From Rhododendron vialii (taxonomy: Eukaryota > Streptophyta > Magnoliopsida > Ericales > Ericaceae): 64,000 bases of DNA. Shown here piece by piece: positions 1 to 64,000 of this stretch. Below the pieces are notes generated by a model. The model ran no database searches and had not been told where the DNA came from. It saw only the letters and a list, made by a program, of their open reading frames with translations. The translations under genes were made by a program, and so were the position numbers. Where the stretch lies: contig NC_080562.1 of assembly GCF_030253575.1 (NCBI RefSeq), forward strand, positions 22,165,352-22,229,351, given 5' to 3'. How positions within the stretch are numbered: the stretch's first letter is position 1; the number at the start of each line of letters is the position of its first letter.

Positions 1-1121
1 ACAGGGGACTAATTTTTGTCCTCCTCAATTGTTCTCAAAACTATTACAGTGCTCCAAAACCACTATAGTGCTACAAAACTAAGCCCTTCTCTCCAAAAAT
101 CTTATATCTCAAGAAGTACAAAACATCACAGACAAACAACAAATGCTGATCAAAAAATAACGAAACAAGAAAAGAAAGAACAAGTGCTGATCAAATTACC
201 TGAGTTCGCAAAATAGCTTGCTAATCCAGCTAGTTTTTGGCAGAACCCTTCTCTTTCACCTCAAGAGAGGCCGCGACCGACTCCACCGGTAACTCACCCC
301 AATTCTTCCTACTCCCCTTCCCCGACCCCGCAAGTGCCTCCGAAACCTTCGAATTACGGCAGCTATGCTCGCCGGCAAAACCCTAATCCCACCTGACAAC
401 CTCCTCCCCGGCGAAGTTGACAGCCTCCTCGTGCTCGGTGACAGCTGCCGGTACCTCAACAGCACCACTATCGCCGCCTCCCTCGATAGTGGTATGCAAT
501 AATCAAAACAAAAAGCAAAAAGGGAAGGGGTGAACATATTTTTACACTAAATGGACAGAAATATAGCTCTCGTTCACCTTTGCCACGAAACACAAAAGAA
601 AAACATAAGCAAATAGTAAGATCAAACTTACTTAATCACTTATCATTCAATATGTTCAATTTTAAGTACTGAATTGGTTATAATTAAAGCCACACATTCA
701 TCACAAAAACAAATTTCAGTCGCATATGCAATCGCAGGGCGGACGGAGGTGACAGCAAGCGGGAGCCGCTGTCCCCCCAGCCTTCAAAAGTACTCTAAGT
801 AAAAATTCTACAAGTTCTTCAAAATATCACCACTTCTTGTCCACGTAACACTATACACACCACTGGAATAAAGTAAAGATCTCCTGGTCCGAGTTCAAAC
901 GTGCCTATAAACCGTGAACGTACAAAATTCGTGGGGGAGTACGAATTTTCGAGTATCAAAATTAGAACCTCTATCTGAATCAGACGTGACATTGAAATAT
1001 TTTCGAGTATCAAAATTCGTGCGGGAGATAAGAGAAACGAAGAAAGAGTTAGGGTTAGGGCAAAAGAATTAGAACCTCTATCTGCAGAAGCACCGTATCT
1101 CCAATAGGGATCCTCCATTCA

Positions 1122-1195
<74 letters not shown>

Positions 1196-1245
1196 CTGTA
1201 ATTTTCTGATCGACGAACTCGGCCGAGTGCCCTCAATCTACGAAG
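1..1245 (-). repeat. Repeated module, copy A (inverted, runs off left edge)
   Basis: This stretch is the reverse complement, with small indels, of 28296-29535; part of it also recurs at 48105-48500. Read on the minus strand it starts near 1245 with a reading that ends ALGRVRRSEN, passes through a long CT/GA microsatellite, then gives a short ATG reading MEDPYWRYGASADRG followed by what could be a donor site. The far end is the first base of the window, so the full length is unknown. On the plus strand, 361-507 reads as a small frame with [12 protein letters not shown], which also appears in copy B. I do not recognise the source gene. It could be a duplicated 5' gene end or part of a transposon. 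The copy relationship is clear; the nature of the module is not. Confidence 0.75.
1124..1193. repeat. (CT)n microsatellite
   Basis: About 70 bases of near-perfect CT repeat lie just upstream, on the minus strand, of the short MEDPYWRY reading. A second GA run is at 1374-1402. The same tract exists in copy B at about 28352-28412, so it was present before the copies separated. Confidence 0.95.
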
Positions 1246-1374
1246 GCCTGGCCTGCACTCAAAGGAGGAATCGCAGGAAGACGTCAAGAGAGAGGGTGAG
1301 GGGAGAGAGAATGAGGGTTTTGAAATTTGAAAAAGAAATCCAGGAGCGGTGAAGAACTGGAGAAACGACATTGT

Positions 1375-1406
<32 letters not shown>

Positions 1407-3556
1407 CGCGCGGTGGAATTGCAAGGGAGCGAGAGTCTAGGCGTTTATAAGTACGAGAGATCGTGTGGATCTTTTGTGTTGTGATTGAAATCCCAATTAA
1501 TGCAAAATCAAAGTGCCAGAAGTCGCCGAAGTAAGAGGTGGGATTAAATGCCATTTGCACTTTAGCCCTCCGAAGATTGTGTAATTACGAGTTAGGCCCC
1601 TAAGACTTCAACTATGAATAGAGGCCACTGTTCTTGGTCTTCAATATTCAAAAAATCACAGAGATATACTCTTGTAAAAGAGGGTAAAAGAGTGAAAGTA
1701 AGGTTATGGGAAATACTCCAATAATATTTCGTTAGACTTGAAGACTAACCTTTCTCTTTTGATAGTTCCTGAAGTAATTATCTTCTCATATATATTGTGT
1801 TCTCTCTTTTTTTTTTGTTTACTTTTATAATATGTCCATTTTAATTTTTAATTGTCACTGACTTACCGTGTCATGCCGACTCACCAAGTCTTGCTTGTTT
1901 CTATTAGGTGTGGCAACACCGACAACATTAGTTTTTTTTTTTTTAAGTAGCTTTTTAGTTTTTTGTCTTTTATTCAAAAAAAAATTCATTCCTTAGTTGT
2001 AAGTCAAACTTCTTTTGAATTATTGGTTTGTCTCATCGAGAAGAATCGAAAAAAGTAATAGACTTTTACCCAAATATTTTGAAAAAAAAATAATTGACTC
2101 AAAAATATTTTACACATACCCCAACCTGTAGGAGAACTTTAAAAAAAAAATCACTCAATAATGTTACTACTCTATGAGTCAAATATTTTACACATACCCC
2201 AACTGGTAGAAGAACTTTAAAAAAATCACTCAATAATAACTAAACAATATATAGAGCATTACCTGTTATATACTATTAAAATCATCCAAAAAAAAACTCA
2301 CCAAACGTAATATTATTGAACCTCACATGCACACAAATCAAGTGATGGTTGCAAAAATTCAAAACCCTAACATTTAGATCTCAATAACATCAGAAAGGAG
2401 ATGGATGAGAAAAAAAGTAATGAGGGATGGTTAGATCAACCTCCCACCTCGTCACCGTCGGCAATGGCTTGAGGAAGAGGTGATTGTTCAGCCTTGTTGG
2501 AAGAGTACGTGAGATCTGAGAAGGGTTTCTTTGCTTTCAACAAAACAAGGAAGAAGAAACGTCGTAATAGAGGATCACATAAGAAGAAAACGGCTGAAGT
2601 CTCCGTTAGATTTTTATCAAGTAAAACGGTATCGTTTTGCTTGAAAAATAGAGAAGGCTATTGTGGATCATTTAGATCTTACCATTGATGTGTTGTCAAG
2701 CCCATAACAAAATAAAATCCTCATAGGAGATTCGGAACCCTCAAATTCTCTCGGATTTTGTTTTTACCGGGATTATACGATTTCAAAGGGCCACTTCGTG
2801 AGTCTTTTTTGTGTTTATTTAAATGATGATGAAATCAGTAATAATACAATTTCTATAGCTTGTCAAAAAAATTAATGATGTCACAAATTGTATTAATAAT
2901 TAATTTTCTGAACTTATTTTATCTTATAATAAAGTAGATTCAAATATTTTTTTGAAACTGTTTATTTCAAAATTAATTGTTTAGAAGTAAACTTTCACAA
3001 CACGTTTACCTTGAATAGAATAAATTAACAAACTTGAATTTACCTTGAAATAGAATAAATTAACAAACTTGAATGGAATGAACTTGTTCAATTCGAGAAT
3101 ATGTGCTCAGAAGTTGATAGTATTGAGTAAATTTTTTTAGTCAATAATACAAGTCAGAACGACTCTGATTATATGGAGAGAGGATTCGATCTCGTTGATT
3201 TCAAACCATCATTACAGTCCAAAGTGGAAGGCTACCCAAAGGTTAATTTAATGAATCCGGGAAAAAGTCTATCTTTTTGAAGCCAATGCCTTTTTGTCAT
3301 GCGGTTCATTTACAATTTGTTTGGACAATTAATTAGTGTTGTTTCTCTTAGCTTTTTTTTAAGGTTTTTTTTTTTTTTTTTTTTTTGGGGGGGGGGGGGG
3401 TTTGAATTTTTCTTATTCAATTTTTTTCATGTTTTTTATTAGTCTTGTGTCAAACTTTTGTGAATTATTAATTCGTCTCGACGTGAGAAATCAAAAAAGC
3501 AAAATTTTTAACTTTTACCCAAATATTTTTCAGAACAATTCTCTTCTTGTGAGAAC
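1246..3556. other. AT-rich stretch without a recognised gene
   Basis: Copy A of the module continues to about 1560 with sequence that copy B lacks: a minus-strand reading starting MSFLQFFTAPGFLF, serine-rich and possibly a transit-peptide-like N-terminus. Beyond that I see no gene. Two local duplications are visible: a roughly 78-base spaced repeat around 2104-2235 (ending in ATCACTCAATAAT) and a 40-base tandem copy around 3003-3080 (AATAAATTAACAAACTTGAA). A run of T followed by a run of G lies at about 3366-3401. Confidence 0.6.
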
Positions 3557-3811
3557 CTTAAGTGAGGGCGAACCTCCCTTTCCTGATCGAATTTTGATGA
3601 TTTGAACTGTTCAATATGTGCAGAATGTGATTTTATGAGTCTCCACAAGAAATTAGCAAAAAATATGGCCGGAAAATGCTTGTTTTGAGCAGTTTTTATT
3701 GGAACATTCAATGAAAACTGCTCAGATGAAGTACTTCCCGGTCATATGTTTTGCTAATTTCTCGCGGAGACCCTTAAAATCACATTCTGATCTATGAGGT
3801 CCGCACTTAAG
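3557..3811. mobile_element. Foldback (MITE-like) element
   Basis: The two halves are inverted copies of each other. The outer ends read CTTAAGTGAGGGCGAACCTC and, inverted, CTTAAGTGCGGACCTC. The inner arms share GTGATTTTA, then GAAATTAGCAAAA and ATGGCCGG, around a short centre at about 3700-3713. The RNA would fold into one long, imperfect hairpin. There is no coding capacity and I could not fix a target duplication. The class (Mutator foldback or other MITE) is uncertain; the inverted structure is plain. Confidence 0.75.
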
Positions 3812-4338
3812 CTAAGTAAGGGATTCCTCATAAGAAGATGACTGCTTTTTGGAATATTCAAGATAAAAGCCAAAAAGCCCGAGTTTGGCACAAAATTAAT
3901 AAACGTGATTATTTTTTAAATAAGGATAAGATGCCAAAAAGCCCAAAAAAAAAATTAAAAGAAACAACCCCTTCACCCCCTTACCCGACAGTACACTATT
4001 CAAATGAAAAAATTCAAAATGCCCCAAATTCTAAGTTAGAAATTGACATTAAGAATGATAAAAACCTCTTCAATCTCACCCTAACTTCAATACTAAGTTT
4101 TGGCAATGCAGTTTTAATTTAACATCAACTTTCATAATTGTCAAACTTGTCATATTGTCTAAGTCATTTTCTTGCACCGGAAAATGAGATAGGTTTAAAT
4201 CAATGCTCTAAATTTAACAAATCGAGGATCTTGTAGTGCAGATGTTGTAGTGCAACGGTGCACTACAGATGTGTAGTGCACGATCTAAGTCATCCATCTC
4301 TACCATCAATTGTCCAAATTTATTAAAAGTATCATCAC
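3812..4338. other. AT-rich spacer, no gene seen
   Basis: This stretch is purine-rich and low in complexity, with one 94-residue lysine-rich open frame at 3838-4122 that has no recognisable domain. The 4200-4270 part repeats the phrase TGTAGTGCA several times. Nothing here supports a gene. Confidence 0.5.
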
Positions 4339-5844
4339 TTCATCCACAGCAGCAAGGATGTCCATCTCTCTTTTTTGAGTGCAAAGGTTTACTCTCCAAG
4401 GATTTCATTGCATCTCTTATTTCTTCCTTTTATCTTTTAAGTTTTTCACTATCTGCTTCCTGACATATGGAACATACAAGTTGTATAAGCACCCAAAATC
4501 AACTTTGCAACAAAGGATATCCAAAAAATAAACAACCATCCCGTATGAAAACAAGTAAACTCAATACCTTATCCTCTGCATGCCACGGTTCGAAATTCCA
4601 CGTTGCTCCTGCCTCGACAACATAGTCTGAATTTTGCGGGTCTGTCTTTATTGTAACTCTACAGAAAACTTCGCGCATTTAAAATAAAACTTGAAAATTT
4701 GGATTCCCAAGTATGTTCGCAAACAATTTCAACATTTTAGTTAGCTAGTGAGACATTCAAGCATCTCTCATCTAAGCATAGAAGGCCACATATTAATGGT
4801 CACAAAACTACAAGATAGTGATAGTACTTCTTCCGAATTCTAACAGTGAGAATACTTCAACCTCAATTCGAGACATCTACAATTGGCGCAATATATAAGT
4901 GCCATGGGATGAATGAAAACAACAATATAATTCAACAAACAACAACGAAGGAGATCCCAACTCAATTGTTAGTTTTACTACTATATTTAACACTTGCTCA
5001 GCCACAAGGGCATAGTAGGAACAACTTTCTCAGGCAATTGCACAATCTTTGCAATACTTAGGCAATTGGTAAACCAATCATGGAATTCAATGATAACACA
5101 AGAAAAGCATTGTTTTGTCATGACTACAATAATATGGGGTTGTTTGCATAGTACTTATTTATTGGTCCTTTTTTCAAATGTGCCAATTTTGCTATTTTTT
5201 AAATCTTCCTCATCTGAAACATTAAAAAAAAAAAAACAATTACAGTAAGATAAATATCCAAAAAGCTCACAAAAAAATGCTTTTTTCCTCTAAAAAAATT
5301 TAATAAATAAACAAGACAAACAATAAGGACATATTGATTGTGTTCTTATTGAAAACTCTTTTTTTAATGAAACTGTGTTTAATAGGTGCCTCACTAATAT
5401 GGATGCCGTGATATGAAAAGATTAGGACTTACTAAATCTAAGTGAATAGGTAGCCCTCGATAGAGAAAAATAGGATTTATGTAGCCTATCCCAATTGATG
5501 GGACACAAGGCTCGGTTTGGTTAGATACTCTGCTAAGAATTTCAAGCGACGCCACTTGTAATGCCCAAATTGCCTAAATAAAATCAGATAAACGTAACTG
5601 AAGCCAGTATCTTCAAGGAATACCATAGACTTTACCAATTACGTACATAATCAAAGATAAATACAATTCATACATATAAATGACGATATATCAACACAAG
5701 CACATATGTGTACATATAGATACCTCGCTGAGAACGTCTTCTTTGAGGAAGTTCAATTTGGTGCCCTTGTAGACGTAATTGCCACATGGGCACAACATAT
5801 GCTCATGGGAAGCATCATCATGACTTTTTATCTGCTGGTTCTTG
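4339..5844 (-). pseudogene. YJU2/CWC16 splicing-factor relic
   Basis: Three exon-like blocks on the minus strand match plant YJU2/CWC16, a spliceosome protein needed for the first catalytic step. Block 5724-5844 reads KNQQIK and then CGNYVYKGTKLNFLKEDV, which is the zinc-binding start of the family, and ends at a GT donor. Block 4568-4658 follows an AG acceptor and reads KTDPQNSDYVVEAGAT and NFEPWHAEDK. Block 4339-4459 follows an acceptor and reads EADSEKLKR, then AMKSLES and MDILAAVDE. The exon normally giving YLGIQIFRFY is not found between the first two. Block one needs frame shifts on both sides of the MMLPMS region, and block three has a TAA after KLKR plus a further shift. Introns are kept, so this is a decayed DNA-level copy rather than a retrocopy. 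The N- and C-terminal exons are missing. Confidence 0.75.
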
Positions 5845-7079
5845 AGTATTTGAAGTATTTGAAATGATAAAAATCTTTTGAATACTGAGAGATCATGGAT
5901 GTTTTTTCGGATAAACCAAAGAGTAGCAGTGATTCTAAGAATAGAGATAGACATAATGAATAAAGGAGGTTCAATAATATTCCGAAGTACCAAAAAAAAT
6001 AAAGGAGGTTCAATGAATGAACTATGTTCTATAATTACCTTTTGAAAAATAAAATATATCCAAGTTCTGTCCTAAGTGGGGGAAGACCAACTGCACCAAG
6101 GACATGATACGTATGTCCTGGCGTGCCAATTTGGTCTTTCACCAGCCACATGTAAGAGAAATTATGCGAAGGTTCAAACACAATACAATTATCCAAAGTT
6201 CTATATTTTGTTAATTACGAATTGAATTAGAAATCTCAGCAAGGTCATTAAATTAGTTCGACAAAAAGCTTTCTTTATTTCGATCTCCAAAACTTTAGTC
6301 TTCTTTCCCTTATAAACTCCACTATTCTCTCAATAATTCCAATAAAATAAGTCACATACAAAAACAGTGCATAAAATATAACCCATAGCTAAAGAAATCA
6401 AGTATGACCACAATAAACCTACAAGCATAAAAGCAACACATGCAGTTGTTCTAGTCCATGGCATAAGCAATATAGTTTTAACCAACATAAATTGATTAAT
6501 CTTAATACATAATAGCGGATTGCCCATGCCTAAGGCACTTTCAACATAAATTTTATACTCCCCTATTAATTCCCGTGCATGAATGCATTTGCCTCATAAT
6601 TCACATAAACTTTTTCATTTTCACAAAGTATCCGAACCAATTTTGGGGGGAGAGAGAGAGATTTGGTAAAAAAAAAGAGTGATTAAGTATTCCTTTTTTG
6701 TTTTTCTTCTAATCGTACGATCACAAATTTTAACGAAAGTGATCTAACAGTTGTAGAGATTGCTCTCATTTATATGCCTAGACATTTTTAATAGAAACTA
6801 CTTTATTTTATAATATAGATTACCAGTGGGAGTTTCACTCTTCTAGATATCTTCTCCGAGAGAGAGAGAGAGAGCCCGCACCTGGTAAAGTTAAAACAAA
6901 CCCAAAGTAATGGGGCCACGGACTTAATTACAGTTTAGATTTGCAAGTGAGTTGAAGAACCCTATATCGAACAAAATAATAGAAGAGCATAATAAGAATC
7001 CCAAATCAAACAGAATTAGATGAATAAAAAAAAGATATGTGAATTCAAAATGCTTAAAGAAGGGGTATATTGGAGATCT
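5845..7079. other. Mostly non-coding; one unassigned exon-like reading
   Basis: On the minus strand, about 6165-6060 reads MWLVKDQIGTPGHTYHVLGA and continues VGLPPLRTELGYI. It looks like protein-coding sequence, but I cannot name it and it has no clear partner exons. Short GA runs lie at about 6652-6662 and 6859-6874. The rest is AT-rich with no gene seen. Confidence 0.35.
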
Positions 7080-7585
7080 TGTTGGAATATTTAAGTTTTA
7101 AAACTCTTTTTAAAGTATTATTGTTTATTTATAATTCCAAGAGTCACCATTTCAAAAGGTGTCTCTTCATTTAAAAGGAGTTGGGTCTCTTGTCTTGTGA
7201 AAAGATACAACATATCCCTATATAAAGCTTTTACCTCTAACGTTACTTTTACCAGTTAATGATAAAAACACTCTCTCCCTCTCTCATTCTCTCTTTGATT
7301 GTCATCACAATATACTTTCTATATATTTGATCAATTTCGATCATAGACAGTTCACTCTACTTCCGATGGACGCAAACATCGAGAAGGCTTGACCGTAATT
7401 TAGGTTTTATATCTTGGAGTTGTTGATTGTTCTCAGAACCCTTGTGTGGAGAGGCAATAACAACTTTAGGACAACGACATCGTGATTCTTAAATCACATC
7501 ACAGGCTAGATTATTTCTTACTTTGATAATATTATTAATTGTGTTCTATGTTTTTTTTAGGGTTTTGGGTATTAAATTCCTAACA
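7080..7585 (+). mobile_element. Copia-like LTR, apparently solo
   Basis: The segment starts TGTTGGAAT and ends ATTCCTAACA, the inverted TG...CA ends typical of plant Ty1/copia LTRs. Inside is CTATATAAAGC near 7220, a good TATA box for the LTR promoter. No primer-binding site or gag follows, so it looks like a solo LTR. The flanks share only about four bases (ATCT). The last 45 bases recur at 23058-23103, which points to a second copy of the family. This is a fossil with no coding part. Confidence 0.6.
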
Positions 7586-8174
7586 ATCTAAAGTTGTTAT
7601 TCGCTGATATAATTCCTAATCGCATCTTTGTCGGAAAACCAACGGTGTCTAACGTTGAAGAGTCTACTATTGGGCTTTTTATTACCTTTTTGGTCCCCAA
7701 AGTATTAGCGAGTGGCCAATTTCATCCCCAATTTAAATATTTGTCCAATTTCGTCCCCAACATTTAAAATATGTTAATTTGGTCCCCACCCCTAACGACG
7801 TCCCTCTTGTCCATTAAAAATAGAGGGCGTCAGTAGTATTACATCCTAAATACTACAACAAATGAAAAACAATGAACTGATGCCCTGAAAAGAAAAAAAA
7901 AAGAAAGCAAAGGAACGAAACTAAAGAACAAAACATAATCAATTTCTGCTCTTAATTTAAGAGAACCAGCTTTGCACCATAAATCATGGTCATAACAATG
8001 ACCTAACATAACAGTATAACACAAAGTTCCAAATGCAAAACGGTCATAAGTTCTCCATATATACTGTAGCTTCGAAATTCAGCAGAAATCCAACCATCAA
8101 TCATAACCACAAATCATCCCGAAATCCCACCCAAAAGAAAAAAAAACCTATACACGAAACCCATAACCCCCCTA
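7586..8174. other. Repeat-like spacer
   Basis: At 7680-7800 the phrase 'TTGGTCCCCA' and close variants recur (GTCCCCAA, ATCCCCAA), a pattern common at the ends of plant Mutator-like elements, but I found no inverted partner. The rest may be the 3' flank of the exonuclease relic to the right. Confidence 0.4.
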
Positions 8175-8335
8175 CCAGAAGCATTCAATCTCCCACCAAT
8201 CTCAAAAGAAACAAAAACATCAATACAAGCATATTGCACCTGCTTAGGGTAAAGAAACTCACAATCCCACGTACCTACTCATCGTAACACTCCTCGGCTT
8301 CACAACCTCCCCTCTAAACACCTGCCTCACTAGAA
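8175..8335 (-). pseudogene. Werner-like 3'-5' exonuclease scrap
   Basis: Read on the minus strand from 8335, the translation is ILVRQVFRGEVVKPRSVTMS, then, after a shift of frame by four extra bases (TACG), WDCEFLYPKQVQYACIDVFV and SFEIGGRLNAS. Plant Werner-like exonuclease (WEX) proteins end with the same order: a KPxSVTxSRWD stretch, then a QVxYACxDAFVSFEIG helix that carries the last catalytic aspartate of the DEDD fold. The enzyme family degrades DNA or RNA 3' to 5' in the nucleus. Only the C-terminal part is present, the frame is broken and no upstream exons are visible nearby, so it is a relic. The family call is from memory of the motif. Confidence 0.55.
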
Positions 8336-8786
8336 TGGGGCACGAAAGGGGTAGGGGTGTGAAGGGATAGGGTTTCTATAACGACTCGGATTTTTACTCT
8401 ATTTTTTTTTAAATACAAATTTATAATGTTAAATACTAATTCAATAATTAGTTAGATTAATTAACTAAAATACATTATTATGTGTATATTGATATTACAA
8501 ACAAAATCGTATACGAAAATTATTATACTTTAGATATGCACACATTTATATTAATCCCTTATCCTTCCTAACTAAACCCTAAAAACCCTAACTAAAATCC
8601 TATCCAAACAAAATCCATACTTATCCCACGTTTCCACACTCCATTCCCACGTTCCCTACAACAACCAATCCCTCCTCCATTCCCCCATCTATTCGGCTGA
8701 GATAGTGGAGAGAAGGAAATAATTTCTCCTCCTTCTCTTGTATTACTTTCTCCCATTAATTTCCATTCCCCATTTTCTTGTTCCAC

Positions 8787-8822
<36 letters not shown>

Positions 8823-9355
8823 AATAGCTCCCTCCCTTTTCTTTTTTTTCTTTTTTTTTTTTTGCCGAGAGAGACAAAAAGAAGAAGAAAGCAAAAGAAA
8901 GAATAAGAAGGAAGAAAAGTACTACCGTTGCGGCCACCAAGCCCCGCTTCCGAATCCACCATTTTCATCCGTCCTAGCTAGAACTCCAAGATTAAGGTAG
9001 ATTTTTCATTACCCCTTAACTCTAAGTATATTAGATGTATACCGTAGTATAATCAGGACTCAAATCGAGCTCATGTAAAGAGAAATCAAAATCGTCAAAA
9101 CTATTTGAACCATTCGGTACCGCGCATCCGCAAGCCACGGCCTTACGGCCACCGTCTTTTTCCCATGCGGCTACAATGTGTTTCGGACTAAAAAATGTGT
9201 TTAATCTGGAAAGAATATTGAGACTTGTTTAGATTCTGTTTTGTTTGGTAACTGCCCAGTACAATGATTATAGTTCTGTTTTATTGTTTCAAGAAATGCA
9301 TGGTTAGTTTCGAACTTTTTACAAGTTATATGGTTTAAGGATTAAAAAAAACTTA
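8336..9355. other. Spacer with GA microsatellite
   Basis: No gene is recognised. A GA run sits at about 8788-8818 and an A/T tract at 8840-8865; open frames across them are products of low complexity. At 8930-8960 a minus-strand reading MKMVDSEAGLGGRNGS looks like a leader but has no continuation. Confidence 0.5.
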
Positions 9356-9822
9356 GGGTGCGTTTGGTTGGATGGAATGGAATGTAAGTTGGAATAGAAT
9401 TAAGAATGGAATGGAATTGGAGGAATTGAAATTGGAATAATCATTCCAATTCCCATGTTTGGTTGTGGCTAGGAATCAATAGAAAGAATGGAATTCACAT
9501 TCCAATTCCTGCGTTTGGTGTGCTAGAATCACACATCAATGGAATGAAATTAATAAATACCCCTGCACAATATTAGGCTAATTTTTGCTCGTCTCCCAAC
9601 AATAAAATCTCACATGGCAGGTATACCATGTTCATAATTCACACCTATTTTAGCGTATCTTTTACAAAAATTTAGGAAAGACAAGCTAAACGGTCACATT
9701 TATAAAATCCTAATGATAGAGCTAAAATATGAGAATTCCCAACACTTCAAATTTAACATCCAAAGTAAATCTTCTTGAAAAAGAAACAAAGCAAATTAAA
9801 ATAAATACACCAAGTAGTAACT

Positions 9823-10936
9823 TCACAGATCTCCCCTAAGCAAAGCCATCACAAAATCTTCTTTCTCATCATCTTTCAAGGTAAAGAAACACGCAGTCGT
9901 CGCATGATCACGAGCTATGGCAAGTAAGGCTCTATGGCGTTGAATCATACATAGATCTGAAAGCTTCCGAAGCTCATCATTTACTTTGTCCCTCATCTTA
10001 GCTATAGCAAGATCGACACCAAGAGCTTGACTAAACTTATTAGTTGCTTCTTCAATCTTTGAACCAATGATCGTTGCTGCTTCACGGAAAGCATCCAAGC
10101 TATCATCATTCCTCTTTCTTTTTTTCCCGTTAGAATTACTCTCTTCTCCGTTTGTGGATGACAAGAAGTGCTCCATTTCTTCAATACCAATGCCTAAATT
10201 TTCTGTATCACAACTCCCTTCATTCCTACTCTCCTCCTCTAATACATCCTCAGCAGTAACAGCATTCTTACCCGTGGCACGGTCTTTCCCGAAGACTGTT
10301 AAAAGCATGTCAAAGTGTGGGAAACTCCTATTCCTCCAGTTAGTTGCATCTTTATGGCTCTGAATCAAAATGAAATAAAATAGAAACTCTTCAGTACTAT
10401 GTAAAATCCAGCAAGGTGGGGATTTAAAAGAGAGTAGGAAAGAACAGAAAACATATCAGACAGCACAACACTACCATTTTGTAGCTAATTGGTATATTGG
10501 TCTACAGTACAGTGGAAATTTTGTATCAGACAGAAAAAGTAACAGGTCAGGCAAAAAAGGGAAAAGAAATGACTTAGCGTGAAGTGAAAATGCACAATAC
10601 CTTAACATAGTCATCCCAAATATGTTTTTCAGCAACCACCATATTTGTGTTTGGATCCCATCCGAAGCCACTAGTACTCCCTCCATAGATCATATCATAC
10701 ACGATGCAAACATCCTTCTTTAATGTCTTGATCCTAGATTCGATGTGTGGTTTAGCCTTTATCCCATGTCCAGGTAACTTCTCATGTAATACTCCTTCAA
10801 TCACTGTGAGGGAACCGGCCTTGAACCCATTGTCCCTTTTGTCCCCTTTATTCACCAAGTCATGTAAAGCATAAATCAACTCTCTGTCCTCCTCATCATT
10901 CCATTTTCTGTGTACCTTTTTTTTCCATACTTCTGT
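9823..10936 (-). CDS. Harbinger-associated Myb/SANT-like protein (partial start)
   Basis: Two exons are clear: 10601-10936 and 9823-10359, joined in phase with AG acceptors and a GT donor. Exon one reads KWNDEEDRELIYALHDLVNK and later HIESRIKTLKKDVCIVYDMI and WDDYVK, the trihelix-type Myb_DNA-bind_3 domain. Exon two continues SHKDATNWRNRSFPHFDML, then an acidic linker, a KKRKRNDD basic stretch and a helical C-terminus. In PIF/Pong elements the partner protein binds the TIRs and works with the transposase. No in-frame ATG precedes the domain in exon one and the acceptor lies at 10937-10938, so a first exon upstream is expected but not identified. The frame is open to the stop at 9823. Confidence 0.8.
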
Positions 10937-11129
10937 CTAAAATAATAGAAAGCGAGATAACATCATAAACAAGACAACATAATAGGATTCAAAACACCAA
11001 ATTTATATCCAAACCCACTTTTATCTATTACATGATTGTCCTCATTCATCACCAAAAAAAAAAAAAAAAACAGAATCCTGCATTCTCTTTTCAGCTCTTC
11101 TTGTCACCACATATCATCTACTTGCTCTT

Positions 11130-12554
11130 CTACTTGCTCTCCATGCAATAAAACATAGAAGCTGCCTTGTTGTCTCTAAAAGAGGTCCATTGTGGTGATG
11201 TCTCAACACTAGAAACAATATCTGCGTCCTCTTCATCCCTATTCTCAATGAATCTTATATTTTCAAAGGGGTCTTTTTTCAACTCGTCCCTTATATAGTT
11301 ATGTAGCAAACAACAAGCTAAGATAATATGATTTTCGATTTTAATGGGGTAATAAGAAGGACTCCTAAGAATTGCCCATCGCTTTTTCAATATCGCAAAG
11401 GCCCTTTCTATCACATTTCGAGCACTTGAATGCTTCATATTGAAATATTCCTCCCGAGTTGTAGGTTGACGTCCATCCTTCCAGTCATTCAAATGGTATC
11501 GTTGACCTCTATACGGTGCAAGAAATCCTTCACCATTGGTATACCCCGCATCAACCAAATAGTATGTACCTTTAGAAATGAATAAAGTTTAATTATGTCA
11601 GTGATCTATGACCTCAAAAACAAAATTCAATTGTTTTTGGTGTCATGGTGTCTTACCACGTGGAACAACTAGACCATGGGTTCTATTAATTGCATCTCGT
11701 AACACCCGTCCATCCACTGCTGATCCCTCCCAACCAGGTAACACATAAGTGAATTGAAGGTTTGGGGTACACGCTGCCAAGACATTCGTAGCAATTTGAC
11801 CTTTTCTGTTTCTATACTTAGGCCTATCAACAGCCGGCACTTGGACAAGTATGTGTATTCCATCTAATGCCCCTAGACATCCCTACAAAACATTATAAAA
11901 TTAGGAATAACATGTTGGGAGATCAGGTTGAATTATAACATCGTTACTTGTAAAGACCAAAAACTTGAAATCATTTACCTTAAACCACTTCCATCTCTCA
12001 TCAGTGGAGTTCTGCGGTATTGGTTCAGGTGTCTTGTATAAATGCCCTTGTAGCCTCATAACCGCAACCAAAACTTTTCTGAAAGACCTACTAATTGCCT
12101 CTGCCGAGCGATGGAAATTATTCTGAAGGGTCCTGTTTTTTATATGATGAGCAAGGATATGCAAAAAAATTGCCACTTGCTCATCAACTAACATGTGTCT
12201 GGTTGGCTTTAGCTTCCCGATTGTACTAAGCAAGTGGCACAACTTCAAAAATGGCCGCCTAGGCATTCTAAAATCATTCATACATTTACTATCACTTTTA
12301 TACACCCATTTTTCAATTACATCTCTATTATCATAGAAATCTAACCGATACCTAGATCTAACCCCATGCATGCATTGTCTTTCAACCATCCTATATGCTA
12401 ATTCCATGAATAACCCAAGTAAATGTAGAATGTACAACCACCACTGCATAGCCATTGCCAATTTGCTCCTTTTCATTTTCTTTTTTGATAAACTAAGACG
12501 TGCCATCGCTGAAATTTTTTTGGCAGCAATAAACCTACAAAAGGGCACCAACAC
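11130..12554 (-). CDS. PIF/Harbinger transposase (DDE_Tnp_4), 3 exons
   Basis: The coding sequence is complement(join(11130..11569,11657..11882,11979..12554)), about 413 residues, with GT/AG borders that keep frame. Exon 1 holds the N-terminal helix-turn-helix region (RHMLVDEQVAIFLHILAH, then SAEAISRSFRKVLVAV). Exon 2 begins GCLGALDGIHI, giving the first catalytic Asp. Exon 3 gives YYLVDAGYTNGEGFLAPYRG with the second Asp, then ARNVIERAFAILKKRW with the catalytic Glu, and LACCLLHNYI. The DDE triad is therefore intact. It cuts and pastes the element at TTA sites in the nucleus, usually together with the element's Myb-like protein. The first ATG was taken as the start; a later Met (MARLSLSKKK) or an upstream exon is possible. 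Length and domain order fit plant PIF transposases. Confidence 0.9.
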
Positions 12555-13305
12555 ATGTCCAAATTACAGAGGTCCATGAATCCACTTAAAAAAAATTCAA
12601 CAATCAATAAACAATTTCTATTAGAAATCAAGGGTCTCATGTGCACTTGCATAAGGAATTTTTTCCCTTCTCCACTTTCTCTATTAGATAACAAAAGCAG
12701 TCAAGCCTATAGAGAATCTTACACGAAAAAAAACTAATGGCAAATATAGATACATGTATTTATACAGATATGAATAAATAAGTTCATCTCATTCAAAGTG
12801 ATCTTGTTTGCTGCAATATTCTTCATGAAAGAGATATGTGAAGTATCCCTAAACAAATCCCTAACATGTTTATCTATGCATCATGAAAGAGTCTTCTAAT
12901 CTGGTCCACAGTCGCAGGCAGTAGAGTAACAGGGCGTCGTTTGTACCGCAACAAGTATACCAAGGATGTGAATAAGGGTTTTAAAAACCATGAATACTGC
13001 AACATGTTCAATTATATATGAACTTGAGTTTTAACCTCTCGACTCTTGCCCACTCGCAATTGTATTGTTAATCGTCTTAAAACTAGGATGGGTTCTATTT
13101 TGTTTGATGCGCTTTAGAATCGATGATTTACAACAACCAAGGTTCAGATCAATTATGAAACTATGGAGAAATCTATCAAACCCTAGAAAATCAAATAGCA
13201 AATCTCCATCATACATAGGAACAGTTCTCAGAACTGATCGATCGATCAGCTTATCAAAAGGAGAGAGCAAAAGTTCAAATATGTACGTACACGCGCACAC
13301 ACATA

Positions 13306-13368
<63 letters not shown>
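13306..13368. repeat. (GA)n microsatellite
   Basis: About 60 bases of GA repeat lie inside the right arm of the Harbinger element. They generate several overlapping open frames on both strands that are not genes. Confidence 0.95.
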
Positions 13369-13369
<1 letters not shown>

Positions 13370-13723
13370 ATACATACGAGATCCAAATTGACGAGAGAGA
13401 ACCCCTTCGAACCCGATAAAGGTGAGCGAGAGAGAAAGGCCAGAGTGGAGAGAACTGATCGATTTTTCTCTTCTGTAGTTGTGAGAGGCGAGAGACATGA
13501 AGCGTCGGTTTTGTTCCCGACAAAACGACAAAATTTAGAAAGCACTGGAATAACAATTCCTTTCTCTTTTTAATGGAATTTCTATTCTCTCATTTGGAGG
13601 AATAGTTATCCATTTTGGAATACATATTCCTTCATTTATTTGTGAACCAAACACAAGAATAGCAATCCGTTGGAATAAAAATTCCATTCCAAAGTTTATT
13701 CCATCCACCCAAACGCACCCTTA

Positions 13724-14597
13724 GTGTAATGACTAGGTTACATAAAGAAAACATTTGGAGCTACTACCATACAAAGAAAGAGGCAAATATTTTTTTAGGA
13801 ATCATTCATACTTTGCAAATGACATTTTGTCTGGATCTAAAATTTAGACTAACTATATAGACAATAAAATATATGGGAGGAAGACATGCACGGAATTTTT
13901 TTACAATGGACCCGGTCAAGTTCGGTGTGTAAAAGAAGAATAAGTTTTGGCTGTTAAAGGGGTAAAGCTTTAAGGAATACCTTAATTCGTTATCTATTTT
14001 GTTTTACTGGATAACAAATTCTATTTTATTAATATTATATCATGAATCTTATCTTAGGTTTTACGAGTTCACAGAAATTACCCCAACTAGTAGATCAATT
14101 ACACTTGGGGTTTCAACTTAACAAAGTTACTTATCTACTATACGATTTACTAAATAACTCTAAAACCACAAATAATAAAAATTACTAAAAATGAACCTGT
14201 GTGCTAAATCATAAAGAAACCCAAAAGTCACAATGACAAATTCGAATACTTTATGTGAAATTCTTTTGTCTTTTGAATTATTGATAGTGTTATGTTTCAT
14301 TAATTCCGTATGAACTATTGTTATTATTTATCCACATGTGATTACTCTGTTATGAAAATGTATCAATATTATTGTGAGGTAGTTGGACTTAAGCTCACTT
14401 GAGATGGGTGTGTGGTGGTTCAATTATCCTATGTAGGTGGTGATATTATGATATGTTTACTCGTCGTTTAAAATAATTGTTCTGTTGATTGATTCGGGAA
14501 CGTAGAAATGACATTATGGATGTTGGATGATTTTTGGGCTTGGAGAAAGTATATAGATGTTGTTCTGGTTAATGGAAAAAGGGAACGGATGAAAGGT
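13724..14597. other. AT-rich stretch, no gene seen
   Basis: This lies between the Harbinger element and the Ty3/gypsy region. It may include the start of that element's LTR, but I could not fix the LTR's first base. Confidence 0.4.
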
Positions 14598-15688
14598 TGT
14601 GGGCTTAGCAGGACCTCGGGGGTGGCCTGACAGGACCTCGTGTTATCGGGGGTAGCCTAATAGGACCTTGAAGGCAGCCAAAAGACCCGGTGTAGCTAGA
14701 GTGGCCAAGCAGGACCTCAGGTATTGAGGGTAGCCTAGCAGGACCTTGAGGGCAGCCTGATGGACCTAGAATTGTGATAGCAACCTATTAGGACCTCACG
14801 TTATGGAGGGGTGGCCAAGCAGGACCTTGAGGGCAACCTGATGGACCTTGAATTCTGAGATCAACCTATTAGGACCTCGCGTTATGGAGGGGTGGCCAAG
14901 TAGGACCTTGAGGGCAGCCTGATGGACCTAGAATTGTGGAGGTGACCAAGCAGGACCTTAGGGATAGCTTGGCGGGACCTCAGGTATTGAGGGTAGCCTA
15001 GCAGGATCTTGAGGGCAGCCTGATGGACCGTGAATTGTGAGAGTAGCCTACTAGGACCTCGCGTTATGGAAGGTAGCCTAGCAGGACCTGTAAAGTATAT
15101 CCAGTGAAATTCTGAGTTTGGAACGTGATGAATACTGCGGTGTTGGAATGATTATAGAAATTGAGATTCTAGAATTTACTTAAGTTGAGATAGTTATATA
15201 ATGAAATAAGTTTTGTGCTCTTCGATTCTTACCTCCTTTTATTATAAATGTGATTGCTTGTAGAGTAAGGGTTAATGGGTAAGATTTATCTACTGAGTTT
15301 CAAAACTCATTATAGTGCCGTTGGGCTGGCATTTCGTGCCAGGTAATCAAGAGACCGAAGAGCAGAATCCGCTGCAAGACGATCCGTACCAAGGTGAAGA
15401 CCTCCCAGCTGAGGAAGGGGAGTTTGTTGAGCCTTAGAGGCCAAACCCTTAGAAGCTCTATTAATTTGACGTACTATTATTTAAATTTTCATAAGTGTTA
15501 TCATATTTGTCAAACTCTATTTCATTTTGTTGGTTTGTAAGACAATTAAGTAGGTTTGAATTTAGTATTTGAAGTTTCCGCTGCTAAACTCTGTTTAATA
15601 AAATTTCATTTCTTATATATCAGTTTTATGAATTATTAAATCAGTTGAAAAGGATTTAATTAACGTGTCCGAAAATCGGGGCGTCACA
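14598..15688 (+). mobile_element. Ty3/gypsy 5' LTR region with internal minisatellite (fossil)
   Basis: From about 14598 to 15090 a degenerate tandem array repeats phrases such as GCAGGACCTCG, GGGTAGCCTA and GAGGGCAGCCTGATGGACC. It is followed by sequence ending GGGGCGTCACA directly before the primer-binding site, as in plant Ty3/gypsy LTRs. Such arrays are known in the LTRs of this group. The left border of the LTR is not determined and no second LTR that clearly matches was found in the window. Confidence 0.5.
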
Positions 15689-17450
15689 ACTTAGTATCAG
15701 AGCTTTAGGTTCAAACTCTCGGCCTTGGGTAGATTGGGGTAGATCACTTTCCGAGAGCGTATATCTGAGTAGTTAATCATATATATTTTCTATGATACTT
15801 TTAAGTCTAGTTTTTAATTACTTAATAGCTGTCATTTGACTTAGACTTGAAACCGTACCGTGAGAAAATATAGGTCTTACGTGATTGACTTGTATGTGGC
15901 ATGTTACCTGCTTATGTGGCATTACTTGTATGGCTAAGTGTTGGTAGGAACATAGGTGATTAATTACTTGTACTATAGATAAAGAACCTAATTTGAAAAG
16001 TACGAAATGTAGAAACCCCCCTCCTAACTTAAGAACTCGATCGTTATAGATGGTAAACACACGTAATGGAACGAACACTAACGCTAATGGAAAAACAACG
16101 ATGCCAGCGGCCAGAATAGTGGCCAAAACAATGGACAAGATGGTAGACCATAACCAAATGGGCAAGGAGCGCAACAGGACTTAGTTCAACTGATGCAAGC
16201 ATTTATTGCTGCGGCTGCCGCCAACCCTCAACAGCCATGACAGCCAACCGGCGAGCAACAACCACGTGGACCTCTAACTAGAAGTAGGGATCAACTTCTA
16301 GATGCGTTCTGCAAACGACACCCTCCAATCTTTTACGGGGAAGCAGACCCTAGCACTGTATAAGCATGGATCAAACAAATCTCCAAGTACCTAGAAGTAC
16401 TTAACGTACCCAATGCGGGGGATCACATTGCCTTAGCAACATTTCAGATGCAAGGGGAAGCAGATCATTGGTGGGACTTGATCAAGACCACTCACAATTT
16501 GATAACTATGACTTGGCAGATGTTCAAAAACCTTTTCCTAGAAAAATATTTCCCAGTACCTATGAAACAAGCCATGGCCCAGGAATTTATGGACTTGAAG
16601 CAGCGTACCTTGACGGTAACCCAATATACTGCTCGTTTTGAAGAACTGACACGTCATGCTACTACCGTGGTACCCACTAATGTTGCAAAAGTTAGGAAGT
16701 TCGAATGGGGTCTGTCCCACTCTATTCGTACTAGTGTGGTTTCTCATGAGTACCCCACATATGCACAGATGGTGAGATGTGCACTCATGATGGAGCGCGA
16801 GAAATCTGATTCAAAGTCAACGTGGGAGGCGCAAAGGAAGAATGGCCCCTCATTTGGAGGACCAATTCGCAACAATATTAAGTAGTTCGATACACCCAAA
16901 CCCTACGCTCACCCACAACAATCTAACCAACCCTGGAAGAACCCGAATCAAGGGCAAAGCCAGAACCATGACCAAGGAGCCAGATGCTACCACTGCAACG
17001 AGGTAGGCCATTTTAAGTTTGCCTATCTTCAACTAAATGAATCTGGAAGTTCCAGAAATGGGGGACAACAGGCACCAGCAAAATCAATCGGTTTTGGAAA
17101 TCAACAAGGAGGTCAGAATCAGCCACGAACTGGATGGAATCAGCAACAACAACCACCTCGCCAAAATCAGAATTTTGGAATAGAAAATGGTCCAGCAAAG
17201 CCAAATCAATCATTTGGAGGCAGGATCTTTGCACTTCAAGGAGATTACGAAGAATATGATCCTATGGCGATCAGAGGTAATCTCATAATTGTTCAACGCA
17301 TATATTTAAGCATTATACAATTTGGAGCATCGCACGCTTTTGTATCTGCTGCATGTGTTAAATCACTGGGACTAGAAACGGAACCCCTAGGAACAATGAA
17401 TGGAACCTCAGCATTAGGGGTAGAATCTCCGTAAGTCTTATATGGCAAGT
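15689..17450 (+). mobile_element. Ty3/gypsy internal region: PBS, gag, start of protease (fossil)
   Basis: A primer-binding site close to TGGTATCAGAGC lies at 15692-15703, complementary to initiator tRNA-Met. The region then shows a retrotransposon gag domain (around 16440-16800, with FKNLFLEKYFP and MKQAMAQEFMDLKQ), a CCHC zinc knuckle near 16983-17030, and the beginning of an aspartic protease near 17290-17400. Reverse transcriptase, RNase H and integrase are absent, because the element stops near 17450 against unrelated DNA. It is a broken, old copy with several breaks, not a functional unit. Confidence 0.8.
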
Positions 17451-18421
17451 TTGCATAATAGAAGTCTCCAATCTACGTTCGACCTGTACAAGTGCACGAA
17501 AAAGGGGTGCTCGGATGAAGCACCCTACACACCTCGGATGCCGTTGATTCTCGCGGAGGCCCCCTCGATTTTTTTTTTAGAATTTTTGGATGGCTCGGAT
17601 CTGTCGTCCTGTGGCCGGAGATGGCCCAGCGCGGCTGTCGGTATGATTTCCCTCCCCAGCGCCCATTACTCATAGCACAACTCCTTATTTTTAAAGAAGG
17701 CAATTTCAAGCTCAAAAATCATATGTTTACGCAAATAATTTTCTTATCAATATGGATCTTATTTGATAGATCTCATTGAGATCTTTAATACGGTGCAAAA
17801 AAAATTGAATATTTTTTTTCATTTACATTATTTTTGAGTTTGAAAATGTGAAATAAACTTTTTATTTGGGTTTTGTGGAATGACCCTTCTTATTTTTCTT
17901 TACAAACGTGATACCGTTGGTATATAGACTTTTAAATACGTATAATAATTACTTATAAGTAATAGCTTCTACATTATAAGTTCTCGATTTAATTACTTAT
18001 AAGTATTTCCTTCTTTAGATTTTTGAGAGATAAGTTAAGGTTTCGGTCAATTGGAAGTTGAACGGAGTCACGCCATTCGTACCTGTCATACGTTACAAGA
18101 AACCGTTTATAAACAATGTAGAAACCTTCTATCTACTCACCTAAATATAATGTTGATGTGCTATATGTTTGGATGTTGAAATTTGAATTTTATGATATCA
18201 TATATATTCTTTTGGAATTTAAATATTGGGTACCGTTAATATTGTGTTCTTGTTATAAATTTTAAGTGTTGTGCATGAAATCAGAATTTATTTTATCATA
18301 TGACTTTAGCAAGTTTGAAAGAATAATGTGAATGCGAGAAAATGATGCATGAGGCACAAGAAACAAGGCGAAAAGTAATGAGAAAATGAAATGTGAAAAG
18401 GCTTGATGATTGTGTGAGCAT
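17451..18421. other. Unassigned sequence after the Ty3 fossil
   Basis: A GC-richer patch at 17470-17660 differs in base composition from the AT-rich sequence on both sides. From about 18000 the sequence resembles LTR or leader DNA leading into the next array. No gene is seen. Confidence 0.35.
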
Positions 18422-18745
18422 GAGAACCCAGTAGGTCCATTGAAGATGGTCAGCGGAATCATGACTCGGATGTGCGTGTGTGAGCATGAGAGCCCAATAG
18501 GTCCTAAAAGAATGGTCGGCGGAACCATGGCTCGGTTGTGCGTGTGTGGCCTAGGAGCCCAATAGGTCTTGAATGAATGGTCAGTGGAACTAGTGTCATA
18601 TGTGATAAGAAATGTGAAATGATTAAAGATTGAGAGCCCAGTAGGTCTTGAAAGAGACGGTCAGCGGAATCAGTGTTTTTGGGTGGCAAAATCTGAATTT
18701 AGCCTGGGAGCCAATAGGTCCTGAAAGACGGTCAGCGAAACCAGT
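18422..18745 (+). repeat. Degenerate minisatellite, about five units
   Basis: Units contain AGCCCAATAGGTCCTGAAAG, then GGTCAGCGGAA(C/T)CA, spaced roughly 60-80 bases apart (near 18424, 18485, 18550, 18635 and 18708). The style matches the array at 14598-15090, so it is probably an LTR or leader array of a related Ty3/gypsy element, but no genes of such an element are present here. Confidence 0.6.
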
Positions 18746-18956
18746 GCTTGAGGAAATAAGATGGAAAGTGGAATCGATACTTGAAAAATAATGACACGAA
18801 TTACGATACGCTGCGATGATGATAAACTCTGATAAGACACTAACACTTTATTTGTTGATTTGATTTTATGTGTACATTGATTTGATTATGTTTGATGAAA
18901 TGTCAAACTTTTGTATTTTTCATTTACAAAATTATATAATATTTTTGCTAGTGTAA

Positions 18957-19396
18957 GTAGGGCTGCAAACGAGCCGAGCCGAACCGAATTTTAACATGTT
19001 CAAGCTCGGCTCGCAAGAATAAAAGTGGGCTCGAGCTCGGCTCGAGTTGAGCTACTAATTCATGGCTCAAGATCGGCTCGCACCTCACTACTGAAGCTTG
19101 AGCTCGGCTCGAGGAAGCTCGGTAATCCCATGCGGGAGGTACAGCTTCAGAAGAAGTGAGTTGGGTGTTGTACTTAAAGAAGAACATTTGTACAACAGTT
19201 CTCAAATTTTCCGATGTGGGACTAGTAACTTCTCATTTCCCTTCATTTGTGCTTGTCCCACATCAACAAACCAAGACCCACCAAGTACTCCCTCTTCTAT
19301 AAATCCTTCATTTCCCCAGTGATTTGAGTAGAGGCCTTGCACATGCTCTATGACAAGAGGCAGCCTTGCGTGGTTGCCGAGAAACAAGTTTGAAAT

Positions 19397-19453
<57 letters not shown>

Positions 19454-19560
19454 AAGTATATAATAATATAATAATAGTAATAATAATATTATGTGGCTCG
19501 CGAGCCTATACGAGCCGAGCTTTTAGGAGCTCAAGCTCGGCTCATTAAGCAAACAATGGT
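18957..19560. mobile_element. GAGCCGAGC-rich TIR element, remnant
   Basis: It starts AGGGCTGCAAACGAGCCGAG, the same end as the element at 26520-27056, and has inverted GAGCCGAGC/GCTCGGCTC blocks at both sides. The expected right end (TTTGCAGCCCT) is missing, so it is truncated or changed. Inside, GATGTGGGAC at about 19212 pairs with GTCCCACATC at 19255 as a hairpin, and a (TA)n(GT)n microsatellite lies at 19400-19453. Confidence 0.55.
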
Positions 19561-19698
19561 GGGTGAAGTAGTCTTGCCTTTTCGATTCTCTACTGTTGAA
19601 GTTCAGTATGTGTAACATTTAGCTTACTTTTTTGTAATAAATTTGATCACATACATCGAAGAAAAAAGTATTTGAAAATTTGTGATGTTGAACGAAAG

Positions 19699-20374
19699 CA
19701 AGGGCAGAACTAGCACAAGGCTAGGTTGGGCTATAGCCCACGTGCAGTTCCAACAAACTAAAAAAAAATGTAAATTTTCAGTCCAAATGAATTTAGCCTA
19801 ACCCACCATCCTCCCATTCAGCCCAGCCCAAGCCACCATCCGTTTGAACCGATGCGGAAATCTTATTTTTTGATCATTTTGTCCTGAAAGTCACATTTAT
19901 TTTTGTTTCTATGGCTCTCATAATCAAGTATTTGCTCTTATTTGGGACTCTATAGAGCAAATATTTGATTATGAGAGCCATAGAGGCAAATATTAATTAT
20001 GACCCTTTAGGATAATATGATAAAAAAACAAGATCTTCGCATTGATTCAAACGGATTGAAAATTGAAGCACTTAAAGATACTTGCCGAAGTATTGTAGCG
20101 AAATGTATTTTACCTAAGCTTTTACCTAACTATTACAGGTGGGTTTTCTCGGTTTTAGGTAGCTATTATAGTTAATATTCCATTTTTGCTACTCTGCTAT
20201 ACATGCTCTAAAATAGAACAACAAAATAAAAAGGGAGGAAAATTTCTTTTGTCGTTCTTCAAACTCTTTTGTACTTTTCTTTTGTTTATTTTTGAAAATT
20301 TATATATTTATGTACGAGTTTGCCTCTTTTTGATTCATATATATAAATTTTGGCTAGCCTAGGTTCCGCCCTTG
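19699..20374. mobile_element. Non-autonomous TIR element with internal hairpin
   Basis: The ends read CAAGGGCAGAACTAGC and, inverted, CAAGGGCGGAACCTAGG, resembling plant hAT-type termini. I found no matching 8-base duplication. At 19909-19936 and 19956-19983 two 28-base arms (CTATGGCTCTCATAATCAAG and its inverse) pair with one mismatch around a 19-base loop. There is no coding capacity. Confidence 0.6.
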
Positions 20375-20532
20375 ACAAAACTTTCCTCGGAGGTGAAGCT
20401 AATAGCTGGACCTAAAAAAGAACGTTGGGTAATTGTCATAACTTGCTTTTAGAAAATTGTTAAATTCCTCTTCTTTTCTTGTTATGGGTACAATTACGAT
20501 GTTTATGATTGTTGCTCTGTTGTATAGCTTAA

Positions 20533-21665
20533 GCTCTTGAAGACATGAGAAAGAAAATTAATTTGTCAACTCAGAGTATTCGAGTTACAAAGATGAAGGA
20601 AGTACAAGCAAGAAAGGTTTGTTGCTTTTAAGTTGTAACTAATTGATTAACCTTATGGCTTACATGCTTCGGTCATTGAAAATATGAAAATGGTTCTTCT
20701 TTTATTAAAATGGTTCCTCTTTTACCTTATGGTTCTTCCTTTTGGGATTTTGTGTACTGGTATGAAGCAATATTGGAATTTAAATGCTTTATATTTGCGA
20801 ACATTACCCTTGCCATTGGAATGATAAGCATTATCGTGTTAAACGTGCGGAGCACGTAGCCTTTGAATGGCTAAATTTCGGACTACTGTATCATCACAAC
20901 TAATATGGCTTCTTTGGATGACACTGCATTATGCTTGTTACTTATGTGGCTTTTCAGTGGTAGCCAATGCTTAAATTGGGACAGTGTACTAGTTTTAGTG
21001 GAACATTATAAGCATATATGTTGAGCTGCTAAATTCATGGTTAGAAGACTTTATGCCTAAAGTTCTAATTGGTAACTGTACTGATAGTTATTAGTTTTCC
21101 ATTTTCCCTTTCTCTCGAATGATATGATAGGAAAATATTTAAGTTTGTAGACCAAAAGTGCTACAAAACGGGTGTATCTTTTTCTTTTCTATATGCAGTT
21201 TTCCTCTTAGCCTTGGTTGATTGGTGTGCTCTTAAGTTTCTTTGGTGAGTTATGCTACCTTATTTTTCCGGCTTTTAAGTTTCTATCTAATTTGTGAATC
21301 TGCAAAATGGAATTATTTGTGTTTGAGGTCTTAATAATGCTTGTGTGCATGATATAGACTAATTAAACTGTTTTGTCACAGCATAATCATCCAATTATTT
21401 ATCCCTCCACCTCCTATCTTTCACTTAGGTTGAGTATCTAAATGTGCAAGGCATCGTTGTTGAAGTCACTAACTTCAACCAAACTTTAATATACTTATCC
21501 TGTTCAATCTGCAATAAGAGCACAAATGCATATGGAGATGGTGACTTATGGTGCAACTATTGCACTCAAAGTGGCTCCACTTCCCAAGTACCTATCTGCA
21601 ACTATGATTCCATGAATTCTAGCCCAAAAACTGACACCATTGTCCAAAATTTCTCTCTTTTGACG
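20533..21665 (+). pseudogene. RPA70 C-domain-like zinc-ribbon fragment, two exons
   Basis: Block 20533-20616 reads ALEDMRKKINLSTQSIRVTK and MKEVQARK before a GT donor. Block 21429-21665 follows an AG acceptor in phase: VEYLNVQGIVVEVTNFNQTL, then CSICNKSTNAYGDGDLWCNY C, with a CxxC...CxxC zinc ribbon, and ends at GT. The arrangement (a beta-strand leader 'V.GIVVEV', an aromatic residue, CxxC, a short hairpin, CxxC) resembles the single-stranded-DNA-binding C domain of replication protein A large subunits and their plant relatives. No other domains were found: the next 1.4 kb gives only weak exon-like scraps (for example after the acceptor at 22499). It could be a small real gene, a relic, or a Helitron-type RPA fragment. 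Both exons are open. Confidence 0.45.
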
Positions 21666-23057
21666 GTAAATATGTTCGTTTGCAATTGGACTACTGGTCT
21701 GTTATAATCGGCTTTTTTTTGGTTGCACTTTTTGTTGCATTTTTTGTTGAATTTTTTTGGTTGCGTTTGCCAGCTAAGTTACATATTAGATGGATGTTCT
21801 TTTTAATTGGGAAAAGAAGGTTAATACATTCATTATTAACCTAACATTAAGATATACATCTAGAGTGAGAGGGTTAAGCAAGTTTGGCTCTCATTTTGTG
21901 CCCCCTTTTTAACTTGAAGTATTCAAGTTTCAGGAAAATACCTAAGTGCCTATAAAAAGGTTCGCCTTGAGGGATTACAGTGAACACTTACCTTATGCAA
22001 GTCACACGTGGCTTGGCATACAACATACACATCACTATTACCTACAAATCTATTCTTGCCCATTAAGCGACAGAGGATGAGAACCTCTTTCTTCTTTGTT
22101 CCCATCCTTCATTAAAAATAGGGGAACCGTTTTACTATGACGAGTGTTATTTAAGACCTGAATCCATTTGGAAAAATAAAATTCTTTTTTGTATTGGTTA
22201 TTCAATGTTGTTTTGAGTTTGATCTTGAATATTTTTCTTCCTTTTTTCTGTTCAGCATTGCACAAGTTATATAGTCATTTTGAGTGAAAAGGTTTGAAGC
22301 TTGTGGTGACTATAATAGCGATCCATTCAATGAACTTTTCCCAAAAGCATCATTATAATCTCAAGTGATTACCTGTTTTCGATGGCCTATGCCACTTCCT
22401 TTGTTGTAGCCTGTTGTTGCTATGATTAGATAACTTTGACTACCATTTCCTTTTATAACAACTTCAGATTTAGCTAAATTTGATGTTTTGCTTTTACAGG
22501 TCTGACAAGGTGAATGAGTGATGAAAAAAATATGTGAAGAAGCTTATTGGAGCCACAAATTCATAGAATTTAGAGCCCAGAACCATGAGAGCCAAGGAGT
22601 GAGTGATCTAGCTATCATTGCATATTTGCTTTCTTTACTCGGATCAAGTGGTCTGTCACTTACGTATTTAGGCTATGTTTAAGTCATGGATTTGTGCAAA
22701 ATTTTATAGAGGGAAAAAATAGGGGGTACTTTGTTTATATTCTTTGCATAATGCTCTAATGAATTAGGGAATTAACTTTGTTTTAAGTATTTGGTTTTGG
22801 CAAGTTTGCACAAAATAGCATACCGTAAATTTAAGTAATTTGCTGGTCATGCTCTTTAGCCCCTCAATAGGGGCTTGGGGGTAAACTATTGCGATAAATT
22901 TGTATTTAGTTAATATGTAAGTTTCAGGTGCTGTTGAAATATTAGTATGAGGTGCGTGTGGTTGGAAAATACACTTTTGTTAGATGTTAAAGTTGTCCTT
23001 CACACTTTTGTGTCGGGATTTCCAAAGTTAGGTGAGCTTACTTAGTTATCATTTTGT
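21666..23057. other. No recognised gene
   Basis: This may be the 3' continuation of the RPA-like fragment (an acceptor-like TTTTACAG sits near 22493-22500), but no conserved reading follows. It is AT-rich. Confidence 0.35.
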
Positions 23058-23103
23058 GGTCTATGTTTTTTTTGTAGGTTTTCGGGTATTAAATTCCTAA
23101 CAG
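23058..23103 (+). mobile_element. 3' end of a copia-like LTR, remnant
   Basis: This matches the last 45 bases of the LTR at 7080-7585, ending GTATTAAATTCCTAACA. Only this end is recognisable; it is a small fossil. Confidence 0.5.
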
Positions 23104-23371
23104 ATCTATCAAACGTAAAGCAAAATAAGGGGAATATTGGAGATCTCTGAAACGGATATAGGAAAATAAACCAAATGTGAAGACCTAATTGCATCTGGAT
23201 TCTCAATCGTTTTGTGTCACGAGGTCCTGCACCTGCGTCTGCACTTTACTCCATGGGTTGAAAGCGGCCATGGCAGTGAGTTAGTCTTCTTCTCCGGCTA
23301 GGAGGCTGTCCGTGGCACTGATGAAGGGTTTTCGTGAGTTGTGTCGGTGAGATTCTCAGTTGTCTGAGCGG

Positions 23372-23600
23372 TCGCTACAAGAAAACATGTAATTGGTGAT
23401 GGAAAATTTTCGTCGTCGAAGGGTTAGATTTAACGAAAAAAATTCCTTGCCCAAATTCGTTGGCAAAGGTTGGTCGCAAAAGAGCTCGGAGACGAAAAAA
23501 TAAATTTGTCACCGATTATTCCTTTTGGCGACAAAAAAATTCGTCACCAAAAGTTGACCATTGGCATCATCGCAAATTGGCTTTTGTCGCAAATTCCATT
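23372..23600. mobile_element. CACTA (En/Spm) terminal remnant
   Basis: CGCTACAAGAAAACATG resembles the CACTACAAGAAAA terminus of plant CACTA elements. It is followed by subterminal copies of TTCGTCACCAAA/TTGTCGC in both orientations, as those elements have. No transposase and no opposite end were found. Confidence 0.5.
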
Positions 23601-23603
23601 TTT

Positions 23604-24639
23604 TGTATGGAAAAAAATCAACTTCTTGCACGTCTTGGATTTCGAACCTGGGCGTTTCAACTAACCACACACATGTATGCACGAATTTGACCAACTGCAC
23701 TAGACATACTTTTCAAAATATATTGGGAATATCTAATATATAACATATATGTTCAATATTTATTTTTAGTATTTTTTTTATTTCGTTACTTTCAAATGGG
23801 ATAACTAAGAGGAGATCTATTATTCTTTTATTTGTTATGTTTTTAATGAACTTTAAAAGATAAAATTTATTTATTAAACCTCATTATCTTTCTGGTACAA
23901 AATTAGTATTGGTTCTCATACACGTTAGGAAAAAAAATACACACAATAAACAAAAAAAATTAACACGTGTACTTCCACAGCTAGGCCACATTCTCAATTG
24001 CCCTCCAATCAGTGGCGGATTCAGAAATTTTGGACAGAGGGGTCATCTTTTGAACATGAACTTAATAAAAATAATCCAATATGTAGAGAACATGCGTTCA
24101 AAATAAATAATGAGAATAAAAATGAATGTAACATTGTTTTTACATTTGAAGAAATTAAATAGGCATCCTATTTTAAAGACTTCTTTAGGTGTCCATCCTA
24201 ATGGTTTTAAATATTTATGTTCCCATCCTCAAAATGCTTTGTTGTCCCATTATAACCCTAGTTTTATATTTAATATAGATATTGTGTATTAATATTTTGA
24301 ATATGATATATATTTAGGGAGGAGGACGTTTCCAGTTCTCCATAATTATAGGGATGTTTCCATATCAAAACAACACAAACAAATTATGTTCCTATTATAT
24401 CTCCAATAAACAAGCAAGAACATACCTCTTCCCCGCACAAAAACTTTACTCTGTCATTCCCAAAACTGATGATCTCTTACAGAATCAAACTAGATAGCAA
24501 AACGAGATAAGGAATTAAGAGGAAAAACGCTGAAGGGGGCACCATGGCTGGGTGCCTGATTTCCGAGCACACCAATGCCAGTTAGCAGTTGGCTTCTCAT
24601 CGACGGCAAGGAATTAAGAGGAAAAAGAGCAAATAAGCC
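23604..24639. other. AT-rich, no gene seen
   Basis: CAGTGGCGGATTCAGAAATT at about 24010 resembles a frequent plant transposon terminus; its mate was not found locally. The 19-base phrase AAGGAATTAAGAGGAAAAA occurs twice, 100 bases apart, near 24508 and 24608. Confidence 0.4.
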
Positions 24640-25020
24640 ACTACTTTTTGTGATGATTTTGGTGCATGTGTTTCAATTTCTTCAAATTTTGTCATGATTT
24701 CTGTTTATTGTAGTTTTGTCGGGACGATTTTACGATACGTGTTTATGATTTTTTTATTTTATTTTATGTTTTATGATGATTTCACAAATTTTGTCATAAT
24801 TTCGGTATGTATATTTCGGTTTCTCCGAATTTTGTCATTATTTCGGTTTAATGTAGTTTCATCGGCACAATTTTACAATACGTGTTCATGATTTTTTATG
24901 TTTTATGATGATTTCACAAATTTTGTCATGATTTCGGTATGTGTGTTTCGGTTTCTTCGAATTTTGTCATCATTTCGATTTAATGTAATTTTGACAGCAC
25001 AATTTTACGATACATTTTTC
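24640..25020 (+). repeat. Tandem repeat, about 135-145-base period, 2.5 copies
   Basis: The landmarks CGATACGTGTTTATGATT (near 24733), CAATACGTGTTCATGATT (near 24876) and CGATACATTTTTCGATC (near 25009) mark successive units, each with AATTTTGTCATNATTTCGGT. The units are diverged and open frames across them are incidental. Confidence 0.75.
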
Positions 25021-25564
25021 GATCAGAGATGGCCAAACGAACGGGATGGGGGGTTTTCGTCTAGGGTTTCCTTCACTCTACCGGAACGGGATGCACCTGC
25101 CGATGAGCTGGCCGAATGAACTGGACCGACTGTCCTTTCTTCCGATTCCCCTTACTTCTTTTTCTACCGTCTTTTTCCTTCCATAGTCCTCCTATTTCTT
25201 TGCTTTTTGAACTTTGAGTTATATACGGATTGGAAAGCGTGGAGTAATTGGGGATGGGATGATGGGACCTATGCAAACAAAGTTATATATATGGATAATA
25301 ATTATGTACAACTAATCCTAATCAAAATAGGACTTCCCCCAACAAGTTTTTTCTGTTAGTTAAGAGATATTAACGTTTATTTAGTGAATTTTTTTGGTAA
25401 ATCAAATATTAAGGGTGGGTATAATTTTTAAATTTTAGGATGACAACATAAGTTTTTAAACCCTTCAAAATTAGGACTAAGTATATACACAGGAGAGGAC
25501 TCCTATTTAAGTACCCCAACCAACTATTTAAGTCTAGAATGAACATGGTCTTAAATGGTCGAAG

Positions 25565-25640
25565 GCACCAACGAGTTTTGAACTCGCGACCGGGTAGGTA
25601 GGAGACCAGACGCCTTTGATCTACACGTCAATCCTGCGTT
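25565..25640 (-). other. tRNA-like box B sequence, possible SINE head remnant
   Basis: On the minus strand CGCGAGTTCAAAACTCG resembles a Pol III box B with its T-stem. No complete tRNA fold, acceptor stem or box A is evident, so it is more likely a tRNA-derived remnant than a tRNA gene. Confidence 0.3.
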
Positions 25641-25820
25641 ATTTTGGGTAGTTATATATATATACTTTCTGTTTTGATTTAAAAAAAAAATAGGGTTCTT
25701 CCGCCGGCGCTATTTTGTCGCCGTCTACCCGTCTAGGCCCTGTGCGTATCTAACCATACCGGTCAGGTCTTGTTCTTAGTGATCTTCCCAAAATACCCCC
25801 GTTCATTGTCGGTGGCGAGG

Positions 25821-26018
25821 ATGGATCTGGACGGGAATGCGATCTAGTGCGAGAAGCTGATGGCGGAGATCGACGAAGCCCAGTCGTCAGATAGATACGA
25901 ATAGCGGCACCGCTGCGGGCGAGGAATTCACGGTGGGATGCATCCTTTCAAAATCACGTGAACTTCTGAGGGAAATAGAATGGAGTAGATCTAATGAGGA
26001 GGAACCTGGTAAAGCAAG
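25821..26018 (+). pseudogene. Unidentified gene first-exon fragment
   Basis: From ATG at 25821 the reading is MDLDGNAI, a TAG stop, then CEKLMAEIDEAQSS. After a frame change it continues NSGTAAGEEFTVGCILSKSR and ELLREIEWSRSNEEEPGKAR up to a GT donor at 26019. The surroundings are GC-rich and look like a true gene start. The stop and the frame change mean it is not translatable as it stands. I do not recognise the family. No second exon was identified downstream. Confidence 0.45.
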
Positions 26019-26519
26019 GTAAAGTTGAATTATTGCGATCAACTTTTTGGATGATGAATGGTTTTGAGGTTTTTTTTGTCTGGTTTATCTTACTATCTTT
26101 CAATCTGCAGTCAAATTTGTCGAGTGGAAGGCCGGGGGGTGTTATTGACGAAAAAATAATTCACACTCCTTTTTGTTTTTTTGATGGTGTAAATTCTTGA
26201 ATTATTAAGGTGTGAATTCTTATGGGTATGAATAATACAAATGAGGTATGAATCATGCAAAAGGGTGTGAATTTACAGCTTCAAAAATTCATGCCAAGAA
26301 TTCACATCTCCAAGAATTCTATAAAAAAGCAAAATAAATTTTTTGCAAAAGGGTAAAATTATAAAACATATTTTAAAAGGGTCCGGATAGAATATGACTT
26401 ACAAAAGAGGGTCTGCATGGAACCCAAACAAAAAAATAGGACCGGCCATGAATGTCCCGCAAAAAAAATCTCGATAATTTTAAGAGGGTCACGTGACTCA
26501 CCTGTGTCTTAACTGAATC
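26019..26519. other. Non-coding, GTGAATTC-type motifs
   Basis: Around 26140-26320 short phrases such as GTGTGAATTCTT and GAATTCACA recur on both strands, like a small version of the array at 53812-54450. No gene is seen. Confidence 0.4.
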
Positions 26520-27056
26520 TAGGGCTGCAAACGAACCGAGCCGTTCGCAGCTCGGCTCGTTAGTGGCTCATTCAAGCTCAGCTTGGAAGTTAAACGAATG
26601 AGCTCGAGCCGATTTTTTCAGCTCGTTTTGTAAACGAGCCGAGCTTGAGCTAGGATAAGCTCGGTTCGAGTCGGCTCGTGAGCTGAGGTATATATACTTA
26701 AGTTTAGGATTTTTATTATTATTTCATAATTTGTTTTTTCCGTTTTCACTTTCTAGTCAACCAAGGGAAGCAAGAGCACACTCACATCAGTACACCCCCG
26801 CTCCATACGAAAATGAAAGATATATACCATCACAATCAAAATATTTTTGGTTGTATTAGGTCTATGCGAGGATGTTTTTCCATTTTTCGTTGGTTCGTTA
26901 AGGCTCGTGAACAAGCTCGAGCTCGAGTCAAGCCAAGGCATGCTCGGCTCAAGCTTGACTCGTTAAGTTTTCACTGAGCTCGAGTTCGAGCTCGTGCGTG
27001 TTTGTTAAAAACTTAATAAACAAGTATGAACACCGTAAAGCTCGGCTCGTTTGCAG
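26520..27056. mobile_element. GAGCCGAGC-type TIR element with flanking direct repeats
   Basis: The ends are AGGGCTGCAAACGAACCGAG and, inverted, AAGACTGCAAACGAGCCGAG. A direct repeat TCTTAACTGAATC lies at 26507-26519 and 27057-27069; because TCTT overlaps the TIR end, the true target duplication may be nine bases (AACTGAATC), which would fit a Mutator-like element. There is no coding region. It belongs to the same family as 18957-19560. Confidence 0.7.
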
Positions 27057-27069
27057 TCTTAACTGAATC

Positions 27070-28295
27070 CACTCTTGCCCCCAATGTACTTGTAATTACC
27101 AAAATAGAAGCAAGCGAATGGACGTAATTACCCTTAGCCTCTAGCCTTGTTGCTGTCCAATAGAGGGACAAAATTGTCCAAAATGACCAAAATTGGCTAG
27201 CTATTGAATTGGCCAAAGTGTTTCTTCTTTAAAACGTGAAGGAGATCGATGAGATTCTGTAGAAAAAATGTACTTTTGAGGGTTGTTGAACATTTTTGTT
27301 TAATTTTTCTTTTACTCTTTTGGTTCATATTCAATGGTGAAATTATGCTGTGTTTGGATTTGGATTTAAATTTTTTTTTGAAAAATAGTAGAGATAATAA
27401 GTGGAGAGAGAAATGTTGAAAGTATAAAAAATCTAGGAGGTATTTTTAAAAAAAATACTTTTTGAAAAGCAAAGAGAACATAAATGACTAAAAACATTCA
27501 TGATTTTCTACTAAAAAGGCCCATTAAAGTAATAAAGAAGCGCTTATTATATATTTTTGAAGTTTTTCGATAATGCATTCAACATCAAGCGGAAAAAAAT
27601 AAAAAATGACAAATATTGAGATTATTTTTTAATAGAAAAGATGAGAACATTTATTAAAACTAAAAATAGTGACCAAAAATTCTTATACTTTTTGACACAA
27701 TTTTATTATAAACTCAGGAAATTGTATTTGACCTTAGAATTTGAATTTCAATTCAATTTCTACCGTTGATGGTGTTGGTTTTCTTGCTCTACACGATAGC
27801 ATTCTCCAGCTTGCAAATTGAATTTAATAAATTCTATTCACACCCCCTTCTCTCAGACTCTCAAACTACTCTCCCCTCCCTCTCTGTCTCTCGCTCTCTA
27901 CTCTCCCCTCCCCTCCCTCTCTCTCTCTCAATATGGTTTCCACCTCCACCGTCGAACCCAGCCACCCCAAAACCCTGATCACATCCTCATTATCTCACAT
28001 TATCCACAACCCAAAACTTCTCACTCCAAAACCCTCACCGCCCCCATGCCTCCTCGAAACCCACTGTTCGAGCGGCCCTCAACGGTAACCCGTCGTCGTA
28101 GAGGAGTATTACCGCCCTCAAGAAGTCTGTCGGCTTCGATCGTCCGCAAGAAATTGTCGTTGCGTGATCAGTTCGACGAGCTGTCGCCTGTGTCCAACCG
28201 TGACGCTTGAAAAATAGAAGCGAAAGTCAATCGGACGAGTTCGTGCGCTTTAGAGGGCTCTCGAAGGACTCATATTCATCAGCAAAATGACGGAA
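27070..28295 (+). other. Spacer with an unassigned reading upstream of module B
   Basis: A CT-rich stretch at 27840-27935 leads into a plus-strand frame (28045-28210) reading MPPRNPLFERPSTVTRRRRG, then KKLSLRDQFDELSPVSNRDA. It looks like a basic N-terminal region or leader, but I do not recognise it and no continuation is seen. The rest is AT-rich. Confidence 0.35.
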
Positions 28296-28350
28296 AAGGC
28301 CTTCCTAGATTGAGGGCAATCGGCCGAGTTCGTCGATCAGAAAATTCCAG

Positions 28351-28420
<70 letters not shown>

Positions 28421-29697
28421 AATGGAGGATCCCTATTGGAGATACGGTGCTTCTGCAGACAGAGGTTCTCATTCTTTTGCCCTAACCCTAACTCTTTCTT
28501 CGTTTCTCCTATCTCCCGCACGAATTTTGATACTCGAAAATATTTCAATGTCACGTCTGATTCAGACAGAGCTTAACAACGACTCTATATTCTGGTTCAT
28601 CGTTTGTTCGTTCACGGTTTGTAGGCCCGTTTGAACTCGGACCAGGAAATGTTTACTTTATTCCAGTGGTGTATATAGTGTTACGTGGACAAGAAGTGGT
28701 GATATTTTGAAGAACTTGTAGAAATTTTTACTTAGGTTACTTTTGAAGGCTGGGGGGGGGGGACTGCGGCTCCTGCTTGCCGTCACCTCAGTCCGCCCTG
28801 CGATTGCATATGCGACTGAAATTTGTTTTTGTGATGAATGTGTGGCTTTAATTATTACCAATTCAGTACTTAAAATTGAACATATTGAATGATAAGTGAT
28901 TAAGTTTGATCTTACTATTTGCTTATGTTTTTCTTTTGTGTTTCGCGGCAAAGGTGAACGAGAGCTATATATCTGTCCATTTATTGTACATATATGTTCA
29001 CCCCTTCCCTTTTTGCCTTTTGTTTTGATTATAGCATACCACTATCGAGCGAGGCAGCGATAGTGGTGCCATCAAGGTACCGGCAGCCGTCGCCGAGCAC
29101 GAGGAGGCTGTCGACTTCGCCAGGGAGGAGGTTGTTGGGTGGGAATAGGGTTTTGCCGGCGAGGTTGGATTCGGCTAGTAAGAAGAAGATGGCGAGCATA
29201 GCTGCTGTGAGTTGAAGGTTTCGGAGGAGGCACTTGTGGGGTCGGGGAAGGGGAATAGGAAGAGTTGGGATGAGTTACCGGTGGAGTTGGTCGCGTCCTC
29301 TCTTGAGGTGAAAGAGAAGGATTCTTCCAAGAACAAGCCGAATTTGCAAGCTATTTTGTGAACTCAGGTAATTTGATCCTATTTTGTGAGTTTTTTGATC
29401 AGCATTTGTTATTCGCCTGTGATGTTTTAATTGTACTACTTGAGATATAAGATATTTTGAGAGAAGGGTTTAGTTTTGTAGCACTGTAATAGTTTTGAGA
29501 ACAGATGAGGAGGACATAAATTAGTCCCCTGTACTCTACTAGAATGTTATTCTGCAATTTCTTCCAAACACCCAGAACCCCAAAACAGAAACATCCCAAA
29601 TTTGAAAATCCGGCTCCTAAACACCCCCTTAGTCCACCATATATGGGGCTATGTAACACCATGGGAGGAGGTGGCATTAGCTAGTCCCCTCCTCTCG
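28296..29697 (+). repeat. Repeated module, copy B
   Basis: This is the direct copy of the module inverted at 1-1245; its 3' part (29110-29697) recurs at 48105-48680. In order: a GGCCGAGTTCGTCGATCAGA leader; a GA microsatellite (about 28352-28412); the reading MEDPYWRYGASADRG at 28422 followed by a possible donor; AT-rich intron-like DNA; a G run (28750-28760); a block whose minus strand reads [20 protein letters not shown] and [20 protein letters not shown] before a stop; and an end with CACCCCCTTAGTCC. Whether this is the 5' end of the helicase relic's source gene or an independent repeat is open. Three copies in 64 kb favour a mobile or duplicated unit. Confidence 0.75.
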
Positions 29698-30357
29698 GGA
29701 TTATCTACCTCGTACAATAGTCAGAAACAATTATTCTCCCTTTATCTCACTATAACCAAACATACTATAACTGATCAACTGGTACATATGATTTCATTTA
29801 TTATTCTATGGACCCCACATGTTCTCTTCTAAATTCATAATTCATGTTTTCCAATCCTCCCCTAAATAATAGTCTTATTATTCTTGTGGTGTGTGTTACA
29901 TGGACCAGGGACAGGTGTCGGGCTGCCGGGCACGGTAACATGTCTAAGCATTTGATTCATCTCAATCATGTTTCCATGTACATCAAATACATGCCAAACT
30001 CTCCATAATTGTTTATCTTCTTAGTTTTATGTTATGAAAGACGAAATAAAGCATTTCACACGTACTTGGTGCATGAATGTCTGATGCATGTACCGGTAGG
30101 TATCCTGTACCCGTAGCAAAGTGTTGAGATGCAGGCACATGATGCGGATAGGAGTCCATGTGAAATAGGTTGGGATTTGCAATAGTATGCTTTATTGTTC
30201 TAGTCGATGTAATTTCTCATTAAAGTCAAAGTCCTTCGATTCATTGCTAATATTTGGGTTTTGCTATTTGTTCTGATGACATGCTGCCATGCTGGCTTAA
30301 TGAGAACTTTTGATTTGCATCTCAACTCAAAGTTGCCTTTTTGCTTTTATTGTACAG

Positions 30358-31077
30358 GCTATTTATTATCTTGAAAAGGTGGACTCTGTTTTTGTGGCAG
30401 CTCACACATCTGCTGGGAAGACAGGTGTTGCAAAGTATGCATTTGCTTTGGCATCAAAAGTTTGAGTTCTCTGTCTATATTGTCACCATTTGGTCATGTC
30501 TTTCTGTCTTCATGTGAAGCCTCTGAAGCATACTCATTTCTGATTTCCCGAATTAAATGGTCTCCATATGCCAGTTACTTTGTATTCAAGCCTGTTGTTT
30601 ATTGTTATGGTGCTTTTGTGCTGAGACTTTGAAAGTAATACTTATGTCTGCAGCACTGTACGAGAGCTGTGTATACTGCTCCGATCAAAACCATTAGCAA
30701 CCAAAAATACAGGGATTTTTGTGGGAAAGTTGACGTGGCCTTCTCACTGGGGATGTAAGCTTGAGGCTAGAGGCTTCTTGTCTCATCATGACCACTGAGA
30801 TACTGCAGCCAATGCTTTATAGGGGTGCTGACTTCATACGCGACATTGAATGGGTAAAGGGGTTCCTTTTCTTTTGGATTATTATTGCCCTTACTGTTGG
30901 TTTCCTTCTTTTATTACCTTTACAGCTCTTATTTTCCTTGTTAGGGATTTCTAAGATATTTTTGGTTACTTTTCCATGCATGGCAGGTTATATTTGATGA
31001 AGTGCATTATGTTAATGATGTGGAAAGGGGTGTTGTTTGGGAAGAAGTTACTATCATGCTTCCAAGGCATATCCACG
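30358..31077 (+). pseudogene. SKI2-type DExH RNA helicase relic, three exons
   Basis: The exons are 30358-30459, 30654-30853 and 30987-31077, all with proper AG/GT borders. They read [22 protein letters not shown] (Walker A), [45 protein letters not shown] and [20 protein letters not shown]. Motif II is DEVH. This is the start of the helicase core of SKI2, the cytosolic exosome-associated RNA helicase. One G is missing after DFCGKVDV in exon 2, so the frame breaks until LTGDVSL resumes. The N-terminal region and everything after the third exon (motif III onwards) are absent; unrelated DNA and a LINE follow. It is a truncated pseudogene of a normally very long gene (about 1,300 residues). Confidence 0.85.
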
Positions 31078-31699
31078 GTAAGTGCTTATTGATGTGTCTT
31101 TTATACTACATATAAAAGCACGGAGGAAGCAGCTGGTGGTCGCTTTTGTCCTATCTCCCCACAACCCACTTCACACATGAAATTCCCAAATTGGCCACTA
31201 GAAACGTGGCTTTCAATGGTCAATGCAAATGATGGGGATGGAAATCGTAACCGACATTCAATCAGCTGTGTGACTTTTTATCTACAACTTCACGCAGATG
31301 TGGGATTGCATCCTACCTTCTAATAATTGCTTATGAATACTTGTTGATCTTGCCTTTTCAATGTACGACTAACATATCCATATCTCTCTCTGTGTTTTTG
31401 TTGGAAAGTTTATTATTCTAATAAAACACTACTTGATTTTGATTTTTGAGTATTAGGGATTCATTTTCCTAATTGTATTCAAACGCGAACACCAGGTTGC
31501 ATATAAGAATCATGTTTTTAAATAGTGGAACCTACTATACAAAAAGGATCACACAAGAGGTGAAGTCATTTGGTGAACTGTTTGGGGGTTATAAAGCAGC
31601 CCGTAAAGTATCAACTGGAGTCAATCAACTGAGTAGTTTTTTGGTTCCTTTTGTCTGTTATTTTGCCAGGAGATAAGACTAGGATGGGCATGTTTGATT
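31078..31699. other. No recognised gene
   Basis: This lies between the helicase relic and the LINE. It may hold the decayed helicase intron. The expected next helicase exon (with SATVPN) is not seen. Confidence 0.4.
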
Positions 31700-33130
31700 T
31701 GATTAGCAATCTATTTAGTAATGCCCTTGTATAAGGTATCAATAGAATATTGTCAGAAATTGATATGCCCTTGACAAACGCAGCCTGAGCTTTATTGATA
31801 ATGTGAGGCAAAACTGGTTGTAATCTGGTAGCTAGGATCTTAGTAATAGTCTTGTATAAAACGTTGCAACAAGCAATAGGATGATAGTCCTTCATGGTAA
31901 GAGGACAACTGGTTTTAGGGATCAAAGTTAGAGGTGTGGCATTCACATCCCTTAACAAAGAACCAGTTTGAAAGAAATAGAGAACAGCATCAATAACCTC
32001 TTGGCCAACAACTTACCAATTTTTCTGAAAGAAACTGGCACTATAACCATCAGGACCCGGGGATTTCTCACCATTAATTGCAAATATAGCCACTCTGATT
32101 TCCTCTGAAGTAACAGGAGGAGTAAGAGCTGAATGGAAGCAATGAGGTACTGTGTTGGTAAAACTGAAACCCTCCCTGGAGGGTCGTTTCTGATAGAACT
32201 TTGTGCCAAGCATCATCTTGTAGAATTGCAGAATTTCCCCTTTAACAGCCTGAGGTTCCTCCAAACGATTACCTTGCTCATCACTGATTGACAGAATTTT
32301 ATTCCTCATCCTATGACTAGCTACCTTCTTATGAAAGAAACGAGTATTATTTATCCCCCAGCTCCAGCCACTTAATTCTGGATTTCTGCTTACTCCAAGC
32401 TTCTTCAGCAGCACTAAGATCATTAAAATTCAGCAGACAAAGCTTTTCGTAGTCCAGCAAGATGGGATCACTAGAAGAGTGAGCACGACGACTTTGAACA
32501 CTAAGAAGCTCCTCCCTAGCAACCATCACCCTATTTTGAATATCAATATAGAATTCCTTATTGAATTCCCTTAGACAAGGCTTTAGTCTTCGCATCTTAT
32601 TATACAGGAGCAGCATAGGATTATCACCATTTTCCACAGGATTACACCATGACAAAGTAAGAAGAGAGGAGAAGTTCTTATGGTTCATCCAAAAATTAAA
32701 AAATTTAAATGGTTTTTTCCCTCCCTTATAAGGAAAAAGAGAAACCACTAGTGGGCTGTGATCAGAAACACCTGGAGTAAGAACTGCAGCTTCAGTCTCC
32801 TTAAACAAATTCTGCCATTGATTATTAACTAGAGCTCTGTCCAATCGACTGCAACAATGATCTTGACCACTCCTTTTATTTGACCAAGTAAACCAAGAGC
32901 CTTTTGTATTCAGATCTTCCATACCAATATCTTCCAAGCATTTATTAAACTCCCCACCAGCATTTACGTCAAAATGAGTAGGATCTGACTTCTCATTCTG
33001 CCATCTAACTATATTAAAATCGCCCATAAGGATCCAAGGTAGAGACCCCATACATCCATACTCAGCTTGGGATAAACAGGGGACTTTGGTGAATGTTTCT
33101 CTACTACTGATCAGATGATTACTCTTTCTG
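31700..33130 (-). pseudogene. LINE ORF2 part: endonuclease C-half and RT N-part
   Basis: The minus-strand frame from 33051 reads SLPWILMGDFNIVR, then GSWFTWSNKRSGQDHCCSRL DRAL and SDHSPLVVSL, the APE-type endonuclease motifs (GDFN, TW.N, DR, SDH). A following frame at 32423-32013 has NNTRFFHK, then GEKSPGPDGYSASFFQKNW, the start of reverse transcriptase. A further frame gives LIPKTSCPLTMKDYHPIACC and AQAAFVKGISISDNILL. Three frames are needed, so it is broken at least twice, and the RT active site, RNase H and 3' tail are missing. Confidence 0.85.
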
Positions 33131-33169
33131 TTGAAATGGAATCGATTACTCTTTACCTAAGACCTTGTG

Positions 33170-35150
33170 TGCGAAGATGAGAAAAACCCGCTAGGCGATT
33201 TGGGTGCTCTCCTTTTCGTCTCGATTCTTGCTTGATTCTTCTCGCATTTTCTCTGGCTGGGCCAGCTCTGCGCATGGAGGTTAGTTCGTTCTCCTTTCCG
33301 TCTTTGCAAGAGGTGTTTCCTAGTTGTAGTTCTCCGTTGGCTGCTGCTAGGGTTTCTGATTCTGTTCCTGTGGAAGTTCTTCCTTCGGTTAATTCGATTG
33401 GGGGTTTGGGTGTTTCTGAGAAGTCTGCTCCGATTGGATTGACAGAATTCTCTATGGATCCTACTATTGCTGATAAAATTGTGTCTAATGAGTTGTATGA
33501 ATTGCTTGATGAGTCGAATAAGGGTCGATTTGCGCATTTACAAATTGCTGATTCTGATGATTCCTATTTGAAACAGATTAAGGTTTTGTCTTCTAAATCC
33601 TTTTGTTACGTTCTCAAGTGGAAAATAAAATGGTTGAGAAATCTGGTGGTTCTGGAAATAGTAATAATTCTAGGGTTCCTGCTATTGGTTTGACTGCTGG
33701 GGTGTCTTGGAGAGATACTGTTGCTCCTCCTAGTGAGGAGAGTCCTCGTATGCGGCTAGAGTTTTTTCCCCCTGTAATTGATGGTGATAAAGTTAGGGTT
33801 TCTACTCCAAATCAGGTTGAAGAGTTGGGGATGGAGAAATGGCAGGATTGTGTGGTGGGGCACTTTGTGGACAAGAAGTTGCCTTACATGACTGTTAGAT
33901 CTATTGCATTCAACAAATGGGCTAAATTTGGTTTGTCTGATGTGCTATCCAATGACAAGGGTTTTTATTTTTATTTTTTCCAGTTTGGGGTATCTGGGGC
34001 TTATAGACAGATTGTGGAGGCTGGCCCGTGGCACTTTGGTGGTAGATTGATGGTGTTGCAACAATGGAGTCCTGATTTAGAGTTTGAAAAGGAGGGTTTG
34101 AATAGATTTCTCATTTGGGTACAGCTTTATGATGTTCCTTTGCAGTTGTGAACTGCTCCGGGCCTTAGCTAGTTCTGTGGGTAGGCCCTAATATGCTGAT
34201 GGTGTGACAAGTCTGGTAAACGTATTGGCTACACTAAGATTTGTGTGGAAGTGACTGTTGATTCTCCTTTGCCTCACTCTGTTGAGGTGACTCTAGCCTC
34301 TAGTAGATCAGTTACTGTTGGTATCAAGTATCCCTGGCGACATGTTAAGTGTCAGAGCTGCAAAGTGTTTGGTCATTCTGACTGTTCTCGGCAGGTGACT
34401 GGTGAAGCCGGGTCGTTAATATGGCTGGGCTAGGCAAGGTTTGGGTTGTGAAAACTGGAAAAGATGTGGCTACAATGGATTTGTCAATAGCTTCTGATGT
34501 TGTCATTTCTGAAGCGGCTGTTGGGACTTCTACTCCTTCAGCTGTGGTTCAAGAAAGTGCTGATTGTACTGATGTGGTTATAGGGAAGGGTGATATTATG
34601 GCTAAAAGGACTCCAGGGTCTGGCTCTTTGAGAGCAGGTTCTGTTACGACTGGTACTCGTAAAGTCTTGGTTGCTGGTGTCTCTCCAAAGTCTAATATGT
34701 TTGCTGCTCTTTCAGATTGGGGTGGGGGGGCGGTGTGTGTGAAGGTTGCAGGAGATGCTGTTAGCAATGAGGTTAGCTCTTCTTCCTTATCTCCTATTCA
34801 CTGTAATATGAAAGGGGGTGCTCCTCCTGTGTTTGAAATTAGTATGGCAGCTCAGGATTCTTATGAATTCTTATCTAATGATCTTGGAGTGGGTATGACT
34901 GACCCTGATGCTGTTATGATGGCTCTGGATTCTGTAGGGTTGAGTAAGCCTAAAGGGCGTAGTAAGGCTCCTGGGGTTGGGAAGGGTGGAAAGAAAACTA
35001 AAAAGTGATGATTAAGTTTGCTTCTTGGAATATTAGGGGCTTAAATAGCCCCATTAAGCAAGTAGAAATAAGAAAATTCATTCATACTAATAAGTTGTCG
35101 TTGATTGGAATCATTGAAACCAAAGTTAGACAGGAGTTTCTTGTCTGCAT
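33170..35150 (+). pseudogene. LINE ORF1 (DUF4283, zinc knuckle) and start of ORF2
   Basis: The frame at 33270-33620 reads a serine-rich leader ending DPTIADKIVSNELYELL. After a frame change, 33615-34151 gives the DUF4283 domain (VGHFVDKKLPYMTVRSIAFN KW, EAGPWHFGGRLMVLQQW). After stops, 34245-34433 gives KYPWRHVKCQSCKVFGHSDC, the zinc knuckle, and 34421-35008 gives a low-complexity C-terminal region ending in KKTKK. At 35005 a new ATG begins KFASWNIRGLNSPIKQVEIR and IGIIETKVRQE, the endonuclease start of ORF2, which is cut off at about 35140. This is the usual plant L1 order. It is decayed by several stops and shifts. Confidence 0.85.
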
Positions 35151-35205
35151 TTGTTCTTGTTTACAGCTGCTTGCTTTAACTGAAAGAATCTAACTTGTTG
35201 ACTGA

Positions 35206-36160
35206 GGGGGTGTTTGGAAACCTACTTTTTGGCTTTTCATTTTTAACTTTTTGGCTTTTTGACTTTTTAAATTATGGTCAAAATGTATTTTAGAGATTGA
35301 AAGAGTGTTTGGGAGATATGTGCAGAATGTATTTTGGAACAGTAGTAGTGTTTGGTAGATGAATGATGAAAATGAATTATGGATTATTTTTTACGAAATT
35401 GCCCTTGACCTTTATTATTGTTTTAAAAAGTGTACAAATTTTGTTTTCTTTTTGCCTTTGGCTGTTTCTACTGTGTTAAAATAAAACAAACCACAGTTAA
35501 ATACACCCATTTTTTTTTTCGTTTTAAGAAAACAGAGACCAGTTCGGAAACAAAGCATCACAAATCTCAGTGAACACCTCAACGATAACCCTATGATGGT
35601 GATGAGAATTCACAGACAGAAAAGTCTCCAACAAATCCTCCAGATCCCTCTGTTCAAAAAAAAAAAAAAATTCCTCCAGATCCCTAGCATCGAAAATCTG
35701 CTTCTCCACAATCATCTCCACCATGGAAGTCGTGAAATCAGCGTACGAGTCACTCGATTGCTTCTCCACCACAAAGCAACCGTCCTTCACTTTTCCGTCG
35801 ACGACCACGTCACTTTTCCGTCGACGACCACGACCCTTCTCCGAGTTTCTTCTCTTCTTTCGTTTCTCCTCTCTCTCTCTCTGGTGTGAAGTGTGAACAG
35901 GTGATGAAGAAATAAGTGGATAAGAGGAAGGGGCAAAACTGGTAAATGAAAGGGAGGTAAGTGGATTTGGTAATTGACCACAAAATGGAAAAATGTAAAA
36001 ATGTGAAAAACACCTCCTGGCTTGATTCTGGGTTTTTGCTCCAAAACTGAAAAACAAAGAATCCATTCTCCAAGAATCCATTCTCATAATGCAATGCCAA
36101 ACACCCAAAATAGAAAAATGCAAATGCAAAAATGGGAAAATGGGGTTCCCAAACACCCCC
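35206..36160. mobile_element. Harbinger-like TIR element carrying a host gene piece
   Basis: The ends are GGGGGTGTTTGGAAACC and, inverted, GGGGGTGTTTGGGAACCCC, flanked by TGA on both sides (35203-35205 and 36161-36163). Further copies of GTGTTTGG lie inward on each side, as in subterminal repeats. The TIR style resembles the autonomous Harbinger element here (GGGTGCGTTTGG), but the duplication is TGA instead of TTA. It has no transposase; the interior holds an OVATE-domain reading on the minus strand. It is 955 bases long and would need a transposase supplied from elsewhere. Confidence 0.7.
35524..35850 (-). pseudogene. OVATE family protein (OFP) C-terminal fragment, captured
   Basis: The minus strand reads RRRKSDVVVDGKVKDGCFVV EKQSSDSYADF, then TTSMVEMIVEKQIFDARDLE, an insert, DLLETFLSVNSHHHHRVIVE and VFTEICDALF before a stop. 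This is the complete OVATE domain of plant transcriptional repressors that shape organs. The insert of 12 residues (EFFFFFEQRDLE) comes from a CTGTTC plus A15 block at about 35649-35670 flanked by direct copies of TCCTCCAGATCCCT; without it the domain is seamless. The frame is open upstream to 36156, but that part is non-coding in style and no OFP N-terminus exists. It sits wholly inside a TIR element, so it is a captured fragment. Whether it is expressed is unknown. Confidence 0.8.
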
Positions 36161-36672
36161 TGAGTGAGCTTTAAGTCTTTAGTATCTAGCTCTTACATGT
36201 AAGCAGGTGTAACTTTGACTTTATTATAGGCAACCTTACGAATTGCAGCTATGGCTAGAACAAATGAGTTTCAGCAAAATACTATATTTCTTGGTCTTAG
36301 AAAGACTTGATAATACTTGTTATTGCTTGACATTTCCTATTTCCCCTTTGGGAAACCAACTCGTTTCTTTTCATAATGGAAAAGTTTGGTGCTTTATGTT
36401 GTTACATTGCCCCATCATATAGTTGTGAAAAAAGCGCCCATGCTCAAGGCGCAACAAGGCACCTGGTTTGTGCCTCAAGATGTCTGGGGCGGGGCGACGG
36501 CCTAAAGGTGAGGGTATATGCGTTGAGGCGCACCTCTTTTTACATTTTTGTAAATGAAACAGGAAAGGGTAAAAACTTTACAAAAGCTAATCCTAATAGA
36601 CCAAACCTTCTAGTCGACTTGTCTTCTCTTCTCTAGAGATGAAATAACTCGCAGACTTCTCCAAGCACCAAC

Positions 36673-36715
<43 letters not shown>

Positions 36716-37590
36716 TTTGTGATTGCAAGCCGCGTATGTTTCTCTCTTGCTTAGCTGTTGCGCCTGCACCTTTGTCGATTGATCCCCCCCCCTTCCCCCT
36801 CCCTTTTGTTTTTCAACTAGCCAGATTTTTTTTTGCCTGCTGACTCTGCTCTGTGTTTGTGCCTTATATCTGAGTGATTAAATGCAAATATACATGACTG
36901 TGACGTATACATGTGATTGGTTGATTCATTGTGCCCCACTTTTTTATCTGATTATTGTGCCCTTTCTGTGAATTTTTTTTGCTGTTTGACTTTTTTATTG
37001 AGATGTTGCTGTTTGCTGTTTGATAAATATGTATTACATACATATATGTTTTCCTGATGGACGTTTGGTAGATGTTTTTTGGGCTTTTTTAAATGGTAAA
37101 CTTCCAAAAATTCATTCTCATAGTGTTTATTATTTTAGGTATAGGCGTGTGCTATTTTTGCTATTTTCTCACATAGGTGCACCTCCCTTCAATAAGACCC
37201 CTGACTCGTGCCTGGACCCAAACAAACTTGCCCTGAATATCTATATGCAGCATATGAAATTCCGTGGAATTCTCTATTTTATTTATAGTAATGCGAGCTT
37301 CATGGGTTTTACTTCTGAGTCCTGTGTTTCAGTTACCAGGATTATATTCAGCATTACATAGTTTAAGCTTTGATGAAATTTAAAAGGTTTTATAAAGGGG
37401 AAAAGTTTTCAATACAGGGAAAGGATAAACTTCTCTCTCTCATGAAGGCCAGGAAGTAACAGACTTGAAAATGGTTATCAGAAAACAAAGTAATATGCTT
37501 CTGACTTCCTTGAGTTCGTCTAATGTCAACTTTGGGTCCATGATATTTGTACTCCTTGAAAACTTTGAGAAGTCTAATGCTTACTATTTA
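36161..37590. other. Spacer with repeat pieces
   Basis: At 36430-36540 sequence rich in GGCGCA/GCGCC (AAAGCGCCCATGCTCAAGGC) resembles the element at 51651-52200, but without clear ends. A (CT)n run lies at 36678-36713 and a C run at 36783-36793. No gene is seen; part may be the intron leading into the SGR6 relic. Confidence 0.4.
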
Positions 37591-37778
37591 CTCCCTCCGT
37601 CCCAATGTCCCGTCCGCAAAACAATGACTTAAATTTCAAGAAAATTTTAAACTTTTTTTCATAAATTACAAGAATTCATTAATATCTGCTAAATTGTTGA
37701 AAAGATTTTGAATTTTCTCGAAAAAATTGTACTATTTTAAGTTCTTTTCCAAACCAGACAAACATTTTGGGACAGAGT
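37591..37778. mobile_element. Stowaway-like MITE
   Basis: The ends are CTCCCTCCGTCCCAATGT and, inverted, CTCTGTCCCAAAATGT, flanked by TA, as in Tc1/mariner Stowaway MITEs. It is about 188 bases long with no coding capacity. Confidence 0.75.
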
Positions 37779-39603
37779 TACTCGTATTATCTTACTTTAA
37801 TATGTTGAATTATTGGGTCCACGACTCCACGTTTTAAGCTCTTTGTTTGGAATAGGTGCGCATCAACCGCTGAGGCATTGGGCCACATGGTTGGTGTAAT
37901 TACACAAACACAACAGAAGTTGGCTTTACCGAGATTAATCCCCACTATTTTGGAATTGTAAGCTAGACTGAGAACAAGATCATTAGTCTAAATGTTTGAA
38001 ATTTGATGTGCCAATACTTGTGGTGTAGTTTGTTAAAATAGTAATACTACAGAGCTTGCACTTATTTCAAATTTCCCCTACCTTTTCTGTTGACCAGGTA
38101 TAAAAGAGATCTTGGTATTGCGTTTGTGGCAACATGTAGTCTCCACAATCTTCTAAATGCCTCTTTACTGTCAGAAAGTGGTCCTCCTTTGCTGGATTTC
38201 AAGGTGAGCTCATTTGTTCTGCTTTTTATCTACTGAGTACTGAGTTTATTATTTACTGTTTATTCTTTTGTGGTTGTTTCTCAAATTGATTTTCATGTTT
38301 CAAAATTTACTGTAAGTGTTGTTTGGAATCTTGTACCTATCCCCTGTTTCCAAATCCTGGAGAAGTGCGTGTTTCATTTGATTGGGCTTTTTAAAACAGT
38401 TGTGGATAACAACAATCCAACTAGTTTTTAGTTGTATTTGTTTGTGTTACTTGCTGCTTAACCACATAACTTCTGATATTTTTTTGTTTAGCTTGTATGA
38501 CTGAATTTGGTCAGTTTTGAAAGGGAGAATTCCGAGGCAGATTTCATAACCCCTCTTTTAGTTCTATCGGAGCTAATATTTGGGCTATTCTGTTGAAGGC
38601 TCTCCTGTGGTTACAACTATTACCCCAAAGCCGCTCCAGATAGAGCCTGAGAAATTGAAGAAGTATTCATTGTTTGCAATCTATATTCTCAATCTTTTCA
38701 AATTATACACTCAGCATTGTTTTCCAGAAATATTCAGAGCCAGCTACCAACTAGAAGAAAAAGTAGTGTCTGTATTCCTCCCGTTGTTGATGTTCGTAAG
38801 GAAGCATTATGCGAGATTTTCGGGGTTTAACTGGCTACCCTTCCAGTAAGGTATTTGGTGTTTGTCTCATCTCCGCGAAGCTATCAGCTAGTGATTGCTC
38901 CCTCATATGGAGAAAATTTCCTCCGAAATTGGGGATGGGCACTAAAAATCTGAACCTGATGCTTGAGGACTGTAATCAAAGATATTTTGTTTAGTACTCA
39001 AGTTTTCTGGAGTTTGCATCTCATTCTCCCCGACTCTGTTAATCAACACAGAGCAACTTTTGAAGAACTTGCTTTGGACATGGACTGAATCTTATCATCA
39101 TCCCAACAAGGTTATTTGTAGGCCTAAAAATGAGGGTGCTCAAATAAGCCATGCTCAAGCATGCATGGTCTAGACAATAATCCATGTGTGTTCAATGAAG
39201 CTGTAGGTTTGTTATGAAACATCATAGTTGTTGAACTTTATGGATGTCTTCTGATTGTTCTTGGACTTGGAGACAATTCTTTAAGGTTAGGCTTTTTGCA
39301 CAACAGTTTTTTAAGGCTCTTATTAGTGATGGTTGGCTCAACCTTTTCATGGTTTGAGCACTGGCATCCTATCATCCTTTATTGGATCATTTTGGTTTGA
39401 GAATGGATCAAGCTTCAGGTATTCCCCCTCAGTGCTGAAGTTTCTATCATCATATATCGTAAATCGTTAAACCTTCATTTTCCTTTCTTTACATCCTCCT
39501 ACATTTCACACTAATCCTTGAAGGATTGGCTAAGTGGTTTGAACTATATCACGCACTCTCAAATTTAGTGCTTCACATTCTTGGAAAGCAATAAGGATCC
39601 ATC

Positions 39604-40335
39604 CAAGGGTGTAAATACCATTCCGTACAGACCGGTACCAGCCGGTTTGTCTCATTTTGGAGAGAAACCGGTACACCAGAGGTGCATTCCGTTTCGTCAA
39701 ACTTTATGGTGAATACCGTTGGTACCGGCCGGTACCGGCGAGTTCCTGCCTTCTTGGTGGTTTTCGGCGGTACCGACAGTGAAAAAATCAGAAAACAAAG
39801 GGGGAAATCAGAGAAAAGAAGATCAGAGGATTTCTCTTGGTTTTTCTTGCTGCTTGTGAACTGAGAGAAGGCGAAAGTTTTGTTTCTGAAACTTGTTCGT
39901 TTCAGATCTGATTTCTTTTTGACTGAATCGTGCGTGAAGTCTTCTTCTTTCTTATCCCTCTCTAAGATCTGTTGTTCCTTGCCTTTTTCTCCTCCTTGAA
40001 CCGAAAAGGCTTGTTTGGGGAAGATAAGCATCACCATGGAATTGAATAGTTGCGTTGGAAAGTGTATAAACCTTTTGTAGAAAACCGGTATGTACCATAC
40101 CAATAACAAAACCGTTGGAAAGTGCACACCATTTTATCCTACTACTATTTTAATTTTTTTTAGCTGATTCTGTATATATATAACTATGTAACATTAATAT
40201 AGTTGGATTATAGTCAATTTTATTACAAGATATCTCATGTTTTTTAATACATATTTATTAATAGTGTGAAATCCGAAATGGTACCCGGTATTATACTGGT
40301 ATGGTACCATGTCCGGTATGGTATTCATAACCTTG
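39604..40335. mobile_element. hAT-like non-autonomous element in an SGR6 intron
   Basis: The ends are CAAGGGTGTAAATACCATTC and, inverted, CAAGGTTATGAATACCATAC, flanked by GATCCATC and GTTCCATC (7 of 8 match), fitting an hAT 8-base duplication. The interior is rich in GGTACCGG motifs. It has no transposase; the 184-residue open frame is incidental. It lies inside the 3.2 kb intron between SGR6 exons 2 and 3. Confidence 0.7.
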
Positions 40336-41568
40336 GTTCCATCACCCTATCATCCCAGCTAAAATGGAAATATCCTACCATGAGGACAAAGAGAGAGACT
40401 CAACCTTGTGTGATGCCAATCCTTGATAACAAGAACACACAAGCACATGAATAAGAGGGAGAAGGGTCTTAAACAGAGAAAAGGAAGTAGTGCACTAGCA
40501 GGGAAATAGAGAAGTTCGACCTACCCACCTACACGAGGGGGATCCTTCTATACGTTACGTCTACTTATTTACGAATACTGACTGCTAACTAATCTCATTT
40601 AATAGCTATTCCATCTTGAGCAAGAGGACGGTAGATAAATTGATGCAAGAAGATAGTCTGAACCACCTAATGAAACCTAGTTAACAAAAGGGGGAGAATC
40701 TTCCTTACATGCCTAGCCTAGTGGCACTAACTGGAATGGTTCTCCAAAGGGATTTCGTGGATGTAGTTTTATTTTGTGGATGGCTGTCGCAGGTAAGATT
40801 AGGACCTCGGAAAAGCTTAAAAAAATGGGTGGTTTCTTGATAATGCTACTTTCTTGCTTTGTGTTCAAGCTTATGAGTTCTTATCTCATCTCTTTTTTGA
40901 TAGTCCATATTCATGAGCTATTATTAAGTCTCATGTATCTCAGCTCTATGGTACTTCTCTTCTGCTCGTGGGTCACAGGCTCACAGCACCTTGAGATTTC
41001 TTGGGCTTCATGAAAGTTCAGTGGCAAAGACTTCCATAACGCTGTTAGGAAGTTAGCATGGCTAACAATGGTGTTATTCATTTGACAAGAACAAATAACA
41101 GACTAACAGAGTCTTCAATGATATTCAAAAATCTACTACTGTTCTTGATCTGATTAAGTTTGAAGTTTGAATTAAGGCTTCCAAAATCAGATCTTTCTTA
41201 TTCTTCTGTCTGTAATTAGAAGTGTGTGCCCTTCTTGAAACTTGTATTTCTTGTCCTTAGTCAGCAGCTTTGCTCCCCCCCTAAAAACAAGGAAAAAGCT
41301 AAGGATTTATATCCATTTTATGGCTCATGTACCTTTTTTTGTGATGGCTACTTTGTTCTATATGTTGCAGGACCTGACAGTTGTTTTGTCGACACTTCTT
41401 CCAGTGGTTTGCATCTATAATGGCAGCCAAGATAGTTCAGATTTCTCAGTGGGACTGAAGGTGCGTTAATTCATTAATTAATATGCTTATGTTCTTTCTT
41501 TGATTTTCATTGGGTTGTTTACATGCTGTCCAATTCTTTGTTACTAATATTTTCTTGTATTGTTGTAA

Positions 41569-42754
41569 GGGCAAATTATGCAAATGGTCCCTGTAGTTTA
41601 GGATTTGTGTCAATTTGGTCCTTGATTGCTCGACTTACACTCTAGTTTCCATTTTGTTCCAACTAACTACACTTCCATTAGTCTCTTGTAACGGTAGAGA
41701 GGATTGGGCCCCTTTCTCGATCTATACTCTTCCTCTTTTATCAATGCAATTGAGCCACAATTCAGATCCCTACCAGGCAGATAAAAATACTGTAAATATC
41801 CTGTGTATCCCAACATTCTTGTCCTTTCTCCTAAGCTTGTCAAAAAGGTCCCCATTTGGATTTGAAAACACCATAAAGACAAGGGTAAACTTAAATAAGG
41901 TAGGTGGGCTGTGGGAACCACATCACAAGACATGGGAAAAGGGACCAAAATATGGGGACTCTCAATCTTTTGACCATTATGCAAAACAGATCGGATATAT
42001 ACATATACAACATACAGAACATGGACACTGATGAATAAAAAAGATACAGAACATGTGATTTTGTGCCATTTAATAAAGCAAAACAACGCATTTTAGTACT
42101 AATATCTTCGAGAAGACACAAATCATTTGAAAAGTCACCATAATCTGGCATGTTTCCATCGATTCTACAGTTCCCCATGTTTGGTTCTTCCATAACTTGA
42201 AGTTTTTCAAGCTGATAGATGTTCTTCCTTTAACACAGCCGGCTTCAAATGGGAGGACCAAATAAATCGCTAAGTTCCGAATAACTAGTTTCCTCATGGA
42301 AGAAAAGATCTATACCATCGAGGATCTTCTAATGATCATAAAGGTTTTCTTTGTTATGGAATTGAATGACTGATTGACATTCCATATCGATGAAGCTCCC
42401 TAGTCCGTCCTTCTGGTGAAGCAGCTAAAACCTGAGTCAACTCCTACTGTTCCACTAATCGGGCCTGGTAGATAACCTCAATTCTGAAATAAAGAGAAAA
42501 GCCGGGTCTTGTGTAAAGGCAGTTTTCTTAGCAAAAATTGAGTGGGAAACAAATTAGGACAAGATCAGGGAGTGCGTTTTACGATTTTTACCCCAAAAAT
42601 CGGGCCCAATCCTTTCTCCCGTTACAAGAGGCTAACAAAAGTTGGCAATTATACTTAGTTGGAACAAAATGAGACTACAAAGTGTAAATCGAGCCAATCA
42701 GGAATCAAATTGACACAAATCCTAAACTATAGGGACCATTTGCGTAATTTGCCC
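41569..42754. mobile_element. Mutator-like element with long TIRs in an SGR6 intron
   Basis: The ends GGGCAAATTATGCAAATGG and, inverted, GGGCAAATTACGCAAATGG begin TIRs that stay alike for roughly 140 bases, to GATTGGGCCC. The flanks TTGTTGTAA and TTGTTTTAA (8 of 9 match) fit the 9-base duplication of Mutator elements. It is 1186 bases long. The interior frames (up to 139 residues) match nothing I know. It lies about 100 bases after SGR6 exon 3. Confidence 0.8.
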
Positions 42755-43609
42755 TTGTTTTAATTGTAGTTTCTAAGAATATTTGTGAATTCATTTTGTT
42801 CCATTTGTTTCATCCTTATTATGAACAATGATAGGGTGGGATTTTCTGTAGATTGTTGCCCATTAGAAAGTAGCAAATTAATTTTCGGCATTGGACAGAG
42901 GTTTAGTTTGGAATGGATTGGATATATTCTAGTAACCAATAGCTTGGGAATTATGAGGTAGTTTTTTTGTGCAGCCTTTTGTGAAGTTGTATTGTTGTTA
43001 TTAATTAGGATTAATTAATTAATCATCCTAATCAGCCATAGCTCTGAAGATTTCATCCTGCCCCCATTTTTGGGGTTATGTTTACATCCCTTTGACATGT
43101 GATTTATCTTTTATTATTTTGATATGATATCCATGCATGTGCGAATTTTTTTTGTGGAAATAAATATATGTATATTGTAATTTAGTTAGATTATATTAAT
43201 ATTCATTAACTTTAAATAGGGATTACGAAAAGGGAGGAATTCAAAAATTCAAAAAAACCAAATCCGACCAATTTTGTTTCCTTTGTTTACGGATGAAATC
43301 CTAAATTCAAACAAATATTCAAGGATATAACGGCTTCAGTTTTGGATTCACAAGAATCACCCATCACCAGACTCAACACTTTGCTAAGTTAGGGTTTGGG
43401 TCTCGAGTGGGCAGAAGATAGTTCTTAGCTTTGCCTAGGATTTGATGCCCTCATTCCTTATCCTTTTAATCTTTGTAACAATTTTAAGGATTAATAAATT
43501 TTGCCGTTCAAAAGAAAAAAAAACAAAATCTTCCTCTTCATCGCACTTCAAAAATTTTGTGACTTTGGCCTACTCAATTTATTTTCCTCTTCATCCTTAT
43601 CCGTCAATT

Positions 43610-44150
43610 TCAAATTTACAATGAATGCTTAACCATTTTACCATGACTACTGGTTTGAGTCAATTTGAAAGGATTCAATCATGTTAAATTAATCATGTAC
43701 CGCGAAATATGCTGTGACTCAATCAATCATAAATGTTGGTTTGATTCATCTTTGAGCTTACCATGAATACTGGGTCAATTTACCATGACCACCGATTTGA
43801 TTAAATTTCAAAAGAATGATGGGTAATTTTATCATGAATCAATTTGAAATTTACCATGCATGTTGAAATTTACTATGACCACTGGTTTGATTCAATTTGA
43901 AAGGAATCAATCATGTTAATTTATCATGCAGGCTCCTTTAAATTTAACATGAAATATGCCTTGACTCGATATAACATGCTTGATGGTTTGATTCATCTTC
44001 AAATTTATCATGACTCATGAATGCTTGTTTGATTCAATTCTAAATGAATCCATCATATGTTAACTTGTCATAAAGTACGAGTAACTTGACCGTGAAACGT
44101 GTTTGGGTGGTTTTTGAATTTACCATGAATGCTGGTTGGATTCGATTGCT
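43610..44150 (+). repeat. Degenerate tandem array (TTTACCATGAATGCTGGTTTG)n
   Basis: More than ten diverged units carry phrases such as TTTACCATGAATGCTGG, TTTGATTCAATTTGAAAGG and AATCAATCATG in alternation, within the 4 kb intron between SGR6 exons 3 and 4. There is no coding value. The origin is unknown. Confidence 0.7.
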
Positions 44151-45723
44151 GTAGTATTTGATCGAGTAAGAGTACGAGTCACGGAATGTTTCCCCACATG
44201 TACCGGCACTATGATCCACTATACCAACAATAATGAACTTCGACCATTTGGCATGGACAGATCGAAGGCCAAAGAAATCGGAAATTGAAAAGGAAATGCG
44301 TTTAGATGGAGTAACTTACTGACTCGAACCATTCATGAATCATCTTCTTCTTCACCATGACGAAAGGCGACGGGTATGCGCAACGGGATGGCTGCGGGAG
44401 GATGATGAATCAAATGAGGGATTCAATTCCTGATAGGGTTTTGCATTACCTGCTAGAATTTCCAAAAGGTTCATATCCAATAATGTAAAGTGTAGTAAAG
44501 GATTCGTTTATTGGGTATATCCTGAAATAATGGTGGAGGACCTCCAAGTTTAGATTTGTTTGCCTATATAGGAGCAAAAAAGTAGGTAATATAGTGCAAT
44601 AAGGGCAAAGTTTGGTTTATTTAAATTTAGGGATGGAAACATAACCTTCCAATGTGTCCGGGATGAAAACACAAGTCCCTATGTGAGGAAAGACCAATAT
44701 TTAAGTACCCCTTGTTATTATGGTCACGAAGTGTTAGTAGACTATTGAATATGTGCCTCGTAACCTGATGAATAGCGTGTTTTTCAGCTATCCTGATATT
44801 TCTATTGTAACAATTTTAATTTTTTTTTATCATTGTGATCATAAATAAAATTTTATTGGCCGTTAGAAAAAAAAGAAAGAGATCATTTGAGAGCATTAGA
44901 TGATAGTTATGGCTTTATGTATTTCCTTAATTTGAAAGTGTTATCAATCTGTTTGAGAAACGAAGCATTACTTTTTCCCCTTGTATAGCCTTTTCCAGGC
45001 TTAGTTATTGATCTAAATTAGGTGTTGGTTGATTTAGTCCCAGTAGTTTAGTTGTGTGTGTGTGTGTGTTTTTTTTTTTGCAGCATCAGGAGTTGGCTCA
45101 ATCTTTTTTCCTTCTGAATTTTGCTTGAGATTTTCTCAGTGTTTTGTGTACACCTTATGCCAAAAAGACTGTTTCTATAAGGCTTGGCTTACCTCAATTT
45201 TTGCTTCTAGTTTTGGTTTACGTTTTCTATTTCCTACGTATTTTGGTAACTATACAGATGCTCTAAAGTTAGATATTGCTGTTGTGCCCATTTGTTTCCT
45301 TGATATTTATTTTCCTGTTTACCATCTTAGAGGGATAACGTTGTTTCTTGCTCGTTATCTTCCTAGACATTCTAGTAGTGCTTTATGTTTTGTTGGATGG
45401 ATGTTCTTGTATTTCTTCTGACTAATTTGTTTTGATTTCTCTTGTTCTTGCATGTGGTAGACCTACAATGAACTTCAACATTGCTTTCTGACAGTTGGCT
45501 TGGTATACCCCGAGGATTTGTTTGTGTTCCTTCTGAATGTGGGTATCATCTCTGAGCGTGAAGATTTTCAAGGCACATTACTTTGCGTGGTTTACTATTT
45601 TTAAGTGATTCTTATTGTTTCCTTCCTCCATGCATATCCCTGGAATAGAAACAGGAAGGACAGAAAACACACGTTACCATTAGCTTTCATAGTAAATTCT
45701 TGTATACTTCTATGTTTGCCACC

Positions 45724-46234
45724 TATGAAGCACCGACATCTCTAGAGGTCGAAGAATCGCAGCGTCAGGACACGGGGACACGGCAGGACACCTCGGAGAT
45801 ACGCACGGGACACGCCACGTGGCGTGTCCCATATTTTAATATTAAATTTTGAGGGGGACACGGCGGGGACACCGATGGGGACACGTGGCGTGTCCCATAT
45901 TTTAATATTAAATTTTGAGGGGGACACGGCGGGGACACCGATGGGGACACGGCAGGGGCCAAACTACAATTTTTTTTTAAAATTTTGGGGGCTAAACTGT
46001 AATTTTTGAAAAAATTGGGGGTTAAACTGTAATTTTTTTAAAAAATTTGGGGCCAAATTATAATTTTTTTAAATTTATTGGTGTTAAACTATAATTAATT
46101 AATTAATTATATATATAAATAAATAAATAAATATACATGTGGCGTGTCCCCCGCCGTGTCCGTGTCCCCATTTTTTTAGAATTCCCGTGTCCCGGTGTCG
46201 GTTTCGGTGTCCGTGTCCGTGTCGGTGCATCATA
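45724..46234. mobile_element. GTGTCC-rich Mutator-like element with internal tandem copy
   Basis: The ends are TATGAAGCACCGACA and, inverted, TATGATGCACCGACACGG. A direct repeat GTTTGCCACC flanks both sides (45714-45723 and 46235-46244), fitting a 9-10-base Mutator duplication. Inside, a roughly 65-base block (GTGTCCCATATTTTAATATT...GGGGACACC) is repeated in tandem at 45833-45955. It is 511 bases long, non-coding, and lies in the intron between SGR6 exons 4 and 5. Confidence 0.8.
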
Positions 46235-46958
46235 GTTTGCCACCATCTCACCCCATTCATGGATCTGAGCTCTTTATCACTATAAGAAATGCAAGTGGAA
46301 AGAGGATATCCTTTGGTGCACTTTGTGTCTTAAAGCATCTACTTCCTAGGTTTATGTCCTCTCGCCATTTGTTTGCTATTGATCTCCTTATATGTCCTAT
46401 ATCAACTAACTTTGTTTATTGTGTGAAGGTTGTCTGAAGCTTGACATAGTAAAAGGCCTTCACTTGTTGAAGCTGTAAGGTTGTTGCTAGATGAACAAAA
46501 TTTGGCTGTCCGTAAAGCTCTTTTAGAGGTATGCTATGATCTTTCAAGTCGTTGCATATGGAATGGCACTTGATAAAGACTTGGTTATTAATTTCTGATA
46601 TGTTCTCTTATTGCTTTTGCGTAGTTGATTGTTGTCATGGCTTCTCATTGTTACTTGGTCGGTCCATTCAGGGAGTTGTTTGTTGAATATCTTGTGCGCA
46701 TATCAGATAAGGATAGAAAAGATAAGGATAGAAATGATCTGGAAAGGTCAAAGGAAGCCGTTAGGCCAGCTGGCACATATTATGTTTTAAGACCTGACTT
46801 TAAAAATGGAATCCTTGGTTGACTATTGGTTTTCGTTTGCTATAGACTATTCAAAGTTTGTTACATTGTTCGGATAGTTTTGCAAAGGAGAACAATCAAC
46901 GTATATTGCATTGAGGTAATTACAAGATGTACAAGGGATTAAATAGATAGGAGATTAC

Positions 46959-47015
46959 AAAAAGACTAAACTAATCAGCAAAAAGACTAAACTAATCAGC
47001 AAAAAGACTAAACTA
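46959..47015 (+). repeat. 21-base tandem repeat, 2.7 copies
   Basis: AAAAAGACTAAACTAATCAG C is repeated exactly twice and then partly a third time, inside an SGR6 relic intron. Confidence 0.9.
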
Positions 47016-48104
47016 CCCTTAAAATAATAGGAGATAACAAGATCATACGAAACCCTAAATATATGTCCACATGTTCATCAAAAACTTGTTTAATTATTTA
47101 GTCATTATAAGGAAGACACGTTTAGCCACCTTAATGGACTATTTTTGGCACAATCTATTTTTAACATGTTACCTTGGAATATGGATCTACAAATTCATGT
47201 ATTTTGTTTCCAGTAAGGTGCTCTGAAACAATGTCCTTGAGTTTGATCCCTTTGAGTGTCATGATCATTATGTTAAAATAGTCATTTCTGTTTCACTTAC
47301 AGTTAACATTCACTCGGTGATTCTCAGGTGAAGATTGGGGTGGTTTGTCCAATAGAGCTGCAGGAAATTTGTGAAAAAAGGTCTACATCTATTTACGATT
47401 ACTGTTCCTGAAATGGAGGTACATTAGATATTTCCTCTATATCCGTTCAAGCAACTGTTCTTTCTGCTTATTCATTTTCATACTTCAATTTCTTGGTGAT
47501 ATTGCTTTTCTTTTCCTACATAGTCGTAATGGTGTCATATTCAGAATATCAAACTCTGTGTAATCTCCATCTTACATTTGATTTTGTAGCATGTCCTCTG
47601 GCCTTTTCTATTGGAGATGATTATTCCACAGGTCTACACTACACTGGTGCAATTGCCACGGTATGACTTTTTGTGCATCATTACTCTGTCTGTTTGTTCG
47701 ATTGTACTTTGCATTGTTCTAATGTTTGTTGGCACAAGAGTACAAATGGCTTGCTGTTATTGCAGGTTTGCAGATGCATCTCTGAGTTGTATAGACATAG
47801 ATCTTTTCATAGTAGTACAATACTTACCGAGTGTAAAGCTCGAGCTGATATTCCAAATCCTAAGGTTAGGTTTAATCTGTTGTAGTTGATATCCCAAATA
47901 ACTGATTCTGGTTTCTACATAGGAAATGCCAACATTGATGTGTTTTCTTTACTTTCAGGAACTCTTTGTTTGGTTGGTGGTGCTCCTGCATGATCCTCTT
48001 GCTTGGGAGCAGCAGACCCTCAGATTTTGACTGTAAAGTGTCTTATCCTTGACCAGTGAAGGTTGATATATCAAAACCTAGACAAGTATCTCTTCTTTTT
48101 TGAA

Positions 48105-48680
48105 CTCGAGGTTGTCGGGCGGGATTAGGGTTTCACCGGCGAGGTTAGATTTGGCTTGTAAGAAGAAGATGGTGAGCATAGTTACCGTGATTCAAAGGTT
48201 TCGGAGGCACTTGTGGGGTCAGAGAAGAGGAGTAGGAAGAATTGGGGTGAGTTACCGGTGGAGTCGGTTGCAGCCTCTATTGAGATGAAAGAGAAGGGTT
48301 CTGCCAAGAACAAGCCGGATTGCAAGCTATTTTGCGAACTCGGGTAATTTGATCAGCACTTGTTCTTTGCCTGTTTCATGATTTTTTTTATCAGCATTTG
48401 TTATTTGCCTGTGATGTTTTGTATTGTTTGAGATATAAGATATTTTGTGAGAAGGGCTTAGTTTTGTAGCACTATAATGGTTTTGACAACAGATGAGGAC
48501 AAAAATTAGTCCCCTGTACTCTACTAGAATGTTATTCTGCGATTTCTCCCAAACACCCAGAACCCCAAAACAGAAACATCCCAAATGTGAAAATCCGGCT
48601 CCCGAACACCCCCTTAGTCCACCATAAATGGGGCTACGTAACACCATGAGAGGAGGTGGTATTAGCTAGTCCCCTCTCAA
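48105..48680 (+). repeat. Repeated module, copy C (3' part)
   Basis: This matches 29110-29697 in the same orientation, from GAGGTTGTCGGGCGGGATTA to CATTAGCTAGTCCCCT-type sequence; it lacks the microsatellite and MEDPYWRY part. It begins directly after the broken end of the SGR6 relic and ends against the ABCC relic, so its borders coincide with both gene breaks. A shared CACCCCCTTAGTCCACCAT near the right end resembles a Harbinger-type terminus next to TTA. Confidence 0.8.
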
Positions 48681-48689
48681 TAATCAATA

Positions 48690-49057
48690 CTCACTCATCA
48701 TTAGCAAATCTTGCCAGAGTAAGGATATCAACAAAACCATTACTACGTCTCACCAACCAAAAGCCTCAATGCAATATTGTTTGCAAACGTGTAATCTGAG
48801 TCTACCAGTTTCTCACTCCTCTTCTTTAATGAGCTTTGAAGTTCCCGCGTTCGAATTGGATCGTTCGAGTGAGTTGTCTCCATTTGCTACTCCATGGTCA
48901 GAAAGTCCTCTGTAAGGTTTTTGTGGTTTAGGGGAATTTTCATTAGGCATGGTATTTCCCACTTCTACAAGCTCTGTTTCATGAGCTGAAACCAGTGCTT
49001 TAAAATCCACGCCGGATTCCAGAATATCATTATACTTTCCCGATGGCACGACCATCC
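48690..49057 (-). pseudogene. ABCC (MRP-type) transporter relic
   Basis: After an AG acceptor the minus strand reads GMVVPSGKYNDILESGVDF, KALVSAHETELVEVG, RGLSDHGVANGD and SNAGTSKLIKEEE. It then meets TGA (family: Arg) and continues ETG...YCIEAFGW, meets TGA again (family: Trp), then DVVMVLLISLLWQ. This is the end of the first nucleotide-binding domain, the linker and the start of the second membrane domain of plant ABCC transporters close to ABCC4/ABCC14. Those proteins of about 1,500 residues move conjugates, often folates or hormones, across membranes. Only this exon remains and it has two stops. It ends about where module copy C begins. Confidence 0.8.
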
Positions 49058-51650
49058 CTGGCAATAGTGTAATTAAGTTAAAGAGGGTGGACAATTTACT
49101 CAAGAGGGATAAACTACACCTCAACCTTTGGATTCAGCCCTTCTAACAACTTATGTGGGATCCACACCATTGTGTTTTGTATTATATATAGATTATATAG
49201 ATTGCATGCAATTGAAAGCAAAAGCACAAATACCCACATTAAAGAGAGGCCAAACAAAACAAGGAAATTGACTAGCTTTAATTTGTTTGGTGTTTAAGCA
49301 AACACATTAATATAATTTCACGTTAACAATCAGATTAATTCCTATTACATTCTTCGGTTAGGCAACCCATCGATCTGAGTGCGAGTTAATATAATTTCAC
49401 GTTAATAATGTGAATTGCCCGTGCCTACCGCACTATCCACCTCGATTGGTTTTTTTTTTTTGGTGTCCTGAAGGGGAATTAGTGTGCGTATGTGATCCAC
49501 TTCTTGATGGCACGAAATAGAATTACTTGAGAGAACTACCAGTATACAGCACTCCCCGACAATAATTTTTAGGTAGCTACAAATTGCTCATGGAATATGA
49601 TCAACAAAGAAGTATTATCAATTTTCTTATGGAACCCAAGTAACTACCAGGTAAAAAGTTAACCTGGGACAAAGAACTCAGCCATCAAAACCATCCTTTT
49701 CAATTTCCATAAAGAAGGCAATAACAAAGTACAAAACCTTCCCAATTCATCACTTCCCCCTACATACTACTACCCTAATTAAAGCTAACTTGACATTAAA
49801 CACAACTACATAACCAAACTCCAACAAAGAATTTACTCATCTCTAGGTGAAAAACAGAATCTTGAAGCCAACAATCTACCTTAGAAAGTGCAAGTTTTAT
49901 CTGTTACAAAAAAATGAAGGGCAAAGAGCCAGAGACATGTGTTAGAGAAACTTTTTAAACAAATGGAGGAAAAGACCAGGAACAGTCTATGAATAAAAGG
50001 TCACCCATTTTGATGAAAAGGTTATGCAAAAGAATATTACAACCATAGGAATAGAACGCTCTTAATAAAAAAAGCTTTTCTTAACACTCTTAATAAGAAA
50101 AGCTTTTCTTCAATATCACAGCATCACAGAGTCACTTGCTTATCAAACCGCACAACAACTGATGAAACCATTGCTCGATTTGATGTTTTAGAAGTCAATT
50201 GATTGCCATTTGCTGCCCATCATGCCACATTCTAGGCATGCACATTGGAGACGACTTGGTGTTAAAGACGAAAAAAATGTAGGCTGCCTCAGTTGAATAC
50301 ATTCTCCTGCTCTCTCGTTCACATCGTAAGCATTGTTGGGCCAACATAGTTTTTGATATAACATTATTATTGGGTGCCTACACGGTGGATGATATAGCTT
50401 TAGATTTTATCAAGCAAGATGTCTCCAAAAGTTTTAGTTGCAACATCTTCTTTCATATCATTGGGTGCCTACATGATGAATGAAGGAATGTGTACAAAAT
50501 CATAATAACACTTTAGGTGCACAATTTCTTTTCCTTTGTTTGTAGAGCTTGAATTTTCTTTTCCTTCACAAATTGTCATTGTCATTGCCTTGGCCTTTTC
50601 CTTTGTCCTTGAGAAAAGAATAAGAGATTCAAACACATCTATAAGAGATTCAAAACTGCCATAAAAATAGTTTTTTTTGCTCCTAAAAATAGTTTACTCT
50701 CTACTCTGGCCCCCAGAAGAATTAATCTTACACATGCATTTCAACAAATACCCCATAGGAATCTTTCAAAATACCCAAATTGAATCATCTAATGAACAAA
50801 AGAAATTCCCGTATTGAAGCACCATATTACTTGTGTTCACACAAACCCTAGAATGCCTGTTAACACCATCAGAACCAAACCCTAGAATGCCGGTAAACAT
50901 ATTGAGCATCATGAGTTAGAATCATAATCTAGAGTGCCTTGACAACAATCCAAATATACACGAAAATCAAAATTTGGAATCAACACACAAATCACGATAA
51001 AAAAATAAATTTGCAACTAAATACCCTGTCGGCATGTTTCACAAACTTAAGACATACCTTCTCAGATGCCAGTTAGGCACCACATGCACCTTTCAAGCAG
51101 TAGAGGACTAGAGGTTGGAAAACTTAAAAGCCATTGCTTGACATGGGGGGTGAATTGGCTAAAAAAGCCATAGCTTGATCTGGGAAATAAAAACTCCAGA
51201 CAGGGTAAAAAAAAGAATGGAGTACTTTTCCCTACTTTTTTTTTTTTTTTTTCCCTTTTTCTCTTTTGATTCTAAGTCTAGTAAGTTGTTTAGAGACGAA
51301 AAATGGCAAGGAAAAGGATTGGAGGGAATTTTTTAGTCTACTTTTGGAGGGAAGTTAATGGAGGGAGTTTTGGAAGTAAAAAAATTGGAGGAAACTTTTG
51401 GAGATAAAATTAGAGATATATATGCGGGTTGGAGTTGATATGAAGGGTGAATTTGGAAAAGTCTGTGAATTCCTTCAAACTCACTTTTTGAATATAAAAG
51501 TATATTTGAAACGTCTCAAACGGAGCAATGGAGAAAGAATTGCAGTATTGGATTGACGATGCCCCTTAATCCTTTAAATATAGAGGATCAAAAACCATGC
51601 TCTCAAGAAGAAAAGAGATATAGAGGATGGGTTGGAGCTCTCCCATACTC
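49058..51650. other. 2.6 kb without a recognised gene
   Basis: AT-rich, with short duplications such as TAAAAAAAGCTTTTCTTAAC near 50065-50110 and TTGGGTGCCTACA twice near 50370 and 50460. A run of T lies at 51235-51252. No domain or transposon end was recognised. Confidence 0.5.
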
Positions 51651-52200
51651 AATGTTCTAAATGGCGCTTGGCGCAAGTAGGGCGGAGACCCACCTCCAAG
51701 CGCCAAGCCGCCTAGACGGCGCTAAGCAATTCGGTGTTTTTTTTTTTTTTTTTTTAACAAACCATTATCCAATCAAATTATATTCTATGTATCCATAATG
51801 CAAGTTCAAAGTTCTACATAACCATAATGCAAAGTTTAATGTACAAACCCAAATGAAATTAAGTAGTAGCAACTAGCAAATAAGTTGAATAAGACAATAA
51901 GTAGAAATAAACGAGATCGGAGATCCCTAATGCCAAGTTCAAAGTTCATCTCCTTCCTCTAACTCTTCTCCTCCATACTCTTCCAAAACTTGATCTCCAT
52001 TAGTTTAATACTATACATTTTAGGCCGCCAAAGATCTCCAAAGACGCCGACGACTCCGCCAAGGCCGCCAAGACTGCCAAGGCCGCCCATGGCCGCCAAA
52101 CACCGCCAAACCTCCCTGGGCGCCAAATCAAACGCCAAGGGGTATTGGCGTGGCGGTAGGGCTCCTCCAAGCGCCTAGGCGGCCGCCATTTAGAACAATG
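51651..52200. mobile_element. GCGCC-rich Mutator-like element
   Basis: The ends are AATGTTCTAAATGGCGC and, inverted, CATTGTTCTAAATGGCGGC. The 9-base direct repeat CCCATACTC flanks it exactly (51642-51650 and 52201-52209), as Mutator elements make. The interior right half is a proline/arginine-coding-like tract built from GCCGCCAAG-type repeats. It is 550 bases long with no transposase. It lies just past the 3' end of the sucrose transporter gene. Confidence 0.85.
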
Positions 52201-52412
52201 CCCATACTCTCGAATGAAGTTTTAGAGTATGCGTTGGAGATGCTCTAACTCAAGGAAAAGCAAACGAGAGCACAAATAAGCTTCACATATTTCTTTCTTT
52301 TATCTTTTCCTTCACACATTTTTATAAATTCAAGATCCACATACAACCTAGGTAACCTGGTAAAAAAGAAAAAGGAAAAAGAACATGTCAAGACTCTGAA
52401 ACCTAGAAATTT

Positions 52413-55400
52413 CTAATGGGAAGCCGCAACAACAATTTTAACAGGTGCATCGCCAGGACGAGGAGATGGGAGCAAGGTAAGCGCAAAAATCCCGCTAATT
52501 GCAGCCGCAATGGCTCCAACCACAAATGATGGCAAGTTTCCACCTCCGAACAGCTGGTCCCATGGTCCGCTTGTTAGAGACACAAACAACTGTTCCATCA
52601 CAACAGATCACAGCTAGGTTAGTCAGCATTCTAAGCGAAATGCAAAACTCTGGAAACTAATTAGGCAATTTGAAGCTTTTTTAAGTAGTAACCAATCAAG
52701 GGACTTTAAGTGAGGATTCAACCAAAACGCATTGCAACTTCCGGACTTCGTATCTCGTTCAATGGGAAATTTAAAGATGCTATAAGAATGGTACATACAT
52801 TTGCAACAGGTTTTAGAAGTGGAAATCCTTTTGCGAACTGATACAAATCTAGACACGGAATTGTTTCGTAGTCGTCAGATGCATATGCATGTAGAACCCA
52901 TGTGTGCGTGCCAAAACGGTTTAACACGCATCAATGTCCAGACATCTGTATAACAGCATTGGTCTATTAATCGGAGTAATTACATTTGGGGCGCGCCCCT
53001 GTACTTGGGTAAAGCTAATCTATTAAACAAATTGAGCTCGACCAACAAAGTGAATATCAATCAGAAACAGGCTGAACTTCGTCCTGGTAAATACTATCAT
53101 TGGGCTGAGCTTAAGGTATATCCCAACGTACGGTTTCCAACAAAAAATAAAATCCTTCGGTTCTTTCCACCTTTGTTAATCCCAACTCTCCATTCTCCCA
53201 ACCAAGACAGGTTTCTTAATAAACTGTATATCACGTTTTTTGTTTAAACAGTATTGAACTATATATCACCTTATCAATCTCAAAACTAATCGGACGTAAG
53301 ACCTTGGAATGTTGTCCATCAGGTCTAAACCATTGACTTTTTTTTTTAAGAAATTACTGGCTGGTCCTATTTTTTTGTTGTTGTTTCTTGTGGACCCCAA
53401 GGAACCCTGTTTTGTAGAGTTATCTCATCCGGCCCTTTTTAAAGGTGCTTTTACAAGTTTGCCCTTGTTTTAATGTTTTTCCTATGCTCGTCATTTATGA
53501 TGGCTGGCAAGTAGTGGATCTCTTCACTTATGGCGGGGGCAAGGAGGAGCGAGGATTGTAGCCAGAGGAGTTGATCACCACGATTGAAAACAGTGATCGA
53601 ACAGAACATTTTACAATCGTAAGCAATGGTGAGCAAATTATCCAGTTGTAATTCACAGCAGCAACAGTTGGTCAGTTTGACTATGTATCTCATGTTGGAA
53701 GTCTTGGTGGATGTCAAATTGGAAATCTTGGTGGATCTCAAGTTGGAAGCTGAAGTCATCGATCTCAAGTTCCAAGTCTTGGTGAATCTCATAAAAGTTC
53801 ATCTCATGTGTGAATTCTGTGAAGTAAGGGGGTGAATTCTGGAGGTGTAAATTCTGTCAGCATGTGAATTATGTTTTTAGGGGGTTAAATTCTATTTTTA
53901 GGAGGTGAATTCTATTTTTAGGGGTGTGAATTCTATGAAATAGGGCATGTGAATTGTCAAATAGGGAATATGGGTGAATTATGTTTTTAGGGGCTGTGAA
54001 TTCTGTCAAATAATGCATGTAAATTCTATTAAATATGGGATGAATTTTGTTTTTAAGGGGTGTGAATTCTGTCAAATAGGGGGGGTGAATTCTATTTTTA
54101 GGTGGCGTGAATTCTGTCAAATAGGGCATGTGAATTCTATTTTTAGGGGGTGAATTCTGTCAAATAGGGCATCTGAATAGGGGTGAATTTTGTTTTTAGA
54201 GAGTGAATTCTGTCAAATAGGGCATGTGAATTCTATCTAACATGGAGTGAATTATGTTTTTAGTGGGTGTGAATTCTGTCAAATAGAAGGTGTGAATTCT
54301 ATTTTACGAGTGTGAATTCTGTCAAATAGGGGTGTGAATTATGTTTTTAGGGTGTGAATTGTGTATAAGACGGGTTTTGAATTTTATTTTTAGGGCGTGT
54401 GCATTCTGTCAAATAGGGCCAAGTGAATTCTATTGGCGTGAATATCCACTAGGACTTCGAAATTGAAATCCACTAGGACGTCTAACTTTCAACAATTTGC
54501 AAGAGATCAACTTGAGATCCACGAGGGCTTCCAACATGACATCCATCGTGGACGGCCTCTCTCTCTACCACGGCCATTGAGGTGATTTGTGGCGGTTGGG
54601 GTGGGGCGGCAGTTGTGGTATGTGATTGTGTGTGCGGCGGCAACGCTGGTGGTACTGCACCGGATTAGGAGCTCGTGGGCCAAAGCGATGACGATACTAG
54701 AGAAGCTGGAAATTGAGGTAGGTCCCGAGATGCACGCGAGTAATAAAGGTAGGGGTATTTTGGGTACATCAATTGAAACAGGGCTTGGGCGGAAAGAGGG
54801 TGATGCGGGGTGGGGCTGGACGGGTATGCGGTGACAAATCGGGTTGGCTTGGAAGAAGTTCCCTCCAACAACCGTTTGACACGCTTTTGTCAATATTTTA
54901 TTCCACATGAGGACTAATGAACTTATATATATGTCAAAGATTGGATCGATAGTTTAAATTTTTCACTGCTCTCTTTCCCTTGAGGCTAACACAACATCCA
55001 GTTCCGCTAACTATTTGGCATACGTAGAATGAATGATCTATCAATGCGAATCAGGATTAGTTTCTTTCAGAATACTTCCATCAACAAAAAGGTAAGTTTT
55101 TTTTATAGTTAAATTTCTCCATATATATCACCAGTGTGGAGCCAAGATTTATACGTACTGAGCTCAAATACCTAGAGCCATCAAGGATTTAGTCGAGTTT
55201 TGCAATAACAAAACGCAAAATCTGTTTTTAATAAAAAAAAATTAGTCATCAAATGCTCAGAATTAAATAAAACTGACAAATATAGTATGTGATTTTTTAA
55301 TCTCATACTGACCTCACGCTGGTCTTCCTTCCTCCATTCATAGACTAGTCAAACCAGTTTTAAAAAATCATAAATTTATCTTCCTCTCGGATAATATCAA

Positions 55401-58400
55401 TACTTTTGAAATTTCTACTAAAAAGGTAGTTAAAAATAATTTGATTGGAAGAAAACTTTTGACTGGGGATTGGAAGCAAAGATAAGGACTAAATTGTATG
55501 GTATTTCGTCATCTTCTTTTCTTTTCTTTTCTTTTCTTCCAATCAAACTTCATAATCAACTGATCAAATTGTAGCAGAAGTCCAACTTTGAGTTTTAGTT
55601 TTCAGCACAAGGACAGAGCTTTTTGGTCATGCATTTTCAATTATTGACAACTACCGGCTTAAAAAAATCGTGCAACAATGATAAAGTACAGTCATTCTTT
55701 GTGTCGCTTCATAAACTAGATACTGTACACTATAATTTTCGTAACCAACCGCTAATTGATACACAATAATTTATAAACGTCAGCTACATGTCATGTTTGT
55801 TATACTTCTATCATTTTCAGGAGTGTTTATTTAGCCGCAAACATCCAGAGTTTTAAAATTTTTATTTTTTATATACACCTGATTTTGAATATTACCGATA
55901 ATTATTCATGTATAGATACTTATAATCTTAATAATTTTGGTTCGATTTGATAAAAAATAGTTATTTTACATTCTCGTTTTTCAATTTCTTTCATAAATAA
56001 AAAATAAACATGTGACTGTTGAAGAAGCCTAAAGAAAAAGCAAAATGATTGATATACTTTAATTACATTAGGCTAAAATCATTTTAATGTATAAATTTAA
56101 TGTAATTCAAAAGCAAAAACTTTATGAGATAGTACGTATACGTTCCGATAAAATTATATATTATGTCTATTAAGCTAGTCTCCCTCAGATCAAAATCTTG
56201 ATTCCGCCACTGATTTGAAGACACTGACTTAGCAGAGGGGTTAGCATGTCGACGAGACATGTAGGACATGTAACAATAAACCCATAATTTTCTGAATAAA
56301 AGAAAGAATGCATCTTTTAAGTTTCATTATGGCGTTATAATAATCTATAAGCATCTATTAAAAAACAAACCACCAATCATATGTCTAAGTAACGCTACCG
56401 TACTATACGTTGACAATATAATACTAAAACAGAGATGAAAGCAAGCAGTGGGTATATATATATAGCTAGTAGGTTCTGCAATTGTGATGATGATATAACG
56501 AAGTCTTTACCTGCGGTATAACTACAGCAATATTCAGAACTCCCATTGAGAGACCTGCGAGATAATTTAAACATTACAGATCAATCTCCGAAGGAGGCTC
56601 TTACAATATATTTATTTGTAATATTTGGAAAGTAGATTAAAAACATTTAACATTTACCTTGTCCTATACCAGCGGTTGTAGAGTAAGTGGCAGCGAGAGC
56701 AAAGGGTATGGTAAAAAATATCTGCACCAGTATTAAAAAAAAAATTGTTTACATTATTGGGTAAGTAAGAAAATGTGATTTTGTTAGTCCAACAATCTTT
56801 TGACTTCGATCATCACTACAATTATACTTCGAATTATTTTACAATTGGAGAATTAAATTATTTCTTCTGCAGAACAAGTCCAAAAAATATTTTAACTTTG
56901 ATAAAAAACGTATATAAATCATTCATGTGAGACATCGCAGTGAGTCACACACCCACCTGGTACACCCCCAGATCACATGGGGCCAGGTACCAGGGTTACT
57001 TGATCTACTTTCTATTCTATTTTAGTGTGTTGGTAGGTAAACACTACCATGATGTTACCAACATTTTGAAGCATTTTCCCATTTGCTTGGAAAGTTACTG
57101 TTGAATCATTTTTCTTTTTATTGTTGAATCATTACTACCTATTCCTAGGAAAGTTATTATTCATGGCAGAACGAATGCATACATTGAGGATACTTGCAAC
57201 GATCTTTATGTATTTCGCGCACTCCAACATCGTACGCTTCACTAGTATCTTTTTTAACTTGTGATTCCTTAATTGTTTTTGTGCTAGTGTCCGGTAGAAG
57301 AACTTTATTCGTGAATGCATTTAGTTACTAATGCAATTCTTCTAGGAGTAAACGTTCTCTTTTTCATCTTAAAAAAAAAAAAAAAAACATTATCTTTCTT
57401 GTTGGAACTTGGCGGCAGTGCTGTGTAATTTCAGTCTCAAAGTATTTTGGATATTTTGGATAGTCTAGATTAAAAAAAATTTCTTCCAATGAAGAGTTAA
57501 ACTCTTCCATGTCCATGTAAGAATTCATTTAAAATCTGAACAATTAATTGCTGAGATGAACTGTTTAGATGGTGCACAACACTGCCCCGGTTCTTCTTCT
57601 TGTTTGTATGATTTGGTGAAAGTGGACGTATTACCAAATCTCCCTTAAATCTAAGAAATTGATTTTAGTACTTCAAAAATTGATGGAGAGGTTTCAAAAC
57701 GATGTCGTTTGTGTATCAACACAGTTCAGTTTTGAAGTCCCTCCATCAATTTTTGGAGTGCCAAAAATCACAATCCTAAATCTATTTCTTGTACTTTATC
57801 CATATACTCCCCCCTTCTCAAAAAATAAGAAAGTTATTACGGCCGAAAAAAAAAAACACTCACCGCTTGAGGAATACCCAACACTGCGAAGAGAGTGATC
57901 GCCGCCGCCTTAACACCAGCATTCGGCCCACCACCACTCGCAACCTCACGCCGCCGAAATGACTCGGCGGCTTTAGTTATCCACACCGTCATCGCAAAGC
58001 AAACCGCCAGGAAGATATTACTCCCTCCCCAAATCCAATTCCCGCCCCTGACGTCACGAGCGAGGAAAACCACCGCCAGTGACGTTACTCCCGCCGCCGC
58101 CGAGCTCAGCATCAGCCCCAACGACCCCGCGTGAACTCCGGCGTCGTACAGCTTCTCTCCGACGGCCCCGCCGTACACCTCCCTCCCCATCCAGTCCGTG
58201 TCGTACAAGAGGAAAGCAAACCAAGCGAGCGAACCAAGACACGTCACCAGGAGTAGGATCCACATGGCCTTGGGGAAGTCCTTCAGCGCACTGAATAATT
58301 CCCCGAAAAACGGCACCGCTTTTGTCCCCTTCTCCCCGTTGACACTCGGGTCGGGTTTGGAAATCGGGGTTTCCCGTACCGTAAATAGAGCCATTACGGT

Positions 58401-60050
58401 TAGAGTGATTAAGAGAGTTATGGAAATTAAGAAGCAAGATTTGAGATTGGCGCAGTAGGCATCGCAAGCGGTGGTGAGGGTGAAAGGGAAGAGGTTGTGG
58501 AGGCGCGAGTAGCTACCGGCGGCGTATCCGAGTACGCTTCCGACGCCGCTGAAGAACGAGAAGAAGGCGTTGGCGTTGCGCATCTTCTGCTGGCTGTGGC
58601 CTGGTGGTGTTGGAAAAATTAGTAAGATAATGCACAATTTCTAGCAAATCAAATATATAAACTACTCTTCCATTCCTAATTTTTGTGATACCATTCCATT
58701 TCTAATTTTTGAAATACTATTCCATTTTGGATGTTATGTCCCTCTTGAAACATCAAAAAGCTAAAATAGGTAAGTTTCTAAAATTGTCCTTGTAAATATG
58801 TGTTACAATATTATCTAATTATTGTACTCTCTCCGTTCTATTTTCAATGGTCCTTATTTTGTTGGTCTTTTTTATGTTTTTTATTTATATTTTTCAGTAT
58901 AAATCTTGAAAAATATGTAATATTGATCTTATTTGATATATTTCGATTAGTTCTATAATACAAAATTTTCAAAATTATAAAAAATATTATAAATTAAAAT
59001 ATATAAGCAATTAAAAAATGACAAGCAATTCAAAAGTGGACAATGAAAATAGGACAAAATAAGTATTATAAATGACTTAATGCAACGAGTAGTTTTGAAA
59101 AATGACATGTTAAGATTTTATTTTATTTTATTACCAAAATGGTGGGAGGGAGCAACCAGCGTAGGGACTTGCTAGCTGTCGATAGAATGTCTGGTTCGAG
59201 CCATAGTTATCGTCTGGAAGGGCGGACTGTCACCATGACACTACCTGGTGCACAACTGACATAAGTTCTCCCCTCAATGGTCTAAAGACTTATCCGCAGA
59301 CGTGAGGCCAAGTCACGTACCAAGACTCGAACCCACGTCTCCGTCGAGGAGGATAGTGAACCCTATCAACTGGACTACCACCTAAGCGGTGACATGTTAA
59401 GATTTGATGTTATTGCAATCGTTACATATACTTTTAAAAAATTGAAATACATGAGGGACTAATAAAGGAACGAGGGAGTAAAAAAGTGAAGTACAACACT
59501 ACTCATAAAAACACAACACCTGACCTGAGAGGTCGGAGAGGAAAGCCCGGCAGGGTGACATCAGCAGGTTGTTGGCCACGTCAAGGATCCAGAACCCCAC
59601 CACGAAGATCACGATGGCGCGCGGTTTGGCGCCGTGGCCGATAGGGTCACCGGAGGCCCGGCCGATATCGGCGGCGAAGCCGATGAGGATGACGGAGACC
59701 GCGACGAGGGCGGCAGCGGTGGCAATGAAGGGGCGGCGTCGGCCGAATCTGGAGGTGCACTGGTCGCTGTAGTGGCCGGCGAGGGGCTGGACTACCATGC
59801 CGGAGATGGGGCCACAGAGCCATATGAAGGAGGCCCACTTGTGTGGGATTCCTAAGAATTGGACGTAGGGTGTTAGGAGGGAAAACTGGAGTGCCCAACC
59901 GAATTGGACCCCTGCGCCTATTGACGCTACCGCGACTATCTTACGCATGGGCGCAGATTGCGGTAGTGGTGGTTGTCGTTGTAGTTCCGTAGACATAGGA
60001 GGGTATCTCCAGTTTTCCTTTCCATTTTCCACACTCACACCACCCTCCAT
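52413..60050 (-). CDS. Sucrose/H+ symporter (SUT/SUC type I), 5 exons, intact
   Basis: The coding sequence is complement(join(52413..52589,56511..56554,56658..56721,57864..58600,59525..60050)), 515 residues, all introns GT/AG and frame kept. It is a 12-helix major-facilitator protein that takes up sucrose with a proton at the plasma membrane, mainly for phloem loading. Visible marks: [20 protein letters not shown] and [18 protein letters not shown] with the sucrose-site His; [26 protein letters not shown] with the key Arg; [30 protein letters not shown] near the C-terminus. It fits the type I (SUC2-like) clade but is divergent (NLLMSPCRA for the usual [22 protein letters not shown]). The start at 60050 precedes a typical short hydrophilic N-terminus. 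Intron 4 (3.9 kb) and intron 1 carry insertions. Intron stretches 54718-56510 and 56722-57660 show no other gene. Confidence 0.93.
53690..54545. repeat. GTGAATTC minisatellite with inverted flanks, in SUC intron 4
   Basis: From about 53812 to 54450 units such as GTGTGAATTCTGTCAAATAG GG and GTGAATTCTATTTTTAGG alternate some 25 times with drift. On the left, 53690-53800 repeats TTGGAAGTCTTGGTGGATCTC-like units; on the right, 54455-54545 has the same units inverted (GAAATCCACTAGGACTTC). This gives a symmetric unit that may be one transposable element, but terminal repeats and a duplication were not fixed. Confidence 0.7.
54588..54717 (+). pseudogene. Hexokinase-like first-exon fragment
   Basis: The plus strand reads [20 protein letters not shown], then [23 protein letters not shown] before a GT donor at 54718. 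Plant mitochondria-anchored hexokinases begin with a short hydrophobic anchor (VCAAA...ALVV) followed by RHRMRSSGKWARAMAILKEFE, the same order. No ATG of the usual MGKV form is in frame and no second exon follows, so it is a captured or inserted scrap inside the opposite-strand intron. The family call is moderate because only about 43 residues are present. Confidence 0.45.
57661..57775. mobile_element. Small foldback element in SUC intron 2
   Basis: TACTTCAAAAATTGATGGAG AGG on the left pairs with the inverse of CCTCCATCAATTTTTGGAGT on the right around about 30 bases. It is a MITE-like hairpin 90 bases from the donor of exon 2. Confidence 0.6.
58827..59063. mobile_element. Stowaway-like MITE in SUC intron 1
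   Basis: The ends are CTCTCTCCGTTCTATTTTCA and, inverted, CTTATTTTGTCCTATTTTCA, next to TA on each side. It is about 237 bases long and non-coding. Confidence 0.65.
59119..59389 (-). mobile_element. tRNA-derived SINE with 16-base target duplication, SUC intron 1
   Basis: Read on the minus strand from 59389: CCGCTTAGGTGGTAGTCCAG T (box A region), then GTGGGTTCGAGTCTTGG (box B), a tRNA-unrelated body, and a tail of AAAAT repeats. Direct copies of TGACATGTTAAGATTT flank it (59103-59118 and 59390-59405). All hallmarks of a SINE are present. The exact duplication suggests a rather recent insertion. It lies in the same orientation as the host gene. Confidence 0.92.
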
Positions 60051-60136
60051 ATTATGATCTCTCTCTCCAACTTTGCAGTTATGTTGTTCTATCCTTACGT
60101 ACAGTGAATTGATTGTATTTACACCACAAAGGAGTG

Positions 60137-60145
60137 CTATTTAAA
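60137..60145 (-). promoter_or_regulatory. Candidate TATA box of the sucrose transporter
   Basis: On the minus strand TTTAAATAG lies about 90 bases before the ATG at 60050, followed by a CT-rich leader (ATCTCTCTCTCC). The position fits a TATA box with a short 5' UTR, but it is a motif only. Confidence 0.4.
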
Positions 60146-60535
60146 GGGTCTTGAGGGGTGGGGTGAGTTTGTTTCTCATTTTAAGGCACCGGACACAACA
60201 CAAATACTCCTATTATTTAAAGGGTTAGGTTTTGGGGGGCCCGACGAGTCACACATATATTATTATGTATATGTTTTACATGTATGTGAGAAATTATGTT
60301 TTATGTTATGTTTGAATTATTAATTGTGCACGTAGCATTGTTGACTAGTAAGTAGAGAATTTCCAAACGTGACGTTAATGGAATCCAGCAATTATTGAGG
60401 GAGCCCACGCGGGATGTGTGGATGAAGAAGGAAGTAGCAGTTGGCACTCCCAGTCTTCCTTTCTGGTAGGTAGGAAACCGTAACTCTAAAACAAACTGGT
60501 CGACTCACACAACAATTAATATCCGCTAGTATTTT

Positions 60536-61175
60536 GGTAGGTAAAGTCCATTTTGACCCTTGTGGTTATCGCTATGTGCAGATATTTTTTTATGGTTCAA
60601 AATTAACCACATAGCATACATGTAGTTTTGAAAATGTGCGGATAGACTCTCTGCCATCATTTTTCCATTTATATTAACGGACACAACATTAAAAAACCGA
60701 TTTACCCTTATCATGTCCCTTGATTCTTCTTCTTTTTTAAATCTAACAACACCATTCCTTATACCAAAAATTGAATCCAAACCGTTGATATTATAAATTT
60801 TGACGAGTACTACATCTATGCCAAAATTCAAGTCAATCAAAAAATGAAAGGATCATGGTCGAATCGATTTTGTTATGAAATTAAAATTTCAAATTTGAAT
60901 TTACTAAAAATTAGATCACTGGGTTATAGATATCTGATCGAGATGATTTTTTACAGAGATACTCTATTCTTTATTTAATACATTATAAACGATTCAGATT
61001 ACATTCTAGAAGCGTGTGAGATACACATCTGTTAATATGGATGGAAAACATGACAGTAAGGGATCTATCCGTACATTTTTAAAACCACAGGTATGTTATG
61101 TGGTCAATTTTGAACTAAGAGAGGATATCCGCACATGGCGATAACCACAAGAGGTGAAAGTGGACTTTGCCCTTA
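60536..61175. mobile_element. Long-TIR non-autonomous element upstream of SUC
   Basis: The left side GTAAAGTCCATTTTGACCC and the right side inverted (GCAAAGTCCACTTTCACC) stay alike through TTGTGGTTATCGC(C/T)ATGTGC, CAAAATT(A/G)ACCACATA and AATGTNCGGATAGA, roughly 140 bases in all. No clean target duplication was found. The long TIRs suggest a Mutator-type element. It is about 490 bases upstream of the SUC ATG. Confidence 0.65.
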
Positions 61176-61343
61176 AAAAAACATCAAAGAGAAACAAATT
61201 GTAGCTAGAAGATTCATGTTCAAACGGCTCATGTAGTATACGAGTTCGATAAATGTATCAAACATAGATATAATAATATCCAAAAAAAAAAACATTTGTC
61301 TATACATACATGCATCATACTTTTCCAAACCACGTTCATGAGT

Positions 61344-61574
61344 AAATACTTAAAAATGTTTTTATAGACGTTTTGCAAACATATTGGGGTAACAACTTTT
61401 CTTCAGACAATTATTTTCAGTTTTTATTTTTTATTTTTTTTTTGTGTAATGGAAATTCAATTAAATACTTAAAATGTTTTTATAGACGTTTTGCAAACAT
61501 ATTGGGGTAACAACTTTTCTTCAGATGATTATTTTCAGTTTTTTTTTTTTTTTTTTGGTGTAATGGAAATTCAA
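61344..61574. repeat. 119-base direct tandem duplication
   Basis: AAATACTTAAAAATG...TTTTGCAAACATATTGGGG T...GTGTAATGGAAATTCAAT occurs twice back to back, differing mainly in A/T run lengths. Confidence 0.9.
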
Positions 61575-61584
61575 TAGGGATGTA

Positions 61585-61856
61585 CTCCCTCCGTTCCTTT
61601 TTAAGTGTCCTGCTTCATAACTCCAACTTATTAAAAAGACATCATCATTACACCTTTCACATCAACTTTTTTCTCTACTTTCCCTACTTACCCATCATCA
61701 TTACACTTTTACTCATTAACTTTTCAAAATGAAATCTACTTTTAGGGGCAAAATAGACAATGCACCAACTTTTACCCTACTAACTTTACAAAATGGACAC
61801 TTATTAAGGGACAATCCAAAATAAAATACTGAACACAAAAAAAGAGACGGAGAGAG
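61585..61856. mobile_element. Stowaway-like MITE
   Basis: The ends are CTCCCTCCGTTCCTTTTTAA and, inverted, CTCTCTCCGTCTCTTTTTTT, flanked by TA. It is 272 bases long and non-coding. Confidence 0.8.
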
Positions 61857-61999
61857 TAATTTTTAATCAACATATATAGAAGGAACCCATGTTTTAAACT
61901 CAGCTTACGCAAGCCTAGAGTTTCGGGCTGGCCTTAAATGTGGAGAGGCGATAGTAGTTTGTACTACGAATGATTTATTAAGTCTACACACCAGGAAAC

Positions 62000-62347
62000 C
62001 AGCCCATGCCCCAACCCAGGATAGATGACATCATCTCAAAACGACATCGTTTTGGGCGTCCAAAAAAAAAAAAAACCCAAATTTTCCTCAAACCAGTCGG
62101 CCAACGACTGCGAGAGAGAGAATAGAAGAAGAAGAGGAAGAGGCGGAGGAGGGGGACACCACTGCCAACCCAAACCACCGCCGACCACCACCGCTGAAGA
62201 AACCAACGAAGAAGACGCCTCCACGATCGCCGACCACCACCACCACCAACGTACGCCGACGAGCTTCGAACCACAATCACTGATATTGATTTCGAACGCT
62301 CAAGAAGGTCTCAACCACCACCGCCGCCGCCATACGCCAACGAAGGT
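62000..62347 (+). other. Leader or first-exon-like region
   Basis: GC- and CCACC-rich sequence with a 120-residue low-complexity frame (His/Pro/Arg-rich) runs up to CGAAG followed by GTATCT and a CT run, which looks like an exon end and donor. It could be the 5' UTR exon of the gene relic to the right, but no conserved protein is encoded. Sequence from 62348 to 63027 looks like intron, with no recognised exon. Confidence 0.35.
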
Positions 62348-63027
62348 ATCTCTCTCTCTCTCTCTCTCGAACACTGGTATCAATTGAACTAGGGTTCCAA
62401 TTTCAATTTGTAAATATTGGGGATTTTTGCACAAAAAAATAGGGTTCCAATTTTACTGAAAGACTGAGGTTAAATGGAGCAAAATACCGCAACCCACCTA
62501 CATTCTCACCTCACAATCAACAATTCGTGAGTTTGTTAGGTTCGAGCATTCAGTGATTTTAATTGGATGCGCATACTTCTCAGTTCTCACTGATAATGCG
62601 CCATGATTACCTGCTTTGGTTAATTTGTAGGAGTAAGGTTTCCTTGAGTAAAATTCTCCAACAACTTGACTGCGACCTTTTTCTTTACTTGTCTAGTCAA
62701 AATGCCTTGTTTGTAGTTTATACATGGGCGTTAACTACCAGATGTGGAAGATTCGTGCTGTTCTTTGAGAAAGCAGCCTATGGAGCTTGATTATGCATGA
62801 TTACTGAAGTATGCCCTGGTCTCCTAACCTTTTTCCCAAGGCAGTGCTACCTGATTCCGTTGCTTTAACTTCTATATATCTATTTTGCCTCGCATCTCTA
62901 ATGCTTATCATTTTTTGAACTTTTCTTTAGTTCATAACTCATTTCCCTGCTTTTGTTTAAAAGAGAGAAAATTTCAGGTCCAGCGCAACCTCCTTAGGGG
63001 TGCAATCTCAGTTGATTTCTCTTGCAG

Positions 63028-64000
63028 GAATAATTAGAGCTATTGATCCAAAGCTTCATGAACACCTTCGTATGGGTTGATCCTGTTAGATGTTATTCTC
63101 TCGTTTTTATTGGGTGCGATATGCAATCAAGTCTCTGAATTTTGTCATGGTTATTTTTACTTGTACCTCCACAGTCTGAGGAGGATTACTTTAAGAAAGC
63201 TCATATCAGATTTTCCCATAATCTTTATATTCGGAGTACCAAATTTATTCTCCAAAATAGAGGAAAAAGAGGATGGGTTTGAGTAGCTCATATCAGATAC
63301 ACTTTTTTTTTTTATTGGCATTGAATGATACACTATTAGCCAATATTAGCTCAACATAAGTACTCTGAAATACATTTATTCTATGGCTTTGGCTCTAGTG
63401 CCCTGACCATTAAAACATGGCTTTGTATTTTCGAACTTCTGATATTTCGATTTTGCAGAGGAACTAAATGGTGGGCAGTATCTGTTTGCACTCCATATGC
63501 TGATGGTACTTTTCCGGAGAGAGTTGTCAATTGTAGATGCGCTGTACCTTTGGGAGGTAAGGAAAATCTCTTTCCTTGTTTGATTAGTCCATTAAATACA
63601 ATTTTTCTATTCATTTACAGAAGATCCATTGTTCTGAGAGCCTTGACAAGAGATCAAAGCCAACGATTTTCAGTGGTCGTATGTGCCTATGTGGTTGTAT
63701 GTTGGGAGCCTTTTTGCCTTTCTATTGATAGGTTCATATTTTCAGGTGATGTGGGCAATGGAATATAATCCAAACATCTCTTCATTATATGAGGTTTCAA
63801 GGTCTAGATCAAATGTGGCACCAAATGAAAATGTTGTATCCAGAATGGATATTAAGCAGCTGAAGCAATATGGGAAATATGAGAGAAAACTTATAAAGAC
63901 TGGACACGGGGACTAAAAGAGCGCCCTCGTAGTTTTCCTCTTTTCAAGTGTCATTGAGGCCAAGAAAAAACGACTTCTGAAAAAAGCTAAAGGTCCAGAC
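63028..64000 (+). pseudogene. TBC/Rab-GAP domain protein relic (runs off right edge)
   Basis: The exons are 63028-63069 (IIRAIDPKLHEHL), 63459-63556 (ELNGGQYLFALHMLMVLFRR ELSIVDALYLWE) and 63746 onward (VMWAMEYNPNISSLYE, then LKQYGKYERKLIKTGHGD), with correct AG/GT borders and phase. This is the C-terminal half of the TBC domain of plant Ypt/Rab GTPase-activating proteins, which switch off Rab GTPases in membrane traffic. After GHGD comes TAA where relatives have a Gln codon; the same frame then continues KSALVVFLFSSVIEAKKKRL to the window end. Upstream TBC exons with the catalytic Arg are not found within 1 kb. So it is truncated at the 5' side and carries one stop. Confidence 0.75.

Follow-up and report, generated by a model that had tools for sequence, protein, structure and literature searches.

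How a fragment of an OFP gene came to lie between two short inverted repeats was the question raised by a locus on contig C6 of Rhododendron vialii, situated in a 64,000-nt stretch of DNA that was analyzed as a whole (hereafter the window). The sequence-only reading had seen there a Harbinger-like unit of 955 bases, delimited by inverted ends and TGA flanks, which had captured an OVATE-domain fragment. The unit was found at 35206–36160, with 12-nt ends GGGGGTGTTTGG and CCAAACACCCCC and a TGA at either side, so that its length, ends, flanks, and coordinates were all as had been proposed. No open frame of transposase size was present within the 955 nt. After comparisons with the genome (532.6 Mb in 13 contigs), we explain the unit, with a probability of about 0.9, as a Pack-TYPE non-autonomous PIF/Harbinger transposon that captured an OFP gene's 3' end, multiplied, and then drifted, presumably without function. 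The features of the element are collected in Table 1; its left backbone extends slightly past the capture junction, over a few bases that the donor gene has as well.

Table 1. Features of the element and its flanks (positions are those of the window; TIR, terminal inverted repeat).
Feature	Position	Strand	Basis
Non-autonomous PIF/Harbinger (Pack-PIF type) element, 955 nt	35206..36160	.	Ends, copies, duplications, empty sites
Left TIR, GGGGGTGTTTGG	35206..35217	+	Read, and genome word count
Right TIR	36149..36160	-	Read, and genome word count
Left copy of the target-site duplication, TGA	35203..35205	.	Single TGA in the paralogous empty sites L082 and L083
Right copy of the target-site duplication, TGA	36161..36163	.	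Sequence and empty-site comparison
Left family backbone (element 1-278)	35206..35483	.	Also in relatives without the OFP piece
Right family backbone (element 636-955)	35841..36160	.	As for the left backbone
Captured OFP gene piece (coding end and 3' UTR)	35477..35799	-	Best donor match L051, C1:12419302
OVATE domain PF04844, two stretches (35548-35655 and 35662-35757)	35548..35757	-	Pfam
14-nt direct repeat TCCTCCAGATCCCT around CTGTTC and poly(A); insert 35650-35671	35636..35685	.	Alignment of copies and donor
23-nt tandem duplication spanning the capture junction	35787..35832	.	1, 2 or 3 units by copy

The exact TIR 12-mer was counted 358 times in the forward and 311 times in the reverse orientation across the whole genome (669 in all), against 32 and 41 occurrences (73 in all) of the same pattern read backwards, which served as the control. 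This difference, together with the six copies and the empty sites described below, rejected the possibility of chance TIR words. A TIR pair unique in the genome, an outcome that the sequence-only reading had named as fatal to the capture idea, was thus not what the genome held. With the whole unit as the query, 73 matches were obtained from the 40 scored of 751 candidates, so the counts for the element family are lower bounds. At least five other copies extended over most of the length (98, 96, 93, 93, and 91% identity), and many further matches covered only parts of 1–278 and ~636–955. The interior alone, for which 11 of 11 candidates were scored, gave 12 matches. Six of these were the element copies and two were parts of the donor; the others were a truncated paralogue and three more OFP genes. 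Other copies with the same TIRs, which it had been proposed to seek genome-wide, therefore exist, at least six of them carrying the OFP piece. These six lie one per contig on C6, C8, C4, C1, C12, and C3; they have ends identical in kind, differing flanking sequences, and a K2P divergence of 0.017–0.058 among them. Multiple copies of a captured piece within the same ends, as expected of a Pack-TYPE element, were thereby found.

Searched with the PF04844 profile, the genome yielded 32 matches, of which 19 scored ≥77 bits and were near full-length. The donor, L051 on C1, has an intact open frame of 329 codons with the OVATE domain at its end and is identical to the captured piece at 217 of 228 aligned coding bases. 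The parent OFP gene that had been predicted was hence located, and the full gene sits elsewhere in the genome; its occurrence as a full gene at an orthologous locus without these TIRs would have spoken against capture. A host gene fragment between TIRs and an intact gene elsewhere are both what a Pack-TYPE element should present. The claim of a full OVATE domain was only partly accurate: all of the domain is present (E = 2.8e-19; score 69.3 bits, cut-off 25), but it is not continuous, being split by a 36-nt insert. The accompanying claim that nothing else of the host gene was included had to be abandoned, as the donor 3' UTR also lies within 35477–35799. In the element, 39 donor nucleotides including the stop codon are missing, after which the similarity resumes in the 3' UTR; because of this loss the element frame is three residues longer.

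The insert adds 12 residues in the window copy, and since its 36 nt sit in the middle of the domain, Pfam matches OVATE as two stretches. Extra sequence of 32–36 nt is found within the domain in all six copies, always with TCCTCCAGATCCCT on either side of a short CTGTTC-like word and 12–15 A, some copies deviating by single differences. In the aligned donor stretch, this 14-mer occurs once and the insert is absent. Judging by this layout, the insert resembles a very short retroposed sequence flanked by its target duplication. The 23-nt unit at the capture junction is single in L013 and L014, double in L009 (the window copy), L010, and L011, and triple in L012. The following course of events is proposed. 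In one event, an ancestor would have acquired internally ~320 bp of the OFP 3' end, comprising late coding sequence and 3' UTR. Later, a short insertion containing poly(A) would have divided the OVATE domain, and the element would next have spread, giving no fewer than six copies distributed over six contigs, the movement probably being driven in trans by the transposase of related elements with the same ends. Afterwards, the copies would have drifted under little or no constraint.

The insertion itself was looked at by querying the genome with the window flanks joined by one TGA, the joint being at position 300. Among 25 matches, three loci besides the window matched the joined flanks 232–454 unbroken through the joint (93, 86, and 81%). 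Two of them, L082 and L083, read GTTGACTGAGTGAG at the target, which is the exact single TGA. An empty site with a single TGA, as had been anticipated, was accordingly present at two of three loci of this genome, all of them paralogous, not allelic; the third, L081, reads GTTGAATGATTGAG. Since the three paralogous loci lack the element, we conclude that it inserted into a dispersed sequence and that TGA was doubled. At the window copy alone, a 3-bp TGA duplication and a 5-bp CTGAG duplication, the latter implying ends shortened by one base, are indistinguishable because G and C adjoin TGA, and the other copies favour the 3-bp length. Identical 3-nt neighbours were seen in 9 of 23 end-paired elements compared with 21 of 506 crossed pairs; the remaining 14, including the OFP copies L010 and L011, had no exact 3-bp match beside their ends. 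The 23 paired elements come from 32 loci, nine of which gave no end pair, the OFP copy L014 with its AAT/AAT flanks being one of these nine. Among seven TIR pairs chosen by eye from 100 listed places, rather than drawn from all 669, six had an exact 3-bp duplication and one was without it. Six of the 15 exact duplications were TTA or TAA, and the others were TGA, TTT, AAA, ATA, TAC, ACT, CAG, CTA, and GTT. The duplication sequences are thus less uniform than is usual for PIF elements (TTA/TAA), and the TGA of the window copy departs from that pattern. According to PMC8903248, TTA/TAA duplications account for 52.4% of rice PIF and 81.2% of maize PIF elements, so they are usual and not absolute.

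The assignment to a superfamily was aided by a relative on C1, L069, in which a pair of the same TIRs encloses 7,267 nt between CAG/CAG flanks. Two of its four scanned open pieces matched DDE_Tnp_4 (PF13359, E = 2.1e-10) and a Myb/SANT-like domain (PF12776, E = 5.1e-17), and the other two gave no Pfam match. A DDE_Tnp_4 transposase and a Myb/SANT-like protein are the pair expected in a PIF/Harbinger element. The ends of L069 resemble those of the window element (83% over 199 nt at one, 77% over 64 nt at the other); because the similarity is confined to the ends, L069 is a family relative and not a proven source of transposase. The repeated TIRs, the 3-bp duplications, and the L069 domains back the Harbinger-like label, and a Harbinger-type TIR element with a captured OFP fragment is supported. 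Mutator and CACTA elements are the best-known captors of gene pieces, and the duplication sequences found here are more varied than TTA/TAA, which might lead one to place the unit in Mutator (as a Pack-MULE), CACTA, or hAT. We consider such a placement extremely improbable, given the 3-bp duplication deduced from the paralogous empty sites (5 bp, CTGAG, being possible at the window copy alone) and repeated at further family members, the absence of CACTA ends, and the domains encoded by L069 between the same TIRs. A Pack-MULE would have called for a 9-bp duplication and a Mutator transposase relative; 3 bp and Harbinger domains were found instead. The chance of a decayed or duplicated OFP gene lying by accident between two GGGGGTGTTTGG words is negligible. 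Such pseudogenes do occur in this genome, as is shown by the truncated paralogue of the donor OFP on C9 (L067, C9:6591520; 85% over 790 aligned nt, ending within the OVATE domain), but six copies share the same ends in differing flanks, and decay of an OFP gene in place is contradicted by the paralogous empty sites of the window copy.

With the Pack-TYPE Harbinger element as the preferred reading of the origin, the function of the captured piece had to be weighed, since a dominant small OFP-like peptide and a source of small RNA against the parent gene had both been suggested. The listed frame has 210 aa from a GTG and 187 aa from the first ATG (121 codons before an internal ATG plus 66), and much of it is transposon backbone. 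A short peptide interfering with full-length OFPs would draw support from the fact that the 187-aa frame covers the domain in the window copy, from the Pfam score, and from the NG86 estimates, in which 10 of 15 copy pairs had a dN lower than dS, four a higher one, and one an equal one, all based on very few changes. However, 12 residues are inserted into the domain, and its halves are in phase only in L009 and L014 and out of phase in the other four of the six copies; of these two, L009 alone has an upstream ATG in the joined OVATE frame. The uninterrupted OVATE domain in a conserved frame expected of a functional OFP was thus not seen. Outside the insert, the copies differ by 12 missense, two nonsense (both in L014), and five synonymous changes, a near-neutral pattern roughly as would be expected without selection, though too small for a formal test. 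It is unlike that between the donor and its paralogue L053 (dN 0.104, dS 0.857), values that indicate constraint in the donor lineage. Between the copies and the donor, dN was 0.034–0.053 and dS 0.043–0.090; these values, like those of the copy pairs, may reflect weak constraint on the OVATE frame, partly on the donor side. The phase loss, the near-neutral changes, and the L014 nonsense changes led us to reject a conserved peptide, and a functional peptide from the window copy is very unlikely. If the copies drift with little constraint, the OVATE frame of the window copy would have stayed open by chance in a poly-A/T run prone to slippage. As for small RNAs silencing the donor OFP in trans, each copy has 46–113 perfect 21-mers in common with the donor locus, with the longest identical blocks of 47–77 nt, so such action is possible, and dispersed copies could be read antisense from adjoining promoters. 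Against this, the RNA fold of the window copy was no better than that of its shuffles (z = -0.01; 11 of 20 shuffles folded at least as well), and the perfect TIRs are just 12 nt. No hairpin beyond chance was detected in the window copy with these 20 shuffles, and a hairpin as the small-RNA source was rejected for that copy. From these comparisons, we regard silencing by the six copies as unlikely.

The capture of the OFP piece appears not to be the only one in this family. Three elements (L022, L029, and L035) have the same backbone as the OFP elements and a different interior. When this interior was used as a query, 10 matches were returned, namely these three elements, C12:35395161 (93% over 1–243), and the six OFP elements, which matched only in the backbone (≤39 nt at 95–98%). 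In the region L078 around the C12 match (C12:35391000-35399000), an exact GGGTGTTTGG word was absent, and nothing matched the window element. The 292 nt of similarity stop there about ten codons into a 329-codon open frame starting from ATG. PF00069 (E = 2.7e-67) identifies the first 313 residues of this frame as a protein kinase; the nearest solved structure is 7xbr, 'Mitogen-activated protein kinase kinase 5' (E = 2.3e-143). We take the 7xbr kinase to be the plant MKK5 and call the L078 gene, presumably, MKK4/5-type. The interior of the three elements thus corresponds to the beginning of a kinase gene (5' UTR and roughly ten codons), and therefore the same family caught a second gene. For the interior of L072, found at five places at 90–100%, a separate donor was not found, and the 31 matches to the L071 interior revealed no clear donor; two C10 regions gave partial matches to the L071 element only (the longer ones at 71–81%) and contained no recognized gene. 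Nested inserts with CTCCCTCCGTCCC-like ends, of the kind seen in Stowaway elements, lie inside the family elements L016, L026, and L035.

Roughly the same internal interval is thus occupied, depending on the subfamily, by the OFP 3' end, by the MKK4/5-type 5' UTR with about ten codons, or by non-genic or unidentified sequence. It is a tentative and rather doubtful proposal that the family acts as a serial gene catcher, that capture proceeds via template-switching repair, and that the dispersed pieces might silence their donors through small RNA. The model favoured in PMC8903248 is the fusion of neighbouring insertions. At the junctions of the OFP piece, the donor and the backbone have TAAAATA (7 nt) and TTCC (~4 nt) in common, as judged by eye and with no statistic attached. 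The exact GGGTGTTTGG word was absent from 8.5 kb around the donor L051, where, outside the donor matches, nothing element-like was found except one weak 37-nt match. These short overlaps and the lack of a TIR word near the donor would fit template switching better than a fusion of neighbouring insertions.

Pack-MULEs and Pack-CACTA elements carry a host gene fragment between TIRs and multiply it by transposition. The present family is like them in having a TIR-bounded host fragment spread by transposition and differs in the superfamily, the ends, the duplication length, and the transposase. Capture by PIF elements has already been published for Pifvine-3 of grapevine (Benjak et al. 2008, PMC2528002) and for Pack-PIF elements of maize and rice (Gisby and Catoni 2022, PMC8903248), the latter also naming Pack-MULE and Pack-CACTA; the remark that capture is less well known for PIF/Harbinger units was fair, yet cases were in print, so the OVATE-bearing element adds to the known Pack-PIF type. 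Plant gene capture is also covered by a 2026 review (PMC13317346). Among openly licensed papers, none was found that describes OVATE sequence carried by a Harbinger element. The closest likeness is the maize Zm-Pack-PIF cluster #18 (PMC8903248), a short non-autonomous PIF with conserved ends and a host piece in many copies, of which related elements without the piece also exist. It differs in the species, the donor gene, and the TIR, and its piece-bearing group is described there as shorter (535 bp on average) and more numerous (72 elements) than ours. Pifvine-3 (PMC2528002) is likewise a dicot PIF with host exon and intron sequence, sometimes in several copies; its elements are long and have, in addition to the usual coding regions, as much as 3.5 kb of further 5' sequence, whereas the unit studied here has 955 nt and no transposase. 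Altogether, the locus offers a worked PIF/Harbinger capture in which the donor, the copies, the paralogous empty sites, and a coding relative are visible in one genome, and with the second capture this opens the capture mechanism of a less-studied superfamily to testing. In terms of new gene function the element looks ordinary, the captured piece being out of frame in most copies.

Other mobile sequences were noticed in the window. LINE-like pieces in opposite orientations were read at 32013–35140, with an ORF1-like part and the start of an endonuclease on the plus strand and the later endonuclease and a reverse-transcriptase-like part on the minus strand. This is the arrangement of a LINE whose 5' part has been inverted. 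On C10, a 96% match stops at ~35139. Two near-identical Harbinger-type ends with the same outer flank lie at 29540–29660 and 48530–48660, which suggests one transposon end duplicated along with its neighbourhood. Finally, a second Harbinger-type transposase was observed on the minus strand at 9823–12554 (PF13359, E = 8.2e-16 for 11130–11558).
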